NCBI RefSeq assembly: GCF_013002705.1
Contig: NZ_JABEND010000001.1
Location: forward strand, 1-64,000
Direction of reading: 5' to 3'
DNA length: 64,000 bases
From: Nakamurella aerolata
GTDB taxonomy: Bacteria > Actinomycetota > Actinomycetes > Mycobacteriales > Nakamurellaceae
Of this stretch, positions 1-64,000 are shown piece by piece (within the stretch, counting starts at the first letter, position 1; the number at the start of each line of letters is the position of its first letter). The translations under genes and the position numbers were made by a program. The notes under the pieces were generated by a model. That model ran no database searches, was not told the DNA's origin, and was given only the letters and a program-made list of their open reading frames with translations.

Positions 1-1
1 T

Positions 2-292
2 CTCGTCGCTCACGTACGGATGGACGGAGCGTGGCTGGGCAGCATCGACATCTCGATCAACAAAGCCTTCACGGCCCGCGCGTTCGACACAGCCACCAAA
101 GACCTCGGCGACCTCGCCCAACCTGGTGAGCAGTTCTACGGCATCCACGCCTCCAACGACGGTCGGGTGATGGTCTTCGCCGGTGGCATCCCGCTCGAGC
201 GCGACGGCCAGGTCGTCGGCGCCGTCGGCGTCAGCGGAGGAACCGGTGACCAAGACCAGGCCGTCGCCGAAGCCGCCGCCAGCGCCTTCTGA
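2..292 (+). CDS. GlcG/HbpS-family (DUF336) protein, 5' end missing
   Basis: Only the 3' part of the gene is present; the reading frame is open from base 2 and ends at TGA 290-292. The visible text has the family core RMDGAWLGSIDISINKAFTA near its start and a closing section with GIPLERDGQVVGAVGVSGG, both typical of HbpS/GlcG proteins, which are small proteins of about 140-190 residues, some of which bind haem or act as sensors. Thus about 95 residues are present and the N-terminus lies outside the window. The first ATG in the window (base 20) is the Met of the RMDGA motif, not a start. Substrate and role cannot be told from this fragment. Confidence 0.75.
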   Translation, partial: LVAHVRMDGAWLGSIDISINKAFTARAFDTATKDLGDLAQPGEQFYGIHASNDGRVMVFAGGIPLERDGQVVGAVGVSGGTGDQDQAVAEAAASAF

Positions 293-566
293 GACCGACC
301 CGCACCGAACCCGGCCCCCGGCCGGCAGCCCACCCACCGAAGGAGCCGCAGTCCCGGTCCGTTATCGGCGCCGTTTACAACACTGCGCGGCGTTGTTTAG
401 AGACCAATGCCCTGAAGGACGAGGTCCACGCCGCCGACGACACCGGCACCCCCGCGCAGCAGCCTCGGCCTGCGAATCAGTCCTCGACCGGGTAGGACGC
501 TGTCAGCACCGGCGGCGACACCGGAGCCACCACGTCGCTCGCGCCGGTCGCAGACCGCAGGGTGTC

Positions 567-1381
567 ATGAGCACGGCCACCGTCGCGCGAGGCACGATGC
601 CCCTCGCCGACCATCTGCGGGAGGCGCGTCGACGCGGAGTCCGCGCGACAGTGGCGCCATCGGTCGAGTCCGCGCGACAGTGGCGCCATCGGTCGGCGTC
701 GTCGCCGGCTTCCCTTTTTCCGACCAGGTCCTCGACCTCCTGCGTGCGCCGATCGAGCAACTCGCCGCGTCACGCAACGCGAGCCTCAACTACGACACCG
801 TCACCGGCGCGTTCGACCTCAAGCTCAAGATCGCCCTGTTCTGCGGAGTCATCGTGTCCAGCCCGGTCTGGCTGCTGGAGCTGTTCGCGTTCGTCACCCC
901 GGGCTTGACCCGCCGCGAGAAGAAGTACACCCTCGGGTTCCTAGCGACCGCGGTGCCCCTGTTCGCAGCCGGCTGCGCCTTCGGCTTCCTGCTGTTCCCG
1001 CACATGGTGCAACTGCTCACCGGGTTCGCCTCGACCGAGGACAGCACGATCCTCACCGCGTCCTACTACGTGGACTTCGTCCTGCAGATCGTGCTCGCTA
1101 TTGGGATCGCGTTCGTGCTGCCGGTCTTCGTGGTGATGCTGAACTTCCTCGGGCTGATGTCGGCCCAGACCCTGCGCCGGGGCTGGCGCGTCATCGTCGT
1201 CATCATCACTCTCCTCAGCGCTCTTGTGACGCCAGCGGCCGACGTCTTGTCGATGTTCTTCGTCGCCGCACCCATGTCCGCGCTGTTCGGTGCCGCCATG
1301 GCCATCACCCACCTCCACGACCGACGGGCAGCACGGCATGCGATCACCGCCGACCGCGCACGCCCCGCCCTGACCGAGTGA
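567..1381 (+). pseudogene. tatC: tatC, twin-arginine translocase subunit, frameshifted by a 29-bp duplication
   Basis: TatC is the membrane subunit of the Tat export system that recognises folded substrates with RR signals. The frame starting at ATG 567 (or ATG 597) gives MPLADHLREARRRGVRAT, the conserved cytosolic N-tail. The frame ending at 1381 gives the rest, from GVVAGFPFSDQVLDLL through several hydrophobic helices, with ELFAFVTPGLTRREKK as the conserved loop and LSALVTPAADVLSMFF late. The two frames are separated by an exact 29-bp tandem duplication (637-665 and 666-694). Removing one copy joins them into one ordinary TatC. A GTG inside the second copy (680) could restart translation but would lose the N-tail that contacts signal peptides. 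I infer that the gene is inactive, or active only if the duplication is lost. A sequencing or assembly error cannot be excluded. Confidence 0.82.
637..694. repeat. 29-bp exact tandem duplication inside tatC
   Basis: Bases 637-665 and 666-694 are identical. The period, 29, is not a multiple of three, so the second copy shifts the tatC frame. Flanking bases differ immediately on the left side (636 versus 665), so the repeat boundary is sharp. Confidence 0.95.
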
Positions 1382-1397
1382 CGAAGGAGTCCACCCC

Positions 1398-1505
1398 ATG
1401 TTCGGTTTGACCTTCGAGAAGCTCCTTCTGGTCATGCTCGTCGCCGGGATCATGGTCAGCAGACCACGGTGCGCTGGCGACATTTTCTCGCCGGGTTGGA
1501 CTTGA
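1398..1505 (+). pseudogene. tatA/tatB-like gene, truncated after the membrane helix
   Basis: ATG 1398 follows the tatC stop by 16 bases with a GAAGGAG ribosome site. The first 20 residues, MFGLTFEKLLLVMLVAGIMV, match the start of actinobacterial TatA/TatB-type proteins (MFGLxFEKLLLV). There the family resemblance ends: the usual GP-x-LP hinge and the amphipathic helix are missing and the frame runs into an unrelated tail to TGA 1503-1505, giving 35 residues against the usual 80-140. The break at about 1458 looks like a recombination or deletion edge. It was probably co-transcribed with tatC, so the whole local Tat pair is decayed. Confidence 0.6.
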
Positions 1506-1669
1506 CCTGACCCGGTCCGGTTGACAGGTCCAAGTCCACTACCCGGCCGAACGAGTCCAAGGTCGAGGTCTTCGGGCGTTCAGGATTCAACCGTTCCGGT
1601 CGTTCCGCTCACGTTGAAGGATCAAGTGATTCAACCCAGATGGCGCAGTGACGCAACTGTGAACCACCG

Positions 1670-2800
1670 TCAGCCCTGGGCCTCGCCCAGGCGCGCTTCG
1701 GGCGTGAGCTCGGCGGAGAGCCCGCCGCCGGTCGCAGCCAGGGCGAGGGCGCGACCCAGCAATGGTGCCTGCTTGAACAGATTGTGACCGGCCACAAAAA
1801 AGACAGGACTTGCCTCCCACACGGCCACGCCGTCCTCACTCGACGGGAGGTCGGTCACCCAGCAGTGAAGGAAGTCGCGCGGCTCCGGGTTGAGACCGGG
1901 CAGCGCCCGTGCCACGTAGTCGCGTGCGCGTTCGTCCAGCGATCGAATGGCCGCAGGGTCGATGAAGGTTCCGTCGTCGCGGACGCCGACGGTCTCGCTG
2001 AGTCCGACCGCATAGCTGCTGTTGCCCGGTAACGGCGTCGCGTAGACGCCGACTTCGCCGAAGACGCCGCTGCTGTCCTGCAGGCACGCGACTCGTTCCG
2101 GGGCAGCGGCTTTCACGTCGAAGGTCAGCCGTACGTGTGCGGCGAGGCGAACCGGCAGCGACAGGCCGACGCTGCGTGCCAGGCGGGCGGTCTCGCGGCC
2201 GGCGCACACGACCACCTTGGAGTAGACAGCCCGGTCGGTGACGCTGCGCACCTCGACCGTCCCGTCGGTGCGGGGGTCGATGGAGATCACCTCCCCGGTG
2301 GTGACGGCGTCTCCGAGGGCACCCGTGAGTGCCGTGATCGCGGCGCGGGTGCGGATCGCGCCTCCCGACTCGTCGAGCACCGCGGGCCCCGAGTACCCAG
2401 CGAGCAGCGGCATTCGCTGGGCGAGCTCGGCTGCATCGAGCTCGTGGGCTTCCACGCCGCCGACACGGTCGAGCACACGCAGCCGCGCCAGTGCGCTGTC
2501 GCCGATCGCCACGACACCGTCTGATGAGACCAGCTCGACGTCAAAGTGTTCGGCCCACTCATCCCATACGCCGCGGCTCTCTCGCGCGAACGTCACGAGT
2601 CGCGGGTCGTCGTGGGCGTGCCGGAAGATCCGTGACTCGCCTGCGGACTGACCCGTCCCGGGCAGACCGGCCTCGTACAGGCGCACCGGCACACCCTGTT
2701 CCTGCAACGCGTACGCCGTCGACAGACCGACGATCCCGCCCCCGATCACTGCTACCTCGGGTGAACCCGTAGTGGCAGCGCCGTCGTCAGTTTTCGTCAT
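1670..2800 (-). CDS. FAD-dependent amine oxidase of the DAO/sarcosine-oxidase family
   Basis: A 376-residue protein with the N-terminal FAD-binding motif VIGGGIVGLSTAYAL (about residues 19-33) followed by a Glu at the strand end (RLYEA). GQSAGESRIFRHAHDD is the counterpart of the flavin-contact segment of monomeric sarcosine oxidase and N-methyltryptophan oxidase. The C-terminal VAGHNLFKQAP segment lies where these enzymes have the FAD-contacting G(H)(G)xK region. It most likely oxidises an N-methyl or secondary amino acid with release of H2O2; the exact substrate is unknown. GAGGAA lies 5 bases before ATG 2800. Length is normal for the family (about 370-390). It is followed downstream by the broken tat genes on the other strand, so it probably forms a single-gene unit. 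Confidence 0.75.
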   Translation of the reverse strand: MTKTDDGAATTGSPEVAVIGGGIVGLSTAYALQEQGVPVRLYEAGLPGTGQSAGESRIFRHAHDDPRLVTFARESRGVWDEWAEHFDVELVSSDGVVAIGDSALARLRVLDRVGGVEAHELDAAELAQRMPLLAGYSGPAVLDESGGAIRTRAAITALTGALGDAVTTGEVISIDPRTDGTVEVRSVTDRAVYSKVVVCAGRETARLARSVGLSLPVRLAAHVRLTFDVKAAAPERVACLQDSSGVFGEVGVYATPLPGNSSYAVGLSETVGVRDDGTFIDPAAIRSLDERARDYVARALPGLNPEPRDFLHCWVTDLPSSEDGVAVWEASPVFFVAGHNLFKQAPLLGRALALAATGGGLSAELTPEARLGEAQG

Positions 2801-2848
2801 CGCGGTTCCTCATCTATCTGTTCGGGACTTTCGGTAGGCGCAAGAGAA

Positions 2849-2910
2849 GGGGCCGCTGCGATGTCGTCCGCGGGCTGCGCAAGCCCGAAGTCGGCGCTGG
2901 CAGCGGCCCC
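2849..2910. terminator. Inverted repeat between two minus-strand units
   Basis: An 11-bp perfect inverted repeat, GGGGCCGCTGC (2849-2859) and GCAGCGGCCCC (2900-2910), with a 40-base loop, lies between the truncated monooxygenase and the start of the FAD oxidase. It has no U-tract. It could end the upstream operon; the long loop makes this uncertain. Confidence 0.4.
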
Positions 2911-2944
2911 CTCTGCTCTGGGCCTGCGCTCCCGATCCGTGGTG

Positions 2945-3055
2945 TCAGGTGGGGAGCTTGAAGGCCAGTACGTCGAGGTCGAGGAACGCCTCCACCTCGT
3001 TCTCCTTGCCGGGCAGCGCGTCGAACCTGACCAGCAAGCCCTTCGTCGCGTTCAT
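2945..3055 (-). pseudogene. Antibiotic-biosynthesis-monooxygenase-like (ABM) protein, truncated
   Basis: The start ATG (3055) overlaps the stop of the DJ-1 gene (ATGA), so this was the third gene of the operon. The first 26 or so residues, with KGLLVRFDALPGKENEVEAF, match the opening beta strand and helix of small ABM-domain quinol monooxygenases that are often found beside formaldehyde-dehydrogenase-type genes. Then the protein ends at residue 36 with an unrelated tail, whereas the family needs about 95-110 residues to form the dimeric barrel. It is read here as a decayed gene. Confidence 0.55.
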
Positions 3056-3621
3056 GACGTCGCCTCTTGCTGTGTCGAGGTGCCCGCGAACCGGGACACG
3101 ATCGTGTCGCAGAACGCAGGCAGGTCGTCGGGTGAGCGGCTGGTGATCAGATTCTCGTCAACCACCACGTCCTCATCGACGACCTCGGCACCGGCGTTGC
3201 GCAGATCCGTGCGGATGCTCGGGAACGACGTCAGGGTGCGGCCAGTGACCACGCCGGCCTCGATCAACGTCCAGGGCCCGTGACAGATCGCCGCCACGGG
3301 CTTACCGCTCTCGACGAACTCGCGGACGAAGGAAACGGCGTCCTCGTCGACCCGGAGCTGGTCGGGGTTCACCGTGCCGCCGGGAAGCAGCAGGGCGTCG
3401 TAGTCGCCCACGGAAGCATCGGCGACCAGCCCGTCGACGGTGAACGTGCCCGCGGCATCCAGGTCGTTGTCACGCGCTTGGATCTCGCCGTCGTGGACCG
3501 AGAGGACCTCGGTCCGAGCCCCGGCCCGGTCAAGTGCCTCGCGGGGCTGCTCGAGCTCGACGCGCTCGACCCCGTCCGCGGCGAGAATCGCGACCCTCCT
3601 GCCCTGCAGATCCGCGGCCAT
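3052..3621 (-). CDS. DJ-1/PfpI family protein (type-1 glutamine-amidotransferase fold)
   Basis: 189 residues. The start ATG 3621 is one base after the stop of the upstream dehydrogenase and opens with MAADLQGRRVAILAADGVE, the usual family start; a longer in-frame extension overlaps that dehydrogenase and is rejected. The nucleophile elbow AICHGPWTL carries the Cys-His pair, and the Glu of GVERVELEQP corresponds to the acidic residue that tunes the Cys in DJ-1/PfpI proteins. Family roles include protease, glyoxalase/deglycase or chaperone activity against electrophile stress. Being in one operon with a formaldehyde-dehydrogenase-type enzyme suggests aldehyde detoxification, but this is inference. 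Confidence 0.82.
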   Translation of the reverse strand: MAADLQGRRVAILAADGVERVELEQPREALDRAGARTEVLSVHDGEIQARDNDLDAAGTFTVDGLVADASVGDYDALLLPGGTVNPDQLRVDEDAVSFVREFVESGKPVAAICHGPWTLIEAGVVTGRTLTSFPSIRTDLRNAGAEVVDEDVVVDENLITSRSPDDLPAFCDTIVSRFAGTSTQQEATS

Positions 3622-3622
3622 G

Positions 3623-4789
3623 TCAGCTCGCCTTCTTTCCGCTCGACATGCCGGGCTTGATGACGACCTTGGTCCAGCCCTCGGCCCTGGAGTCGAAGTT
3701 CCTGTAGGCATCGGCAGCCTGCTCCAGCGAGATCTCGTGGGAGACGATCCAGGACGGCTTCGCCTTGTCAGCCGCGATCAGATCCCGCAGCCGGCGGTTG
3801 TACTTCTTGACCGGGCACTGACCGTTGCCCATGGTCTGCCCCTTGAACCAGTGCAAGCCGAAGTCGATTGCCGCCTTGCCCTGCTTGGCCAAGTCGCTCT
3901 TGGCCCCTGGATCCTGAGGAACGAACACGCCGACGGTGCCGATCCCGCCGGTGAACCGCACGGCGTTGATGAGCATGTTCAAGGTGGCAGCCGGATCTTC
4001 GTTGCCCTGAGGATCGTGGGCCTGGTAGCCGACGCACTCGCAGCCGCGGTCGGCTCCGAGCCCCATGGTCTCGTTCAGCACAGCCTGCACGGGGTCGACC
4101 TTGGAGTCGTCGATGGCGATCGCTCCGATCTGCTCGGCCAGCGCGAGCCGGTCGGGGTGGCGATCTACCACCATCACCTTCGCGGCGCCCTTGATCGTCG
4201 CGGACAGGGCAGCCATCAGCCCCACCGGTCCTGCCCCGGCGATCACGACGCTGTCGCCCGGGATCACGCCGGCCATCTCGGTGGCGTGGTAGCCGGTGGG
4301 GAAGATGTCGGAGAGCATGACGTAGTCGTTCTCCTTCTCCTGCGCGTCCTCACCCAGGCGCAGCGCGTTGTGGTCGCCGAAGGGCACCCGGAGCAGCTCC
4401 GCCTGCCCGCCGCCGTACGGGCCCATTTCGGCGAACCCGTAGGCCGCACCGGCGGTCGACGGGTCAGGTTGCGTCGTCAGGCAATAGTTCGTGAGCCCGC
4501 GCTCGCAGTTCTTGCAGAACCCGCACGAGATGTTGAAGGGCAACACGACCCGGTCGCCCACCTTGACCTTCTCTACGCCCTGGCCGACCTCCACCACCTC
4601 CCCCATGTTCTCGTGACCGAACGTCCGGCCTTGCTCGAAGGAGGTCCGCCCCTCGTACATGTGCAGGTCCGAGCCGCAGATGTTGGTGGTTGTGATCTTG
4701 ACCAGCACATCAGTGGGCCGCTCGATCTTCGCGTCCGGAACATCGGTGACTGCGACGTCTCGGGGTCCCTGATACACGACAGCCTTCAT
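3623..4789 (-). CDS. Zinc alcohol dehydrogenase, glutathione-independent formaldehyde dehydrogenase type
   Basis: 388 residues of the medium-chain dehydrogenase family. Zinc ligands are visible: NICGSDLHMYEGR (Cys and the catalytic site), GHENMG (His-Glu), and the structural zinc lobe CGFCKNCERGLTNYC. The nucleotide fold has GAGPVGLMAA followed by VVDRHPDR. A long insert with GCECVGYQAHDPQGNED and the LNMLINAVRFTGGIG segment are hallmarks of the FdhA (Pseudomonas putida formaldehyde dismutase/dehydrogenase) branch, which keeps NAD(H) tightly bound. ATG 4789 has GGAG 8 bases upstream; a longer in-frame ORF to 4903 has no family residues. First gene of the ADH, DJ-1, ABM operon, divergent from the PucR-type regulator. 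Confidence 0.83.
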   Translation of the reverse strand: MKAVVYQGPRDVAVTDVPDAKIERPTDVLVKITTTNICGSDLHMYEGRTSFEQGRTFGHENMGEVVEVGQGVEKVKVGDRVVLPFNISCGFCKNCERGLTNYCLTTQPDPSTAGAAYGFAEMGPYGGGQAELLRVPFGDHNALRLGEDAQEKENDYVMLSDIFPTGYHATEMAGVIPGDSVVIAGAGPVGLMAALSATIKGAAKVMVVDRHPDRLALAEQIGAIAIDDSKVDPVQAVLNETMGLGADRGCECVGYQAHDPQGNEDPAATLNMLINAVRFTGGIGTVGVFVPQDPGAKSDLAKQGKAAIDFGLHWFKGQTMGNGQCPVKKYNRRLRDLIAADKAKPSWIVSHEISLEQAADAYRNFDSRAEGWTKVVIKPGMSSGKKAS

Positions 4790-5115
4790 ACGAATCTCCA
4801 ATCGTTGTGTGGGCCTTCCGACCCCTCCACGCTCGCCGCCGACCACCAGGAAGTCATGGGCACGCCAGGTCCAAACCCCGGTGCCAACTTGGGTCGAGTG
4901 CACAACTCCCTACGTTGCGTGCGCAGCGGAAGGGATACGGTGGGCGCAACGCTGCCCCCCGAGAGTTGACGAGGACCGATGAGCTCTCACGAACTCGGAC
5001 TGGATCCCGCGATACATCAGTGCTGCAGGCACCGAGGTGGTGCCGCTCAGCGCGACGACCTGTTGGGTCCCTACGTCACAGAGGGATCCCGGGTGGGTCG
5101 GCGAGGGACCGCGAG
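4790..5115. promoter_or_regulatory. Divergent intergenic region between the ADH operon and the PucR-type regulator
   Basis: 326 bases without a convincing gene. It must carry the promoters of both divergent units. A GAGGGA ribosome site lies just before 5116. No clear sigma-70 hexamer pair or palindromic operator stands out by eye. The arrangement makes the adjacent regulator a candidate controller of the dehydrogenase operon. Confidence 0.4.
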
Positions 5116-6783
5116 ATGACCGTCTCAGAGCCTGCCTCGACCCGAACCGTTGCGGACATCGACGGGCTAGATCTGGAGCGTGCCCTCACCGGTCTCCATG
5201 AGTTGCTGGTGATGTCCGTGACGATGCTGCAACGTCACGACGTGGACGGGGTCATCGACGTCCTGGCGCGTGGGGTCGAGTCGGTGACCGGCTGCACCTT
5301 GGTTCACGTCAGCTTCCAGCGTCACCAGGAGTGGACCACCCTGCCCCCCGGTGAGCCAGCGAGGCCGGCGGAACCGAGCCCCCCCACCGGTGAACGGGTA
5401 TTCGTGCAGGACCACGGCGACTCCTGGACGTCTACGACCTCTGTCGCGGTCTTGAACGGCGCACCGGGCCAGCTGGTCCTTCGCAGCTCCGCCCGGCCCG
5501 ACCCCGAACAACTGTTCGTCATCGAGCAGTTGGGCGACCTCCTCGGGACGGCGCTGGCGGACGCGGAGTTGCACGAGCGCCACCGCCGACGCGCCCGCGA
5601 GCTCGATTCAGCCAACAACGAGATGGCGTGCACCGTCGCGGCCCTGCATCATCGGGAGGGGGTGCTTGAGGAGTTCGCCCGACTCGCCACGACCGGGACT
5701 GAGCTCGAAGTGGCCACCTCGCTGAGCCGGCTCACTGGCTCCACTGTCGTGCTGCGGGACAGATTCGGGCACGAGACGACACGGATCACGGTTGCCGACA
5801 GGTATCAACCGGTCCTCGAGCGAACCTCGCTCGAGGCGGTGATCGGCGGACGCCCCGAACTCGGCACGATCGAACTGGAGGTGCCACCGGACAAAGAGCA
5901 AGACGACGTATTGTTCGCTCTGCAATACGCCGGCGTCGCACTGGGGCTGCTGAGGGCTCATGCCGCAGCGATGAATGAACTGGAGAACCGACTGAGTCGA
6001 GACCTCCTCGACGACCTCCTCGAAGGGCTCCCGGACGACGTTGCCTTGGACCGGGCATCTGCCCAGGGCCACGACCTTGGCGTTCCGCACGACCTGATCG
6101 TGTCCGCGTGGTCCTCCGTCAGGGATCACCGCTGGCACGACCGCGACGTCGATCACGTTCGGAGGGCCATTGCTCGTCAGCGACTGCCCTGCTTGGTCGT
6201 CCGGAACCAGGGACTGGTCGTCGCCCTCGCCCGTCGAGGTGTCGACATCGGCCGCTTGTTCGACGACTTGTCCCGCGATTACGGCGACACCAACGGTGTG
6301 ATCGCCAAAGGGGAGCAGATCAACTCGCCGCAGCAGATACCACGAGCCTATGAGCAAGCCCAACGAGCACTCAGGGCTCGTCAGCAGTCCGCCAATCCGT
6401 ATGGCTTCATTGCCTACGCCGACTTGGGAGTGGACCGACTCCTTGCCCTTGACGCCAATGCCGATGAGGTCGAACGCCTCGTCAGCGACTGGCTCGGCGA
6501 CCTGCTGAGCTACGACCGCCGCCACGGCACCGAACTCGTCCTCACGCTAGCGGCGTACCTCGACCACGGAGGCAAGTACGCCGACACGGCAGCAGCGCTC
6601 TCAATCCACCGGAACACACTGCGGTACCGACTCAGCCGCATCACCCAGATCTCGGGCCACGACCTCACCGACGTCGAGACGAAACTCAACCTCCACCTGG
6701 CGGCCCGTGCCCGGCGACTGCGCCGTGCCCCCGTCGGCGAGCCCCCGCGGGACGCCGTACGGAGCGGTACGCCCAATCCGTAG
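5116..6783 (+). CDS. PucR-family transcriptional regulator with GAF-like sensor
   Basis: 555 residues from ATG 5116 (GAGGGA about 8 bases upstream). The C-terminal 60 residues hold the PucR helix-turn-helix: ELVLTLAAYLDHGGKYADTA, then ALSIHRNTLRYRLSRI, the conserved recognition helix of the family. In front of it is the usual PucR/CdaR GGDEF-like mid-region (roughly residues 310-450) with YEQAQRALRARQQ. The N-terminal half (about 20-160) reads like a GAF sensor, followed by a helical linker. PucR proteins usually activate catabolic genes for purines, amino acids or alcohols when a small ligand is present. Its position opposite the ADH operon suggests that operon as target. A longer frame open from 4807 lacks family residues and is not used. 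Confidence 0.82.
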   Translation: MTVSEPASTRTVADIDGLDLERALTGLHELLVMSVTMLQRHDVDGVIDVLARGVESVTGCTLVHVSFQRHQEWTTLPPGEPARPAEPSPPTGERVFVQDHGDSWTSTTSVAVLNGAPGQLVLRSSARPDPEQLFVIEQLGDLLGTALADAELHERHRRRARELDSANNEMACTVAALHHREGVLEEFARLATTGTELEVATSLSRLTGSTVVLRDRFGHETTRITVADRYQPVLERTSLEAVIGGRPELGTIELEVPPDKEQDDVLFALQYAGVALGLLRAHAAAMNELENRLSRDLLDDLLEGLPDDVALDRASAQGHDLGVPHDLIVSAWSSVRDHRWHDRDVDHVRRAIARQRLPCLVVRNQGLVVALARRGVDIGRLFDDLSRDYGDTNGVIAKGEQINSPQQIPRAYEQAQRALRARQQSANPYGFIAYADLGVDRLLALDANADEVERLVSDWLGDLLSYDRRHGTELVLTLAAYLDHGGKYADTAAALSIHRNTLRYRLSRITQISGHDLTDVETKLNLHLAARARRLRRAPVGEPPRDAVRSGTPNP

Positions 6784-7205
6784 GTCCGGGACAGGAAGCT
6801 GCGTTGCTATTCAAACGGTTCGGATCACCGCCAAGCAAGTCCTACTCGGAGGTCGATCACACAGTTGGCGAATTACGTATTTCTCGACGGATGAGTCTGG
6901 ACCGAACGGAAACATTGCAAAGATCTACGATTTCCGCGGGGGATATGGGTGCGGCATGCGCCCCCGCACAGGGCAGTATCAGACCTGCTACGGTTCGGTC
7001 CCAGGCGCATCGGCTCCGTTCGGCCCCAGCGATCTACTGGAAAATAGGAGCGAAGTCTTTCTGAGGTCTGCTGGGAAAAAAACGGGATAACCGTCTTTCC
7101 ATATCAGCGCTTCTATATCAAGTTCGAGAGCACAATAGATTTCCGCGACAACTCGAGCGATGGTTCCCCTGGACTCAAGTTTCGCGGCTGGGACACGTGT
7201 TTGAC
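6784..7205. other. AT-richer left flank of the IS, with coding remnants
   Basis: This 422-base stretch is visibly lower in GC (about half by eye) than the genes around it. Two overlapping frames look protein-like but neither has a credible complete gene: one ending at TAA 7088-7090, and another open from about 7045 to the IS edge that contains WEKNGITVFPYQRFYIKFES and ends in KFRGWDTC. The second is cut by the insertion sequence. No family recognised. It is probably foreign DNA that received the IS. Confidence 0.45.
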
Positions 7206-8647
7206 GGCTCTTCCCAGATGACGGTGTAGGTCGGCCGGGCGGCGCGTCGGTCTGCAGATAGACGTCGAGGTCTCCCGACGACGGAGGTTCCTACGCCATC
7301 CATCCGAAAGACCTCGACGTGTCCGACGCTACCCCGCCGGCCGGCTTCGGCCGCCCTGACCTGACCGCCTTCGCTCGACTCGACGGCCTCGGTCTGAGCG
7401 TGACCGGACAACGACTTGAACCGGATCGTGCGGTCCTCGCGTGCCGCGTGGTGGAACCAGATCAGTGGTGCCGACGGTGCGGCAGCGAAGGCGCTGCTCG
7501 TGACACCGTGATCCGGCGGTTGGCCCACGAGCCGCTGGGCTGGCGACCGACCGTGCTGGAAGTTGTAGTGCGCCGCTACCGCTGTGCCGACTGCGGACAC
7601 GTGTGGCGCCAAGACACCAGCGCCGCGGCGGAGCCACGCGCGAAGCTCTCGCGCACCGGGCTGCGGTGGGCGCTGGAAGGGATCGTGGTCGCACACCTCA
7701 CCGTCGTCCGTGTCGCCGAGGGACTCGGGGTCGCGTGGGACACCGCCAACAACGCGGTCCTGGCTGAAGGCAAGCGGCTGCTGATCAACGACCCCACGCG
7801 GTTCGAGGGCGTGAAGGTCATTGGCGTCGACGAGCACGTCTGGCGCCACACCAGGCGTGGCGACAAGTACGTCACCGTGATCATCGACCTCACCCCGGTC
7901 CGCGATGGCGCCGGGCCAGCAAGGCTGCTGGACATGGTCGAGGGCCGGTCGAAGGCGGCGTTCAAGACCTGGCTCGCCGACCGCGACGACGCCTTCCGTG
8001 ACGCGGTCGAGGTGGTCGCGATGGACGGCTTCACCGGGTTCAAGACCGCCGCTGCAGAGGAGATCCCGGACGCGGTCACGGTGATGGATCCCTTCCACGT
8101 CGTGCGCCTGGCCGGTGACGCCCTCGACAGGTGCCGGCGCCGGGTCCAACTCGCGATCCACGGGCACCGTGGGTTCAGGGACGACCCGCTCTACAAGTCG
8201 CGGCGCACGCTGCACACCGGCTCGGACCTGCTCACCGACAAGCAGAGCGACAGGCTACGCGCGCTGTTCGTTGATGACGCTCACGTCGAGGTCGAGGCGA
8301 CCTGGGGTGTCTACCAGCGCATGATCGCCGCCTATCGCCACGAGGACCGGCAACGTGGCCGCGAGCTCATGGAGAAGCTGATCACCGACCTCAGCGCCGG
8401 CGTCCCCAAGGTGCTCACCGAGCTCACCACCCTGGGCCGGACCCTGAGGAAGCGGGCCGCTGACGTGCTCGCCTACTTCGAACGACCCGGCACCAGCAAC
8501 GGGCCGACCGAGGCGCTCAACGGACGGCTGGAACACCTGCGCGGCTCCGCACTCGGGTTCCGCAACCTGACCAACTACATCGCCCGAAGCCTGCTCGAGA
8601 CCGGCGGCTTCAGACCCCAACTCCTACACCCCCGATTGGGATGAGCC
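7206..8647 (+). mobile_element. ISL3-family insertion sequence, complete
   Basis: The left end GGCTCTTCCCA (7206) and the reverse complement of the right end GGCTCATCCCA (8647 inwards) match, and a second match GGTGTAGG follows at the same distance in both, giving imperfect terminal inverted repeats of roughly 25 bp. Length 1,442 bp fits ISL3 (1.3-1.5 kb). One transposase gene; its stop codon lies in the right repeat. The 8-bp flanks (7198-7205 and 8648-8655) are not direct repeats, so no target duplication is seen. GTTTG occurs outside both ends in inverted orientation (7199-7203 and 8650-8654), so the true ends could be a few bases further out. Confidence 0.85.
7319..8644 (+). CDS. ISL3-family transposase
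   Basis: 441 residues from GTG 7319, full length for the family. The N-terminus has a zinc-binding pair, CRRCG (about 51-55) and CADCGHVW (about 89-96), followed by a helix-turn-helix region. The DDE residues appear as IGVDEHVWRH, VVAMDGFTGFKTA and the C-terminal GPTEALNGRLEHLRG, the usual ISL3 layout. No frameshift or internal stop is seen, so the enzyme may be active. A promoter is likely in the 113 bases between the left end and the start. Confidence 0.9.
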   Translation: MSDATPPAGFGRPDLTAFARLDGLGLSVTGQRLEPDRAVLACRVVEPDQWCRRCGSEGAARDTVIRRLAHEPLGWRPTVLEVVVRRYRCADCGHVWRQDTSAAAEPRAKLSRTGLRWALEGIVVAHLTVVRVAEGLGVAWDTANNAVLAEGKRLLINDPTRFEGVKVIGVDEHVWRHTRRGDKYVTVIIDLTPVRDGAGPARLLDMVEGRSKAAFKTWLADRDDAFRDAVEVVAMDGFTGFKTAAAEEIPDAVTVMDPFHVVRLAGDALDRCRRRVQLAIHGHRGFRDDPLYKSRRTLHTGSDLLTDKQSDRLRALFVDDAHVEVEATWGVYQRMIAAYRHEDRQRGRELMEKLITDLSAGVPKVLTELTTLGRTLRKRAADVLAYFERPGTSNGPTEALNGRLEHLRGSALGFRNLTNYIARSLLETGGFRPQLLHPRLG

Positions 8648-8986
8648 AACAAACTACCACCGTATTACAGGTTCATCGACCAGATATTAAGTTCGATCAA
8701 CGACAACGCCGACGAATGGGATGATTGGTGGCGCAATTCCAATGCTCCTCAATGCCACGTCTTCGCCTGGGTCGGCGGCCCTGCAACGAAAATCCGTGTT
8801 CACCGATCCGAGCGAAGGGTTCTGGCACAGATTGACCGCGCGATTCCAGTCCGAGCAAGTGGCTGGTCCGACCCCGGAAAAGAAGCAGCCATTTCAGATG
8901 CTCACAAACTAATCGAGAGGCTAGCCGACCGGTTTGACCTCGGCAAGGCTCCTACGCTCGTTATACCACCGGAACGAAAGTGCTAG
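8648..8986 (+). pseudogene. C-terminal fragment of an unrecognised gene, cut by the IS
   Basis: From the IS edge the frame is open for 112 codons to TAG 8984-8986 and reads like real protein: YYRFIDQILSSINDNADEWD, then WWRNSNAPQCHVFAWVGG and a helical end DAHKLIERLADRFDLG. Composition is AT-richer than the core genes and similar to the left flank of the IS. No start codon or ribosome site belongs to it on this side, so the 5' part was lost or lies left of the IS. The left-flank frame (ending KFRGWDTC) may be the other half, but the absence of a target duplication means this is unproven. No family recognised. Confidence 0.5.
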
Positions 8987-9018
8987 CGCCGGCGTAATTT
9001 CCGAATTGCTTCAAGCGG

Positions 9019-10377
9019 GTGAGTCCCGAATGGACCCGCAGTGGCGCGGTCCCGGAGGCCAAGTTGTCTGATCTGGCGAGTTCGGTGGCGGGTCTGGGGG
9101 TGCCGCTCGACGCGCGGGGGCTGTGGCCGGTGCAGGTGGCGCGTCGGGAGCTGGCCGGGCTGTCGGTGTTCGAGCGGCACACCGAAGAGCTGGTCGATGG
9201 GGTGCGGGTGTTGGATATCGACCGCTGGTGGGCGGCTCTTCTGAGCCTTGCCGATGCCGGTGAGTTCGTGCGTGTGGCAACCGGTCTGGTGTGGCGTGAT
9301 CATGTGCGCGGCATGGAGAACCTGGCGGCGCTGGAGCGGTACGGCGAGGAGGGTGTGCTGCCGTGGATAGCGTCCCGTGTTGACCGGCAGGGAGTGCTGT
9401 GGGACGTGCCGTGGTGCTTGTACCCGTGCTTGCTGGGGTGTCGTTCCCGGAGGGCGTTCGAGCTGGCCGCGTCGATCCGTGGGGTGGACTCCGATCTGGA
9501 CGACCCGCCATGGCGCCCGTACCTCGACGAACCTGACGCGATGCTGCGGCATTGGTTACAAGAGCACCCCGACGAGGGCACCGAGTATCTGACGGACGCA
9601 GATCCGGTCGCGGCCAAGGCATTGCGAGTGTTGTTCGCCGACGACCCGCGCGGGGCGAAGCGGCGACTGCGCCGGCGGCTCGGTAAGAATCGGGCCGATC
9701 GGCTGCTTGCCGATCAACGGATCGCGGTCCCCCCGGTCGCTGCTGCTGTCCGGGAACGGCTCGCGGCTTGCCCGCGAGGTGACATTCCGCGCAGCCGGCA
9801 GCCGGTGACCATGGCCGATCTGGCGAGCGTGTTCAGAGCCTTCGACCGGCCTCGAATCGACCCCGACAGGCCGGCGCTCCACGTCACCGGCTATGCCTCG
9901 CGCGGGGCCGACGGATTGGTGTTCCAAGCGTTGCGCAGCAACGGAGCTGAGCACAGTATCGGGATCGAATTCACCGCGGTAGGGTTCGGCGGCGGCGTGC
10001 ACACGCTGGACGAGGCGGAGTGGACGCTGATCGATGCGGGCCAGTTGGACCAGCTCGAAGCGGGACCGTCCGATATCGCCACCGTGCGGGTGCGGCGTTT
10101 CGAGCAGCCGGATTCCACGCTGACCGCTCGCCGCGGGACGAACGACTCGTGGGCCGAGAGCCTCCTTGCCGCCGTGGCGGACCGCCGCCGGTCGGTGTTC
10201 CTGGACGGTCGGCAGCTGCACAAGCACCTGCAGCTCGGGCCGGTGTTCACACCGCTGTTCGACTGGGACGACTGGGTGCCCCCGCCCTCCGACAAGGACA
10301 TCTGGAAGTTCCCCCAGGCGGACCTGCTTGTCGAAGCGCTGCGCGGTCGCCACGCGTGCACCACCGCCCGACTATGA
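9019..10377 (+). CDS. Unrecognised 452-residue protein, possibly 5'-truncated
   Basis: The frame is open from 8998 and GTG 9019 is the first possible start, but no ribosome site precedes it, and the protein begins abruptly in what looks like a folded helical region, so the real N-terminus may be missing. Residues about 40-160 are alpha-helical with a HEAT-like feel (LAALERYGEEGVLPWIASRV, then a Trp/Cys-rich stretch WDVPWCLYPCLLGC). The middle has the basic segment KRRLRRRLGKNRADR. The C-terminal 200 residues are more beta-like and end with FDWDDWVPPPSDKDIWKFPQ. No transmembrane helix or signal peptide. Codon use is GC-rich, unlike the IS flanks. Function unknown. Confidence 0.6.
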   Translation: MSPEWTRSGAVPEAKLSDLASSVAGLGVPLDARGLWPVQVARRELAGLSVFERHTEELVDGVRVLDIDRWWAALLSLADAGEFVRVATGLVWRDHVRGMENLAALERYGEEGVLPWIASRVDRQGVLWDVPWCLYPCLLGCRSRRAFELAASIRGVDSDLDDPPWRPYLDEPDAMLRHWLQEHPDEGTEYLTDADPVAAKALRVLFADDPRGAKRRLRRRLGKNRADRLLADQRIAVPPVAAAVRERLAACPRGDIPRSRQPVTMADLASVFRAFDRPRIDPDRPALHVTGYASRGADGLVFQALRSNGAEHSIGIEFTAVGFGGGVHTLDEAEWTLIDAGQLDQLEAGPSDIATVRVRRFEQPDSTLTARRGTNDSWAESLLAAVADRRRSVFLDGRQLHKHLQLGPVFTPLFDWDDWVPPPSDKDIWKFPQADLLVEALRGRHACTTARL

Positions 10378-10448
10378 GCGGTGGGCGGGTCCGATGCAGG
10401 CAGCCCAGAGTCCCCGACACTGTGGACCCTGCGGGCGCCGGTCGCTGA

Positions 10449-11687
10449 TCAGCCGTCGAGCTCGGCCTGTCGCCGGCTCAGGTAGGCACGCTCGGCCGGG
10501 TTGCCGGCCAGCTCGATCGCCCGGTCGTATGCCGCGCGCGCCTCGTCGGTGCGCGACAGCCGGCGAAGCAGATCGGCGCGGGTCGCGTGAAACGCGTGGT
10601 AACCATCGAGTTCGGTTGCCAGAGAGTCGATCTCGGCCAGAGCGGACTCCTCACCAGCAACCTCGGCAACCGCGACTGCGCGGTTGAGTCGCACGATGGG
10701 CGAAGGGTCGAGGGCGAGCAGCCGGTCGTAGAGCGCGACGACCTGCGGCCAGTCGGTCGCGGCAGCGGTGTCCCCATCGGTGTGCACCGCGTTGACCGCC
10801 GCGAGCAGCTGGTAGCGCCCAGGGGGTTCGGCTCCGGCGGCGACGGCCGCGATCCGCTCACGCACCAGCGCGTGCCCCTCCTTGATCATCGCCCGGTCCC
10901 AGACCCCGCGGTCCTGCTCGCCGAGAGTGACGAGTGCACCGTCCGGTGACACCCGCGCGGCGCGACGGGCATCGGTCAGCACCATCAGCGCCAGCAACCC
11001 GCAGACCTCGCCGTTGTCCGGCAGCAGCGAGCGAAGCAGTCGCGTCAGCCGGATCGCCTCGTCGCTGAGGTCGGTCCGCACCGCGTCGTCGCCGGCGCTC
11101 GCCAGGTAGCCCTCGTTGAAGACGAGGAAGAGGACCGCGAGCACCCCGGCGAGGCGGGAGCGCACGTCGTCGGCGCTCGGCACCCGGTAGGGCACGTGCG
11201 CCGCCTTGATCTTCTTCTTCGCTCGCGTAATCCGCCCCGCCATAGTGGTTTCCGGCACGAGGAAGGCGTGTGCGATCTCAGCGACGGTGAGGCCCCCGAG
11301 CAGTCGCAGGGTGAGCGCAACGCGCGCGTCCATGGCGAGTGCCGGGTGGCAGCAGGTGAAGACGAGGCGAAGCCGGTCGTCCTGCACGGGGCCGGTCGGC
11401 TCCGGGACCGAATCGTCATACAGCATCTGAGCGGCCTGATGTTTGGTGTCGCGGTGGGATTCGCGGCGCAGCCGGTCAATCGCCTTGCGCGTCGCAGTGG
11501 TGGTCAGCCAGCCGCCGGGGTTCGGCGGTATGCCGTCAGCCGGCCACCGCTCGACCGCTGTCGCGAACGCCTCGGCGGCGGCCTCCTCGGCGACGTCCAG
11601 GTCCCCGAAGCGGCGCGCGAGGCCGGCGACCACCCGCGACCACTCGTCGTGGTGAGCGCGGGCGATCGCCTCGTCGACCGTCGTCAC
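10449..11687 (-). CDS. ECF42-type sigma factor with C-terminal TPR-like extension
   Basis: 412 residues from GTG 11687, whose GTGA overlaps the stop of the preceding YCII gene. Sigma region 2 spans roughly residues 8-85 (FGDLDVAEEAAAEAFATAV, then GWLTTTATRKAIDRLRRE) and region 4 about 110-165 (LTLRLLGGLTVAEIAHAFLV, then TMAGRITRAKKKI). The remaining 240 residues form the long extension typical of ECF42, with FNEGYLASAG and a tetratricopeptide-like end. Family knowledge: ECF42 factors have no anti-sigma partner, need the extension for activity, and sit beside DGPF/YCII-domain proteins, exactly as here. The signal sensed is not known. Third gene of the operon. Confidence 0.88.
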   Translation of the reverse strand: MTTVDEAIARAHHDEWSRVVAGLARRFGDLDVAEEAAAEAFATAVERWPADGIPPNPGGWLTTTATRKAIDRLRRESHRDTKHQAAQMLYDDSVPEPTGPVQDDRLRLVFTCCHPALAMDARVALTLRLLGGLTVAEIAHAFLVPETTMAGRITRAKKKIKAAHVPYRVPSADDVRSRLAGVLAVLFLVFNEGYLASAGDDAVRTDLSDEAIRLTRLLRSLLPDNGEVCGLLALMVLTDARRAARVSPDGALVTLGEQDRGVWDRAMIKEGHALVRERIAAVAAGAEPPGRYQLLAAVNAVHTDGDTAAATDWPQVVALYDRLLALDPSPIVRLNRAVAVAEVAGEESALAEIDSLATELDGYHAFHATRADLLRRLSRTDEARAAYDRAIELAGNPAERAYLSRRQAELDG

Positions 11688-12070
11688 GAATCCAGCAGGC
11701 CCTGAAAGTCTTCTGCGGTCTGGAACGGTCGCACCTCGACCTTGCCGCGGCACGCCTTCGACCCGTCGGCGGCGAGCGCGAGCGCCTCGTCGAGATCAGC
11801 GGCGTCGATCACCCAGAACCCGCCGACGTGCTCCTTGGACTCGAGATAGGGGCCGTCGGTGAGCACCGGCTGATCGCCCCGCCCGTCGACGACGGTGGCG
11901 GTCGTCGCTTCGGCGAGACCGCCGGCGAAGACGAACTTGCCTGACTTCTCGAGCTTTTCGTTGAATGCGCCGGTGTCGGCGAACGCCTGCAGCATCTCCT
12001 CCTTGGAGCCGTAGTTGCCGAACTCGGTGCGCTCGGCCGGCCCGAAGACCGACATCAGGTAACGAGGCAT
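11684..12070 (-). CDS. YCII/DGPF-domain protein, second of two
   Basis: 128 residues from ATG 12070, one base after the stop of the first YCII gene. Opens with MPRYLMSVFGPAERTEFGNY and carries the DGPY form of the DGPF motif (VLTDGPYLESKEHVGGFWVI), the conserved core of this ferredoxin-like fold. Such proteins are the regular partners and targets of ECF42 sigma factors; some are thought to bind or transform small phenolic or chlorinated compounds, but no enzyme activity can be assigned here. A longer in-frame extension upstream overlaps the first YCII gene antiphase and is rejected. Confidence 0.85.
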   Translation of the reverse strand: MPRYLMSVFGPAERTEFGNYGSKEEMLQAFADTGAFNEKLEKSGKFVFAGGLAEATTATVVDGRGDQPVLTDGPYLESKEHVGGFWVIDAADLDEALALAADGSKACRGKVEVRPFQTAEDFQGLLDS

Positions 12071-12071
12071 G

Positions 12072-12449
12072 TCACTCACCGTCCTTGAGTTGCAGGATTT
12101 CTTCACGGCTGGGGAAGCGGTGCACTTCCTGCGGCCAGTCGAGGGCGACCGCGATCCGGCCGGCCCATTCGCGTGCTGCCGCGTCGTCGTCGACCTTGAT
12201 GACGCAGAAGCCGCCGAGGTGCTCTTTGGTCTCCACGAACGGGCCGTCGCTGAAGACCGGCTTGCCGTCCCGTGCCGACACGTTGAACAGTGCGGTCTCC
12301 GCACCGATGCCGCCGTCGCTGAAGACGAAGACACCGGCCTTCTCCATCTCGTCGACGACCTGCAGCGCCGCCTTGCTCTTGGCGCGCAGCTCGTCCAGGG
12401 TGTGTTCGCCCACCCACTCGTCGTTGAATGCGATCAGGTACTGCGGCAT
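12072..12449 (-). CDS. YCII/DGPF-domain protein, first of two
   Basis: 125 residues from ATG 12449, with GAGGAGAC about 5 bases upstream. MPQYLIAFNDEW is the opening strand and VFSDGPFVETKEHLGGFCVI is the DGPF core. First gene of a three-gene operon (YCII, YCII, sigma factor) with ATGA-type or 1-base spacing throughout. The operon is probably autoregulated by the sigma factor it encodes, which is the usual pattern for ECF42. In the 226 bases upstream, the minus strand carries TGTCGT about 70 bases before the start, near the TGTCGA reported for ECF42 -35 elements, but no convincing -10 partner. Confidence 0.87.
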   Translation of the reverse strand: MPQYLIAFNDEWVGEHTLDELRAKSKAALQVVDEMEKAGVFVFSDGGIGAETALFNVSARDGKPVFSDGPFVETKEHLGGFCVIKVDDDAAAREWAGRIAVALDWPQEVHRFPSREEILQLKDGE

Positions 12450-12674
12450 GTCGTCTCCTCGTGCTGCGGCGGCCCGGTTGGCCGCCGTACATCAACTCCA
12501 CGAACGGGCGCGATCCGATACGACACCCGACCCGGAGCAATTTTCAAGAGCGGTCGAGACGTCGCGAACCGGCCGCCCGTACTTCGCCGGACCATCATCA
12601 AGCACTAGGTTCGGCATACGTGCGAGATCGGCGGGACCAGCGGCGATCTCTTCGACAAAGAAGGAGAGCACCTG

Positions 12675-12773
12675 ATGTCGTATGCCGTTGACTTCCAGAC
12701 CGTGCCGACCGTTGGACTGGAGTCCTCGCCGGTCGCCGAGGCGCTTGCCGGCCTGCGCGCCAACGAGGCTCTA
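12675..12773 (+). pseudogene. N-terminal remnant of an unrecognised small gene
   Basis: ATG 12675 has a strong AAGGAGAG ribosome site 6-7 bases upstream and opens MSYAVDFQTVPTVGLESSPV, then AEALAGLRANEA, which reads like a genuine conserved N-terminus. After about 33 codons the frame enters sequence that is the antisense of the Nudix gene and loses all protein character. The open frame formally runs to 12989. I take it as a gene whose 3' end was lost when the Nudix segment was joined here. Confidence 0.4.
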
Positions 12774-13190
12774 GGCGGAGCTCGGCCCACTGGCGCTCCC
12801 GAGTGTGAGGTCGATGGCACTGATGATGTCGGGCAGGGACTCCGGGTGTGCGAGCTGCAGGTGGGTGAGCTCGTCCAGCCGGCACCAGCGCAGGTCGTCG
12901 TGCTCGCCGGGCGCCAGGTTGGCTGCCTCACCGTCCCATCGGGTGACCACGAAGCCGTCTGTCGTCAGGTGCGGCGCGTGCACCGTTAGCGGCACCGGAC
13001 GAGGATTGCGAACGTGAATGCCCAACTCCTCCAGGCATTCCCGGACGACTGCATCGCGGGAGGACTCGCAGGGTTCGACGTGTCCGCCGGGGAGCGCCCA
13101 CCGGTCGGGGTAGGCCTCGTGCGCCGGGTGGCGGTGCGTCATGAGCACACGATCATTGCGAACGAGCACCACGGTCGCGATCAGGATCAT
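12771..13190 (-). CDS. Nudix hydrolase
   Basis: 139 residues from ATG 13190. The Nudix box is complete: GGHVEPCESSRDAVV followed by RECLEELGI, matching GX5EX7REUXEEXGU and so holding the Mg2+ ligands. Opens MILIATVVLVRNDRVLMTHR, the usual first strand. Proteins of this size and type clean oxidised nucleotides or other nucleoside diphosphate derivatives; the substrate cannot be chosen from sequence. A longer in-frame ORF to 13304 lacks family residues. It lies 8 bases downstream of a small ORF (13199-13369) and may be co-transcribed with it. Confidence 0.85.
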   Translation of the reverse strand: MILIATVVLVRNDRVLMTHRHPAHEAYPDRWALPGGHVEPCESSRDAVVRECLEELGIHVRNPRPVPLTVHAPHLTTDGFVVTRWDGEAANLAPGEHDDLRWCRLDELTHLQLAHPESLPDIISAIDLTLGSASGPSSA

Positions 13191-13198
13191 GGCCGGGA

Positions 13199-13369
13199 TC
13201 AGGCGGCCGTGTGGGCGTGGCCGGGCATGCGTCCTGGGGTGAGGTCCCAAGTGACGCCGTCGGCGCGGACGTGGACCCTGCTCAGTCGCATCGACACCGG
13301 CCACTGGTCGGATGTCTGTTCGTCCCCTCTGGTACTCGTAGTTGGGCCGGCTTCCAGCAGCATTGTCAT
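13199..13369 (-). CDS. Small unrecognised protein upstream of the Nudix gene
   Basis: 56 residues from ATG 13369 (or ATG 13363). It contains SMRLSRVHVRADGVTWDLTP, a short beta-rich stretch, and ends GRMPGHAHTAA. Its stop is 8 bases before the Nudix start, consistent with translation in tandem. It is divergent from the small plus-strand gene at 13424. No family recognised. The case for coding rests on spacing and the protein-like C-terminal half. Confidence 0.35.
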   Translation of the reverse strand: MTMLLEAGPTTSTRGDEQTSDQWPVSMRLSRVHVRADGVTWDLTPGRMPGHAHTAA

Positions 13370-13423
13370 GATTCGCCGTGCTGACCTCGCACGATCCGCA
13401 TTTCGATAGGAGATGGGATAACC

Positions 13424-13690
13424 ATGCAACCGAACGACGACGAGCCAGAGCGCCGGCCCATTGGCGAGTTGCTGCGGGGCCTGGAGATGGCTCCGCTGGA
13501 GGAGGGGGCGACGCCGATCATGGCGTTCGTCGTGGTGAAGTACCTCGATGCCGACGGGGAGGCGACGTGGGCGTTCCGCGCGACGTCAGCCCCGAACAAG
13601 GAGGAACTGCTCGGCGAACTACAGGTGCAATGTGATCTGCTGCGCCGCAGTCTCGTGCGGGAGTGGGAAGCAGACGACGGCGACGACTGA
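13424..13690 (+). CDS. Small acidic protein, unrecognised
   Basis: 88 residues from ATG 13424, with AGGAG 11 bases upstream. Sequence has a proline/charge-rich start (PNDDEPERRPIGELLRGLE), a beta-hairpin-like centre (MAFVVVKYLDADGEATWAFR) and a helical end (KEELLGELQVQCDLLRRSLV) before an acidic tail. The fold pattern resembles small actinobacterial mobile-element or phage accessory proteins, but no family is assigned. It converges on the ABC permease gene with 21 bases between stops. Confidence 0.5.
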   Translation: MQPNDDEPERRPIGELLRGLEMAPLEEGATPIMAFVVVKYLDADGEATWAFRATSAPNKEELLGELQVQCDLLRRSLVREWEADDGDD

Positions 13691-13711
13691 CCCCAAGTGG
13701 ATCCCGCCGGG

Positions 13712-14617
13712 CTACTTGCTCATCCCCGCGGTGAGCCCCGCGACGATCTGCTTGGTGGCGATGGCGAAGAGTGCGATCAGCGGCAGGGTGGTGATCACCA
13801 GGCCGGCGAAGATGGTGGAGTAGTCGTTGGCGTGCTCGCCGAAGAAGGTGGAAAGGCCAACGGGCAGGGTGTATTTGCTGTCGCTGCGCAGCAGCACCAG
13901 CGGGAACAGGAAGTCGTTCCAGATCGGCACGAAGCGGAACACCGCCACCGTCGCCAGTGCCGGACGCACCAGCGGGATCATGATCGTGGTGAACACCCGC
14001 CACGGCCCGGCGCCGTCGATAGCGGCGGCTTCTTCCAGTTCGCCCGGCACCTGCCGGAAGAAGGCGCCGAGCACGAACACCGAGAACGGAACCCCGCCGG
14101 CACCGTACAGCAGGATCAGCCCGATCCTTGAATCGATCAGCCCGACCCCATCGAAAAGATAGAAGATCGGCAGCACCGCAAGGTGAATGGGCAGCATCAG
14201 CCCGGAAAGAAACAGCGCCTCCAGCACCCGCATGATGCGGGAGTTGCTGCGCGCCAACGCATACGCCGCCGCGGTGGACACCGCCGTCGACAGTGCCACC
14301 GCACCGATGGTGACCAGCAGCGAGTTCAGGAAGTACGCGCCGAACTGCCCCTGCGTCCACGCGCGCCGATAGGCGGCAAAGGTGGGCGAGGTGGGCAGCC
14401 CCAGCGGATCGGTGGCCAGCTGCATGTTGGTGCGCAGCGACGACATCACCATGATCAGCAGCGGCAGCAGCGCCACGATCGCGTAGCCCCACAAGATGAT
14501 CGAGGCCGCCACCCGCCCCGGACCGCGGCGTCGGGTCGTTCCGCCGCCGGCGGCCTTCGGCTGCCGCAGCGGATCGCTGGGCGCCGGCGCGGCCGGCACT
14601 GTGGTGGTGGCCGTCAT
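13712..14617 (-). CDS. Carbohydrate ABC transporter permease, MalG type
   Basis: 301 residues with six predicted membrane helices after a 35-residue cytosolic N-tail rich in Ala/Pro/Arg. The EAA loop that docks the ATPase reads ELEEAAAIDGAGPWRVFTTI, typical of MalG/NgcG-type CUT1 permeases; WNDFLFPLVLL follows as usual. It overlaps the other permease by ATGA (14614-14617), so the two are made together as a heterodimer. No ATPase gene is in the cluster; actinobacterial CUT1 importers commonly share one MsiK-type ATPase encoded elsewhere. Last gene of the MurNAc-type salvage cluster, so the likely cargo is a cell-wall amino sugar. Confidence 0.87.
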   Translation of the reverse strand: MTATTTVPAAPAPSDPLRQPKAAGGGTTRRRGPGRVAASIILWGYAIVALLPLLIMVMSSLRTNMQLATDPLGLPTSPTFAAYRRAWTQGQFGAYFLNSLLVTIGAVALSTAVSTAAAYALARSNSRIMRVLEALFLSGLMLPIHLAVLPIFYLFDGVGLIDSRIGLILLYGAGGVPFSVFVLGAFFRQVPGELEEAAAIDGAGPWRVFTTIMIPLVRPALATVAVFRFVPIWNDFLFPLVLLRSDSKYTLPVGLSTFFGEHANDYSTIFAGLVITTLPLIALFAIATKQIVAGLTAGMSK

Positions 14618-15519
14618 CCCAGCAACCGCCGTTCTTGCCGGCGCAGCACCCAGGTGGCCGTCAACGCCCCACCGAAGATCACCACGAACAACAGTGTCGC
14701 CAGCGCCGACGAGGTGCCGATGGCATCGGTGGCGCCGGAGTCGAAAGCGGTGCGGTAGAACAACAACGACAAGAAGTCGGTGGCCCCGCCCGGATTGCCG
14801 GTACTACCGCCGACGGCGTACGGCAGCGCGAACGCCTCCATCGCGAAGATGAAGGTCAACACGCTGACGGTGCCGATCGCCGGCAGCAGCAGCGGCAGCT
14901 TGATCCGCCGGAAGATCTGCGAAGGACGGGCGCCGTCCACCCGCGCCGCCTCGCTGAACTCCTCGGGGATGCCGCCCAGCGCCGCCCCGTACAGCAGTAC
15001 CGGGAACCCGATCCACTGCCAGACGCTGATCAGGATCACCACCGGCAGCGCCGTCGTCGGATCACCGAGCCACGGCAGCGCCCACGACTCGAGGCCGACT
15101 TTGCGCAGCAGGGTGTTCACCGGCCCGAACGCCGGCGACAGCAACAGGCTCCACAGATAGCCGACCACCAACGGGCTCACCAGGTACGGCACCGCGAACA
15201 GGGTCTGCAGTGCCCGCCGGGTACTCGCCCTCGAGTGCAGCAACGAGGCGATGCCGAGGCCGATGCTGTTCTGCAGCACGATGGTGGCAAGGAAGAACAC
15301 GATGTTGTGCAGTAGCGCCCGCGGTAGATCGGTGGTGAACGGCGGCTTGGTGAACAGTGCCTCGAACTGCTTGAACCCGACGAACGCGCCGCGGCTGGTG
15401 CCCTGCCAGTCGAAGAAGGCGTAGCTGAACGCGGTCACCATCGGGTAAAGGATGAACACCCCGAACAGCACCAGCGCCGGCAGCACGAAAAGGGCCGCCG
15501 TGCCCAACCGCATTCTCAT
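14614..15519 (-). CDS. Carbohydrate ABC transporter permease, MalF type
   Basis: 301 residues with six predicted membrane helices beginning at LFVLPALVLFGVFILYPMVT. The EAA loop is EFSEAARVDGARPSQIFRRI. Partner of the MalG-type permease, with which it overlaps by four bases, and 41 bases downstream of the binding-protein gene. Together they form the membrane channel of a CUT1-family sugar importer. The start ATG 15519 (MRMRLGTAALF) could alternatively be two codons later. Confidence 0.87.
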   Translation of the reverse strand: MRMRLGTAALFVLPALVLFGVFILYPMVTAFSYAFFDWQGTSRGAFVGFKQFEALFTKPPFTTDLPRALLHNIVFFLATIVLQNSIGLGIASLLHSRASTRRALQTLFAVPYLVSPLVVGYLWSLLLSPAFGPVNTLLRKVGLESWALPWLGDPTTALPVVILISVWQWIGFPVLLYGAALGGIPEEFSEAARVDGARPSQIFRRIKLPLLLPAIGTVSVLTFIFAMEAFALPYAVGGSTGNPGGATDFLSLLFYRTAFDSGATDAIGTSSALATLLFVVIFGGALTATWVLRRQERRLLG

Positions 15520-15560
15520 CGCCGCGCTCGCCCCTCAGCTCCGTTCCGCCGGTCAACGCC

Positions 15561-16955
15561 CTACTGCTGGGGTTTGAACCAGGCCGCAAGGCCCTTGTCC
15601 ATGTCGGTGCCGACCTGAGCGGGAGATTGCTTGCCCAGCAACACGTTCACCATGCCCTTGGTGAACAGCTCGCCCCCGGACGGGGTGCCGTAACGGAAAT
15701 CGGTGAGCAGGAAGTACGGCGACGGGTTCTTGGCGTAGAAGTCGCTCATCTGCTTCATCACCGGGTCCGAGAAGGTCACCCCAGGCACCGCGGAGACCTG
15801 CTTGATCTCGTCCACCACCAGCTGCCCGAACTCCTTGGTGGACATCCACTTCACCAGCTTCTTGGCCGCCGCCACGTTCTTGCTCTTGGCGTTCACCCCG
15901 AAGTTGCCGTCGGCCCAGCCGGCGGTGGTCGGGGTGGCCCCGGCGGGGGAGCCGTCCACCACCGGCATCTGGAACACCCCAAGCTTCAGGTCGGGGTTGG
16001 CGGCCTTGAGCATCGCCAGATCGTAAGAACCGCCGGGGAAGATCGCGGCCTTGCCGGTCGCGAACAGGGTGACGGCGTCGGTCAGTGGCACGCCGGTGAC
16101 GCCGTCGGGCATGTACTGCTTCAGGTCGGCGACGGTCTGGATGGACGCGGTCCAGTTCGGGTCGGTGAAGTTCTTCTTGCCGCTGGCCGCCGCTGCCGCG
16201 AACTCCTTGCCGCCGAAGCGACTTGCCGCCACCGCCTCGTGCACGATCGGCAGGGTCCAGTCGTCCTTGCCGCCGATGGCCAGCGGGGTGACCCCGGCCT
16301 GCTTGAGCTTCGCGCAGGCGTCCTGGAACTCCTTCCAGGTGGTCGGCGGCTTGATGCCGTTGGCGGAGAACACATCTTGGTTGTAGTAGAGCTGCACGCT
16401 CTGCTGGGCGAACGGCACCGCGTACAGCTTGCCATCGGCCTTGCCCTTGGCGCTGGCCACAATGGTCGGATCCCAACCCTTGAGATCGAGGGTGTCGTCC
16501 AGCGGCACCAGCGACTTGGCGGCGAGGGTGGCCTGCAGCTGTCCGTAGGAGCGCACCTGCGGCACGTCGGGCCCGTCCGAGCCGGATAGCCCGGTGGCCA
16601 GGATCTGGTTGTACTCGGTGGCCTTGAACGCCTTGAAGTTCACCGTGACGCCCGGGTTCTTGCTCTGATAAGCATCGAAGATCTTGCGGTACGCGGCGGT
16701 GTCCTCCACCCGCCAGGACCACACCGTCAGGGTGACCGGCCCGTCGGCCGATGCCGCGCCGCCGCCCGAACCGCCGGCCGAGCCGCCTGCGCCCGCCGCG
16801 GTGCCGGTGGACGCCGAGTCCGAGTTGGACGGCGCGCAGCCCGCCGCCAGCAAGGCCCCCGTCAGCGTTGCCGCGGCGGCCATCAGCAGGGTGCGACGGG
16901 GCCGCGCGCGGCGGATGGGACCGTGGTGCACGGTACTGCTGAACGACGGTGTCAT
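15561..16955 (-). CDS. ABC transporter sugar-binding lipoprotein
   Basis: 464 residues from ATG 16955. The N-terminus has two arginine pairs and then a hydrophobic stretch ending in the lipobox LAAGC (lipidated Cys40), followed by a Ser/Gly-rich linker. From about residue 70 it is an ordinary CUT1 solute-binding protein: LTVWSWRVEDTAAYRKIFDA, VPFAQQSVQLYYNQDVFSAN, GKAAIFPGGSYDLA. Start overlaps the murQ stop (ATGA 16952-16955), tying its expression to MurQ. By context it should capture MurNAc or a MurNAc-containing muropeptide outside the membrane; this is inference, since fold similarity alone does not give the ligand. Confidence 0.85.
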   Translation of the reverse strand: MTPSFSSTVHHGPIRRARPRRTLLMAAAATLTGALLAAGCAPSNSDSASTGTAAGAGGSAGGSGGGAASADGPVTLTVWSWRVEDTAAYRKIFDAYQSKNPGVTVNFKAFKATEYNQILATGLSGSDGPDVPQVRSYGQLQATLAAKSLVPLDDTLDLKGWDPTIVASAKGKADGKLYAVPFAQQSVQLYYNQDVFSANGIKPPTTWKEFQDACAKLKQAGVTPLAIGGKDDWTLPIVHEAVAASRFGGKEFAAAAASGKKNFTDPNWTASIQTVADLKQYMPDGVTGVPLTDAVTLFATGKAAIFPGGSYDLAMLKAANPDLKLGVFQMPVVDGSPAGATPTTAGWADGNFGVNAKSKNVAAAKKLVKWMSTKEFGQLVVDEIKQVSAVPGVTFSDPVMKQMSDFYAKNPSPYFLLTDFRYGTPSGGELFTKGMVNVLLGKQSPAQVGTDMDKGLAAWFKPQQ

Positions 16956-17950
16956 GGCAGCTCTCCTTGGGACCGGGGTGCGGACGGCGGAACGGTAGCG
17001 GATGGTGCAGACGTAGAACCTGACCCACCGGCAGGTGACGGGTGAACGGCGGTGGGCAGCACCGCCAGGGCGCGCCGGACCACCCCGCCGGTGGCGGCGA
17101 GAGCGGCCCTGGCGTCGGCGGCGGAGACGCTGCCGATGACGCTGACCAGTGCCGTCTTCAACTCGCCGTCGGCGGCCTCGATGTGCGCCCGAGCGGTCTG
17201 CTCGTCGGCGCCGGTGGCCTCTCGCAGGATGCGCACCGTACGCCCGCGCAGCTTGGCGTTGGTGGCCCGCATGTCCACCATCAGGTTCGAGTAGGTGCGG
17301 CCGAGGCCGATCATCACCGCGGTGGAAAACCCGTTCAGCACCAGCTTTTGCGCCGTCCCAGCTTTGAGTCTGGTGGAGCCGGTGATCGCCTCCGGCCCGG
17401 TCGGAACGGCCAGCAGCACGTCGACCCCGGTGATGTCGGGATGCGGGTGCGAGGTGACCAGCGCGGTGACCGCGCCGTTGTCGGCGGCCGCCCGCAGCGC
17501 CCCGGCCACATAGGGGGTGCGCCCTGACGCGGTCAGGCCGATGACGACGTCGCCGGGGCCGGTGTCGGCGGCGTCGGCGGCGCCGGAACGTTCGTCGTCC
17601 TCGACGTTCTCGGCGGCCCGGATCAGCGCGGCCGCACCACCGGCGTGGTGGGCGACGAACCAGTCGGCGGGGGCGTTGAACGTCGGCAGCAGCTCCGCGG
17701 CATCCAGCACGGCCAACCGGCCCGAGGTACCGGCGCCGAAGTAGTGCACCCGGCCGCCGGCGGAAATGCGTTGCACGGCAATGTCGACCAGCGGTGCGAG
17801 CGCCGGAAGCACGGTACTGACCGCAGCGGCGACCTGGCGGTCCTGTTGATTGAGCAGTTGCAACACGGCGAGCGAGTCTTTGGTGTCGATCTCGGCGGTC
17901 GCCGGGTTGCGGTCTTCGGTCGGTGACTGCACCGCGACCTCTGGAAGCAT
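16952..17950 (-). CDS. murQ: N-acetylmuramic acid 6-phosphate etherase
   Basis: 332 residues. MurQ cleaves the lactyl ether of MurNAc-6-phosphate to GlcNAc-6-phosphate and D-lactate, bringing peptidoglycan sugar into central metabolism. Seen here: TEDRNPATAEID (family signature near residue 11), the SIS-domain phosphate loop YFGAGTSGRLAVLDAAELLP, the second SIS motif GLTASGRTPYV, and GSTRLKAGTAQKLVLN. The C-terminal 30 residues are a Ser/Pro-rich tail not usual for MurQ. The start ATG 17950 sits 6 bases after a -10 hexamer, so the mRNA is probably leaderless. An ABC importer would deliver unphosphorylated MurNAc, so a MurNAc kinase is needed; none is in the window. Confidence 0.93.
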   Translation of the reverse strand: MLPEVAVQSPTEDRNPATAEIDTKDSLAVLQLLNQQDRQVAAAVSTVLPALAPLVDIAVQRISAGGRVHYFGAGTSGRLAVLDAAELLPTFNAPADWFVAHHAGGAAALIRAAENVEDDERSGAADAADTGPGDVVIGLTASGRTPYVAGALRAAADNGAVTALVTSHPHPDITGVDVLLAVPTGPEAITGSTRLKAGTAQKLVLNGFSTAVMIGLGRTYSNLMVDMRATNAKLRGRTVRILREATGADEQTARAHIEAADGELKTALVSVIGSVSAADARAALAATGGVVRRALAVLPTAVHPSPAGGSGSTSAPSATVPPSAPRSQGELP

Positions 17951-17953
17951 CCG

Positions 17954-17985
17954 CTGAGGTTAGATTTTTCCTCAGGCCGAGTCAA
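17954..17985 (-). promoter_or_regulatory. murQ promoter with embedded palindromic operator
   Basis: On the minus strand TTGACT (17985-17980) and TAACCT (17962-17957) are separated by exactly 17 bases, and the ATG of murQ begins 6 bases after the -10, predicting a leaderless transcript. The palindrome CTGAGG-N10-CCTCAG (17954-17975) covers the -10 and the adjacent spacer, where a bound repressor would block polymerase. The neighbouring RpiR/MurR-type regulator is the obvious candidate. Confidence 0.65.
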
Positions 17986-18047
17986 CGATGTGAAGAACTG
18001 ACGACCGGGTGTCGCAGCGCACCCGCGCCCGGTCGGGGCGGGTTTGG

Positions 18048-18989
18048 TCAGTCGTCGGTGTGGTGCCCGCGGACGGCCCGCCGGGTGGCGGCCACCGCCT
18101 TGCGGGCCCGCGGCAGATGCTGCTGGGCGGTGGCCAGATACAGGCAATCCACCACCAGCAGCGCGGCCATCCGGCTGGCGGTGGCGCCGGAGCGTTCGCT
18201 CGGTTCCCGGGCCGCCGTCAACAACGAAATGTCGGCAGCGGCGGCCAGCGGCGCCATCGGATAGTTGCTGATCGCAATGCTTTTGGCGCCGTGCGCGGCG
18301 GCGGCGCGCAGCGCCTCCACCGACTCGGTGGTGGTGCCGGAGTACGAGATGCCCACCGCGACATCCGACCGGCCCAGCAGCGCAGCGCTGGTCAGCGCCA
18401 GGTGCGGGTCGTTGAAGCTGAACGCCACAAAGCCCAGCCGGTACAGCTTCTGCTGCAGATCGGCGGCCACCAGGCCGGACGCGCCCATGCCGTAGATGTC
18501 GATGCGACCGGCCTTGGCCAGCGCGCCGGCCGCATTGGCCAGCGCCCTGCGGTCGATGCTGTTGGCGGTGTCGGTGATCGCTGCGGCATCGGCCGAGGCG
18601 ACCTTGGCGAGGATGTCGTCGAGGCTGTCGCTGGCGTTGATGTCGCCGCGCGGCGGCGTCGCGCCGGCCGCAGCAGTGGCCGCAGCCGACGCGGCTGCCA
18701 GGGCCAGCCGCAACTGCGGATATCCGCTCAGCCCAAGGCGTTTCGCGAACCGCAGCACGGTGGTCTCCGACGTGGCGGCGCGGTCGGCGAGCTCGGAGAT
18801 GGTCAGCGCGGACACCGCCGCTGGGTTGTCCAGCACCAGCGCGGCCACCCGTTCCTCCGCGGGCGTCAGCGTCGGCCGCAACCCGCGCAGATGCACCAAC
18901 AGCGGACGTCCCTGCTCGGCGGTGGGCGGTGGGGTAGCAGCGGACTGCCCGCGGCGCTGGGTGCTGGTTCGGGAACGACGCTCGGCCAT
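18048..18989 (-). CDS. RpiR-family transcriptional regulator, MurR-like
   Basis: 313 residues from ATG 18989. The N-terminal HTH (about residues 30-105) reads LTPAEERVAALVLDNPAAVS, then LTISELADRAATSETTVLRF and AKRLGLSGYPQLRLAL, the RpiR signature. The C-terminal SIS domain has YGMGASGLVAADLQQKLYRL and the phosphosugar loop GISYSGTTTESVEAL. In Escherichia coli and Bacillus, MurR represses the MurNAc genes and is released by MurNAc-6-phosphate, the MurQ substrate. Here it lies directly upstream of murQ on the same strand, with a palindrome in the murQ promoter. A -10-like TACGGT (19002-18997) ends 7 bases before its start, so it may have its own leaderless promoter. Confidence 0.85.
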   Translation of the reverse strand: MAERRSRTSTQRRGQSAATPPPTAEQGRPLLVHLRGLRPTLTPAEERVAALVLDNPAAVSALTISELADRAATSETTVLRFAKRLGLSGYPQLRLALAAASAAATAAAGATPPRGDINASDSLDDILAKVASADAAAITDTANSIDRRALANAAGALAKAGRIDIYGMGASGLVAADLQQKLYRLGFVAFSFNDPHLALTSAALLGRSDVAVGISYSGTTTESVEALRAAAAHGAKSIAISNYPMAPLAAAADISLLTAAREPSERSGATASRMAALLVVDCLYLATAQQHLPRARKAVAATRRAVRGHHTDD

Positions 18990-19069
18990 GATCGCTACCG
19001 TACGTCCGCCGGGGCGGCAAACCACGGCAATACCGATGGTTCCGGCCCGGCCCGTGTCCAGCGCTGGGG

Positions 19070-20473
19070 TCAGGCCCGACCGGTGCCGGCAGGCGGGGCA
19101 ACCGCCGGGCGCGCCGATCCGCCAGGCGGGTCGGTGCCGGCGTCGATCGCGGTGGCCAACGCGCCGGCGAAAGCGGCCCGGATCGGTTGCAGGCTGCGCC
19201 CGTTGCGGCTGGGATGCACCCGGTTGGTGAGCAGGATCGCGAAGCTGCCGCGGACGAAATCGATGACGATGCTGGTGCCGGTGAAGCCGGTGTGTCCGGC
19301 CGTCGCCGGCCCCGTCGCAGCGCCCATGTAGGCAGGCTGATCGAGCTCGAGGCCGAGCCCGTGGGCGTGGCCGGGGAACGCGCCGTTGCGGTCGGTCACC
19401 AACAGCCGCACCGATTCCTCCCGCAGGATGCGGTGCCCGGCGTAGACGCCGCCGTTGAGCAGGGTCTGCGCCAACACGCTGAGATCGCCGGCGGTGGAGA
19501 ACACGCCGGCGTGCCCGGCGACACCGTCGAGCGCCCAAGCGTTCTCGTCGTGCACGCTGCCCCAGACCATGCCGCGGTCGGGCACCTGCTGCCATTCGGT
19601 CGCCGCGATCCGCGGGCGGCGGCGGCCGTCCGGCGCATAGTTGGTGTCGCGCATGCGCAACGGCCCGGTGATCCGGCTGCGCACCACGGCGTCCAGCCGG
19701 TGGCCGGTGATCTTCTCGATCACCTGCTGCAGGGTGATCATGTTCAGGTCCGAGTACCGGTAGTCGGTGCCCGGCAGGAACGTGAGCGGAGTCTGCAGGG
19801 CACCCAGCATCCGGCTCTGCGGGTCGGGGTACTTCGAGTAGAGCGGCACCCAGGCCGGGAACCCGGAGGTGTGGGTGAGCAGCATGCTCACCGTGACACG
19901 CTCCTTGCCCGGCCCGGTGAAGGCCGGCAGATAGCGCTGCACCGGCGCGTCCAGGTCGAGCCGGCCCTGCTCCACCAGTTGCACGGCCGCGATCGAGGTG
20001 AACAGCTTGGACAGCGACGCCAGGTCGTAGATGGTGTCGGTGCGGGCCGGGATCCTGGCCGGCGCCGGCAGCAGCACGGCCTCGGTCGCTGCCGGGTCCC
20101 GCGGCGCCTGGTACAACCGGGCAAAACCGCTGGCCTCTTCGGCGACGATGCGGCCCCGGTAGCCCAGCACCGCGACGGCCGACGGATAGGCCCGCGGCCG
20201 ATCCGGCGAGTCCCGCTCGTTGGCCACGATCGCGGTCATCGCGTCGGCGATCGCCCCCGGGTTCAAGCCCACCGATTGCGGTGCCCCCGGGCGAAGCTGG
20301 TCGACGTTCATGAAGGTCCATTCCTGCGTTGCTGCTTGGTCGAGAGCGGCCGCCGATGCGGGCGGTCGGGAGAAGAAAGTGGCCGCGGCGACAGACAGGC
20401 ACCCGGCCCCACCGAGGTGCAGCAGAGCCCGGCGGGACAGTCCTGGTGCGCGCAGTTCGCCGTCGCCGCTCAC
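19070..20473 (-). CDS. Exported serine hydrolase of the beta-lactamase fold (AmiE/YbbE-like by context)
   Basis: 467 residues from GTG 20473, overlapping the namZ stop (GTGA). The start region has a twin-arginine type signal, LSRRALLHLGG followed by a hydrophobic stretch and an Ala-rich cleavage region near residue 43. The catalytic motifs of class C-type enzymes are present: SxxK as SLSK (Ser153, Lys156), YSDLN in place of YxN, and HTG in AGHTGFTGTS in place of KTG. In B. subtilis the beta-lactamase-fold protein of the mur operon (AmiE/YbbE) removes the peptide from MurNAc-peptides. The same position here suggests the same step. A D-aminopeptidase or esterase is the alternative. Longer in-frame ORF to 20857 overlaps namZ and is rejected. 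Confidence 0.78.
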   Translation of the reverse strand: MSGDGELRAPGLSRRALLHLGGAGCLSVAAATFFSRPPASAAALDQAATQEWTFMNVDQLRPGAPQSVGLNPGAIADAMTAIVANERDSPDRPRAYPSAVAVLGYRGRIVAEEASGFARLYQAPRDPAATEAVLLPAPARIPARTDTIYDLASLSKLFTSIAAVQLVEQGRLDLDAPVQRYLPAFTGPGKERVTVSMLLTHTSGFPAWVPLYSKYPDPQSRMLGALQTPLTFLPGTDYRYSDLNMITLQQVIEKITGHRLDAVVRSRITGPLRMRDTNYAPDGRRRPRIAATEWQQVPDRGMVWGSVHDENAWALDGVAGHAGVFSTAGDLSVLAQTLLNGGVYAGHRILREESVRLLVTDRNGAFPGHAHGLGLELDQPAYMGAATGPATAGHTGFTGTSIVIDFVRGSFAILLTNRVHPSRNGRSLQPIRAAFAGALATAIDAGTDPPGGSARPAVAPPAGTGRA

Positions 20474-21816
20474 GGCCGGCCTCCCGGGTAGAGCAGGTAC
20501 CGCTGTCGGCGGACTTTGAAGGCCGACAGTTCGCGTTGGTAGGCGCTCACCACCGCGGTGGCGCTGGCGCCGGCGGTGATCTGTTCGCGCAGCCGGGTCG
20601 ACCCGGTGAGCTTGTCGATCCAGTAAGGACGCTGCGGGTCCCAGCTGTCCTTGCGCCAGCCGAATTCCGGGTAGAGCTGCCGCGCCGCCACCAGCAAGTG
20701 GATCGCCAGCGGGATGGCTTGGACGGCCTGGATGTCGTCGAGGTGCACCTGAACGCCGCCGCACACCTCGCCGGTGAACTTGCCGAACGTCGGGGTGAAG
20801 TAGCACTCGCGAATCCGGACGCCGGGGAGACGTTGTGCGGCAACGGCTTCCGCCCATCGATAGTCGACGAACGGTGCGCCGAGAATCTCGAAAGGCCGGG
20901 TGGTGCCGCGACCCTCGGTGAGCACAACACCCTCGAACATCCCGGTGCCGGGATACAGCAGTGCGGTGTCCGGCGTCGGCATGTTCGGTGACGGCGGCAC
21001 CCAGGCCAAACCGGTGTCGGCGTAACGCATGTCGGGCCGCCAGCCCGTCATCGGCACGACGGTGAGCTTGCGCAGCCGGCCGCCGGCGACGTCCGGCAGC
21101 AGCTCGCCGTCGTAGTAGCGGGCCAGTTCGCCGACCGTCATGCCGTGCTGCTGCACGATCAGCCCGGCGCCGACGCCGGAGGTGAACGCCGGTGTCATCA
21201 TCGGCCCGTCGGCCTTGCCGCCCAACGGGTTCGGCCGGTCGAGCACCACGAACTCGGCGTTCACCGCGATGGCTGCCTGCATGGCGGTGAACATGGTCCA
21301 GATGTAGGTGTAGAAGCGGGCGCCGGCGTCCTGGATGTCGAACAGCACGGTGTCGACGCCGGCGGTGCGGAACAGCTCCGTCATCTTCGACACCCCGGCG
21401 CCGTAGGCGTCGTAGACGGTCAGCCCGGTGCGCGGGTCCTTCGTCGTGCCCTCAGAGCCGCCGGCCTGCGCGGTGCCGCGGAAACCGTGCTCCGGCCCGA
21501 AGATCCCGACGATGTTCAGTGCGCCGGTCCGGTGCATCACGTCGACGATGCTGCGCAGCTGGGCGTCCACCCCCGTCGGGTTGGTGATGATGCCGAGCTT
21601 GCGGCCGCGCAGTGCCGAGAACTCTTGCGCGGCAAGGACCTCGAACCCTGTTGAGACCGAAGCGGCCGGCATCGCCGGGGCTGCGGCGGTGGCTGCCGCC
21701 ATGGCGCCGGGCGCTGCCGGCGCGGCGGCCGCGTTGCTGACGCCGATAGGGGCCGCCGCCGCGGCCACCCCCAATCCGGTGGCGGTCAACAACCTTCTGC
21801 GGTTGAGCGCGCTCAT
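20470..21816 (-). CDS. NamZ-type exo-beta-N-acetylmuramidase (DUF1343 family)
   Basis: 448 residues from ATG 21816, with GGGAG about 6 bases upstream. Twin-arginine type signal NRRRLLTATGLG followed by a long Ala-rich stretch predicts export. Family landmarks: GRKLGIITNPTGVD, GIFGPEHGFRG (with the Glu-His pair of the active site), DIQDAGARFYTYIWTM, VLDRPNPLGG, the LLYPGTGMFEGVVLTEGRGT block and GAPFVDYRW. DUF1343/NamZ enzymes remove terminal MurNAc residues from glycan chains. First gene of the cluster, so it would supply MurNAc to the ABC importer encoded further down. No NagZ gene, which normally acts in alternation, is next to it. Confidence 0.88.
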   Translation of the reverse strand: MSALNRRRLLTATGLGVAAAAAPIGVSNAAAAPAAPGAMAAATAAAPAMPAASVSTGFEVLAAQEFSALRGRKLGIITNPTGVDAQLRSIVDVMHRTGALNIVGIFGPEHGFRGTAQAGGSEGTTKDPRTGLTVYDAYGAGVSKMTELFRTAGVDTVLFDIQDAGARFYTYIWTMFTAMQAAIAVNAEFVVLDRPNPLGGKADGPMMTPAFTSGVGAGLIVQQHGMTVGELARYYDGELLPDVAGGRLRKLTVVPMTGWRPDMRYADTGLAWVPPSPNMPTPDTALLYPGTGMFEGVVLTEGRGTTRPFEILGAPFVDYRWAEAVAAQRLPGVRIRECYFTPTFGKFTGEVCGGVQVHLDDIQAVQAIPLAIHLLVAARQLYPEFGWRKDSWDPQRPYWIDKLTGSTRLREQITAGASATAVVSAYQRELSAFKVRRQRYLLYPGGRP

Positions 21817-21866
21817 CAGTGCTCCCTGGGTAGCGCGGCGATCGGTCAGCGTGCCGGTCGCCGCTG

Positions 21867-21883
21867 GTGAATGGTTCACATTC
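21867..21883 (-). promoter_or_regulatory. Palindrome upstream of namZ, possible operator
   Basis: GTGAA-TGG-TTCAC (21867-21879) nests with GAATG-GTTCA-CATTC (21869-21883), 51 bases before the namZ start. Its sequence is unlike the palindrome at murQ, so a common regulator is not evident. No clear promoter hexamers were found beside it. Confidence 0.3.
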
Positions 21884-22038
21884 CGTGCGTCGCACCTGGG
21901 ACTAAACTGCATCGGCTCGCTGCGCACAAGGTCTCGGCGCGGGGTTGGCAGGAAGCGGCCAACGGCTCCGGCGACTCGGCCAGGCACCGCCGCGGTGCCG
22001 CCCCGATCGGCGATCGATACGCATGCCAAACTGGCGCC

Positions 22039-22686
22039 ATGACGACCTTTGATTGCGCCGATCCGACCGCTCGGCGGGCCGGGATCGCCGCCGCGGTCCA
22101 AGCGGCAAGGGCCGGCAACCTGGTGGTGCTGCCCACGGACACCGTCTACGGCATCGGCGCCGACGCGTTCAACGCGGCAGCAGTGGCCCAGCTGCTGGCG
22201 GCCAAGGGCCGCGGACCGGACATGCCGGTCGGCGTGCTGGTCGGCTCCTGGACCACCATCGACGGGTTGGTGACGGCGGTGTCGCCGGTGGCGCGCCGGC
22301 TGGTCGAGGCGTTCTGGCCGGGCGGGCTGTCGCTGGTGGTGGAGCACGCTCCGTCGTTGGCGTGGGACCTCGGCAACACCGGTGGCTCGGTGATGGTCCG
22401 GATGCCCCTCGACCCGGTGGCGCTGGAACTGCTGCGCACTGTCGGGCCGATGGCGGTGTCGAGCGCGAACGTCACCGGCCAGCCGCCGGCCACCACCGCC
22501 GCGGCGGCGCAGGCTCAACTCGGCGACAAGGTTGCCGTCTATCTGGAGGCCGGGGAGAGCTCCGTCGGCGAGCCGTCCACCATCGTTGATCTGACCGGCA
22601 AGGTGCCGCGCATCCTGCGTCAGGGCGCCGAGTCGCTCGATCGGATTCGTGAGGTGGCCGGAGAGGTGATTCCCGCAGGCTCCTGA
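22039..22686 (+). CDS. L-threonylcarbamoyladenylate synthase (TsaC/Sua5/YrdC)
   Basis: 215 residues. The enzyme makes threonylcarbamoyl-AMP from threonine, bicarbonate and ATP for the t6A modification at A37 of ANN-decoding tRNAs. Motifs: GNLVVLPTDTVYGIGADAFN, the phosphate-binding surface with AKGRGPDMPVGVLV (a KxR...P pattern), FWPGGLSLVV, and MAVSSANVTGQPP followed by STIVDL. Length is right for the short TsaC form without a Sua5 domain. Position before wecA and the ATP synthase genes equals Rv1301. The usual neighbour prmC/hemK is absent upstream, where the divergent cell-wall salvage cluster begins instead. Confidence 0.92.
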   Translation: MTTFDCADPTARRAGIAAAVQAARAGNLVVLPTDTVYGIGADAFNAAAVAQLLAAKGRGPDMPVGVLVGSWTTIDGLVTAVSPVARRLVEAFWPGGLSLVVEHAPSLAWDLGNTGGSVMVRMPLDPVALELLRTVGPMAVSSANVTGQPPATTAAAAQAQLGDKVAVYLEAGESSVGEPSTIVDLTGKVPRILRQGAESLDRIREVAGEVIPAGS

Positions 22687-22724
22687 GGCATCCCGACCGG
22701 GCCGGTGGGGACAACTCCGGCGAC

Positions 22725-22730
22725 TACGCT
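22725..22730 (+). promoter_or_regulatory. -10 element of a leaderless wecA promoter
   Basis: TACGCT ends 6 bases before the GTG start of wecA (22737). No ribosome site is seen between the tsaC stop and this start. A -35 element is not obvious. Confidence 0.45.
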
Positions 22731-22736
22731 GGCCGG

Positions 22737-23927
22737 GTGCCTTCCCTGATCCCCGCGCGGGAGTACGCGCTGGTGTTCGCCACCGCGGCACTGGTGACGT
22801 TCCTGATCACCGCGGTGGTGCGGGTGTTGGCCCGCCGGATCGGGGCGTTCACCCCGATCCGCGACCGGGATGTGCACAAGCTGCCGACGCCGCGGATGGG
22901 CGGGGTGGCGCTCTACCTCGGCGTTGCCGCCGCCGTTCTGCTGGCCCGGCATCTGCCGGGGTTGTCGCAGGCCTTCGAATCCACCACCGAGATCACCGGG
23001 GTGCTGGTGGCGGGCGCGCTGATCTGTGTGGTCGGTGTGCTGGACGACCGCTTCGATCTTGACGCGGTGACCAAGCTCGCCGGCCAGGTCCTTGCCGCCG
23101 GGGTGCTGGTGCTGTTCGGCGTGCAGTGGGTGCAGATGTGGCTACCGCTGGGGGACAACGGCAGCACCGTCTCGCTGGGCCAGGCGCAGGGGCTGGTGAT
23201 CACCGTGCTGATCACCCTGGTGCTGACCAACGCGATGAACTTCATCGATGGGTTGGACGGGCTGCTGGCCGGGGTCGCGCTGATCGCCGGCATCGGCGTC
23301 TTCGTCTTCTCGGTGCACCAACTGGCCGCCTCGCACAATCCGACCAGCGCCTCGCAGGCGCCGTTGATCACCGCTGCACTGATCGGCGCCTGCGTCGGTT
23401 TTCTGCCGCACAACTTCTGGCCGGCCCGGATCTTCATGGGGGACTCGGGGTCGATGTTCATCGGGCTGACCATGGCGGCGGCCATCGTCTCGGCCGGCGG
23501 CCGGCTGGACTCGTCCACCTACGGCGGCAAGAGCACGGTCGCGTTGCTCTCGCCGCTGATCGTGGTACTCGCCGTCGTGCTGATCCCGCTGCTCGACTTC
23601 CTGATGGCCGTGGTGCGGCGGACCAGGGAAGGACGGCACCCGTTCTCGGCCGACAAGCGGCACCTGCACCACCGGATGCTCAACATTGGGCACACCCACA
23701 GGGCTGCCGTCCTTGTCTTTTACTTATGGGCCGTGGTGATATCCGGCGGCGCGGTGTCGCTGAGCTTTCTGCCGTGGCAGGTGGCGATCGGGCCGATCCT
23801 GCTGCTGCTCGGCGTTGCCGTGGTGGTGTCGGCGTGGCCGCGGGTGCGGGCCAGGCGGCTCACCCGCTCCCGCACCCTGGTCAATGTGCCCAGCGCCTCC
23901 GGCGCCGGCTCGGAAGGATCAGCATGA
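22737..23927 (+). CDS. wecA: Polyprenyl-phosphate N-acetylhexosamine-1-phosphate transferase (WecA/Rfe type)
   Basis: 396 residues from GTG 22737, with about ten or eleven membrane helices. It loads a sugar-1-phosphate from UDP-GlcNAc-type donors onto decaprenyl/undecaprenyl phosphate, the first step of arabinogalactan or other wall glycan linkers. Catalytic and donor-site motifs: HKLPTPRMGG, GVLDDRFDLDAVTK (DD pair), TNAMNFIDGLDGL, FMGDSGSMF, and the cytosolic HLHHRM loop. Same place as Rv1302. Its stop overlaps the next gene (ATGA 23924-23927). Confidence 0.9.
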   Translation: MPSLIPAREYALVFATAALVTFLITAVVRVLARRIGAFTPIRDRDVHKLPTPRMGGVALYLGVAAAVLLARHLPGLSQAFESTTEITGVLVAGALICVVGVLDDRFDLDAVTKLAGQVLAAGVLVLFGVQWVQMWLPLGDNGSTVSLGQAQGLVITVLITLVLTNAMNFIDGLDGLLAGVALIAGIGVFVFSVHQLAASHNPTSASQAPLITAALIGACVGFLPHNFWPARIFMGDSGSMFIGLTMAAAIVSAGGRLDSSTYGGKSTVALLSPLIVVLAVVLIPLLDFLMAVVRRTREGRHPFSADKRHLHHRMLNIGHTHRAAVLVFYLWAVVISGGAVSLSFLPWQVAIGPILLLLGVAVVVSAWPRVRARRLTRSRTLVNVPSASGAGSEGSA

Positions 23928-24406
23928 GCAGCCCCGACCCAAGCGGTGCCGCGGCCGACCGCCCGCTGCTGGACCTGTCCACCGCGGAGCGGGCGGCGAA
24001 GCGGTCGGACATGGCGGTCTGGTCGCTCGGGCATCTGCCGATCTGTTGGGCGGCGCTCGGCGCCGGCACCGCCGTGCTGGCGGTGGTCGGCGGTCTGGTC
24101 ACCGGCTGGTACGCGGTGTGGGGGACGCTGATCGGTGGCGCCATCGTCGGGCTGTTCTTCACCGTGTCCGCGGTGATCATCGCCAGGGTCGGGGCATGCA
24201 ATCCGAAGCGCATCATGGCGGCGGCGCTGGCCACCTATGTGCTCAAGATCGTCGCCCTCGGCGTGGTGCTCACCGTGATGCCGCGGGACGGTTGGGTCGA
24301 CACCCGCTACCTGGCCGGCTCGGTCGGCCTCGGGCTGTTCTGCTGGCTGGGCGCGCACATGCGCTACGTCTGGACCAGCAAGATCTTCTACGTCGACCCG
24401 AGCTGA
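23924..24406 (+). CDS. AtpI-type membrane protein of the ATP synthase locus (Rv1303 position)
   Basis: 160 residues with four predicted helices (for example ALGAGTAVLAVVGGLVTGWY and MAAALATYVLKIVALGVVL) after a 40-residue hydrophilic N-terminus. Proteins of this type lie before atpB and are thought to assist assembly of the c-ring or Mg2+ uptake; the role is not firmly known. Start overlaps the wecA stop. The conserved ending WLGAHMRYVWTSKI fits the Rv1303-like family. Confidence 0.7.
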   Translation: MSSPDPSGAAADRPLLDLSTAERAAKRSDMAVWSLGHLPICWAALGAGTAVLAVVGGLVTGWYAVWGTLIGGAIVGLFFTVSAVIIARVGACNPKRIMAAALATYVLKIVALGVVLTVMPRDGWVDTRYLAGSVGLGLFCWLGAHMRYVWTSKIFYVDPS

Positions 24407-24610
24407 ACCTCTCCAACTGACCCGAGTCGGCACCTGCGCCGGGGTCGATCGAATCCCGATGCGGGCGGGCGAAGTCCGCTGGCAGCAGGGGATCTCGTGG
24501 CGTACCCGCCCTCGGCCGGCGGTCGTCGGGCGAAAACTTCGACGTGATGTAGAAAAACGGCGCCCCGCGTGCCGGAACATGGTCGGACGACTGTTAGAGT
24601 TCTGCTTGCC
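24407..24610 (+). promoter_or_regulatory. Likely promoter region of the ATP synthase operon
   Basis: A 204-base gap before the tightly packed atp genes. TAGAGT (24595-24600) lies 10 bases before ATG 24611 and could be a -10 giving a very short leader. A matching -35 was not identified. Confidence 0.35.
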
Positions 24611-24898
24611 ATGAAGATGCGGCGCCCTCCCGTGATGCACGGACATGCTGGTACGGACCAGGGCTGGGCCGTGATCTCCTCGATGCTCGCGGCTCTCGCG
24701 CTCTGGGGAGTGATCGGCTGGCTGCTCGACCAGTGGTGGGGCACCAAGTTCGCCCTGCCGGTCGGCGTCATCATCGGAATGGCTCTCGGGATCTACGCGG
24801 TGGTGGCCAGAGTTGACCATTCGCAGCCCGGACAGACGCGACCGACCGACCCAGACACCGGGCCGCCACCGGCCAGGTCCCGAAGGGAGACCGAGTGA
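24611..24898 (+). CDS. AtpZ/AtpI-like small membrane protein
   Basis: 95 residues from ATG 24611 (ATG 24617 is an alternative). Two helices are separated by the family signature WLLDQWWGTKFALPVGVIIG, with GWAVISSMLAALALWGVIG before it. These small proteins accompany F0F1 operons and are proposed to form a Mg2+/Ca2+ channel or c-ring assembly aid. The C-terminal 30 residues are a hydrophilic Pro/Arg tail. The stop overlaps the atpB start (GTGA). Confidence 0.75.
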   Translation: MKMRRPPVMHGHAGTDQGWAVISSMLAALALWGVIGWLLDQWWGTKFALPVGVIIGMALGIYAVVARVDHSQPGQTRPTDPDTGPPPARSRRETE

Positions 24899-25692
24899 TT
24901 TCCGCTCCGTCCGTACCCGCGTATCGCGCGGCGTTCGAACCGCCGGACGTCACCCACTCGTTCTTCCCCGACCCGATCGGCAACGGCACGGTCATCTCGT
25001 CGGTCAAGGCGATGGTGCTGCTGGTCCTCGGCGTGGTGTTGATCATCGCCTTCTTCATGGCAGCGTCACGGCGCGCGGCGGTGCAGCCCAGCAAGATCCA
25101 GTTCGCCGGCGAGTCGGTGTACGGCTTCGTCCGCAACGGCGTCGCCATCGAAATCCTCGGCGGGCCCAACGGCCGCAAGTGGGCCGGCTTCCTGTGCACG
25201 CTGTTCGTCTTCATCTTCGTGATGAACTTCTGGGAGCTGGTGCCGCTGGCCCAGCTGCCGGTGACCTCGCACTTCGCCGTGCCGGCGTTCCTGGCGGTGC
25301 TGGTCTGGCTGATCTACAACATCGTCGGCATCCGCAAGCATGGCTTCTTCGGCTACCTCAAGCTGCAGACCTACATCCCGGGTGTGCCCTGGCCGATGCA
25401 CATCCTGTTGATCCCGATCGAGTTCCTGTCGAACATCGTGCTGCGGCCGTTCACGCTGGCCGTCCGTCTGTTCGCCAACATGTTCGCCGGGCACATGCTG
25501 GTGGTGGTGGCCGCAGCCGGCACCGTCTACCTGTTCACCGACTGGCGGGCCAACTCGATCTTCTTCGTGCTGCCGTTCATCGCCAGCATCGGCCTGGTGT
25601 TCTTCGAGCTGATGATCTGCGGTCTGCAGGCGTATGTGTTCACGCTGCTGGCCGCGATCTACCTGGAGGGGTCGCTGGCCGACTCGCACTGA
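24895..25692 (+). CDS. atpB: ATP synthase F0 subunit a
   Basis: 265 residues from GTG 24895. Subunit a forms the two proton half-channels beside the c-ring. Conserved helix with the essential arginine reads LRPFTLAVRLFANMFAGHML; another conserved block is MNFWELVPLAQLPVTSHFAV. The last helices have GLVFFELMICGLQAYVFTLL. Overlaps the AtpZ-like gene by four bases and precedes atpE after 119 bases. Confidence 0.96.
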   Translation: MISAPSVPAYRAAFEPPDVTHSFFPDPIGNGTVISSVKAMVLLVLGVVLIIAFFMAASRRAAVQPSKIQFAGESVYGFVRNGVAIEILGGPNGRKWAGFLCTLFVFIFVMNFWELVPLAQLPVTSHFAVPAFLAVLVWLIYNIVGIRKHGFFGYLKLQTYIPGVPWPMHILLIPIEFLSNIVLRPFTLAVRLFANMFAGHMLVVVAAAGTVYLFTDWRANSIFFVLPFIASIGLVFFELMICGLQAYVFTLLAAIYLEGSLADSH

Positions 25693-25739
25693 TCTCGTTC
25701 CACCACGCAGTAGCAGCTATCCGCCACGTCATGCACTGA

Positions 25740-26081
<342 letters not shown>

Positions 26082-26221
26082 CTCGCGGCAAGTGCAGGGA
26101 GCCGCTCACCCGAGTTGCCTGCCAGCCGCAAGTGGAGCAAGCGACCTGGGTCCGTGCGGCGCCGGGTCACGGGCACTAGCCCCCGCATGATTGCCATCAC
26201 CGACGCAAGGACCCGATCAGC

Positions 26222-26746
26222 ATGAGTTCAGTGCAGTACCTAGCGGCCGAGGGCCCCCAGCCTCTTGGCGTCCCCATCGGCGAGCTCATCATCTCCATCA
26301 TCGCGTTCGCGGTGCTGGTGTTCGTGCTGGCCAAGTACGTCTGGCCGATGTTCGAGAAGGCCTACGCCGCTCGCACCGAGGCCATCGAAGGCGGCATCAA
26401 GAAGGCCGAGCAGGCGCAGAACGAGGCCAAGGCCGCGCTGGAGCAGTACAACCAGCAGCTGGCCGGGGCTCGCGAAGAGGCCGCCAAGATCCGCGAGGAC
26501 GCCAGGGCGCAGGCCCAGGCCATCAAGGACGACATGCTCGCCTCCGCCAAGGCCGAGGCCGACCGCATCGCGGCCGCCGGCCAGGCGCAGTTGGAGAGCC
26601 AGCGGGCGCAGATCGTCGCCGAACTGCGCGGCGACCTCGGCCGCACCTCGGTCGACCTGGCCAGCAAGGTGGTCGGTGAATCGCTGGAGGACGACGCCCT
26701 CAAGCGCCGGACCGTCGAGCGCTTCCTGGCTGATCTGGAGCACTGA
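26222..26746 (+). CDS. atpF: ATP synthase F0 subunit b
   Basis: 174 residues: one membrane helix near the N-terminus (LIISIIAFAVLVFVLAKYVW) followed by a long charged coiled-coil rich in Ala/Glu/Lys (for example EQAQNEAKAALEQYNQQLAG). It forms the peripheral stalk that holds F1 still. Its TGA overlaps the atpH ATG (TGATG 26744-26748), so the two are translationally coupled. Separate b and delta genes are present here, unlike the fused b-delta of mycobacteria. Confidence 0.94.
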   Translation: MSSVQYLAAEGPQPLGVPIGELIISIIAFAVLVFVLAKYVWPMFEKAYAARTEAIEGGIKKAEQAQNEAKAALEQYNQQLAGAREEAAKIREDARAQAQAIKDDMLASAKAEADRIAAAGQAQLESQRAQIVAELRGDLGRTSVDLASKVVGESLEDDALKRRTVERFLADLEH

Positions 26747-27567
26747 TGCAGCACATCTCCAGCCTGCAGTCGGTCGACGAGCTGACCCAGACGCTGCTCG
26801 GCGAGGCCGCCAAGCTCTCCGACGACGACCTGCGCGTCGTCGGCGGAGACCTGCTGGCGGTCGCCGATCTGCTGCGGGCGCAGCCCGTCCTGCGCCGCAC
26901 GCTGTCGGAGGCGACCACGGCGCCGCAGGCCAGGATCGGCGTCATGGAGCGGCTGCTCGACGGCAAGATCCGCCCGGTGTCGCTGGAGCTGGTGAAGCAG
27001 GCCGTCAGCAAGCAGTGGGCGTCTGGAGCCGATCTGCGCGAGGGCGTCGAGCGGCTGGGCCGTACCGCGTTGTTCCTGTCGGCGGAACGCTCAGGGCAGT
27101 TGGACGAGGTCGAAGACCAGCTGTTCCGGTTCGGCCGGATCATCGACGGCTCGCCCGAGCTGTCCGTCGTCCTCGACGACCCGACCGCCGACCCGCAGGG
27201 CCGACGCAAACTGGTGGGGCAGCTGCTCACCGACCGCGCCAACCCGCTCACCGTGCAATTGCTGGAAGGCCTCGCCACCGACACCCAGGGTCGTTCGTTC
27301 TCCCACGGCGTCCGGGAACTGGTGGAGCAGGCCGCCGAGCGACGCCGCGAGGTGGTGGCGCAGGTGCAGACGGTGGTCGACCTGGACGACAATCAGAAGC
27401 AGCGGCTGTCCGAGGCGCTGCGCAAGATGTACGGCCACCCGGTCGCCCTGCACATCGAGGTCGACGAGTCGCTGGAAGGCGGCATGCGCATCACCGTCGG
27501 TGACGAAGTAATCGACGGCAGCGTGGCGGGCCGGCTGTCCGCGCTGCGCCGCCGGTTCGCCGGCTGA
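26746..27567 (+). CDS. atpH: ATP synthase F1 subunit delta
   Basis: 273 residues, longer than the usual 180, as in other actinobacteria. The C-terminal part carries the conserved delta/OSCP end: [56 protein letters not shown]. It joins the stator stalk to the top of F1. The mycobacterial gene at this place is fused to a second b-type subunit; the N-terminal extension here has no membrane helix, so it is not such a fusion. Confidence 0.92.
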
Positions 27568-27680
27568 CCGGTACCGCACCGCACCACAACTACACACTCA
27601 TTCGCCGACGGCACCGGCCCGGCGGACGCCAGCAGCACAAGCCCAGCCACAGCAACGGGCACGAGAAGAACGGGAATGCG

Positions 27681-29330
27681 ATGACCGAGTTGACGATCTC
27701 CTCCGACGAGATCCGCTCCGCGATCCAGAACTACGTCTCCGAGTACTCACCAGAGGTGACTCGCGAGGAAGTCGGCATCGTCGAGAGCACCGGCGACGGC
27801 ATCGCCACCGTCGAGGGGCTGCCCTCGGCGATGGCGAACGAGCTGCTGCAGTTCCCCGGCGGCGTGCTCGGCGTTGCGCTGAACCTCGACGTGCGCTCCA
27901 TCGGTGCCGTCATCCTCGGCGACGCCGACAGCCTCGAGGAGGGCCAGGAGGTCACCCGCACCGGCGAGGTGCTGTCGGTGCCGGTGGGCGACGCCTTCCT
28001 CGGCCGGGTAGTGAACCCGCTCGGCCAGCCGATCGACGGTCTCGGCGAGATCACCGCGGAAGAGCAGCGTCAGCTCGAGCTGCAGGCGCCGACCGTTGTG
28101 CAGCGGCAGGAGGTTGCCGAGCCGCTGGAGACCGGCATCAAGGCCATCGACTCGATGACCCCGATCGGTCGCGGCCAGCGGCAGCTGATCATCGGCGACC
28201 GCAAGACCGGCAAGACCGCGGTCTGCGTCGACACCATCCTGAACCAGAAGGCGAACTGGGAGACCGGCGACCCGAAGCAGCAGGTGCGCTGCATCTACGT
28301 CGCGGTCGGCCAGAAGGGCTCGACCATCGCCGGTGTCCGCAAGGTGCTGGAAGATGCCGGCGCGCTGGAGTACACCACCATCGTCGCCGCGCCGGCCTCC
28401 GACTCTGCCGGCTTCAAATGGCTGGCCCCGTACTCGGGTTCGGCGCTGGGCCAGCACTGGATGTACCAGGGCAAGAGCGTGCTGATCGTCTTCGACGACC
28501 TCACCAAGCAGGCCGAGGCCTACCGCGCCATCTCGCTGCTGCTGCGCCGTCCGCCGGGCCGCGAGGCCTACCCCGGTGACGTGTTCTACCTGCACTCGCG
28601 GCTGCTGGAGCGCTGCGCCAAGCTCTCCGACGAGCTCGGCGCCGGGTCGATGACGGGCCTGCCGATCATCGAGACCAAGGCCGGCGACGTCTCCGCGTTC
28701 ATCCCGACCAACGTCATCTCCATCACCGACGGCCAGGTCTACCTCGAGGCCGACCTGTTCAACTCCGGCGTCCGGCCCGCCATCAACGTCGGCATCTCGG
28801 TGTCCCGCGTCGGCGGCAAGGCCCAGACCAAGGCCATGCGCAAGGTGTCCGGCACGTTGCGTCTTGACCTGTCCGCCTACCGCGAGCTGGAGGCGTTCGC
28901 CGCCTTCGGTTCCGACCTCGACCCGGCGTCCCGCCGGTCGCTGGATCGGGGATCCCGGCTGGTTGAGCTGCTCAAGCAGCCGCAGTACGACCCGTTCCCG
29001 ATGCCGGAGCAGGTGGTCTCGATCTGGACCGGCACCACCGGCAAGCTCGACGACGTCCCGGTCGGCGACGTCCGCCGGTTCGAGGGCGAGTTCCTCGAGT
29101 ACCTGCGGCACGTGCCGAACTCGCCGCTGGCGGCGATCGCCGAGTCCAAGCAGCTCGACGACGACACTGTCTCCGCCCTGGACTCCGCGCTCAACGAGTT
29201 CCGCCAGTCGTTCACGCTGTCCGACGGAAAGCCGCTGATCGGCAACGAGAAGCAGGCCGAGGCCATGGATGCCCAAGACGTCGGCCAGGAGAAGGTCCAG
29301 GTCCGCAAGCCGCCGCTGGCCAAGCGCTGA
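27681..29330 (+). CDS. atpA: ATP synthase F1 subunit alpha
   Basis: 549 residues. Nucleotide-binding (regulatory) subunit of the F1 hexamer. Walker A is [10 protein letters not shown] and the conserved blocks are [18 protein letters not shown] and [13 protein letters not shown] with the arginine finger region. The last 40 residues are a Lys/Glu/Gln-rich tail, found in several actinobacteria and linked in mycobacteria to suppression of ATP hydrolysis. It lies 113 bases after atpH. Confidence 0.97.
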
Positions 29331-29373
29331 CCGACCGACTCGAAGCCGCTCAAAGCAGAAAGGGAGGTGAACC

Positions 29374-31766
<2,393 letters not shown>

Positions 31767-31773
31767 GCGGGCG

Positions 31774-31837
31774 CTGACCGCGGCCGGCCCCGCGCTGCCC
31801 GCTTGCGGGCGGGCAGCGCGGGGCTGGCCGCGGTCAG
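31774..31837. terminator. Long hairpin between atpD and atpC
   Basis: A 29-bp inverted repeat, 31774-31802 against 31809-31837, with one mismatch and a 6-base loop, starts 8 bases after the atpD stop. It is GC-only for most of its length and has no U-tract. It lies inside the operon, so it may act as a partial terminator, processing site or mRNA stabiliser setting the epsilon to beta ratio. Confidence 0.75.
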
Positions 31838-31928
31838 CACCGGCGCCGTACACTCATGGACAACCACCACGCACACCCGACACGGCGGGGCGGGTTGCGT
31901 GGCATACCTCGTTACCGGGAGTTGACAC

Positions 31929-32321
31929 GTGGCTGAGATGCAGGTGGAGCTGGTCTCCGTAGAGCGCGAGATCTGGTCGGGTCCGGCGCAGATGGTGGTC
32001 GCGCGTACCACCGACGGCGACATCGGCATCCTGCCGGGGCACGCCCCGCTGCTGGCCGAACTCCGTGAGGGCTTTGCGGCCCGCATCACCGACGAATCCG
32101 GCCAGGTGCTCGGGGTGGCGGTGCACGGCGGGTTCCTGTCCGTCACCAAGGAGAAGGTGTCGATTCTGGCCGAGGGCGCCGAACTGTCCGACGAGATCGA
32201 CGTCAGCCGCGCCCGCGCCGCCTACGACCAGGCCAAGGCCGCCGGCACCGAAGAGTCCGACCGCCTTGAGGAGCTGCGCCACGCAAGGGCCCAGCTGCTC
32301 GCGGTGGGTGAGGACGTCTGA
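31929..32321 (+). CDS. atpC: ATP synthase F1 subunit epsilon
   Basis: 130 residues from GTG 31929. Beta-sandwich start MQVELVSVEREIWSGPAQMV, then TDGDIGILPGHAPLLAEL (family signature), then two C-terminal helices that can block rotation. It is separated from atpD by 162 bases and a strong hairpin, so its supply may be controlled apart from the other F1 subunits. Confidence 0.94.
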   Translation: MAEMQVELVSVEREIWSGPAQMVVARTTDGDIGILPGHAPLLAELREGFAARITDESGQVLGVAVHGGFLSVTKEKVSILAEGAELSDEIDVSRARAAYDQAKAAGTEESDRLEELRHARAQLLAVGEDV

Positions 32322-32356
32322 GGTACTAAGAGGTAAGCGGATCGGACGTCAGCGCC

Positions 32357-32818
32357 ATGGCCATCGCGGAATATATCGGTCTGGCGCTGTTGGTTGCCGT
32401 CGTTCTGCTGATCGCCGTTGTGGCGTTCCGCCGGGTGACGCTCACCCGTTCCGGCTCCATCGATGTCTGCTGGCGGCCCGCCGACCGTGAGATCGGCCGC
32501 GGCTGGGTGTTGGGCCAGGGCCGCTACCAGGCCGACGAGCTCGACCTGTACCGCTCGTTCTCGCCGCTGCCGATCCCGTCGAAGGTGTTGCGGCGCAATG
32601 CTTTGGTATTGGGTAGTCGCCGTCCCGCCGAGGGCACCGAGCTCGACCTGCTGCCGCTGGACGCGGTGATCGTGCGATGTACCGAGCGGGCCGTCGCCGG
32701 CGCCGAACCGGTGGGGGAGCCGTCCAGCCGGGACTGGGAGCTGGCGCTGAGCGAGGCGGCGCTCACCGGGTTGCGCTCGTGGCTGGAATCGGCGCCGTCG
32801 GTGACCCGCCGAGTGTGA
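32357..32818 (+). CDS. DUF2550 membrane-anchored protein (Rv1312 type)
   Basis: 153 residues with one N-terminal helix (IGLALLVAVVLLIAVVAFRR) and a cytosolic beta-rich domain: GSIDVCWRP, RGWVLGQGRYQADELDLYRS and a closing LALSEAALTGLRSWLESAP. It always follows atpC in actinobacteria of this type. Function unknown; the domain pattern suggests a PH-like fold, but this is inference. Confidence 0.85.
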   Translation: MAIAEYIGLALLVAVVLLIAVVAFRRVTLTRSGSIDVCWRPADREIGRGWVLGQGRYQADELDLYRSFSPLPIPSKVLRRNALVLGSRRPAEGTELDLLPLDAVIVRCTERAVAGAEPVGEPSSRDWELALSEAALTGLRSWLESAPSVTRRV

Positions 32819-32896
32819 CGTTGGGCCGGCCTTCCGGGCGGCAAGGTTGGTGGGCGTTGCCGGAGTTGGTGAGTGGTGCCGGGTCAGCGTTACCGG

Positions 32897-33478
32897 TCAG
32901 CGTTCGCCGCCTGGCACCCACAGCACGTCGTCGCCGTCGTTGGCCTTCCGCGCCACGATGAACAGCAGATCCGACAGTCGGTTCAGGTAGCGGCCGGTGA
33001 GCGCGTTGGTGCCGTCCGGGTCGTGCTCAACCAGCGCCCAGACGCTGCGCTCGGCGCGCCTGGCCACCGTGCGGGCCTGGTGCAGCAGCGCGGCGCCAGG
33101 GGTTCCGCCCGGCAGGATGAACGAGCTGAGCTTAGGCAGATCGGCGTTGAACGCGTCGCAGTCGGCCTCCAACCGCTGCACGTACTCGTCGGTGACGCGC
33201 AGCTGCGGCGCGGCCGGTTCGGCGCCGGCGGCGGGCAGCGGGGTGGCCAGGTCGGCGCCGACGTCGAACAACTCGTTCTGCACCCGGCCGAGCACCATCG
33301 CGATGACGGGGTCCAGCTGACCCAGCGCCAGCGCAACGCCGATGCTGGCGTTGGTCTCGTCGGTGTCGGCGTAGGCGATCAGTCGCGGGTCGGTCTTGCG
33401 CACCCGCGAGAAGTCCGAAAGGCCGGTGCTGCCGTCGTCGCCGGTCCGGGTGTAGATGCGCGTCAGATGCACGGCCAT
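32897..33478 (-). CDS. Cob(I)alamin adenosyltransferase, PduO type
   Basis: 193 residues from ATG 33478 (MAVHLTRIYTRTGDDGSTGL). The enzyme transfers adenosyl from ATP to cob(I)alamin, making adenosylcobalamin. The ATP-binding start TRTGDDGSTGL and the helix-end motif ARTVARRAERSVWAL followed by YLNRLSDLLFIVARK are the PduO signatures. Same neighbourhood as Rv1314c, opposite strand to murA. A -10-like TAGTTT ends 7 bases before the start, predicting a leaderless message. Confidence 0.93.
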   Translation of the reverse strand: MAVHLTRIYTRTGDDGSTGLSDFSRVRKTDPRLIAYADTDETNASIGVALALGQLDPVIAMVLGRVQNELFDVGADLATPLPAAGAEPAAPQLRVTDEYVQRLEADCDAFNADLPKLSSFILPGGTPGAALLHQARTVARRAERSVWALVEHDPDGTNALTGRYLNRLSDLLFIVARKANDGDDVLWVPGGER

Positions 33479-33485
33479 GACAGGC

Positions 33486-33491
33486 AAACTA
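33486..33491 (-). promoter_or_regulatory. -10 element before the adenosyltransferase gene
   Basis: TAGTTT on the minus strand ends 7 bases before ATG 33478. No ribosome site lies between. No clear -35. Confidence 0.4.
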
Positions 33492-33626
33492 CCGGCAGCT
33501 GGGCTTCATCGGCCTCTCCGCTGTGGGTCTTGCGACCGCCGGCCGGGGCAGTAGCCGGTGAGCTGACGGCCCACCCGGTTCTCGGCGAGCGCGCCGCTGG
33601 TGTCCGGTGGGTGGCCGCCGGACCGA

Positions 33627-33632
33627 TACAGT
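33627..33632 (+). promoter_or_regulatory. -10 element before murA
   Basis: TACAGT ends 7 bases before GTG 33640, and no ribosome site is present, suggesting a leaderless transcript. No clear -35. Confidence 0.4.
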
Positions 33633-33639
33633 TTGACCT

Positions 33640-34980
33640 GTGAGTGAACGCTTCCTGGTCGCCGGCGGAGCCCGGTTGGACGGTGAGGTGCACGTCGCGG
33701 GAGCCAAGAACAGCGTGCTCAAGCTGATGGCCGCTGCGCTGCTCGCCGAGGGCACCACCACCATCACCAATTGCCCCGAGATCCTCGACGTTCCGCTGAT
33801 GGCCGAGGTGCTGCGTGGCCTTGGCTGCGAGGTCGAAGTGGGCGGTGACCTCGGAGTACCGCCGGGCGATCGCCCGGCGGGTGCGCCGTCGGAGTTGCCG
33901 GCCGGGACGGTGCGGATCAGCGTGCCGACGCGGTTGTCGTCGTCTGCGGACTTCGCCGCGGTGGGCAAGCTACGAGCGTCGGTGTGCGTGCTCGGACCGC
34001 TGATGGGGCGCTGCCGCTCGGCCAGGGTGGCGCTGCCCGGCGGCGACGCCATCGGCTCCCGGCCGCTGGACATGCACCAGGCCGGGCTGCGCGCGCTCGG
34101 CGCCGACATGTCCATCGAGCACGGCGCGGTGGTGGGCAGCGCGCAGACGCTGACCGGCGCACACATCGTGCTGGAGTTCCCGAGTGTCGGCGCCACCGAG
34201 AACATCATGATGGCCGCGGTGCTGGCCAACGGCCGGACCGTGATCGACAACGCCGCGCGGGAGCCGGAGATCGCCGACCTCGCCGACATGCTGGTGCAGA
34301 TGGGCGCTCGGGTCGAGGGCGGCGGCACCAGCACCCTGACCATCGACGGGGTGCCGGAGTTGCACCCGACCGAACACCGCACCGTCGGCGACCGGATGGT
34401 CGCCGGCACCTGGGCCTACGCGGCGGCGATCACCAGGGGCACGGTGACGGTGCGCGGCGTGCAGCCGCACCTGCTGAGCTCACCGCTGGAGCGGCTGGCC
34501 GGCGCCGGCGCCAGCGTCACCGCCGAAGGTGGCGCCGACATCCGCGACGGCGCTGCGGGGGAGTCGTTCACCGTCGAGATGACGGGGCGGCCGCGTGGCG
34601 TCGACTTCATCACCCTGCCGTATCCCGGATTTCCCACTGATCTGCAGCCGATGGCGTTCGCGCTGGCCGCGGTGGCCGAGGGCAGCTCGTTCGTCACCGA
34701 GAACGTTTTCGAGGCCAGGTTCCGGTTCGTCGAGGAGCTGATCCGGATGGGCGCGGACGTGCGCACCGACGGGCACTTCGCCGCGATCCAGGGGCGGGAG
34801 CAGTTGTCGTCGGCGCCGGTGTGGGCCAGTGACATCCGGGCCGGCGCCGGGCTGGTGCTGGCCGGTCTGGCCGCCGACGGCCAGACCGAGGTCAACGAGG
34901 TGTGGCACATCGACCGCGGTTACCCGCACTTCGTCGAGGATCTGGTGGCGCTCGGCGCCAAGGTGGAGCGGGTCGGCTGA
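33640..34980 (+). CDS. murA: UDP-N-acetylglucosamine 1-carboxyvinyltransferase
   Basis: 446 residues from GTG 33640. MurA joins enolpyruvate from PEP to UDP-GlcNAc, the first committed step of peptidoglycan synthesis. Landmarks: [20 protein letters not shown] (Lys-Asn of the active site), [20 protein letters not shown] (mobile loop), [17 protein letters not shown], and [20 protein letters not shown]. The loop residue that is Cys115 in E. coli is Asp136 here (GGD), as in M. tuberculosis; this form is insensitive to fosfomycin. An insertion with [17 protein letters not shown] lies near residue 75-90. Confidence 0.95.
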
Positions 34981-35040
34981 GGTCGCGCTACCCGGGCTTG
35001 TCGCGCTTGCGGTTTCCGAACGCGCGGCGCGCGCTTCCTG

Positions 35041-35091
35041 GCGGAAGATCGTGCACCGACTACGGGGCACGATCTTCCGCGTTGGTGCATG
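35041..35091 (+). repeat. REP-like hairpin, copy 1
   Basis: GCGGAAGATCGTGC (35041-35054) and its complement (35067-35080) form a 14-bp perfect stem with a 12-base loop. About 50 bases match, inverted, those at 36283-36333. It lies in the 303-base gap after murA. Confidence 0.85.
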
Positions 35092-35169
35092 TGCCGCCGG
35101 TGGTCGGCTGGTATCACCCCCTGCGCCGGTGCGTTCGGTGCCTGACAATCGTCGTCAACGGTGAAGCTC

Positions 35170-35258
35170 GGCGCTGGTGGAGTCCGGCGCGGGCGTCGGT
35201 GAAGCGCTGGGTCAGCGGCGCTGGTGGAGTTCGGCGCGGGCGTCGGTGAAGCGCTGGG
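35170..35258. repeat. 47-bp tandem repeat, two copies
   Basis: Bases 35170-35211 and 35217-35258 are identical except for one base (period 47). Degenerate pieces of the same text continue to about 35290. No gene is seen in 34981-35283. Confidence 0.8.
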
Positions 35259-35283
35259 CTGGTGAGTTCGGTGCGCGCCGGGC

Positions 35284-36222
35284 TCAGCGCCGGTGAAGCT
35301 CGGCGTCGTCGCAGCGTTCACAGCGCTGTGGCATACCGCTCCAACCGTTCCGGATCAGCACGTCCGCCACCCTCATCGCGGTGGCGCAGGGTGTCCAGGT
35401 CACCTCGGGCCAACCGAACCGCAGGGTCAGCAGCCCACCGGCGAGATGGTCGTTGTCACGCTGCACATCGGCGCGCAGTCGACTCCCGACATGGAACTCC
35501 CGCCCGTCGAGTTCGACAATCAGTCTGTACTCGGCGTAGTAGTTGTCGACCCGGTGGGCGCCGAGCCGCGCCTGGCGTTGTGCCGACGGCAAGCCGTGCG
35601 CGCGTTCAACGTCCAGGGTGTACCGCCGCTCCAGCAGCGAGTGGGTGCCGTTACCGATCTCCCGCAGGATCGGCAGCAGCGTCCGACGTCCCTGGTAGCG
35701 CGGCCGGGCGTCGAGCGCTTCCCGGAGCCGGCGGAGCGTGGTGCGGCGACCGCCGACGGCATCGGCGATGATCGAGGTCATCCGCTCGATGTCGGCGCCC
35801 TGGCACAGGTCGAGGACGGTGTCGTCGACGCTGAGGGCGGGCGGCTCGCCCGCCATCGCGAGCCGGCGTTGCTTGAACTCCCAGGGCGGGTGATTCACCC
35901 GGCGGCGGCCGGCGGGGAGTCCGATCTCGATGATCTCCGGCGGCGAGTCCACCAGGCCGTGCAGGTGGCCCGCCGCATGGCCGATCAGTCCGGAGCCGTC
36001 GCCGCCGATCAGCACGCCGGCCCAGGCCAGCCCCTCCCAGTTCGGCCGCGACCTGGCCCAGTAGATGCCACGGGCCAGCGGTTGCCACAGTCCGATCTCC
36101 AGGAACCGCTCCCGTACCCGATCGCTGATGCCGTGGGCGGCGGCCTGCTCGCGCGAGAGCACCCCGGCCTGCCGTTCGGCCAGCGCGAAGAGTTCGGCAG
36201 GGGCCCTGGTCCGGGGAATCAT
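35284..36222 (-). CDS. AbiEi-like/DUF559-like protein, orphan
   Basis: 312 residues from ATG 36222 (MIPRTRAPAELFALAERQAG); an in-frame ATG at 36282 lies in the repeat-rich leader and is not preferred. The N-terminal 80 residues resemble the winged-helix part of type IV antitoxin AbiEi (LSREQAAAHGISDRVRERFL, QPLARGIYWA). The C-terminal 110 residues resemble DUF559/VSR-fold nucleases: YRLIVELDGREFHVGSRLRA with the E-x-D pair, then ADVQRDNDHLAGGLLTLRFG. No AbiEii toxin gene is next to it. This type of protein is common and multicopy in actinobacteria, and its function is not established. Framed by inverted REP-like hairpins. Confidence 0.75.
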   Translation of the reverse strand: MIPRTRAPAELFALAERQAGVLSREQAAAHGISDRVRERFLEIGLWQPLARGIYWARSRPNWEGLAWAGVLIGGDGSGLIGHAAGHLHGLVDSPPEIIEIGLPAGRRRVNHPPWEFKQRRLAMAGEPPALSVDDTVLDLCQGADIERMTSIIADAVGGRRTTLRRLREALDARPRYQGRRTLLPILREIGNGTHSLLERRYTLDVERAHGLPSAQRQARLGAHRVDNYYAEYRLIVELDGREFHVGSRLRADVQRDNDHLAGGLLTLRFGWPEVTWTPCATAMRVADVLIRNGWSGMPQRCERCDDAELHRR

Positions 36223-36273
36223 GTTTCTCACTGTGGCCGAGTCAGGGCGCGCGATGGGGTGCCGCCCGACGAA

Positions 36274-36282
36274 TGTGGACAA
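36274..36282 (-). promoter_or_regulatory. DnaA box
   Basis: TGTGGACAA is the complement of TTGTCCACA, the preferred actinobacterial DnaA box. It lies 52 bases upstream of the AbiEi-like gene and touches the REP-like copy 2. Confidence 0.5.
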
Positions 36283-36333
36283 CCTGCATCAACGCGGAAG
36301 ATCGTGCACCGTAGTCGGTGGTCGATCTTCCGC
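36283..36333 (-). repeat. REP-like hairpin, copy 2 (inverted)
   Basis: GCGGAAGATCG (36294-36304) pairs with CGATCTTCCGC (36323-36333). Read on the minus strand it matches copy 1 at 35041-35091 over about 50 bases with a few differences. Confidence 0.85.
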
Positions 36334-36344
36334 GCAGACGCACT

Positions 36345-36390
36345 GCCGCCGCCCGCGTCAGCCGACCGCCGCCGCCCGCGTCAGCCGACC
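36345..36390. repeat. 23-bp perfect tandem repeat, two copies
   Basis: Bases 36345-36367 and 36368-36390 are identical. They lie directly upstream of the nucS promoter. Confidence 0.9.
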
Positions 36391-36397
36391 GCTTCGC

Positions 36398-36403
36398 TAA
36401 CCT
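36398..36403 (+). promoter_or_regulatory. -10 element before nucS
   Basis: TAACCT ends 6 bases before GTG 36410, the same hexamer and spacing as at murQ. No ribosome site; a leaderless message is likely. Confidence 0.5.
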
Positions 36404-36409
36404 GGCGCG

Positions 36410-37069
36410 GTGCGACTGGTGGTGGCGCGGTGCGCCGTTGATTACGTAGGGCGGCTGACCGCGCATCTACCGATGGCGCCGCGGCTGTTACTGGTGAAGG
36501 CGGACGGATCGGTGTCGGTGCATGCCGACGACCGTGCCTACAAGCCGCTCAACTGGATGAGCCCGCCGTGTCGGCTGACGATCGGCGACGGCGAGTGGGT
36601 GGTGGAGAACAAGGCCGGCGAGAAGCTGATCATCACCATCGACGAGGTGCTGCACGATTCCAGCCATGAGTTGGGCGCCGACCCCGGCCTGCAGAAGGAT
36701 GGCGTCGAGGCGCACCTGCAGAAGCTGCTGGCCGAACAGGTGGAGTTGCTGGGCCCTGGGTGCACGCTGATTCGCCGGGAGTACCCGACGCCGATCGGCC
36801 CCGTCGATCTGCTGGTGCGCGACGCCGACGGCGCTGCCGTGGCGGTGGAGATCAAGCGCAGGGGTGAGATCGACGGTGTCGAGCAGCTCACCAGATACCT
36901 CGAGTTGTTGAACCGAGATCCGTTGCTGGGCAAGGTGTCCGGGGTGTTCGCCGCCCAGCAGATCAAGCCGCAGGCGCGTACCCTGGCGCAGGACCGCGGC
37001 ATCCGTTGCCTGGTGCTCGACTACGACGTGATGCGCGGCGTCGACGATCCGAGCAGCCGACTGTTCTAG
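36410..37069 (+). CDS. nucS: Mismatch endonuclease NucS (EndoMS)
   Basis: 219 residues from GTG 36410. NucS cuts both strands at G-T, G-G and T-T mismatches and gives actinobacteria lacking MutS/MutL their mismatch correction. N-terminal dimerisation domain: [48 protein letters not shown]-terminal RecB-like nuclease: [20 protein letters not shown] with the catalytic Asp, [20 protein letters not shown] with the E-x-K pair, then [11 protein letters not shown]. It ends close to the usual SSRLF-type C-terminus that can bind the sliding clamp. Confidence 0.94.
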
Positions 37070-37285
37070 GGCTGCGGGCTGCTCGGGCTGCTTGGGCCAC
37101 GGTGCGCGCGAGTCGTCGCCGGGGCCGCATCCGACTCGGGCGGCGGGAAGGGTTCGGCCGTCAGCGGACGCCGGAGCAGCCGCCCGTGCGGCTGCACTAA
37201 CCTGGCGGAGAGGGACAGTTCAACCGGCGCCGACCAGATGCGCCGGTGGGAGAACTCGCCAGTTCGACAGACGAAGGGACGTGCG

Positions 37286-37510
37286 GTGGAGGTCAAGATC
37301 GGCGTGGCGGACAACGGCCGCGAACTTGTGGTCAGCTCGGAGTCCGAGCCGGAGGAGATCGAGAAGCAGGTGGCCGACGCCCTGAAGGACGCCACCGGCA
37401 CGCTGGTGCTGCACGACGAGAAGGGCCGCCGGGTGGTGATCCCATCGGCGCGCATCGCCTACGTCGAGATCGCGCAGTCCGACACCCGCAAGGTCGGCTT
37501 CGGTTCGTAA
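37286..37510 (+). CDS. DUF3107 protein (Rv3208A type)
   Basis: 74 residues from GTG 37286 with AAGGGA upstream. EVKIGVADNGRELVVSSESE and IPSARIAYVEIAQSDTRKVG are the family text, ending GFGS. These small proteins are regularly encoded next to a TetR regulator, which is here as well (37879), but convergently. Function unknown. The frame is open from 37238 without family residues. Confidence 0.9.
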   Translation: MEVKIGVADNGRELVVSSESEPEEIEKQVADALKDATGTLVLHDEKGRRVVIPSARIAYVEIAQSDTRKVGFGS

Positions 37511-37878
37511 GGATTCCGGTTCGTACGGGTTCTTGTTCGTCAGGACCACGCGGTCCCGCCAGCCCTGGCGCCTGCCGTTCCATCCGGGCCGGTCGGCTCT
37601 TGCGCGGGCCGGTCCGTCAGCCCTGGCCTGAGATGGTCCGTTGGCACGGGCCGGCCGCCGCTGGGGCTGCCGGCTCGCGCAGACCATTCGGTGGGCCTCG
37701 CTAGGTGCGGGGCTATCGGTGGGCGCACCGGCCCATCTCCGACTTTGACTCGCCGCGGTCTGCCCCGATCGTGCGGCCGGTAACCGTATCGGTCGGCGGG
37801 GCCCGCAGCGGTGACCGGTGTGTTTGTGCTGCCTCGGGCTGCTCGGGCTGCTCGGGCTGCTCGGGCTGATCGGGCCGC
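37511..37878. repeat. Repeat-rich gap with CTCGGGCTG units
   Basis: 368 bases between convergent genes, no gene seen. At about 37833-37880 the 9-bp unit CTCGGGCTG occurs four to five times in tandem and runs up to the 3' end of the TetR gene. Earlier the gap contains several scattered GGGCCGGTC-like words. Confidence 0.7.
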
Positions 37879-38535
37879 TCAGTGCTGCCCGGGCTGCTCG
37901 TGCGGCTCTGAATGGTCTTCGCTGCGCGGGAAGCGCGAGATGCCGCGCCAGGCCAGGGTGGAGAGTAACTGCACGGCTTCGCTGCGCGGGATCACATCGG
38001 TCTGCTGCAGCCAGAAGCGGGCGCTGACCTGATACAACCCGACCAGCCCGGAGGCCAGCAGCCGCCCGCGGGCGGCGTCCACCCCGGTGTCGGTGATGAT
38101 GGTCTGCGCGATCGCCTCGATGCAGCCCTCGGAAGCGCGCTCCACCACCTGCTGTACGGCAGGTTCGTCGCGAAGGTCCGACTCGAAGATCAATCGGTAG
38201 GCCTGCCCGGAGTCGGCGACGAAGGAGAAGTACGCCTCCGAGGTGTTGCGCACCCTGTCCTTGTTGACGTCGGTGACTTCCATGGCCTGCTGCACGGCCC
38301 GCACCAGCTCGTCCGCTGACTCGTTCAGCAGCGCGAGGTACAGATCCAGCTTGGACGAAAAGTGCTGGTACAGAACAGGTTTGCTGACTCCGGCTCGCTC
38401 GGCAATGCCGTCCATGGCGGCCGCGTGGTAGCCCTGGTCGACGAACACCTCGCGCGCGGCGGTGAGCAGCTGACGCCGGCGGTCGCTGCGCGACAGCCGG
38501 GTGACGGTGCGCGGTGCCGGAGCGGTTTCACTCAT
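37879..38535 (-). CDS. TetR-family transcriptional regulator (Rv3208 type)
   Basis: 218 residues from ATG 38535 with AGGAAAG upstream. The HTH covers about residues 15-62: RRRQLLTAAREVFVDQGYHA, AAMDGIAERAGVSKPVLYQH, FSSKLDLYLALL. The C-terminal domain is of the TetR_C type with AYRLIFESDLRDEPAVQQVV. Pairing with DUF3107 matches Rv3208/Rv3208A. The target genes are not evident; the adjacent leader may be autoregulated. A longer in-frame ORF to 38625 is not used. Confidence 0.88.
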   Translation of the reverse strand: MSETAPAPRTVTRLSRSDRRRQLLTAAREVFVDQGYHAAAMDGIAERAGVSKPVLYQHFSSKLDLYLALLNESADELVRAVQQAMEVTDVNKDRVRNTSEAYFSFVADSGQAYRLIFESDLRDEPAVQQVVERASEGCIEAIAQTIITDTGVDAARGRLLASGLVGLYQVSARFWLQQTDVIPRSEAVQLLSTLAWRGISRFPRSEDHSEPHEQPGQH

Positions 38536-39161
38536 CTGCTGTTGGTCTTTCCTGCCGGTGACGGGGTCGGGTGCGCGGACGGTCGCCCGCGCCGGTGTCA
38601 GTCGGAGCAGGTTACCCGTTGGCACGGCGGCGGTAGCGCATCAGCGCTGAGTCGGTGGCTCGACCTTAGTTGCTACGGCGGACGCGGGTACGGACGGTGG
38701 CGCGAATGGGGCCGGGCGGCGAGTGCGGGCGGTGCCGCGGGTCGTGGCGGTAGCACCAGCGGTGGTGCGGGTGGCGGTGGAGCGAGCGGTGGCGGCGCGA
38801 GAGGCAGCGGGGGTGGTGTGGGTGGGGTGGAGCGGTGGCGGCGCGAGAAATAGCGGCGGTGTTGTGGGTGGCGGTGGAGCGCGGGCGGTGCTGGCGCGAG
38901 AGGCAGCCGCGGTGGCCGGAGAGGCGTCGGCGGGGCGAGCGGTGGTGTTGCGGCGCAAGAGATAGCGGTGGTCGTGCGGGTGGCGGTGGCGGGAGAGGCA
39001 GCGGCGGCGGCGCGAGCCGTGACGGTGCGACCAACGCTGGCGGTGGCGCAAGAGGCAGCCGTGGCGGTGAGTCGGCGAACCGGGACCGGGAACCGGGAAC
39101 CGGGCTCCGCGGGCGGTCAGCGGAACGGGGGAGACGGAAGGCTGCGGCTGGCGTCGGGGTG
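38536..39161. repeat. Degenerate GC-rich repeat block
   Basis: 626 bases without a clear gene. From about 38700 to 39085 the text is made of variants of one theme: a GCGAGAGGCAGC-like word followed by stretches of GGTGGCGGTGGAG type, spaced roughly 45-65 bases, at least six times. One plus-strand frame reads Gly/Ala/Ser/Arg-rich sequence but lacks a start, a ribosome site and a continuous frame through the repeats, so it is not called as a gene. Confidence 0.6.
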
Positions 39162-39890
39162 CTATCGCAGCAGGGCGGCGGCGTAGTCGCCCTGGGTGTT
39201 GAGCCGCTCGACGGCGTCCTGCGGGTACGGGTCCAGCGGCATGCCGGCGGTGACCGCGGCGACCTCGTCGAGGGTGAGCGGGACGACGGCACCGGTGCCT
39301 TCCACCGAGTCGACCAGGCTGTACGGCGCCGGGACAACAGAGCCCGGTTCGGGAACCGCCAGCCAGGCCCGGCCGTCTGCGGAACCGACATCGAGCGTGG
39401 CGATCTCGGGCGCGCGTTCGGACAGCCGCTGCACCAGGCCGCGCAGTTCGGACGGCGCGTCGCGGCCGTCCGTACCGCCGGTGCGGTACACCAGCAGCCC
39501 GCCCTGGCCGTCGGTGGCCGGGATGCCATCACCGCCCGCGGCGCGCAGATCTTCGATCAGCGCAAGCGCGGCGGTCGCGGCCGTCGCAACATTGGCGCCG
39601 TCTCCGACACCGACGCTCACACAGGCAGGGCCGGAGCGCTCGGCGGCCTCAAGGGAGCCGGCGCCGACCTCGACGGCGCTGCCGGTCGCCGGGTGCCAGC
39701 TGAACCAGCGCACCCCGCGACTGACCGCGGTGTCGACCTCGTCCGCCGACCACCGGTAGTCCGGATCGGTGTCGGGCAGGTCGGTGGACCAGCCGCCCAG
39801 CCGAATTTCCCGACCCTGCAGGTGCGCGGCGAGAGTGGCGCCGACCTGCCGGTAGTAGGCGGCAACCGCACGCTCGTCCATCGGCTCCAT
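39162..39890 (-). CDS. LigD-polymerase-domain-like protein without the metal-binding motif
   Basis: 242 residues from ATG 39890 (ATG 39881 alternative). The order of elements resembles the primase-polymerase domain of bacterial LigD: an HP pair in WFSWHPATGSAVEV, a strand and helix (CVSVGVGDGANVATAATAAL, ALIEDLRAAGGDGIPATDGQ), and GGLLVYR at the place of the GGKGLHVY motif. However, the Asp-x-Asp pair that binds catalytic metals (DLDPG in LigD) reads VGVGDG, and His/Lys of GGKGLH are changed. It is therefore probably a non-catalytic relative with a structural or nucleotide-binding role. The assignment rests on pattern likeness only. Confidence 0.5.
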   Translation of the reverse strand: MEPMDERAVAAYYRQVGATLAAHLQGREIRLGGWSTDLPDTDPDYRWSADEVDTAVSRGVRWFSWHPATGSAVEVGAGSLEAAERSGPACVSVGVGDGANVATAATAALALIEDLRAAGGDGIPATDGQGGLLVYRTGGTDGRDAPSELRGLVQRLSERAPEIATLDVGSADGRAWLAVPEPGSVVPAPYSLVDSVEGTGAVVPLTLDEVAAVTAGMPLDPYPQDAVERLNTQGDYAAALLR

Positions 39891-40296
39891 GCCCCTAGTC
39901 TGCCCCCGAGGCGCTGTCGCGCCGGCACCTGGCCGTCGCGTCGGCGGGTGCCCGGCGCGTGCCGGCGGACTCCGTGCTACCGGCGACTTGGCCGCGGCGT
40001 TGCAAATGTTCCTGCGCCGGCGCCGCCGGATGCCTTGGCGGGCTTGACATCCGACGAGTACATGGTCGCGCCGGAACCTGGCTGTCGCGCGGGCGGGGTG
40101 CGGCGACGATGACGCCGGCCTCCAAATGTTCCGGCAGGCGGGCCGTCGCGTCGGCGGTCGGGGTGCGGCGGACTCCGTCCCATCGGTGCGCCGGTCGTCC
40201 GGCTGCTGCATCGCGCTACTGCCGCACGGCCGCGTGGTCGATCTGCCCCCTCCGGCCAGTGTCGCCGTGCGGCCGCGTGGCGCTGGGCGCTCGCCA
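39891..40296. other. Non-coding GC-rich gap with degenerate direct repeats
   Basis: 406 bases, no convincing gene. CTGGCCGTCGCGTCGGCGG-like text recurs near 39929, 40078 and 40141, followed by GTGCGGCGGACTCCGT-like text, and CAAATGTTCC occurs twice (about 40003 and 40123). These look like decayed tandem copies of a unit of roughly 100-150 bases. Confidence 0.5.
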
Positions 40297-41877
40297 TCAT
40301 TTGCCCGGCCGGCGCCGAACCCGCGACGACCGGCCGGTGGTAATCAGGCTCAGCTGGGCGAGCGCGTCACCAGAGGTGTACTTGTCCATGGAGTGGTTCT
40401 TGACCGACGCAGTGCCGAGCGGCCCGCGTTCGTCCTTCGTCGGTGCGGTGTTGACCCGCTGAGCACCGAAAGCGGCGCCGGCCGGGTCTGCACCCCAGCT
40501 GTGCTCGGGCTCTTTCGCTCCGTCCTTGAGTGCGCCCCAGAAGTCGGATGCCAGGTCGGTGACCCCTCTGGTGACGATGTCGCCGTCGAAGTCGATCACG
40601 AACGTCCGGTCGGTGCCGGAGCGGTACGCCGAGGCCGAGTCGATTCCTCGCCCAACCCCCGGCGACCCGAGAAACACCACCGTGTCGTACTTGGCGCCCT
40701 GCTTTGCGCTCTGTGAGGTGAGCGTGGAGCCGTAGGAATGCCCGACCCCGGACGTGAGCGCGCTGTTCTTGGCGAGCATCAGGTAGCCGTTGGCATCGGC
40801 GGCGGCTTGCGGCCCGTAGGCCCGCGCGATGTCGTCGTTGGGGGCCGCGGCGATGTCGGACGCGTCGTCGAGCAGCCGGCCGACACCCGATCGGCCCGGA
40901 TCGCGCGCACCGGGGAACCCCGACAGGGGTATGTCGTAGCCGGTGTTCACGATCACCGCGGTGCTGGTTCCTGGTGCGGTGACGGCATTTTCGGCGATCA
41001 GTCGCTTTGCCATCGCGGTGAAAGCAGCGGTGTTGGCCGGTGATGAGCTGACGCCAGGGGTCAGCATCACCACCTGGTCGGCGGTAGCCAGGTCACCGAC
41101 TGAGTACGCAACTCTGCCCTGGCCGTCGAACGCGCGCGCGTCGTAGCCGAGCAGTTGCACGGGGGTGTTACCGGCGGCGGCATCGGCGAGATTCTTCTTG
41201 ACAAGGGTCGCGAACGGTTGGGTGGCCGGGTCGGCGAGATCGGCGTTGAGCTTGGCCGTGTTGGCAGCCGACCGCCGCTCGACCGCCGACACCGGGTCGG
41301 CCCTCGCGCCGACGGCTGCCGATGGCGGCGGAAGCGCAGTGCCAGGATCGCCGGCCAGCACGGTGTTGAGCCGTGACAACAGGGCATCGAGCTCGGCGAC
41401 CAGACCGGCCAGCCGCTCGGCCAGGCCGGTGCAGATCAGCCGTTCCCGATCGCGAAGTGCCTGCTGGTCGTAACCGAGTACGCCGCTGGGGCCGGCCGGA
41501 GAAACCGACGAGACGGCAACAGCGGCGGACCGCATCGCTTGAGCGGCGCTCTGCTTCAGCTGCTGCACGGTCGCAACGCTCGCTGTCAGCTGTTCGGCTG
41601 CGGCCGTCACCTGCTCACCCGCGCTGGACGCGGCCGCGGAGAGCGCGCTGAGATAGCTGACCGGTTCTGGCGCCGACCACGCCTGCCGGAGCGCACCGAC
41701 CGGCGCCGCGAGATTTCCACCGGCGGCCCGCAGCGTCGGGCCGAGCTTGCCCAAGCAGCGGGCCACGTTGGAGACCTCGTCCGGCCGCAGCCCGGAAAGG
41801 CGCTGCCACGGGGTGGTGAGGTCGATTCCCAGCCGTGCGGCGACCTGGACAAGGTGCGCATCTGGCGGTTCGCTCAT
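40297..41877 (-). CDS. DUF1023 alpha/beta-hydrolase with N-terminal helical domain
   Basis: 526 residues from ATG 41877, overlapping the stop of the upstream small gene (ATGA). Residues about 1-180 are helical, Ala-rich and coiled, like the helical-hairpin halves found on type VII-secretion-linked proteins. From about 210 a DUF1023 domain follows: DLATADQVVMLTPGVSSSPA, then the nucleophile elbow GVGHSYGSTL with Ser381, SPGVGRGIDSA, and FDGDIVTRG holding an Asp. The final His lies in SVKNHSMDKY. No signal peptide. DUF1023 proteins are predicted lipases/esterases of unknown substrate. A much longer in-frame ORF to 43293 covers another gene's antisense and is rejected. Confidence 0.8.
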   Translation of the reverse strand: MSEPPDAHLVQVAARLGIDLTTPWQRLSGLRPDEVSNVARCLGKLGPTLRAAGGNLAAPVGALRQAWSAPEPVSYLSALSAAASSAGEQVTAAAEQLTASVATVQQLKQSAAQAMRSAAVAVSSVSPAGPSGVLGYDQQALRDRERLICTGLAERLAGLVAELDALLSRLNTVLAGDPGTALPPPSAAVGARADPVSAVERRSAANTAKLNADLADPATQPFATLVKKNLADAAAGNTPVQLLGYDARAFDGQGRVAYSVGDLATADQVVMLTPGVSSSPANTAAFTAMAKRLIAENAVTAPGTSTAVIVNTGYDIPLSGFPGARDPGRSGVGRLLDDASDIAAAPNDDIARAYGPQAAADANGYLMLAKNSALTSGVGHSYGSTLTSQSAKQGAKYDTVVFLGSPGVGRGIDSASAYRSGTDRTFVIDFDGDIVTRGVTDLASDFWGALKDGAKEPEHSWGADPAGAAFGAQRVNTAPTKDERGPLGTASVKNHSMDKYTSGDALAQLSLITTGRSSRVRRRPGK

Positions 41878-42188
41878 CGCGCGGCCACCGCGGGGCCGGC
41901 GGGGGCGGGCCCGGCGGCCGATGCCTCCACGGTGTCCATGGCAGCTGCGGTGTACACCAGCCCCGATTCCAACTGCGCGCCGCGATGGATGAGGACGCGG
42001 GTGGCCTCCTGCGCACGCTGCAGATATCTGGTCATCGCCAACGAGACCTCGGCGCCGAGCGGCCCCGGCCCGAAGGAGAGTCCCGAGGTCTGCACCACCA
42101 GCCCGACAACCGGGTTTCCCACCAGATCGAGCTGGACCCGGTACACCTGGCCGGCGATCCCGTTGAGCGCGGCCGTGTCGATGTTCAT
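41874..42188 (-). CDS. Small helical protein paired with the DUF1023 hydrolase
   Basis: 104 residues from ATG 42188 with GAGGAA upstream. MNIDTAALNGIAGQVYRVQL and SLAMTRYLQRAQEATRVLIH predict two long helices around a short loop, the size and shape of WXG100/ESAT-6-like proteins, although no W-x-G is present. Stop overlaps the start of the hydrolase gene, so the two are coupled. It may be an export partner or chaperone of the hydrolase; this is inference from the pairing. Confidence 0.6.
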   Translation of the reverse strand: MNIDTAALNGIAGQVYRVQLDLVGNPVVGLVVQTSGLSFGPGPLGAEVSLAMTRYLQRAQEATRVLIHRGAQLESGLVYTAAAMDTVEASAAGPAPAGPAVAAR

Positions 42189-42426
42189 CTCGGTTCCTCT
42201 TCCCTCTCGGACGAACGCCGGCTGCTGCCGGCCGAGTGACGTGTGTTCGCCGGGCCGCCGCCCATACCAATGGACCCGCCGATTCCGCCGACGCCGCCGG
42301 ATCGATGGACCCGCAGCACCTGCCGGACCGCCGGACCCGCAGCACCCGCCGCCCGATGGATCCAGCCTGTGCCGGCCCGGCAGCGGAAGACAGCCCCGCG
42401 TCGAAAATGGGGATGAAATCCGCGGG

Positions 42427-42457
42427 TGTGGACAACTGCGGGGTGAAGTTGTCCACA
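42427..42457. promoter_or_regulatory. Two perfect DnaA boxes in inverted orientation
   Basis: TGTGGACAA (42427-42435) and TTGTCCACA (42449-42457) lie within an 11-bp perfect inverted repeat with 9 bases between the arms. They sit in a 364-base divergent gap (42189-42552) between the DUF1023 pair and an alpha/beta hydrolase. Nothing else gene-like is in this gap. Confidence 0.65.
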
Positions 42458-42552
42458 TTGGGCGGATCGGCCTGTGCTGAAATCGCTGTTGCGGCAGGTC
42501 CGAGCCGTTCTCCGGGTGCTAGGTCGCTGCCGGGGTCGGGCACCATGGACGG

Positions 42553-43608
42553 GTGACAAATCCGTGGCCGATGCCGTATGCGAGGGATCTTGATGCGTTG
42601 GCGGCGATGTCCACCGCCGCGCTGTGGTCGGCCGACGACTTTCCGGAGGTGCCGTCGGTGTCGGCGGACCCAGCTGCGGGGCGATACGAGTTGATCGACG
42701 ACAGCGGTGTCTACCTCAGGGAGATTCCGTCGTCCGCGCCGTCGGGCGCACCGGTGACCTTGTACGTCCACGGGCTGGCCGGCTCCAGCACGAACTTCGA
42801 CGCCCTCGGCACGCTGCTGGCCGGGCGCACCCGCGGTTACGCGGTCGATCTTCCCGGCTTCGGTCGCAGCGACCCGCCGTCGGGCGAGCACTACAGCATC
42901 AGGCGGATCTCGGCCGTGCTGGCCGCGGTGATCGAACGCGTCGGCGCCGACGTGCCGGGTGGCGTCAACGTGGTGGCCAACTCGCTCGGCGGGATGGTTG
43001 CGATCGATCTGGCGGTGCGTCGTCCGGACTGGCTGCGCACGCTCACGTTGATCTCGCCGGCGGTACCTGACCTTCGGATGACGACGGATCGCGGCGCCGA
43101 CCCGCGCCTCGGCCTGTTGCTGGCGCCGGGGACGCTGGCGCCGGCGGTGCGCCGGCTGTCCGGGATCTCGGCGGCGGACCGGGCGCTGGGCATGGCCCAA
43201 CTCTGCTACGGCGACCCCAGTGTGCTGACCGAGCACGACCTGCGGGTGGCCGAGGAGGACACCCGCTGGCGGCTGGCACTGCCCTGGGTGCACACCGCAA
43301 CCGTGCGCGCCCTGCGCGGGCTGATGCGCAGCTACCTACGCGCCGGGCGACGAGCGTTCCGGGCGACCGCCGCCGGTGTGCGCGTCCCGACGCTGGTGGT
43401 GTGGGGCACAAGAGACAGGCTGGTCGACCCCCGGCTGGCGGCGCCGACCGCCGAGGCCTTCCCGGACGGCCGGTTGCTGGTGCTTCCCGGTGTGGGTCAC
43501 GTCAGCCAGATGGAAGATCCGCTGACCACAGCAAGGGCGGTGGCCGCGCTGTGGGCTGGCGTGCCGGGTGCCAGCCCGGCATCGACTATGGCAACCTCGA
43601 ACGCGTGA
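42553..43608 (+). CDS. Alpha/beta-fold hydrolase
   Basis: 351 residues from GTG 42553. Catalytic triad visible: nucleophile Ser in VVANSLGGMVA, acid in VVWGTRDRLVDP, and His in LPGVGHVSQMEDP. The oxyanion HG motif is VTLYVHGLAGSSTNF. The N-terminal 60 residues are an extra helical cap-like stretch. No signal peptide, so probably cytosolic. Substrate cannot be named. In the corresponding mycobacterial order an alpha/beta hydrolase also precedes the DUF3152 gene. Stop overlaps the next start (GTGA). Confidence 0.85.
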   Translation: MTNPWPMPYARDLDALAAMSTAALWSADDFPEVPSVSADPAAGRYELIDDSGVYLREIPSSAPSGAPVTLYVHGLAGSSTNFDALGTLLAGRTRGYAVDLPGFGRSDPPSGEHYSIRRISAVLAAVIERVGADVPGGVNVVANSLGGMVAIDLAVRRPDWLRTLTLISPAVPDLRMTTDRGADPRLGLLLAPGTLAPAVRRLSGISAADRALGMAQLCYGDPSVLTEHDLRVAEEDTRWRLALPWVHTATVRALRGLMRSYLRAGRRAFRATAAGVRVPTLVVWGTRDRLVDPRLAAPTAEAFPDGRLLVLPGVGHVSQMEDPLTTARAVAALWAGVPGASPASTMATSNA

Positions 43609-45239
43609 ATCGACCAGGACCGGACCCGCGGCGGCGCGACCGCGGCGCGGGACCAGCCGACTCGCACCGGCAACGGCAGTCGGACCAGGCCGACCGACAG
43701 TCGGACCAGGCCAGCCGGCCGTCGGACCAGGCCGGCCGGCCTTCGGTCCGGCCCGGCGCCGCCGGCCCGCGGAGCGGTGAGCGCGGCCGTTCCGGTCGAG
43801 CCGGCCATGAGCTGTCGTCCCGCAGAAGTGGTGACGGTGGCAGCGACGTGACCGGTCCCGACCTCTTCGCCGGCACCGGACCGGCCGAGCTCGAAAGCGG
43901 GGCGGACAGCTCGGATCGCGTTCCCCACACCGCCCGGTCGCTGACCACAGGCCCACAGCCGCTGCGAGCCGACTGGGACCCGATCGGTGATGACGTCGGC
44001 GCTCGTCGGAGCGCAGCGTCGCGGTCGCGGTCCGGCAGCCGTCAGCTCGGCGCAGGGCCGGCCGACACCACGGCGACCGGGACCAGCGCGGGCGGCGCGG
44101 CGCCCGATGGGCAGACAACAACCGGCCGAGGTCGGACCGCAACCGCCGCCCGGAAACGACGCAGCGCCGTCGGCTGGTTCGTCCACCGTTACGGCTGGCG
44201 GGCGTACGCGTTGCCGGTGCTGGCGGCGCTCACCGTTGTGTTGCTGGTGCAGGGACTGCGTCCCGGACGGGGTGACCAGTCGTCGGCGGAGACCGGCGGG
44301 AACATACCGGCAGCGGCCGAGGCCTCCGGGTCGAGTTCCCCGCAGGGTGCCGCTGCCGGCCCGATCGTCGACCCGGAGCACGGCGCGGCGTCATCACCCG
44401 CTCAGACCGCCCAGGCGGCGAGCGGAATCCATGGGACCCGAACCCAGGCGGCCGGAGCCCAGGCGGCGTCGACAGCGCCAACCGCGTCGTCGGCAACCAG
44501 CTCACCCAGCCCGTCAGGTGATGCCTCCACCGGTTCACCGACGGCGCCGTCCACCCGCTCGTCCGCGACTCGCACCGCGCCGGACCCCAACGGTGAGTTC
44601 GCCAAGGCCGTGCAGAACGGTCAGCTGCCGCCCGGCGGCCCGGTGGTGGACACCGGCAACGGCAGCTGGCACGTGGTGCCGGGAACCAGCAAGCCGTTCG
44701 GCAAGGGTCCGCAGCGATACACATTCAGCGTCGAGGTGGAGGACGGCATTCAGAGCAAGTCGGAGGACAAGGCCTTTGCCGACGCGGTGGTGGGCATCCT
44801 GTCCGATCAACGTTCGTGGATCGGCGGGGACAAGGTCAGCCTGCAGCGGGTCGACTCCGGCAAACCGAGCTTCCGGATCTCGCTGACCAGCCCGATGACG
44901 CTGCGCGGACCGTGCGGCCACAACATCGATCTGGAATCGTCCTGCTACAACCGTTCGGTCGGCCGGGTGCTGATCAACGACGCTCGCTGGGTCCGCGGCG
45001 CCGGCTCGTACAACGGCGACCTCGGCCTCTACCGGGTGTATGCGATCAACCACGAGGTGGGTCACGCGCTCGGGTTCGGGCACCAGGCTTGTGCCGAGAA
45101 GGGCGGGTTGGCGCCGGTGATGATGCAGCAGACGTTCTCCTTGGACAACTCCCAACTCTTCGCACTCGACCCGGACGGTCCGGTGCCGAACAATGGACTG
45201 CAATGCAACGCCAACCCGTTCCCGTACCCGCGAGGCTGA
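43605..45239 (+). CDS. DUF3152 membrane-anchored metalloprotease-like protein
   Basis: 544 residues from GTG 43605. The first 185 residues are hydrophilic and of low complexity, including a four-unit heptapeptide repeat (QSDQADR-like, from 21-bp DNA units at 43677-43760). One membrane helix follows (AYALPVLAALTVVLLVQGL), then a Ser/Thr/Ala-rich linker to about 325. The C-terminal 215 residues are the DUF3152 domain, with IDLESSCYNRSVGRVLINDA and the zinc-binding signature NHEVGHALGFGHQ at about residue 483, matching HExxHxxxxxH of metzincins. So a surface zinc protease is plausible, though activity of this family is unproven. Equivalent to Rv3207c; precedes moeZ. Confidence 0.83.
   Translation: MNRPGPDPRRRDRGAGPADSHRQRQSDQADRQSDQASRPSDQAGRPSVRPGAAGPRSGERGRSGRAGHELSSRRSGDGGSDVTGPDLFAGTGPAELESGADSSDRVPHTARSLTTGPQPLRADWDPIGDDVGARRSAASRSRSGSRQLGAGPADTTATGTSAGGAAPDGQTTTGRGRTATAARKRRSAVGWFVHRYGWRAYALPVLAALTVVLLVQGLRPGRGDQSSAETGGNIPAAAEASGSSSPQGAAAGPIVDPEHGAASSPAQTAQAASGIHGTRTQAAGAQAASTAPTASSATSSPSPSGDASTGSPTAPSTRSSATRTAPDPNGEFAKAVQNGQLPPGGPVVDTGNGSWHVVPGTSKPFGKGPQRYTFSVEVEDGIQSKSEDKAFADAVVGILSDQRSWIGGDKVSLQRVDSGKPSFRISLTSPMTLRGPCGHNIDLESSCYNRSVGRVLINDARWVRGAGSYNGDLGLYRVYAINHEVGHALGFGHQACAEKGGLAPVMMQQTFSLDNSQLFALDPDGPVPNNGLQCNANPFPYPRG
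43677..43760 (+). repeat. 21-bp tandem repeat within the DUF3152 gene
   Basis: Four units of 21 bases, the first three close copies of CAGTCGGACCAGGCCGACCG, encode a heptapeptide repeat in the cytosolic N-terminal region. Confidence 0.8.
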
Positions 45240-45288
45240 CCATTCCCTCCATTCCTTCGGGCCGCCCGTGGGTGGCGGTGGGACGCTG

Positions 45289-46458
45289 ATGTCGCTGCCA
45301 CCCCTGGTGGATCTTCCGGACGGCGCCGAACTCGACGAGGCCGAGCGGACTCGCTACGCCCGCCACCTTTCGCTCGCCGAGTTCGGCCCTGAGGCCCAGC
45401 TGCGGCTGCGGACGGCTCGGGTGCTTGTGGTCGGGGCCGGCGGCCTCGGGGCACCGGTGCTTGCCTACCTCGCCGCCGCCGGCATCGGCACCATCGGCAT
45501 TGTCGATCCGGACCGGGTCGAGGTGTCGAATCTGCAGCGCCAGGTCTTGTTCGGTGACGGCGACATCGGCCGCGCGAAGGTCGAGGCGGCCGCGGCAGCG
45601 ATCCAGCGCACCAACCCGTCCGTCACGGTCCGCGCCCATCCGGTGCTGGTGGACGCGACCAATGCGCTGGAGCTGATCGGCGACTATCACCTGGTGATCG
45701 ACGGCACCGACAACTTCGCCGCCAGGTATCTGCTGAACGACGCCTGCACGCTCGCGGATCGGCCATACGTCTGGGGTTCGATCCTGGGGATGCAGGGCCA
45801 GCTCAGCGTGGCCTGGGCCAGCCGCGGACCACAGCTGCGCGATCTCTACCCGGAGCCGCCGGCGCCCGGCGCCGTGCCCAGCTGCGCCGATGCCGGGGTG
45901 CTGGGTGCGCTGTGCGGCACGGTCGGGTCGCTGCTGGCCACCGAGGCCGTCAAGCTGATCTGCGGCATCGGTGAGCCCTTGCTGGGCCGGGTGGTGATCT
46001 ACGACGCGCTCGAGGCATCGGTGCGGACCGTGCGGGTGCAACGCGATCCGGCCGGCGCGCCCATCCGTTCGTTGGCAGCCCACCTGACCGCCCAGGACGG
46101 TCCCGTTCCTGCTGCTGCGCAAGAGGTCTCGCCCGACGAGCTGTTGCGACTGCTCGGCGGCACCGACCGGCCGACGCTGATCGACGTCCGGGAACCCCAG
46201 GAGTACGACGCCGGGCACATCCCCGGTGCGCGACTGCTGCCGCTGGCCCAGTTGCTCGCCGATCCGGACGCCGCCACGGCTGCGGATCCTGGTGGGGATC
46301 GGGCCCAACCGAATACCGTCCAGGTGATCGTCTACTGCCGTTCCGGTCAACGGTCCGCGACCGCGGCGCGAGCGCTCGCCGCGGTCGGCGGGCCCCCGGT
46401 GCGTCAGCTGCGCGGCGGCATGCTGGCCTGGCGCGGCGCGGTCGACACCGGTAGTTGA
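45289..46458 (+). CDS. moeZ: MoeZ-type adenylyltransferase/sulfurtransferase
   Basis: 389 residues from ATG 45289. The E1-like N-terminal domain adenylates the C-terminus of small sulfur carriers (MoaD, ThiS, CysO type): VLVVGAGGLGAPVLAYLAAA, then GIVDPDRVEVSNLQRQVLFG, then NDACTLADRPYVWGSI and RDLYPEPPAPGAVPSCADAG. The C-terminal rhodanese domain has LIDVREPQEYDAGHIPGA and the active Cys in VYCRSGQRSATAA. This architecture transfers sulfur for molybdopterin and cysteine synthesis. The zinc CxxC pairs of E. coli MoeB are absent, as in mycobacterial MoeZ. Same place as Rv3206c. Confidence 0.9.
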   Translation: MSLPPLVDLPDGAELDEAERTRYARHLSLAEFGPEAQLRLRTARVLVVGAGGLGAPVLAYLAAAGIGTIGIVDPDRVEVSNLQRQVLFGDGDIGRAKVEAAAAAIQRTNPSVTVRAHPVLVDATNALELIGDYHLVIDGTDNFAARYLLNDACTLADRPYVWGSILGMQGQLSVAWASRGPQLRDLYPEPPAPGAVPSCADAGVLGALCGTVGSLLATEAVKLICGIGEPLLGRVVIYDALEASVRTVRVQRDPAGAPIRSLAAHLTAQDGPVPAAAQEVSPDELLRLLGGTDRPTLIDVREPQEYDAGHIPGARLLPLAQLLADPDAATAADPGGDRAQPNTVQVIVYCRSGQRSATAARALAAVGGPPVRQLRGGMLAWRGAVDTGS

Positions 46459-46569
46459 CGCACCCCGCCGTCCCGGAGCCGAGATCCGCCGACCGGGCAC
46501 GCACCGACGCCGGCGACACGGCGCCCGGCTCCGGGGAAAAAGGTCGGCCCGCCGGTAGCGTCCGAGAGT

Positions 46570-47382
46570 GTGACCCAGCCCCCCGCCCAGCACGTGCTGA
46601 CGGCCTTCGGAGTTGCCGGCCAGGAGCCGGAGCAGCTCGACGGCGGGCAAGGACTGGCGTGGCGGTGCGGCGACACCGTGCTGAAACCGGCGGGCCTGGT
46701 CAGCGAGGCCGCCTGGTTGGCGAACACCTTCGAGCACTTGCACATCGACGGCATCCGGCTGGCCCGACCGATACGGTCGCTGGACGGGCGCTGGGTGGTC
46801 GGCGGTTGGACGGCACAACGCTTCGTCGCAGGGCAAGCCGACGACCGGTACGACGACATCCTCGAAGCGGGCGACCGGCTGCACGCCGCGCTGGCCGAGC
46901 TGCCGCAGCCGCGGTTCTTGAGCGAGCGCGACGACCTGTACTCGTGGGCGGACCGGCTGGCGTGGGGTGAGATCACCGATCTTGATGGCCGGCTCGGTGA
47001 CGGCCACGGCGCCAAGCTGTACGCCGAGCTCGCGGGGGAGCGGCGGCCGGTGACCGCTGGCTCGCAACTGGTGCACGGCGATCTGTTCGGCAACGTGCTG
47101 TTTGTCGCATCGGCGCCGCCGGCGATCATCGACGTCACCCCGTACTGGCGGCCGGTCGACTATGCGGCCGGAGTCGTGGTTGTCGACGCCATCGCCTGGG
47201 GCGGCGCCAGCACCGATCTCATTGCGCAGCAAGAAGAACGCGCCGAATGGCCGGAGATGTTGCGACGAGCGCTGCTGTTCCGGCTGGGTGTGGCCCTCGC
47301 CCATCCGAGATCGACCGCGGAGTCGCTGGTGGAGGTGCTGTCGGCGGCCGAGGTCATCGCTCCACACCTGGAACAGGACTGA
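46570..47382 (+). CDS. TIGR02569-type aminoglycoside-phosphotransferase-like protein
   Basis: 270 residues from GTG 46570. Kinase-like fold: nucleotide-contacting GLAWRCGDTVLKPAGLVSEA with a Lys, catalytic loop LVHGDLFGNVLF (HGDxxxxN), metal site IIDVTPYWRPVDYA in which the usual D-x-x-x-x is present. The family is found in this same order in mycobacteria (Rv3205c), next to moeZ and the AdnAB genes, and its substrate is unknown. It is not an obvious resistance gene. TAGCGT ends 8 bases before the start and could be a -10. Confidence 0.82.
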   Translation: MTQPPAQHVLTAFGVAGQEPEQLDGGQGLAWRCGDTVLKPAGLVSEAAWLANTFEHLHIDGIRLARPIRSLDGRWVVGGWTAQRFVAGQADDRYDDILEAGDRLHAALAELPQPRFLSERDDLYSWADRLAWGEITDLDGRLGDGHGAKLYAELAGERRPVTAGSQLVHGDLFGNVLFVASAPPAIIDVTPYWRPVDYAAGVVVVDAIAWGGASTDLIAQQEERAEWPEMLRRALLFRLGVALAHPRSTAESLVEVLSAAEVIAPHLEQD

Positions 47383-47438
47383 TCGAAACCGGCGAAGCAA
47401 GCCGGCGCCGATGATCCCGATCTGCCTCACCATCGACA

Positions 47439-48824
47439 TCACCGCCGCGCCGGCGTTGCCGCCGGCTCGCTCGAGTCGAGGCTGCGCATGCCGTCCAGTG
47501 CCCGAGGCTCGACGGCGTGCCACAGCATGCTCTGCATCAGCCTGGCCAGCCGATAATCCGGCCGGTGGGTGAGCGCCTGCTCGAAACAAATGGCAGCCAG
47601 CGCACCCCCACCCGCTCGGTAGGCCGCGACGCCGAGCATGGTGCACAGCGCGACCGCATCGGACGGGTTGACCGATTGCAGGCAACTACTCAGCACCGGC
47701 GTCCATGCCGTTTCCCTGTCGTCGATCACCAAGCAGATCAGATGATCGCGTACCGACACCTCCGCCTCGACCGCCACCGCGAGGTCGGCCGCGAGATCAG
47801 GCGGCACAAGATGCTGGTCGAGAAAGCTTGCAACGCAGGCGTGCAGCAGCTGTTCGGCGTGGATCCGTTGTGCCGTAGTGAAACTCGTTCCGCGCCGCGT
47901 CCGGATACCGGTGGGAACTGCGCGCCGGGCTTCGCGGTGCCGCTGCTGAGCCGCCGCGATGCGTTGGCGCGCAATGTTTGTCGCGATCCCGTCGGCCGGC
48001 CCGGCGATGCTGGCCGCTAACTCGGCGCGACTGTCCAGCACCGCTCTGCCCGCGAACGCGTTCGCGGCGCTCAAGGCCGCAGCGACCGGGTGGCCGTCGG
48101 CCGGCACAGCGATGCTGGGCTCGGTACGACCGTCCGGCCCAGGGAGAAAGCTTGCCTCGTTGCCGCGCACCGCGATCGCGTCGATGACCCGGATTCCCTT
48201 GCGCAGGAACGCTTTCAAGACTGTGCGCAACACCTGCCGACCCAGGCTAGAGCTGCTGTAACTGAACAGTGCTGCGGTGGTCCCGTGTCGCAGCGTCAAG
48301 CCGGCGACATGGCTGGCGAACCTGCGTTGCTGGGCGGCCGGGGGAAGATCCAACCGCATCGACGGTCCTATCCGGTTGCGCGGGCCAGTGAAGATCAGCA
48401 CGACGATGCTTTCCTCCGGCCGAAAACCGATAGTGTGCGGGACCGCAGCCAGCAACCCAGCCGCGTCGCGCACCTTGATGACCGCCGGCGAGTCCGGATC
48501 GGGGGTGTCGTGGTGCGGAAAAAGTCTTGCACCACCGGCGATCTCGCGCCCGGCAGCGGCATGGTCGGGGCACTCAGCCTCGTCGTCCCACCAGCCCCCG
48601 TAGGGGCAGCCGGCACCGTCGCCCAGCTCGTCATCTTCCGGATCATCTTCTGGATAGCCGGCGAGCTCATCCTCATCGAGATCATCGGCACGTTGCGCAC
48701 CGAACACCCTGGCTAGCTCTCGAAAGCGTTTGGCCTCTGACTCGTCGGTGCAGCTGGAAGCGTCTGCAGCTGATGCGCTGCCGGTGCCGTTGCCGTCCGG
48801 GCCCGGTTCCGTTGAAGTCGTCAT
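47439..48824 (-). CDS. DUF4192 family protein
   Basis: 461 residues from ATG 48824. DUF4192 text: IKVRDAAGLLAAVPHTIGFR, PEESIVVLIFTGPRNRIGPS, and late SVRDHLICLVIDDRETAWTP, VLSSCLQSVNPSDAVALCTM, LGVAAYRAGGGALAAICFEQ. The N-terminal 110 residues are acidic and of low complexity (DDLDEDELAGYPEDDPEDDE). No membrane helix or signal. The function of the family is not known. Convergent with the TIGR02569-type gene (56 bases between stops). Confidence 0.8.
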   Translation of the reverse strand: MTTSTEPGPDGNGTGSASAADASSCTDESEAKRFRELARVFGAQRADDLDEDELAGYPEDDPEDDELGDGAGCPYGGWWDDEAECPDHAAAGREIAGGARLFPHHDTPDPDSPAVIKVRDAAGLLAAVPHTIGFRPEESIVVLIFTGPRNRIGPSMRLDLPPAAQQRRFASHVAGLTLRHGTTAALFSYSSSSLGRQVLRTVLKAFLRKGIRVIDAIAVRGNEASFLPGPDGRTEPSIAVPADGHPVAAALSAANAFAGRAVLDSRAELAASIAGPADGIATNIARQRIAAAQQRHREARRAVPTGIRTRRGTSFTTAQRIHAEQLLHACVASFLDQHLVPPDLAADLAVAVEAEVSVRDHLICLVIDDRETAWTPVLSSCLQSVNPSDAVALCTMLGVAAYRAGGGALAAICFEQALTHRPDYRLARLMQSMLWHAVEPRALDGMRSLDSSEPAATPARR

Positions 48825-49196
48825 GACCGGCAGTCAATGACGTATCGGCTCGGTGCGACAGACCGAATCCGAGATTGTGGATGGATTTTCGCCCGGTGCA
48901 CAAATGCTGTGGACAACCAGGTTTGCCGCCCTCGACTGTCGGACACTGCGGGTATGGGGCTCCGGCTTTAGCCGTTCCATGAGCTGCCCAACGTGAGCTG
49001 GCACCGGACGTGAGCAGGCACCGGACGTGAGCTGGCGAGCGCGCACTCCTTCCGGCACCGCACACACCGTGTGACGCGCCGGAACGGCAGCACGGGTGCG
49101 AACGGATGGATCTGCGCGCGGCCGGTCGACCACCTGCGTCGGCCCCGAAACCCTGGCGGATGCACCATTGTCGGTGGGCCGTGGTTGCATCGGGTG
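48825..49196. promoter_or_regulatory. Gap before adnA with a DnaA box and a 17-bp repeat
   Basis: 372 bases between divergent genes. TGTGGACAA (48908-48916) is a perfect DnaA box complement. Bases 48993-49009, 49010-49026 and the start of a third unit form a 17-bp tandem repeat (GTGAGCTGGCACCGGAC-like). No gene recognised; must hold promoters of both neighbours. Confidence 0.5.
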
Positions 49197-52100
49197 ATGA
49201 CCAGCTCCGCACCTCCCGCCGCGTCGACGGTCGCCGCTGCCGGCGACCGGTCGCCGGTGGACGTCGCGGCATCCGCCTCGCGGCTGCGCTATCGGCTGCG
49301 GTCCGGGCGCGGCAGCGACCTGCCGGTCGAGTTGGACGGGGCCCAGCGCGCGGTGGTCAACAGTCGTCATCGCAGGCTGCGGGTGCTCGCCGGTCCCGGC
49401 ACCGGCAAGACGCAGACGCTGGTGGAGGCGGTGGTTGACCGGGTGGAGAACCGGGGCGTCGACCCGAGTCAGCTGCTGGTACTGACGTTCTCCCGTCGCG
49501 CCGCGGCCGAGTTGGGGGAGCGGTTGTCGACCAGGCTGGCGGTCACCACCACCGAGCCAATCGTGCGCACGCTGCACGGCTACGCGTACTCGGTGCTTCG
49601 ATCGGCGGCGCAACGTGCCGGGCTGCCGCCGCCGCGGTTACTCGGCGCGGCCGAGTCCGACCGGATGATGGCCGATCTGCTGGCCGGTCAGCTTGCGTCC
49701 GGCGGTCGGAACTGGCCGGCTGAGTTTCGGGCGGCGCTCGGTTCGCGGGCGTTCGCGGCCGAACTACGCGATCTGGTGCTGCGCACCGGCGAGCGGGCGC
49801 TGGCGCCGTCGGCGATTGCCGCGCTCGGGCGCAAGTACCGGCGGACGGAATGGGTGGCTGCCGCTCGCACCGCGACCGAGTATCAGCAGGTCAGCGACCT
49901 TCGGATGGGCACAACCGGGTTGGGTGCCGCGCTCGATCAGGCCGAGCTGACGTTGGCTGCGCTGCAAGAGCTTTCCGATGACGCGGTCTTGGCGGAAGAG
50001 CAGCAGCGGGTCCGGCGCATCTTCGTCGACGAGTATCAGGACGTCGACCCGGCGCAGGCCAAGCTGGTGCAGCGGCTGGCCGCCGGGGCCGACGAGTTGG
50101 TGGTGGTCGGCGACCCGGATCAGGCGATCTATCGCTTCCGCGGCGCCGACCCGGCGGGGTTGCGCGATATCGCGGTCGATCACACCGTCAACCTGACGGT
50201 GAGCTGGCGGTCGGGCGCCGCGCTGCTGGCCGCCTCCCGGCGGGTTGCCCGGCTGTTGCCCGGCCCCACATCGCACCGTGAATTGTGTCCGGTAGGGGGT
50301 GATGCCGACGAGGGGCCCAACGCCGGCCCGGTCGAGGTGCGGATCCTGCCAACGGCCGCCAGGGAGGCCGCCTACGTCGCGGATCGCTTGCGGCGTGCGC
50401 ACTTGCAAGATGGCGTTCCGTGGTCGGAGATGGCCGTCGTGGTGCGTTCACCGGCTGCCAGCTTGCCGGAGCTGAGCCGCGCGTTCGGAGTCGCAGGCGT
50501 GCCGATGACGGTGGCGGCCGCCGACTCCGCGACTCGCCCGCATCCACTGGCGGATGCGGTGTTGTCGCTGTTGGAGTGCGGACTGGAGCCGAATCGCATC
50601 GACACCGCCACCGTGCTGGCGCTGCTGACGGCGCCGATCGGCGCGGCCGGCGGGCTCGACCCGTTGGCGCTGCGCCAGTTGCGCAGGGCGGTCCGGGTTG
50701 CTGGCGCGCTGATGCCCGCTGCCACCGGCGATCCGGCACCCACCGGTGCCCAGCCGACTCCTGACGGCGCGGCGACCGTCGACAGTGTGCGTGCCGCCGA
50801 CATGCCAGCGACCGACCGCACCACAGCTATGGCGGACACGGCCGACACCGAAGCTGGTCCCCATGGTGCGGCAGACACCGCTCGCGCGGCAGACCCCGAT
50901 CCAGCAGCGCCGGAAGGCCCGGCGGCCGGTGCCGTCGGCGATCCCGAATTGCTCGGCCGGGTGGTCAGGGCCGAGGCCGCCGGCATCGACCATCCGGTAC
51001 TTGCGGCAGTGGCGCAGAGCCAACCTGACGCCGCTGCCGCACTGCGTCGCCTGGCCGGTCTGCTGCGGACGGCCGCTGAGGTGGCAACGGCCCCGGACGC
51101 CGAGACCGCGCTCTGGCGGGTGTGGACCGCGCTGGGCGTGCAGCCCGGTCTGCTCGCCGCGGTCGACCGTGGTGGTCGGCCGGCCGCCAACGCCGACGCC
51201 GCGCTGGACGCGGTGATCGCGCTGTTCGATCAAGCCGCCGAACTCGCCGCGCGGTTGCCCGGAGCTGGGGTGCGGGCGTACCTCGATCAGGCGAGAGGAC
51301 CGGCCGTCCCTGGTGAGTCGACCGCAGCGGCCGCGCGGCACGGCGACCGCGTCACCGTGCTGTCGGCCCACTCGGCCAAGGGGTTGGAGTGGGATCTGGT
51401 GGCGGTCTGCGGCGCGCAGGAGGGTCGCTGGCCGGACCTGCGCACCCGCTCCGGCCTGCTGCACACCGAAGATCTGCTCGATCTGGCCGCCGGACTCGAC
51501 CCGCAGCTGTCCCGGGTGCCAACCGTACTGGCGGACGAGCGCCGGCTGTTCTATGTCGCGGTGACGCGAGCGCGGCGCTCGCTGTTGGTCACCGCCGTCT
51601 CCGACGACGACACTGCCCCCTCGCGCTTCCTTCACGAGCTGGCAGGCGAACCCGGCGATGAGTCGCCCGTCCCGGTGCAGCAGGGCTGGCCCGGCGGGCC
51701 GACCAGCCCGCATCGCGGGCTGCACCTGGCGGATGTGGTCGGGGAGCTGCGACGCCTGGTCACCGCGGCCGAAACGGTGCCGCCAGTCCGGCAGCACGCG
51801 GCCCGGCAACTCGCCAGACTGGCCAGGGCCGGCGTCGCCGGCGCGCACCCGGAGCAGTGGTACGGCGTCGGCGGCGTCAGCACCGACAGTCCAGCGGTCG
51901 ACGACGACCGCGGGGTATCGGTCTCGCCGTCGTCGGTGGAGGCGCTGCAGCAGTGTCAGCTGCGTGGGGTGTTGGAGCGGCGCGGTGCGCGTGGACCCCT
52001 GGAAGACCCGCAGCTGCTCGGCATCGTGGTGCACGCGGCGGCCGGCGGTCTGAGCCAGGGACTACCCCGCACGGTGGTGGACGCTGAGATCACCGCATTT

Positions 52101-52670
52101 CTCGCCGGCCTGGTGCAGCTGCCCGACTGGCAGACCGCGCGACTGCGCCGGGCCATCGACAAGATGGTCGGCGCGGTGCAGAACTGGCTGCAGCTGCAAG
52201 CCGCCGCCGGCACCAGCACGGTCGGTTCCGAGTCGCCGGTCGATCTTCCGCTGACCGAGCGAGTGCGGATGAGCGGGCGGATCGACCACCTCGCCCGCAG
52301 CGCCGACGGGTCGGTGCTGATCACCGACTTCAAGACGAGCTCGCAAACACAGAGCAAGGCCGCGGCCGCGCAGAACCTGCAACTGGCCACCTATCAACTG
52401 GCGGTGTCCGGCGGCGGGGTGGCCGGACTGCCGGCCGGAACCGAACTCGGTGGCGCACAGCTGCTTTACCTCAGGGACGGGAGCCCGAAGAGCCGGGTGC
52501 AGCCGGCGTTGACCGGCGAGCTGGCCGAGTTGGCCCGCGCCGCCAGCCTGGACGCGGCGGCCGCGCTGTCCGGGGCGCAACTGCTGGCCAAGGAGAATTC
52601 CGGCTGCGAGCGCTGTCCGGTGCGTTCCTGCTGTCCGCTGCAGTCCGAGGGTAGGCAGGTGACTCGATGA
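49197..52670 (+). CDS. adnA: AdnA-like ATP-dependent helicase-nuclease subunit
   Basis: 1157 residues. AdnA and AdnB form the actinobacterial motor-nuclease that resects double-strand breaks. UvrD-type motor: Walker A RVLAGPGTGKTQTLVEAVVD, LTFSRRAAAEL, IFVDEYQDVDPAQAKLVQRL (Walker B), VVGDPDQAIYRFRGADP, and HSAKGLEWDLVAVCGAQEGR with FYVAVTRARRSL late. C-terminal RecB-like nuclease: GRIDHLARSADGSVLITDFK. Cysteines that would hold an iron-sulfur cluster: one in ALQQCQLRGVLE and a C-x2-C-x5-C group in CERCPVRSCC. Residues about 500-580 are a low-complexity Ala/Thr/Asp/Pro insert. Start ATG 49197 chosen because upstream codons carry no family residues. Confidence 0.87.
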   Translation: MTSSAPPAASTVAAAGDRSPVDVAASASRLRYRLRSGRGSDLPVELDGAQRAVVNSRHRRLRVLAGPGTGKTQTLVEAVVDRVENRGVDPSQLLVLTFSRRAAAELGERLSTRLAVTTTEPIVRTLHGYAYSVLRSAAQRAGLPPPRLLGAAESDRMMADLLAGQLASGGRNWPAEFRAALGSRAFAAELRDLVLRTGERALAPSAIAALGRKYRRTEWVAAARTATEYQQVSDLRMGTTGLGAALDQAELTLAALQELSDDAVLAEEQQRVRRIFVDEYQDVDPAQAKLVQRLAAGADELVVVGDPDQAIYRFRGADPAGLRDIAVDHTVNLTVSWRSGAALLAASRRVARLLPGPTSHRELCPVGGDADEGPNAGPVEVRILPTAAREAAYVADRLRRAHLQDGVPWSEMAVVVRSPAASLPELSRAFGVAGVPMTVAAADSATRPHPLADAVLSLLECGLEPNRIDTATVLALLTAPIGAAGGLDPLALRQLRRAVRVAGALMPAATGDPAPTGAQPTPDGAATVDSVRAADMPATDRTTAMADTADTEAGPHGAADTARAADPDPAAPEGPAAGAVGDPELLGRVVRAEAAGIDHPVLAAVAQSQPDAAAALRRLAGLLRTAAEVATAPDAETALWRVWTALGVQPGLLAAVDRGGRPAANADAALDAVIALFDQAAELAARLPGAGVRAYLDQARGPAVPGESTAAAARHGDRVTVLSAHSAKGLEWDLVAVCGAQEGRWPDLRTRSGLLHTEDLLDLAAGLDPQLSRVPTVLADERRLFYVAVTRARRSLLVTAVSDDDTAPSRFLHELAGEPGDESPVPVQQGWPGGPTSPHRGLHLADVVGELRRLVTAAETVPPVRQHAARQLARLARAGVAGAHPEQWYGVGGVSTDSPAVDDDRGVSVSPSSVEALQQCQLRGVLERRGARGPLEDPQLLGIVVHAAAGGLSQGLPRTVVDAEITAFLAGLVQLPDWQTARLRRAIDKMVGAVQNWLQLQAAAGTSTVGSESPVDLPLTERVRMSGRIDHLARSADGSVLITDFKTSSQTQSKAAAAQNLQLATYQLAVSGGGVAGLPAGTELGGAQLLYLRDGSPKSRVQPALTGELAELARAASLDAAAALSGAQLLAKENSGCERCPVRSCCPLQSEGRQVTR

Positions 52671-55600
52671 CGGGCACGACGACCCGGCGACCCGCCGGCT
52701 CACCGCCCGCGGCAGCGAGCATGGATCCGGCAGCGCCGTTGACCGCCGCGGCGATCGCCGCCAGGTTGGGTCTGCCGTCGCCGACTGCTGAGCAGACTGC
52801 CGTGATCGAGGCACCGCTGGAACCGGCGCTGGTAGTCGCCGGCGCCGGCTCGGGCAAAACCGAGACCATGGCCGCCAGGGTGGTGTACCTGGTGGCCAAC
52901 GGATTGGTTCAGCCGGAGCAGATTCTCGGGCTGACGTTCACCCGCAAGGCGGCGGCGCAGCTCGCCGAACGAATCCGGCGGCGGCTGACGGCGTTGGCTC
53001 GCAGCGGCTGGCCACCGGCCGACCGTGGCGCCGGGGCCGCAGCGCTTGCCGACCAGAACGCCGCACGGATCCCCGCCGGGCTCGGCGCCGAACCCGACGT
53101 CGCCACCTATCACGCCTTTGCCGGCCGACTGATCGCCGAGTACGGCCCGTTGATCGGCGTTGAGCCGAGCGCCCGGGTGCTCACCCCGTCCGCGGCCTGG
53201 CAGCTGGCTCGGCGAGTGGTCGGCACCTGGGACGGCGAACTCGCCACAGAGCTGTCCGCCGACAAGGTCACCGAGACCCTGCTGGAGCTGTCCGGGGCGC
53301 TCGCCGACCATCTGCGCGACGGCACCGACCTGTCCGCCTGCCTCGATACCTTGATCAACACGCTGGCCAGCGCGCCGCCGTCGGCGCGGCAGAGTAAACC
53401 GTTGCACAGCGACCTGGAACGTCGCATCGTCAGCCTGCAGAACCGCAGGTGGATTCTGCCGCTGGTCGCCGCCTACGCCAGGGCCAAACGCGAATCCAAC
53501 AGCGTCGACTTTGCCGACCAGATGCAGCTCGCCGCCCGACTGGTGCGCGAGTACCCGGCGATCCGGCGGTCGATGCGCGAGCGCTACCGGGTCGCCCTGC
53601 TGGACGAGTACCAAGACACCGGCCACGCCCAGCGGGTGATTCTGCGGGCGCTGTTCGGTGTCGACCCCGATCTCGGCGGCGAGCCGGGGTTTCCGGTCAC
53701 CGCGGTCGGCGATCCGGTGCAGTCCATCTACAGCTGGCGCGGCGCCTCGGCGTCCAACCTGCTGCGGTTCGGTGAAGACTTCCCGGGCACCCGCGAGGCG
53801 GCTCCGCGGTTCGGCCTGCTCACCAGCTTCCGCAACCCGCCGCAGGTGCTCGCGTTGGCCAACAGCGTGTCGGCCGCGGTGCGCACCGACGTGGGTGATC
53901 TACGGCCCCGGCCAGGGGCGCCGGACGGTGAGGTACTGCTGTCGCTGCAACCCACCCAGACCGCTGAGAACCAGTGGCTCGCCGACCAGATCGCCGATCG
54001 GTGGTTCGCCGGCGAGCAGCCGCCGACGCTAGCCGTGCTGATGCGGCGACGACGCGAGATGGCCGACCTGGCCGACGAGCTGACCGACAGGGGAATCCCG
54101 GTGGAAGTGGTCGGGCTCGGCGGGCTGCTGGCCGAGCCGGAGGTCGCCGATGTCGTCGCCGTGCTGACCCTGCTGGTCGACCCGAACTCGGCCACCGCCG
54201 CGCTCCGTCTGTTGACCGGCGCCCGCGCGCAACTCGGCGCCGCTGATCTCGCGGCCTTGGCCGAGCGGGCGAGGCAGCTGGGCCGCGCCGGGCAGCGCCG
54301 GCCGGCGGACCATCGCGCGGGGCCGGCACCCGCTGTACCGGCCGGCAGCACCGATCACGAGCTTCTCGACGATGGCCAGCAGTCTGCGCTCGCGGCGATG
54401 CGGGCGGCGCTCGCCGAGGCCGCGGCCGGGGCCCGCGAGATCGACGATGCGGTTTCGCTGGTGGACGCCATTGCCGACCCGGGGCCGCCGCAGGCCTACT
54501 CGCCCGCGGGGTATCGCCGGCTGCAGCGCCTCGCCGCCGACCTTCGAGCGCTGCGCACTCGCCTCGACCAGCCGCTGTCCGAGCTGCTGATCGATGTCGA
54601 ACGCACCATCGGTCTCGACATGGAGGTGGCGGCTGCCGGGCCGGAGGGCCGCAGTCATCTGGACGCCTTTGCCGCGGTGGTGGCCGATTTCGAGGGCGTC
54701 GGTGGGGGAGTGCCCGAACTGCTCGACTTCCTGCGCACCGCCGAGGCAAGAGAAGACGGCCTGCCGCCGGGTGAGATCGAGGTCGCCGCGGGCCGGGTTC
54801 AGCTGTTGACGGTGCACGCCGCGAAGGGGCTGGAGTGGGACGTGGTGGCGGTTCCGCACCTGTCCGGCGGTGTTTTCCCGTCCGGCCGCACCACCAGCTG
54901 GCTCGGTGAGGCCGGCCAGTTGCCGCCAATGCTGCGTGGCGACGCCGCGGACGTCCCGCAGCTCGGGCTCCCCGTTGGCGACTTCCGCGAAGACGCCGGT
55001 GTCGACCAAGGCGATCTGGTGAAAAGCCTTGCCGCACACACCGAATCACTGAAGGAATGGCAGTTGCGTGAGGAGCGGCGGCTGGCCTACGTCGCGGTGA
55101 CGAGGGCGCAGCGGGAACTGATTCTCTCCGGGCATCAGTGGGGGTCGACCGGGGTGAGGCCGCGAGGGCCGAGTCCGCTGCTCACCGAGCTGGCCGCGGC
55201 CGCTGACGGGGTGCCCGGCTGCCGGGTCGACGGCTGGGCCGACGCCCCTGCAGAGGGCGAGGCCAATCCGGCCCTGGCCGAGCCGCGATCGACGACGTGG
55301 CCACGTGATCCGTTGCGGCAGCGTCGTGAGCAGGTCGAGCGCGGCGCCCAGTTGGTGCGGCAGGCGCTGGCCGGCGAACTCGACCCCGCGGACCCACGCG
55401 ACCCGCTCGGCCTGGCCGCCGACGTGGACGCACTGCTGGCCGAACGCAGCGCAGCCCGGCCCGCGTCGGTGGACGTTGAGCTGCCCGGCACGCTGACGGT
55501 GTCGTCGCTGGTCGAGTTGGCGGGCGATCCCGAGCAGTTGGCCCGTCGGCTGCGCCGCCCGGTGCCGATGCCACCGGCGCCGCAGGCCAGGCGCGGTACC

Positions 55601-56371
55601 GCGTTCCATCTGTGGCTGGAACATCGGTTCGCCGGCAACGCGCTGGTGGCGGTGGAGGAACTGCCGGGCGCTGACGATCGCGACGCCCCGGCCGACCAAC
55701 AGTTGGAGCGACTGCAGCAGGCGTTCGAGGCGTCGACGTGGGCCGACCGGGTGCCGGTGCAGATCGAGGTCGGCTTCTCGATGGTGCTCACCGCGGCGCA
55801 CCGCCCGCTGCCGGTCCGCGGACGCATCGACGCGGTTTTCGCCGACGCCGACGGCGGCTACACGGTGGTCGACTGGAAGACCGGGCGACCGCCGAGCCGG
55901 ACGGCGCGTGCCGCGGTTGCTGTGCAGTTGGCCGCTTACCGGTTGGCCTGGGCCGAGCTCGCCGGTGTTCCGCTGCAGCGGGTCCGCGCGGCCTTCCACT
56001 ACGTGGCGGACAACCTGACCCTGGCCCCGGTCGATCTGCTCGACGCCGACGGGCTGGCCAGACTGATCGACGCCGCTGTCTCCGACGCCGCCGTGTCCGA
56101 CGGCGCTGGCCCCGGAGGCGCTGGCCCCGGAGGCCCTGTCTCCGACGGCGCTGTCTCCGGCGGCGCTGTCTCCGACAATGCTGGTTCCGCCAGCTCTGGT
56201 GCCGGTATCGCGGAGGCCGGCGGCGCAGGTTCCGGTACCGCCGAGGCCGGTGGTGCGGGCTCCGGTACGGCAGAGGCCGGCGGTGCGGGTTCCGGAACGA
56301 CGAACGCTGGCATCGCGAGCGCCAGGGCGAAGCGTCCGGCCCGGCGTCGTGGGGGAGGGAGCGGCCCGTAG
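52667..56371 (+). CDS. adnB: AdnB-like ATP-dependent helicase-nuclease subunit
   Basis: 1234 residues, start overlapping the adnA stop (ATGA). Complete UvrD-type motor: VVAGAGSGKTETMAARVVYL, ILGLTFTRKAAAQLAERIRR, VALLDEYQDTGHAQRVILRA, VGDPVQSIYSWRGASASNLL, LLTVHAAKGLEWDVVAVPHL, LAYVAVTRAQREL. C-terminal nuclease: RGTAFHLWLEHRF, PVRGRIDAVFADADGGYTVV, DWKTGRPPSRTARAAVAVQL. In the M. tuberculosis pair AdnB is the main motor. The last 120 residues are an unusual Gly/Ala/Ser tail: VSDGA-like units, then three EAGGAGSGTA decapeptides (1183-1212), then a basic end KRPARRRGGG. The tail lies beyond the catalytic domain and may be dispensable. Confidence 0.88.
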   Translation: MTGTTTRRPAGSPPAAASMDPAAPLTAAAIAARLGLPSPTAEQTAVIEAPLEPALVVAGAGSGKTETMAARVVYLVANGLVQPEQILGLTFTRKAAAQLAERIRRRLTALARSGWPPADRGAGAAALADQNAARIPAGLGAEPDVATYHAFAGRLIAEYGPLIGVEPSARVLTPSAAWQLARRVVGTWDGELATELSADKVTETLLELSGALADHLRDGTDLSACLDTLINTLASAPPSARQSKPLHSDLERRIVSLQNRRWILPLVAAYARAKRESNSVDFADQMQLAARLVREYPAIRRSMRERYRVALLDEYQDTGHAQRVILRALFGVDPDLGGEPGFPVTAVGDPVQSIYSWRGASASNLLRFGEDFPGTREAAPRFGLLTSFRNPPQVLALANSVSAAVRTDVGDLRPRPGAPDGEVLLSLQPTQTAENQWLADQIADRWFAGEQPPTLAVLMRRRREMADLADELTDRGIPVEVVGLGGLLAEPEVADVVAVLTLLVDPNSATAALRLLTGARAQLGAADLAALAERARQLGRAGQRRPADHRAGPAPAVPAGSTDHELLDDGQQSALAAMRAALAEAAAGAREIDDAVSLVDAIADPGPPQAYSPAGYRRLQRLAADLRALRTRLDQPLSELLIDVERTIGLDMEVAAAGPEGRSHLDAFAAVVADFEGVGGGVPELLDFLRTAEAREDGLPPGEIEVAAGRVQLLTVHAAKGLEWDVVAVPHLSGGVFPSGRTTSWLGEAGQLPPMLRGDAADVPQLGLPVGDFREDAGVDQGDLVKSLAAHTESLKEWQLREERRLAYVAVTRAQRELILSGHQWGSTGVRPRGPSPLLTELAAAADGVPGCRVDGWADAPAEGEANPALAEPRSTTWPRDPLRQRREQVERGAQLVRQALAGELDPADPRDPLGLAADVDALLAERSAARPASVDVELPGTLTVSSLVELAGDPEQLARRLRRPVPMPPAPQARRGTAFHLWLEHRFAGNALVAVEELPGADDRDAPADQQLERLQQAFEASTWADRVPVQIEVGFSMVLTAAHRPLPVRGRIDAVFADADGGYTVVDWKTGRPPSRTARAAVAVQLAAYRLAWAELAGVPLQRVRAAFHYVADNLTLAPVDLLDADGLARLIDAAVSDAAVSDGAGPGGAGPGGPVSDGAVSGGAVSDNAGSASSGAGIAEAGGAGSGTAEAGGAGSGTAEAGGAGSGTTNAGIASARAKRPARRRGGGSGP
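56213..56302 (+). repeat. 30-bp tandem repeat at the 3' end of adnB
   Basis: Three in-frame 30-base units encode EAGGAGSGTA-type decapeptides, with silent differences between units showing that they are not very recent copies. Confidence 0.85.
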
Positions 56372-56382
56372 CGTAGAAATCC

Positions 56383-57279
56383 ATGACCGATTCCGCGCAT
56401 CCGCCCGTGGTGCTGCGTGGGCGGCGGCTGCCCACCGACCGGGCTGCGGTGATGGCGATCGTCAACCGCACGCCTGATTCCTTCTACGACGGCGGGCGCA
56501 CGCCCGGCTTCGATGCGGCCATCGACGCGGTTCGCCGGGCCGTCGCCGACGGCGCCGACCTGGTCGACATCGGCGGCGTGAAGGCCGGCGCCGGAGCGCC
56601 GGTGAGCATCGCCGAGGAAACCACCAGGGTGGTGCCGCTGGTCGAGCGGTTGCGTTCCGAGCTGCCCGACGTGGTGATCAGCGTCGACACCTGGCGGGCC
56701 GAGGTCGCCGCGGCAGCGTGCGAAGCCGGCGCGCACCTGATCAACGACACCTGGGCGGGAGCCGATCCGCGGCTGCTCGAGGTGGCAGCGCGGTTCGGCA
56801 CCGGCATGGTCTGCTCGCACACCGGCGGGATGCGGCCGCGGAGCAATCCGCATCGGGTCGGCTACCGCGACGTGGTGGCAACGGTGCTCACCGAGGTCAC
56901 CGCCGCGGCCGAACGGGCGGTCGCCGCCGGGGTGCCGCGCGCCGGCGTGCTGGTCGACCCGACCCACGATTTCGGCAAGAACACCCACCACAGCCTGGAA
57001 CTGCTGCACCGCGCCGACGAGCTGGTGGCTTCCGGCTGGCCGGTGCTGATGGCGTTGTCGCGCAAGGACTTCGTCGGGGAGACCCTCGCCGAGGCCGATC
57101 GGCCGCTGCCGCCGGACGACCGGCTGGCCGGCACGTTGGCGGCGACCGCGGTTGCGGCCCGAGCCGGCGTTGCCGTCGTGCGGGCTCACGATGTGCGCGC
57201 CACCCGGCAGGTTGTCGACATGGTGGCGTCCATCGGCGGTACCCGACCACCGGCGCGGCCGCTGCGCGGGGTGATCTGA
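56383..57279 (+). CDS. Dihydropteroate synthase homologue, FolP2 type
   Basis: 298 residues from ATG 56383, 11 bases after adnB. TIM-barrel landmarks: VMAIVNRTPDSFYDGGRTPG, ADLVDIGGVKAGAGAPVSIA, VVISVDTWRAEVAAAACEAG, AHLINDTWAGADPRLLEVAA, and ALSRKDFVGETL. Canonical DHPS has GGESTRPGA in the second loop; here it reads GGVKAGAGA, and MVCSHTGGMRPRS replaces the usual MHMxGxPxxMQ. These are features of mycobacterial FolP2 (Rv1207), which is not the main folate enzyme and whose role is unclear. A true FolP1 should be elsewhere. The neighbouring gpgS of the mycobacterial order is missing. Confidence 0.85.
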   Translation: MTDSAHPPVVLRGRRLPTDRAAVMAIVNRTPDSFYDGGRTPGFDAAIDAVRRAVADGADLVDIGGVKAGAGAPVSIAEETTRVVPLVERLRSELPDVVISVDTWRAEVAAAACEAGAHLINDTWAGADPRLLEVAARFGTGMVCSHTGGMRPRSNPHRVGYRDVVATVLTEVTAAAERAVAAGVPRAGVLVDPTHDFGKNTHHSLELLHRADELVASGWPVLMALSRKDFVGETLAEADRPLPPDDRLAGTLAATAVAARAGVAVVRAHDVRATRQVVDMVASIGGTRPPARPLRGVI

Positions 57280-57298
57280 CCGCGCGCCCGCCACGTAG

Positions 57299-57363
57299 CG
57301 ACGTGCCCGCGGCAGAGCGGCGGCCGGACTAACGACGTGCCCGCGGCAGAGCGGCGGCCGGAC
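57299..57363. repeat. 31-bp direct repeat upstream of the Rv1209-like gene
   Basis: Bases 57299-57329 and 57333-57363 are identical, with a TAA spacer (period 34). They fill most of the gap between folP2 and the next gene. Confidence 0.9.
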
Positions 57364-57392
57364 CGGTCGGCCCGGCATGGCACCATCGAACC

Positions 57393-58382
57393 GTGATCGT
57401 GGTCCTTGAATACCTGGTGATCGCCGCCGTCATCGGACTGGTGGTGTTCTTCCTGGCCGTCTGGGTGTTCGGGCGGGGCGAGCAGATGGCGCCGTTGCCG
57501 GCGCGCACCTCGCCGTCCGAGCTGCCGGACGGAGCGCTCGCCGGCAACGACCTGCGCGCGGTGCGCTTCGCCGTCGGCGTGCGCGGCTACCGGATGGGTG
57601 ATGTCGATTGGACCCTGGATCGCACGGCCGAGGAGTTGGACCGGCTCCGCGCCGAGATCCGCCGCCTTGGCGGCGACCCCAATCTCCTCGCGACCGACGA
57701 CTCCACCGCGGACCCTGGCGCTACCGACACCCGCGATCCGCTGGACGACCGGTCGCTGGTGGCCAGTGCCGTCGGCGCACCGGCCGGGTCGCGCCCGGAC
57801 GGCCAGCACGGCTACCCGGTGCACGCCGAAGCGGCGGGCCAGCATGCTCAGGCGGGTCAGCATGCTCAGGCTGGTCAGTACGGCCAGGCTGGCCAGCTGC
57901 CCGACGCCGAGCAGCCGCCTGCCGCCGGCCAGCAGTTCGACGCCGAGCAGCTGCCTGAGGCTGAGCGGACCGCCCAACTCGGTGGCCTCGGCGACCTCGA
58001 CAACCTCGGCCCCGATGACCCGGCGCGCCGGGACGCCCAGCATCCGGACACCCCGCCGGGTCTTCAGGACGTGCCGCGCCCGGGGTTTCAGGACGCGCCG
58101 CCCCAGTCTCAGGACGCGCCGCGCCCGGGGTTTCAGGACGCGCCGCTCCAGTCTCAGGACGCCCCGCCGCCCTATCGGGACGCGCCGTCCCCGGCGTATC
58201 CCGAGACCGCGCTCCCGGCGGATCAGGCCCCTTCGCCGGGGCACGCCGACCAGCCGCCGAATCGCGAGCAACAACCCTGGCAGCGGAGTGAGGGCTATCA
58301 GGATGGCTGGGCGGCACCCGAATCGGCGCCCTCCGACGACGCGTCGCGAGTCCAGCGTCCGGGCCACGACGACCAGCGGTGA
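57393..58382 (+). CDS. DivIVA-domain membrane protein (Rv1209 position), repeat-rich tail
   Basis: 329 residues from GTG 57393. One N-terminal helix (EYLVIAAVIGLVVFFLAVWV), then a short DivIVA-like segment RFAVGVRGYRMGDVDWTLDR followed by TAEELDRLRAEIRRLGGDP, the usual GYxxxxVD motif and coil start. After about residue 110 the protein is disordered: AGQHAQAGQHAQAGQYGQAG repeats, and DAPRPGFQDAP/LQSQDAP repeats around 225-260. Such proteins may link membrane curvature or wall growth proteins, but this is inference. Stop overlaps the tag start (GTGA). Confidence 0.75.
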   Translation: MIVVLEYLVIAAVIGLVVFFLAVWVFGRGEQMAPLPARTSPSELPDGALAGNDLRAVRFAVGVRGYRMGDVDWTLDRTAEELDRLRAEIRRLGGDPNLLATDDSTADPGATDTRDPLDDRSLVASAVGAPAGSRPDGQHGYPVHAEAAGQHAQAGQHAQAGQYGQAGQLPDAEQPPAAGQQFDAEQLPEAERTAQLGGLGDLDNLGPDDPARRDAQHPDTPPGLQDVPRPGFQDAPPQSQDAPRPGFQDAPLQSQDAPPPYRDAPSPAYPETALPADQAPSPGHADQPPNREQQPWQRSEGYQDGWAAPESAPSDDASRVQRPGHDDQR

Positions 58383-58945
58383 GCGCCGAACAGCCGGACG
58401 GTCGCCGGCGGTGTGACTGGGCCACCTCGACCGCCGATTACGTCGCCTATCACGACGACGAGTGGGGCACCGAGCTGCACGGCGACAACGCCTTGTTCGA
58501 GCGGCTGTGCCTCGAGGCCTTCCAGTCCGGGCTGAGCTGGATCACCATTCTGCGGAAGCGTCCGGCGTTCCGGGACGCGTTCGCCGGATTCGACATCGAC
58601 GCCGTGGCCGGTTTCGGCGACGCCGACGTGCAGCGGCTGCTGGCCGACACCGGGATCGTCCGGAACGGCGCGAAGATTCGGGCTGCCATCACCAATGCCC
58701 GTGCCGCGCAACAGCTTTCAGAGGGGCTGGATGCACTGCTCTGGTCGTTCCGTCCGGAACATCACACCGCGCCGCGCAGCATCGACCAGGTTCCGGCCAC
58801 CAGCAAGGAGTCGACCGCGTTGGCCAAGGAGCTGAAGAAGCGTGGGTTCGCCTTCGTCGGGCCGACCACCAGCTATGCGCTGATGCAGGCCACCGGCATG
58901 ATCGACGACCACGTCGCTTACTGCTGGCGTGCGGCCGACCGCTGA
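58379..58945 (+). CDS. tag: DNA-3-methyladenine glycosylase I
   Basis: 188 residues from GTG 58379. Tag removes 3-methyladenine from alkylated DNA in base-excision repair. Conserved: RRCDWATSTADYVAYHDDEW (zinc Cys and substrate-contacting Glu), FERLCLEAFQSGLSWITILR with KRPAF, the helix-hairpin-helix part DTGIVRNGAKIRAAI, and the ending FAFVGPTTSYALMQATGMID with DHVAYCWR supplying the remaining His and Cys ligands. Same place as Rv1210. Confidence 0.94.
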   Translation: MSAEQPDGRRRCDWATSTADYVAYHDDEWGTELHGDNALFERLCLEAFQSGLSWITILRKRPAFRDAFAGFDIDAVAGFGDADVQRLLADTGIVRNGAKIRAAITNARAAQQLSEGLDALLWSFRPEHHTAPRSIDQVPATSKESTALAKELKKRGFAFVGPTTSYALMQATGMIDDHVAYCWRAADR

Positions 58946-59227
58946 CGATCAGAGGTTCGGCCGCGACGAGAAGCCGGCGCCCGGCCGACAGCGCCCGTTC
59001 GCTCGTCCCTGGACGCGCGATCAATCCCGGTCACCGGTCGCTCGCTACAGCGTCGATCAGGACGCCGGCCGCCCCGCGTCGATCAGGACGCCGGGACCCC
59101 GCGTCGATCAGGTCGCTTCGCTGAGGTCGCCCGCCGCCGGAATCGTCGATCGGGTTGGTTGCCGGTATCGGCAGAACAGCCGAGTCGCCGGTCGGGAACT
59201 CAGGGTGCCGCCCACCGGCGGCGCCGA
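58946..59227. repeat. Gap after tag with a 26-bp repeat
   Basis: CGTCGATCAGGACGCCGG begins at 59051 and 59077, with a third, shorter copy from 59102 (periods 26 and 25). No gene or clear terminator recognised in the 282 bases. Confidence 0.7.
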
Positions 59228-59446
59228 TCAGGCCGGCGGTTCGTCGTTGCTGGCGTCGCGGGTGATTTCCAGCGCAGCGGGATCAACGTCGCTGTGCTCC
59301 GAAGCGTCGACACCGCTGCCGACGCTGGGCGCGGAACCCTGGTCGGCCTGCGGCTTGCCGGTGGCCTCGGCGGACCCGGCGCCGCCGCTCTGCACCTGCT
59401 CGTCCGGTTGGTCGGCACCGGCCGGCGGAGTGTTCTGCTCGCTCAC
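59228..59446 (-). CDS. Small acidic unrecognised protein
   Basis: 72 residues; GTG 59446 follows directly after the TAG of the upstream DUF6191-like gene, an operon-type junction. The sequence is disordered, rich in Asp/Glu/Ser/Gly/Gln (SEQNTPPAGADQPDEQVQSG), ending DPAALEITRDASNDEPPA. No family recognised. Coding is supported mainly by junction spacing. Confidence 0.45.
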   Translation of the reverse strand: MSEQNTPPAGADQPDEQVQSGGAGSAEATGKPQADQGSAPSVGSGVDASEHSDVDPAALEITRDASNDEPPA

Positions 59447-59830
59447 CTAATCCTCGTTCTGGTCTGAGTTGCGCTCGGCGGGACGATCGGAGCCTGACTC
59501 GTCCGCGGCGGCCTCGTGCTCGCCAACCGGCTCGGCAGCACCCGTCCGCTCGGCAGCATCCGTCTGCTCGGTAGCGGACCGCTCTGCATCCGACTGCTCG
59601 GCATCGGACTGCTCTGTGTCCGCACCGGCGGCGTCGCTCTGCTGGTCCGCGTCCTGATCGCGGCGCGCACCCATGTTGATCACCGCGGTCCCGGAGAGCA
59701 GGTCGATGCCGAGCTTGCCGGGATCGGCGTTGCCGGCCTCTTCGCGGTGCGACTGCTTGCGCCGCCGCTCCTCGATCTCGTGCCGCATGCCGGGGTTGAA
59801 CAGCGCCCCGATCTCTCCCAATGGACCCAC
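59447..59830 (-). CDS. DUF6191-like protein with acidic repeat tail
   Basis: 127 residues from ATG 59830. The first 55 residues have the family text: LFNPGMRHEIEERRRKQSHR followed by GKLGIDLLSGTAVI. After that the protein is an acidic Asp/Ala/Glu/Gln tail with repeated DAEQSDAE-like units to the end. Many actinobacteria encode such small proteins near enoyl-CoA hydratase or glycogen genes; their role is unknown. Confidence 0.65.
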   Translation of the reverse strand: MGPLGEIGALFNPGMRHEIEERRRKQSHREEAGNADPGKLGIDLLSGTAVINMGARRDQDADQQSDAAGADTEQSDAEQSDAERSATEQTDAAERTGAAEPVGEHEAAADESGSDRPAERNSDQNED

Positions 59831-59937
59831 GTGACGAAGGCTACGCGAGTTGCCGCGCCACAGGCAGGGCGACCGTCAACACCGCGCCCCGATTCAGCGT
59901 CAGGTGAACACGGTTCGACGGCTCAGCCGGCCCCGGG

Positions 59938-60810
59938 TCAGCGGCCCTGGAACTCGGGACGGCGCTTCTCGGCAAACGCCGCCAGGGCCGCGGCATGGTC
60001 CCGCGAGCCGAAGCACGCCAGCTGCGCCCGCGCCTCGGTGTCGAGCGCCGCCGCGAAATCGGACTCGGCCGAGACGTCCAGCGAGCGTTTCATCCAGCCG
60101 TACGCCAAGGTGGGCCCGGCGGCGAACCGGCCGGCCAACTCACCAGCGGCGGCGCGTAATTCGGCATCGGGAACCACCCGGTCGACGGCCCCCCAGGCCA
60201 GCGCGGTCGCCGCGTCAAGGGGCTCGTCCAGCAGTAACATCCGCCGCGCTCGGCCGGACCCGATCAGCCGGGGCAGGGTGACGGTCAGCCCGGAATCGGC
60301 CGACAGTGCGACGCCGGCAAACGAGGTGCGCAGGCTGGCGCTCTCGGCGGCGATCCGCAGGTCGCAGGCCAACGCCAGTCCGGCGCCGGCACCGGCCGCG
60401 ACACCGTTGACGGCGGCGATCACCGGCTTCGGCGCCTGCCGGACGGCGCTGATCATCGGGTTGTAGAACTCGGTGACGGTGGCCGCGGCTCTGGCCGGGT
60501 CGTCCCGCATCAGCCGCAGGTGGTCTTTCAGATCCTGACCGGAGCTGAACGCCTTCCCGGCGCCGGTCACCACCACCGCGCGGACCGCCGGGTCCTCGGC
60601 CGCCGCCGAGATCGCTTGCAGCAGAAGCGGTTTGAGGGTCTCGTCGAAGGCGTTGTACGCGGCCGGACGGTTCAATGTCAGCCAGCGCACCGCACCGTCG
60701 TCGGTCACCAGCAAGGGGGCGTCAGGCCCAGCGGGCCCGGCGGCGGCAGCCGAGTCGACAGGAACGGCGGCTGCCGGGTTCCCGGCAGCCTGCCGAGCAG
60801 GTTCTCTCAT
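59938..60810 (-). CDS. Enoyl-CoA hydratase/isomerase family protein, PaaG-like
   Basis: 290 residues from ATG 60810. Crotonase fold: VRWLTLNRPAAYNAFDETLK, VVVTGAGKAFSSGQDLKDHL (oxyanion hole), VNGVAAGAGAGLALACDLRI (second oxyanion Gly), FAGVALSADSGLTVTLPRLI (Asp in place of the second Glu), then DEPLDAATALAWGAVDRVVP. The Asp pattern and LPRLIG point to the PaaG-type epoxyphenylacetyl-CoA isomerase branch rather than classical hydratase, but paa genes are not nearby. The N-terminal 30 residues are an Ala/Pro-rich extension. A 16-bp minisatellite lies just upstream. Confidence 0.82.
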   Translation of the reverse strand: MREPARQAAGNPAAAVPVDSAAAAGPAGPDAPLLVTDDGAVRWLTLNRPAAYNAFDETLKPLLLQAISAAAEDPAVRAVVVTGAGKAFSSGQDLKDHLRLMRDDPARAAATVTEFYNPMISAVRQAPKPVIAAVNGVAAGAGAGLALACDLRIAAESASLRTSFAGVALSADSGLTVTLPRLIGSGRARRMLLLDEPLDAATALAWGAVDRVVPDAELRAAAGELAGRFAAGPTLAYGWMKRSLDVSAESDFAAALDTEARAQLACFGSRDHAAALAAFAEKRRPEFQGR

Positions 60811-60824
60811 ATTGCCCAGCTTGG

Positions 60825-60985
60825 CACGGCGGTCCGCCGCCACGGTGGTCTGCCGGGACGTTGGCCCGCAGACACGTTGGCCCACCGGCACGGTGGTCTG
60901 CCGGTTCGGCCGTCCGCACAGCACGTTGGCCCGCCGACACGGTGGTCCACCGGCGCGTTGATCCGCCGGCACAGCGGTCCGCCGC
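60825..60985. repeat. 16-bp minisatellite, ten units
   Basis: Ten consecutive units of 16 bases (the sixth is 17) follow CACGGTGGTCTGCCGG or CACGTTGGCCCGCCGA variants. Units 2 and 5 (60841-60856, 60889-60904) are identical. It begins 15 bases upstream of the PaaG-like gene. Confidence 0.88.
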
Positions 60986-61183
60986 ACCGCCGCGCGTAGG
61001 TCCGGCCCGCCGCGACCGAGGGCCGCGTAATTTCTTTCCGCCGCGGTGGCATGGGAGAATGTGTTGCTCGCGCAATCGGGCGGGAGCGGCGCAGTCCTGC
61101 CTTGTGGCGTGCGCGCGACACCGAATGTCGCGCACCGATCTGCGCCACGGCTGGGCACAGTGAATGTGTGGAGGGAGTCAAGG

Positions 61184-61351
61184 ATGGCGGCCATGAAGCC
61201 CCGCACCGGGGATGGTCCTCTTGAGGTGACGAAGGAGGGCCGCGGCATCGTCATGCGCGTCCCGCTGGAAGGCGGTGGGCGGCTGGTTGTCGAGATCACC
61301 GCCGACGAAGCCGCAGCGCTGGGTGACGCCCTCAAAGCAGTCGTCAAGTAG
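61184..61351 (+). CDS. DUF3117 protein (Rv1211 type)
   Basis: 55 residues from ATG 61184 with GAGGGAG upstream. MAAMKPRTGDGPLEVTKEGR and VPLEGGGRLVVEITADEAAA are the invariant core of this very conserved actinobacterial mini-protein. Function unknown. It lies between tag and the glycogen genes in mycobacteria too. A strong hairpin follows. Confidence 0.93.
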   Translation: MAAMKPRTGDGPLEVTKEGRGIVMRVPLEGGGRLVVEITADEAAALGDALKAVVK

Positions 61352-61365
61352 CACGGTTCGCCCGC

Positions 61366-61396
61366 GCCGCCCGTCCCACCCGTTGGGGCGGGCGGC
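61366..61396 (+). terminator. Hairpin terminator after the DUF3117 gene
   Basis: GCCGCCCGTCCCA (61366-61378) pairs with TGGGGCGGGCGGC (61384-61396), 13 bp with one G-T pair and a 5-base loop, 14 bases after the stop. No U-tract, as is common in high-GC actinobacteria. Confidence 0.7.
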
Positions 61397-61548
61397 GTTG
61401 TGCTGTCCGGCCAGAGGTGCGCCATCGGTCCGGCGGCGAAGCGGCAGCGCCGAAGCCCCTTGCAGCGGAGACGGCCTCAGCGCCGTGCCACCTGCCGACG
61501 GCACCGCGCCGCCGGCCAGCAGCGCAAACGGCGAGCGCAACCAGATCA

Positions 61549-61581
61549 ATCAGAGCAAAATCAGAGCAAAATCAGAGCAAA
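61549..61581. repeat. 11-bp perfect triplicate at the 3' end of glgM
   Basis: Three exact copies of ATCAGAGCAAA (61549-61559, 61560-61570, 61571-61581). On the minus strand the first copy read contains the glgM stop codon (61572-61574). Confidence 0.9.
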
Positions 61582-62732
61582 CTGCGGTACAGCGCGACGG
61601 TCTGCTCGGCCACGGCGGTCCAGGAGAAATCGCGCACCGCGCGTTCCCGCCCGGCGACACCCATCGCGGCGGCCCTGGCCGGATCGTCCACCAGCGCGGT
61701 GACGGCGGCGGCCAGTTCGCGCCGGAAGGTGGACTCTTCGGCGGCGTCGTAGTGCACCAACAGCCCGGTCACCCCGTCCTGCACCACCTCGGGAATGCCG
61801 CCGACATCGGACGCGACGACGGCGGTCTCGCAGGCCATCGCCTCCAGGTTCACGATGCCGAGCGGCTCGTACACGCTGGGGCAGCAGAACACCGTCGCCG
61901 CCGACAGCACCTGCTTGACCTGGTCGAGGGTGAGCATCCCGTCCAGCCAGAACACCCCGGGCCGCGACGCCCGCAGCTCCTCGACGGCGGCGGTGGTCTC
62001 GGCGGCGATCTCCGGGGTGTCCGGGGCGCCCGCGCACAGCAAGAGCTGGGTGCCGGCCGGAAAGTCGTGGGCGGCGGCGATCAGGTGCCCGACGCCCTTC
62101 TGCCTGGTGATCCGGCCGACGAACGCCACGATCGGTGCGTCCAGGTCGACGCCGAGATCGGTGAGCAGCGACCGGTCGTCCACCGGTGCGTAGATGTCGG
62201 TGTCGATGCCGTTGCGGATCACGTGCACCCGCTCCGGGTCGAGCTCGGGATACACCTCTAGCACGTCGGCGCGCATACCGTCGGACACCGCCACCACCGC
62301 GTCCGCGCCCAGGTAGGCGGTGCGCTCCGCCCAGGACGAAAGCCGGTACCCACCACCGAGTTGCTCGGCCTTCCACGGTCTCCGCGGTTCCAGCGAGTGC
62401 GCGGTCGCCACGTGCGGGATGTCGTAGAGCAGCTTGCTCCAGTGCCCGGCCATGTTGGCGTACCAGGTGTGCGAGTGCACCAGATCGGCGGGCGTCGGGA
62501 CACCGACAGCGGCGGCCATCGCCAGGTCGACGTCGAGGGTGGCGAGCGCCGCGTTGGCGTCCGCCATGGCCGGCCCCGCCACGTGCCCCATGGCTCCCGG
62601 GCGGTCCGCCCCGAAGGCGTGCACGTCCACCTCGATGAGCTTGCGCAGTTCCCGCACCAGGTAGTCGACGTGCACCCCGGCACCGCCGTAGATGTCCGGC
62701 GGGAACTCCTTGGTCAGCAGTGCGGTCCGCAT
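61572..62732 (-). CDS. glgM: GT4 glycosyltransferase GlgM (alpha-maltose-1-phosphate synthase / glycogen synthase type)
   Basis: 386 residues from ATG 62732 (MRTALLTKEFPPDIYGGAGV); an ATG six codons earlier is less likely. GT4 landmarks: YGGAGVHVDYLVREL, HSHTWYANMAGHW, VISSD-like donor region FVGRITRQKGVGHLI, and the E-x7-E motif in CPSVYEPLGIVNLEAMACET. In mycobacteria the product of this gene (Rv1212c) uses ADP-glucose and glucose-1-phosphate to make maltose-1-phosphate for the GlgE pathway and can also extend glycogen. Divergent from glgC, which supplies ADP-glucose. Confidence 0.9.
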   Translation of the reverse strand: MRTALLTKEFPPDIYGGAGVHVDYLVRELRKLIEVDVHAFGADRPGAMGHVAGPAMADANAALATLDVDLAMAAAVGVPTPADLVHSHTWYANMAGHWSKLLYDIPHVATAHSLEPRRPWKAEQLGGGYRLSSWAERTAYLGADAVVAVSDGMRADVLEVYPELDPERVHVIRNGIDTDIYAPVDDRSLLTDLGVDLDAPIVAFVGRITRQKGVGHLIAAAHDFPAGTQLLLCAGAPDTPEIAAETTAAVEELRASRPGVFWLDGMLTLDQVKQVLSAATVFCCPSVYEPLGIVNLEAMACETAVVASDVGGIPEVVQDGVTGLLVHYDAAEESTFRRELAAAVTALVDDPARAAAMGVAGRERAVRDFSWTAVAEQTVALYRSLL

Positions 62733-62784
62733 GAACAGTGATCTTTGCACCTGCCTGCGGATGCCGGAGGGGTGCGCCGCCCAC

Positions 62785-62790
62785 TAGCCT
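62785..62790 (+). promoter_or_regulatory. -10 element before glgC
   Basis: TAGCCT ends 6 bases before ATG 62797; no ribosome site between, so a leaderless message is likely. The divergent gap to glgM is only 64 bases. Confidence 0.45.
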
Positions 62791-62796
62791 TCGAGC

Positions 62797-64000
62797 ATGG
62801 CCGCGAAGAAACCGAGAGTTCTTGGAATTGTCCTCGCCGGTGGGGAAGGCAAGCGGCTGTGGCCCCTGACCGCCGACCGGGCCAAGCCCGCTGTGCCGTT
62901 CGGCGGCAACTATCGGCTGATCGATTTCGTGCTGTCCAACCTGGTGAACGCCGACCATCTACGGATCTGCGTGCTGACCCAGTACAAGTCGCACTCGCTG
63001 GACCGGCACATCACCACCACCTGGCGGATGAGCCAAACTCTCGGCAACTACGTGACCCCGGTGCCGGCGCAGCAGCGCCTGGGGCCGCGTTGGTACACCG
63101 GCAGTGCCGACGCCATCTATCAGAGTTTGAACCTGGTGTTTGACGACGACCCCGACTACGTGGTGGTTTTCGGTGCCGACCACGTCTATCGGATGGATCC
63201 GTCGCAGATGGTGGCCGATCACATCGATTCGGGTGCCGACGCCACCGTCGCCGGGATCCGGGTTCCGCGTTTGGAGGCAACGGCTTTCGGCGTCATCGAC
63301 ACCGCCGAGGACGGCCGCAGGATCACCCAGTTCCTGGAGAAGCCCGCCGATCCGCCAGGGGTGCCGGACGATCCGTCGGTCGCCTACGCCTCGATGGGCA
63401 ACTATGTCTTCACCACCGACGCGCTGGTGGAGATGCTGCGCCGCGACGCCGCCGACGAGAACTCCATGCACGACATGGGCGGCAACATCATTCCGAACTT
63501 TGTCGACAAGGGCACCGCCAGCGTCTACGACTTCGCCCGCAACGAGATTCCCGGTGCCACCGACCGTGATCGCGGCTACTGGCGTGATGTCGGCACCATC
63601 GACTCGTATCGCGACGCGCACCTCGACCTGGTGTCGGTGCATCCAATCTTCAACCTTTACAACCAGGACTGGCCGATCATCACCTACCAGTCGCCGCTGC
63701 CGCCGGCCAAGTTCGTCGAGGACGGCATCGCCAAGGAATCGATGATCGGCGCCGGCACCATCATCTCCGGTGGCGAGGTGAACCGGTCGGTGCTGTCGCC
63801 GGACGTCCGGGTGCAGGCCGGCAGTCAGGTGGACGGCTCGGTGATCATGGACGGGGTCCGGATCGGACGAAATGCGGTGGTGCGCAACGCGATTCTGGAC
63901 AAGAACGTGATGCTGCCGGACGGCGCGACCGTAGGGGTGGACATCGAACGCGACCGGGACCGGTTCACCGTCACCCCGTCAGGGATCACCGTTGTCGGCA
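62797..64000 (+). CDS. glgC: Glucose-1-phosphate adenylyltransferase, 3' end beyond the window
   Basis: ATG 62797 opens [20 protein letters not shown]; 401 codons are present and the frame is still open at base 64000 (the family has about 405-410 residues, so only a few are missing). GlgC makes ADP-glucose from ATP and glucose-1-phosphate. Motifs: [20 protein letters not shown] (pyrophosphorylase loop and allosteric Lys), [24 protein letters not shown] (metal Asp), [27 protein letters not shown], and a C-terminal left-handed beta-helix with [20 protein letters not shown]. Confidence 0.95.

What the first reader, a model, noticed from the sequence alone, without database searches (positions are those of the whole stretch)
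13712..21816. MurNAc salvage cluster with an ABC importer instead of the PTS transporter
Seen: in one direction, NamZ-type muramidase, beta-lactamase-fold hydrolase, RpiR/MurR-type regulator, MurQ, sugar-binding lipoprotein and two CUT1 permeases, with four-base overlaps at four of the six junctions. Known: B. subtilis has murQ-murR-murP-amiE-nagZ-namZ, where MurP is a PTS protein that phosphorylates MurNAc during entry. Inference: this actinobacterium imports free MurNAc (or a MurNAc-peptide) through an ABC system, so MurQ needs a separate kinase and NagZ is encoded elsewhere or not used. Both hydrolases have RR-type signals and would work outside the membrane.
Basis: partly seen in the sequence, partly recalled or inferred. 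Interest (0 to 1): 0.78.

Follow-up and report, generated by a model that had tools for sequence, protein, structure and literature searches.

The report
Cell-wall sugar salvage via ABC importer
[quoted passage not shown] coli and Bacillus; it is a candidate for a transporter that studies of actinobacteria still call unknown.

Summary
In detail: seven genes on the minus strand, NamZ, an AmiE/YfeW-type serine hydrolase, MurR, MurQ, a lipoprotein SBP and two CUT1 permeases. One detail is wrong: four-base overlaps occur at three of six junctions, not four. The window's genome (95% complete) shows no PTS EIIC domain and no AnmK. The SBP occurs in 25 of 394 class genomes, and MurQ is in all 25, against 120 of the other 369. 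Three other genomes carry GH3-NamZ-AmiE-MurR-MurQ-SBP-permease-permease-BadF kinase in one collinear run. The window's genome has a single BadF kinase over the family cut-off, on another contig. Its ten best-scoring homologues all lie beside murQ or are fused to it, so the 'separate kinase' is very probably found. A secreted-type NagZ-like GH3 and a candidate MsiK-like ATPase are also elsewhere in the genome. A palindrome upstream of namZ and a leaderless-type murQ promoter recur in a few relatives. Best reading: extracellular release of free MurNAc, ABC import, phosphorylation by a MurK-type kinase, MurQ cleavage. Substrate binding and transport are inferred, not shown. New variant of a known kind.

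The parts
20470..21816 (-). namZ: exo-beta-N-acetylmuramidase (GH171-type; GH number recalled), RR-type signal (NRRRLL)
   Evidence: PF07075 E 1.1e-72 and PF20732 E 6.4e-50; PDB relatives 4k05, 4jja
19070..20473 (-). AmiE/YfeW-type serine hydrolase (PF00144), RR-type signal (SRRALL); overlaps namZ by 4 bases
   Evidence: Pfam; best NCBIfam model is PBP4B, 173 bits, below cut-off 385; 33% identity over 393 columns to E. coli YfeW, which lies in the E. coli murQ-murP-yfeW run
18048..18989 (-). murR: RpiR-type regulator (HTH_6 + SIS)
   Evidence: Pfam; 30% identity to E. coli MurR over 251 columns
16952..17950 (-). murQ: MurNAc-6-phosphate etherase
   Evidence: NCBIfam NF003915 354.6 bits, over cut-off; 42% identity to E. 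coli MurQ over 288 columns
15561..16955 (-). CUT1 solute-binding lipoprotein, proposed MurNAc-binding; overlaps murQ by 4 bases; signature W81-R82-x-E84-D85 and GPD-x4-R135-x-Y
   Evidence: Pfam; present in 25 of 394 class genomes, all 25 with MurQ; signature
14614..15519 (-). CUT1 permease (F-type)
   Evidence: PF00528; a homologue beside the SBP in 24 of 24 relatives
13712..14617 (-). CUT1 permease (G-type); overlaps the first permease by 4 bases
   Evidence: PF00528; a homologue beside the SBP in 23 of 24 relatives, the other stretch (L154) ending with its contig
21867..21879 (.). palindrome GTGAATGGTTCAC, proposed MurR operator upstream of namZ
   Evidence: only GTRAA-N3-TTYAC in the window, shuffle mean 0.04; same pattern at cluster promoters in L131, L132 (twice) and L212 and nowhere else in 856,766 bases of 46 stretches, 43 of which have none
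17957..17985 (-). proposed murQ promoter TTGACT-N17-TAACCT, six bases before the murQ ATG (leaderless mRNA)
   Evidence: identical geometry at murQ in the genomes of L131 and L134, and with looser boxes in L132

Best explanation
The cluster is a MurNAc scavenging and recycling system of an actinobacterium in which no PTS EIIC was found. Outside the membrane, NamZ cuts terminal MurNAc units from peptidoglycan glycan fragments. The AmiE-type hydrolase frees MurNAc from its peptide, and a secreted-type NagZ-like GH3 encoded elsewhere removes GlcNAc. The lipoprotein SBP captures free MurNAc and hands it to the two CUT1 permeases, powered by a shared MsiK-type ATPase encoded elsewhere. In the cytoplasm the detached BadF-type kinase makes MurNAc-6-phosphate, MurQ splits this into GlcNAc-6-phosphate and D-lactate, and NagA continues. 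MurR controls namZ and the murQ unit. Shown here: gene identities, conserved linkage and co-occurrence, no detectable PTS EIIC or AnmK, and a kinase whose best-scoring relatives are murQ-linked or fused. Inferred: the SBP substrate, the ATPase assignment, kinase specificity, hydrolase activities, operator and promoter function, and secretion.
For: No PF02378 PTS EIIC match in the own genome, while the control rings in 7 of 14 named genomes. AnmK not found; control rings in 5 of 14. SBP homologue at E<=1e-50 in 25 of 394 class genomes; MurQ (E<=1e-30) in 25 of 25 of these versus 120 of 369 others, Fisher p 3.4e-12, not corrected for relatedness. SBP within 241 bp of murQ in 8 of 24 other genomes. 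Complete collinear GH3-NamZ-AmiE-MurR-MurQ-SBP-F-G-BadF in L131, L132 and L134. A BadF-type kinase hit in 16 of 24 SBP neighbourhoods. The ten best-scoring relatives of the own BadF kinase adjoin murQ in 10 of 10; in 6 of the 10 one ORF spans both by coordinates, and Pfam confirms both domains in the two scanned, L197 and L204. Best PDB match of the own kinase is a MurNAc/GlcNAc kinase, 8zo3. UgpC/MsiK-like ATPase on C16 with no sugar-type permease beside it. NagA present. Own GH3 has an export-type N-terminus and is 54% identical to the GH3 that precedes namZ in L037.
Against: No binding, transport or growth data. 13 of the 24 relatives' SBPs have no listed MurQ within 10 kb (partial MurQ list), though MurQ is elsewhere in each of those genomes. 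The own BadF kinase has only a sub-cut-off GlcNAc-kinase model as NCBIfam match, and a ROK protein adjoins nagA, so GlcNAc kinase roles are possible. Kinase and GH3 are not linked to the cluster here, and no palindrome lies in the 19 kb fetched around either. Six named relatives have namZ-amiE-murR-murQ with no CUT1 match within the flanks (L011-L014, L021, L037), so the importer is not obligatory for the pathway.
Confidence: 0.8

Rival explanations
1. The ABC system imports a larger fragment (MurNAc-peptide or GlcNAc-MurNAc), and amidase or glucosaminidase steps finish the job inside.
For: CUT1 importers often take disaccharides and short oligosaccharides (general knowledge); the nearest described ABC route for wall fragments, YejBEF-YepA in Agrobacterium, imports muropeptides (passages of PMC9790009). 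Neighbourhoods were searched only with the cluster's own proteins, so cytoplasmic amidases or glucosaminidases were not looked for.
Against: NamZ, the AmiE-type hydrolase and the GH3 have export-type N-termini by eye, which would leave free MurNAc outside. The linked enzyme after import is MurQ with a monosaccharide-kinase-type protein, in places in one frame with it.
Confidence: 0.13
2. The ABC importer carries GlcNAc, chitobiose or another common sugar and only happens to be co-transcribed with murQ.
For: Closest NCBIfam model of the SBP is the GlcNAc/chitobiose protein NgcE (97.9 bits).
Against: Far below the NgcE cut-off of 399.65. MurQ co-occurs in 25 of 25 genomes. A clade signature with two conserved basic positions, absent in 10 of 10 other CUT1 SBPs found in the fetched stretches, would suit an acidic sugar.
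Confidence: 0.06
3. The kinase for this pathway is not the BadF protein but one of the eleven ROK proteins, for example the one beside nagA.
For: ROK at C17:187714-188589 directly precedes nagA at C17:188771.
Against: BadF-type kinases sit in 16 of 24 SBP neighbourhoods (ROK was not searched there), and the own BadF's ten best-scoring relatives are murQ-linked.
Confidence: 0.15

Closest known systems
B. subtilis murQ-murR-murP-amiE-nagZ-namZ cluster (figure legend and passages of PMC5061867, where namZ is still ybbC of unknown function; its identity as NamZ is recalled)
   Same: NamZ, a serine hydrolase taken to be AmiE-like, MurR, MurQ; NagZ-type GH3 in three relatives' clusters and elsewhere in this genome
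   Different: MurP (PTS) replaced by a CUT1 ABC importer plus a separate BadF kinase; no PTS EIIC found in the genome
E. coli murR / murQ-murP-yfeW
   Same: MurR, MurQ and the YfeW-type serine hydrolase
   Different: PTS import; no namZ among the annotated neighbours
S. coelicolor SCO4305-SCO4308 (passages of PMC5061867)
   Same: MurR-like and MurQ in an actinobacterium without a MurP orthologue
   Different: No importer assigned there; the other two genes are of unknown function
Tannerella forsythia MurT-MurK-MurQ (PMC10465942 passages; MurT from its reference list and from the abstract start of PMC5790795)
   Same: MurNAc imported and then phosphorylated by a kinase before MurQ
   Different: MurT is not described as an ABC system in the text seen; Gram-negative auxotroph
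YejBEF-YepA of Agrobacterium (passages of PMC9790009)
   Same: ABC importer for peptidoglycan fragments
   Different: Peptide-type ABC importer for anhydromuropeptides; feeds AnmK-AmgK-MurU, not MurQ
NgcEFG / DasABC GlcNAc and chitobiose importers (recalled, plus the NCBIfam NgcE model)
   Same: CUT1 architecture, shared ATPase (recalled)
   Different: SBP falls far below the NgcE cut-off and carries its own signature

Membership tests
MurQ-type MurNAc catabolic cluster | MurNAc-6-phosphate etherase MurQ | tested here: met
   NF003915 354.6 bits, over cut-off 168; equivalog TIGR00274 294.4 against cut-off 302, just under; 42% to E. coli MurQ
MurQ-type MurNAc catabolic cluster | MurR/RpiR regulator adjacent | tested here: met
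MurQ-type MurNAc catabolic cluster | PTS importer MurP | tested here: not met
   no PF02378 match in the genome; control rings in 7 of 14
NamZ (GH171) | NamZ N- and C-terminal domains | tested here: met
NamZ (GH171) | exo-muramidase activity | not testable with these tools
   needs an enzyme assay
AmiE/YfeW-type serine hydrolase | PF00144 fold, murQ linkage, export signal | tested here: met
   linkage in 8 of 24 SBP neighbourhoods; RR motif by eye
AmiE/YfeW-type serine hydrolase | MurNAc-L-Ala amidase activity | not testable with these tools
   relation to YfeW does not prove amidase action; no B. subtilis AmiE sequence was compared
CUT1 sugar ABC importer | lipoprotein SBP plus two permeases | tested here: met
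   lipobox LAAGC by eye
CUT1 sugar ABC importer | MalK/UgpC/MsiK-type ATPase | tested here: inconclusive
   none in the cluster; candidate C16:221427-222602 passes NF008653; assignment inferred
NgcE (GlcNAc/chitobiose SBP) | NCBIfam TIGR03851 cut-off 399.65 bits | tested here: not met
   97.9 bits
MurK-type MurNAc kinase (BadF fold) | BadF/BcrA fold with linkage to murQ in relatives | tested here: met
MurK-type MurNAc kinase (BadF fold) | Thr (T94 in T. forsythia MurK) rather than Asn before the catalytic Asp, to make room for the lactyl ether | tested here: inconclusive
   Ser in own protein; among the 32 homologues aligned (own copy included) Asn in one (L039), but Glu in two (L143, L147) and Asp in one (L146); and the PDB MurNAc/GlcNAc kinase 8zo3 itself has Asn there
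MurK-type MurNAc kinase (BadF fold) | phosphorylates MurNAc | not testable with these tools
   needs an enzyme assay

The most novel reading that the evidence does not exclude
A dedicated, previously undescribed class of ABC importer for free N-acetylmuramic acid exists in actinobacteria. It is defined by an SBP clade with the signature WRxED and GPDx4(R/K)xY, whose conserved basic residues would hold the lactyl carboxylate. It works with a shared ATPase and a BadF-type MurNAc kinase (in one frame with MurQ in some relatives) and so forms a complete non-PTS route for MurNAc uptake under MurR control.
Probability: 0.65. Interest if true: 0.72.

Novelty: new variant of a known kind. Interest (0 to 1): 0.6.

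Why it matters
MurQ-based recycling was shown in S. coelicolor, but a MurP orthologue is missing there (PMC5061867 passages). A 2026 preprint on mycobacteria still speaks of MurNAc uptake by 'an unknown transporter' (PMC13041923 passages). This cluster supplies a concrete importer candidate, its probable kinase and a candidate regulatory site, so the open question becomes directly testable in at least part of the phylum. It does not solve it for every lineage: the SBP was found in only 25 of 394 class genomes, while MurQ is in 145.

Tried and rejected
PTS import elsewhere in the genome: rejected, no EIIC match. AnmK route: rejected, no match. Classification as NgcE: rejected on score. SBP relatives in viral contigs: one pattern match, no relative. 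Palindrome as a genome-wide regulon: not supported. There are four sites in the own genome; the other three are not near genes I could recognise by eye as wall salvage. The window's shuffle mean (0.04 per 64 kb) would give about 2.7 in the genome, so four is near chance, although the reversed-pattern control gave none. T94-type residue as proof of MurNAc specificity: rejected, because 8zo3 has Asn and three cluster kinases have Glu or Asp.
Full report
What is there. The seven genes are present as described, all on the minus strand from 21816 to 13712. Profile searches identify NamZ (both domains), a PF00144 serine hydrolase, an RpiR/SIS regulator, MurQ, a CUT1 solute-binding lipoprotein and two CUT1 permeases. 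The four-base overlaps number three of six, not four. Some 400 bases downstream on the same strand is a NUDIX ORF (12771-13304). Upstream and divergent is a Sua5/YrdC ORF.

The serine hydrolase is not an unknown extra. It aligns over 393 columns at 33% identity with E. coli YfeW, encoded right after murP in the murQ-murP-yfeW run. B. subtilis has amiE in its murQ cluster (PMC5061867 passages). No B. subtilis AmiE sequence was compared here, so its likeness to AmiE and its amidase activity are inferred.

The importer. An SBP search of 394 genomes of the class gave hits at E<=1e-50 in 25, the window's own included. MurQ was found at E<=1e-30 in 145 of 394 in the same kind of draw, and in 25 of the 25 SBP genomes against 120 of 369 others (Fisher p 3.4e-12; relatedness not corrected; the SBP genomes fall in 16 of 138 genera). 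The BadF query at E<=1e-10 hit 21 of the 25 and 112 of 369 others. In 8 of 24 other genomes the SBP lies within 241 bases of murQ. Neighbourhoods of all 24 were fetched (8.5 to 19 kb each) and searched by tblastn with the cluster proteins, two GH3 and two BadF queries. MurQ was hit in 10 of 24, a MurR-like protein in 17, a BadF-type kinase in 16, an AmiE-like protein in 8, NamZ in 4, a GH3 in 3. L136 alone had none of these. RpiR, BadF and PF00144 are large families, so single hits of these are weaker evidence. L131, L132 and L134 carry GH3-NamZ-AmiE-MurR-MurQ-SBP-permease-permease-BadF kinase collinearly on one strand.

The kinase. The own genome (4.35 Mb, 22 contigs, 95% complete) has one BadF-family protein over the Pfam cut-off, at C16:410568-411587, with no recognisable pathway gene beside it. 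This protein as query hit 133 of 394 genomes. Of its homologues, the ten best-scoring places outside the own genome were fetched, and in 10 of 10 the kinase adjoins murQ (L196-L205). In 6 of the 10 (L196, L197, L198, L201, L203, L204) one ORF spans both regions by coordinates. Two of these were scanned, L197 (616 aa) and L204 (597 aa), and both show the BadF and the MurQ-type SIS domains. Among all 149 listed kinase places, 16 have a MurQ from my partial list within 500 bases, four of them in the top ten; the other six of the top ten come. So linkage is much denser among the closest relatives than further down, and the kinases inside the SBP clusters rank lower (55, 68, 111 and so on). The best PDB match by sequence is 8zo3, named MurNAc/GlcNAc kinase (9.6e-17), ahead of a hexokinase and GlcNAc kinases. 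The NCBIfam match is a GlcNAc-kinase model far below its cut-off. A dual GlcNAc/MurNAc kinase is quite possible.

Other missing parts. No PTS EIIC match, no AnmK match, NagA present at C17 beside a ROK protein. Five GH3 matches. The one at C1:590917-592803 has an export-type N-terminus by eye, is 54% identical to the GH3 that precedes namZ in L037, and has beta-N-acetylhexosaminidase as its top NCBIfam model, below cut-off. Two ATPases pass the UgpC subfamily cut-off. The one at C1:281497 sits in its own permease-permease-SBP operon. The one at C16:221427-222602 has no sugar-type permease beside it; a LacI-like regulator and a metal-type ABC set flank it (by eye). It resembles the shared MsiK ATPase of streptomycetes (recalled), and its role here is inferred.

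Regulation. The window has one GTRAA-N3-TTYAC palindrome, at 21867-21879, 50 bases upstream of the namZ start (shuffle mean 0.04). I formed the pattern after reading intergenic regions of the window, L131 and L132, so those are not independent. A scan of 46 further stretches (856,766 bases) found four more sites in three stretches: L131 before its GH3, L132 before its GH3 and between murR and murQ, and L212 18 bases before the ATG of its GH3. L212 was not used to form the pattern. The other 43 stretches have no site. The own genome has four sites; the other three are not at genes I could recognise as salvage genes, and none is in the 19 kb around the own kinase or GH3. murQ has a promoter-like TTGACT-N17-TAACCT exactly six bases before its ATG. 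The pattern TTGACK-N17-TAACCT-N6-RTG, formed from the same reading, occurs once in the window (0 of 100 shuffles) and, among the 223 loci then held, only in copies of three murQ starts: the window's and those of the genomes of L131 and L134. L132 has the same spacing with looser boxes. L037, which has no CUT1 genes nearby, shows no such box. A leaderless murQ message is the inference.

Binding-site hints. In an alignment of 25 SBPs (window plus 24), W81 is invariant, R82, E84 and D85 are kept in 24 of 25 (L140 differs), position 135 is Arg in 23 and Lys in 2, and D349-G350 are invariant. None of 10 other CUT1 SBPs found in the fetched stretches has these. From recalled maltose-binding protein anatomy the first two loops line the ligand cleft. 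Two basic residues would suit the carboxylate of MurNAc. This is a prediction; no structure was modelled.

Literature. S. coelicolor has MurQ and recycles MurNAc, but a MurP orthologue is missing (PMC5061867, passages). A 2026 preprint posits an unknown MurNAc transporter in mycobacteria (PMC13041923, outline and passages). [quoted passage not shown] In the listings shown by ten full-text searches (listings were capped at 20 of 161 and 30 of 110) I saw no title or abstract start describing an ABC importer for free MurNAc. Six exact phrases for such a transporter hit no paper. The library lacks most subscription journals, and the T. forsythia NamZ paper is not held, so this is not proof of absence.

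Limits. The NamZ scan kept the best 80 of 559 relatives. Six named actinobacteria among them have namZ-amiE-murR-murQ on one strand without CUT1 matches nearby (L011-L014, L021, L037). Actinoplanes loci L015, L016 and L020 pair namZ with a different CUT1 SBP (23-24% identity) lacking the signature. The importer is therefore one solution among several.

Noticed in passing
L197:8259-10109, L204:8696-10489 (also L196, L198, L201, L203 by ORF coordinates): A BadF-type kinase and MurQ lie in one open frame; L204 also carries a PPE-like protein by eye, so some of these genomes look mycobacterium-like (recalled hallmark).
   Followed up: partly
L015, L016, L020 (Actinoplanes): AmiE-like gene and a different, signature-less CUT1 SBP-permease set run opposite to namZ; L020 has a BadF-like kinase (by eye) between namZ and murR-murQ. 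Possibly a second, independent CUT1 recruitment.
   Followed up: partly
L142-L147: SBP of this clade with both permeases and a BadF-type kinase but no MurQ nearby, in genomes of 4.7-10.7 Mb that have MurQ elsewhere; the rest of the neighbourhood was not annotated.
   Followed up: no
L148, L149, L153, L154: The importer clade is kept in very small genomes (1.3-1.8 Mb), with a MurR-like gene in all four and MurQ in two of the fetched stretches, which suggests MurNAc is a valued nutrient there.
   Followed up: no
window 10449-11753 and 12072-12449 (-): ECF-type sigma factor with DUF6596 and, next to it, a small protein that looks like a YCII/DGPF-domain protein (by eye, not searched).
   Followed up: no
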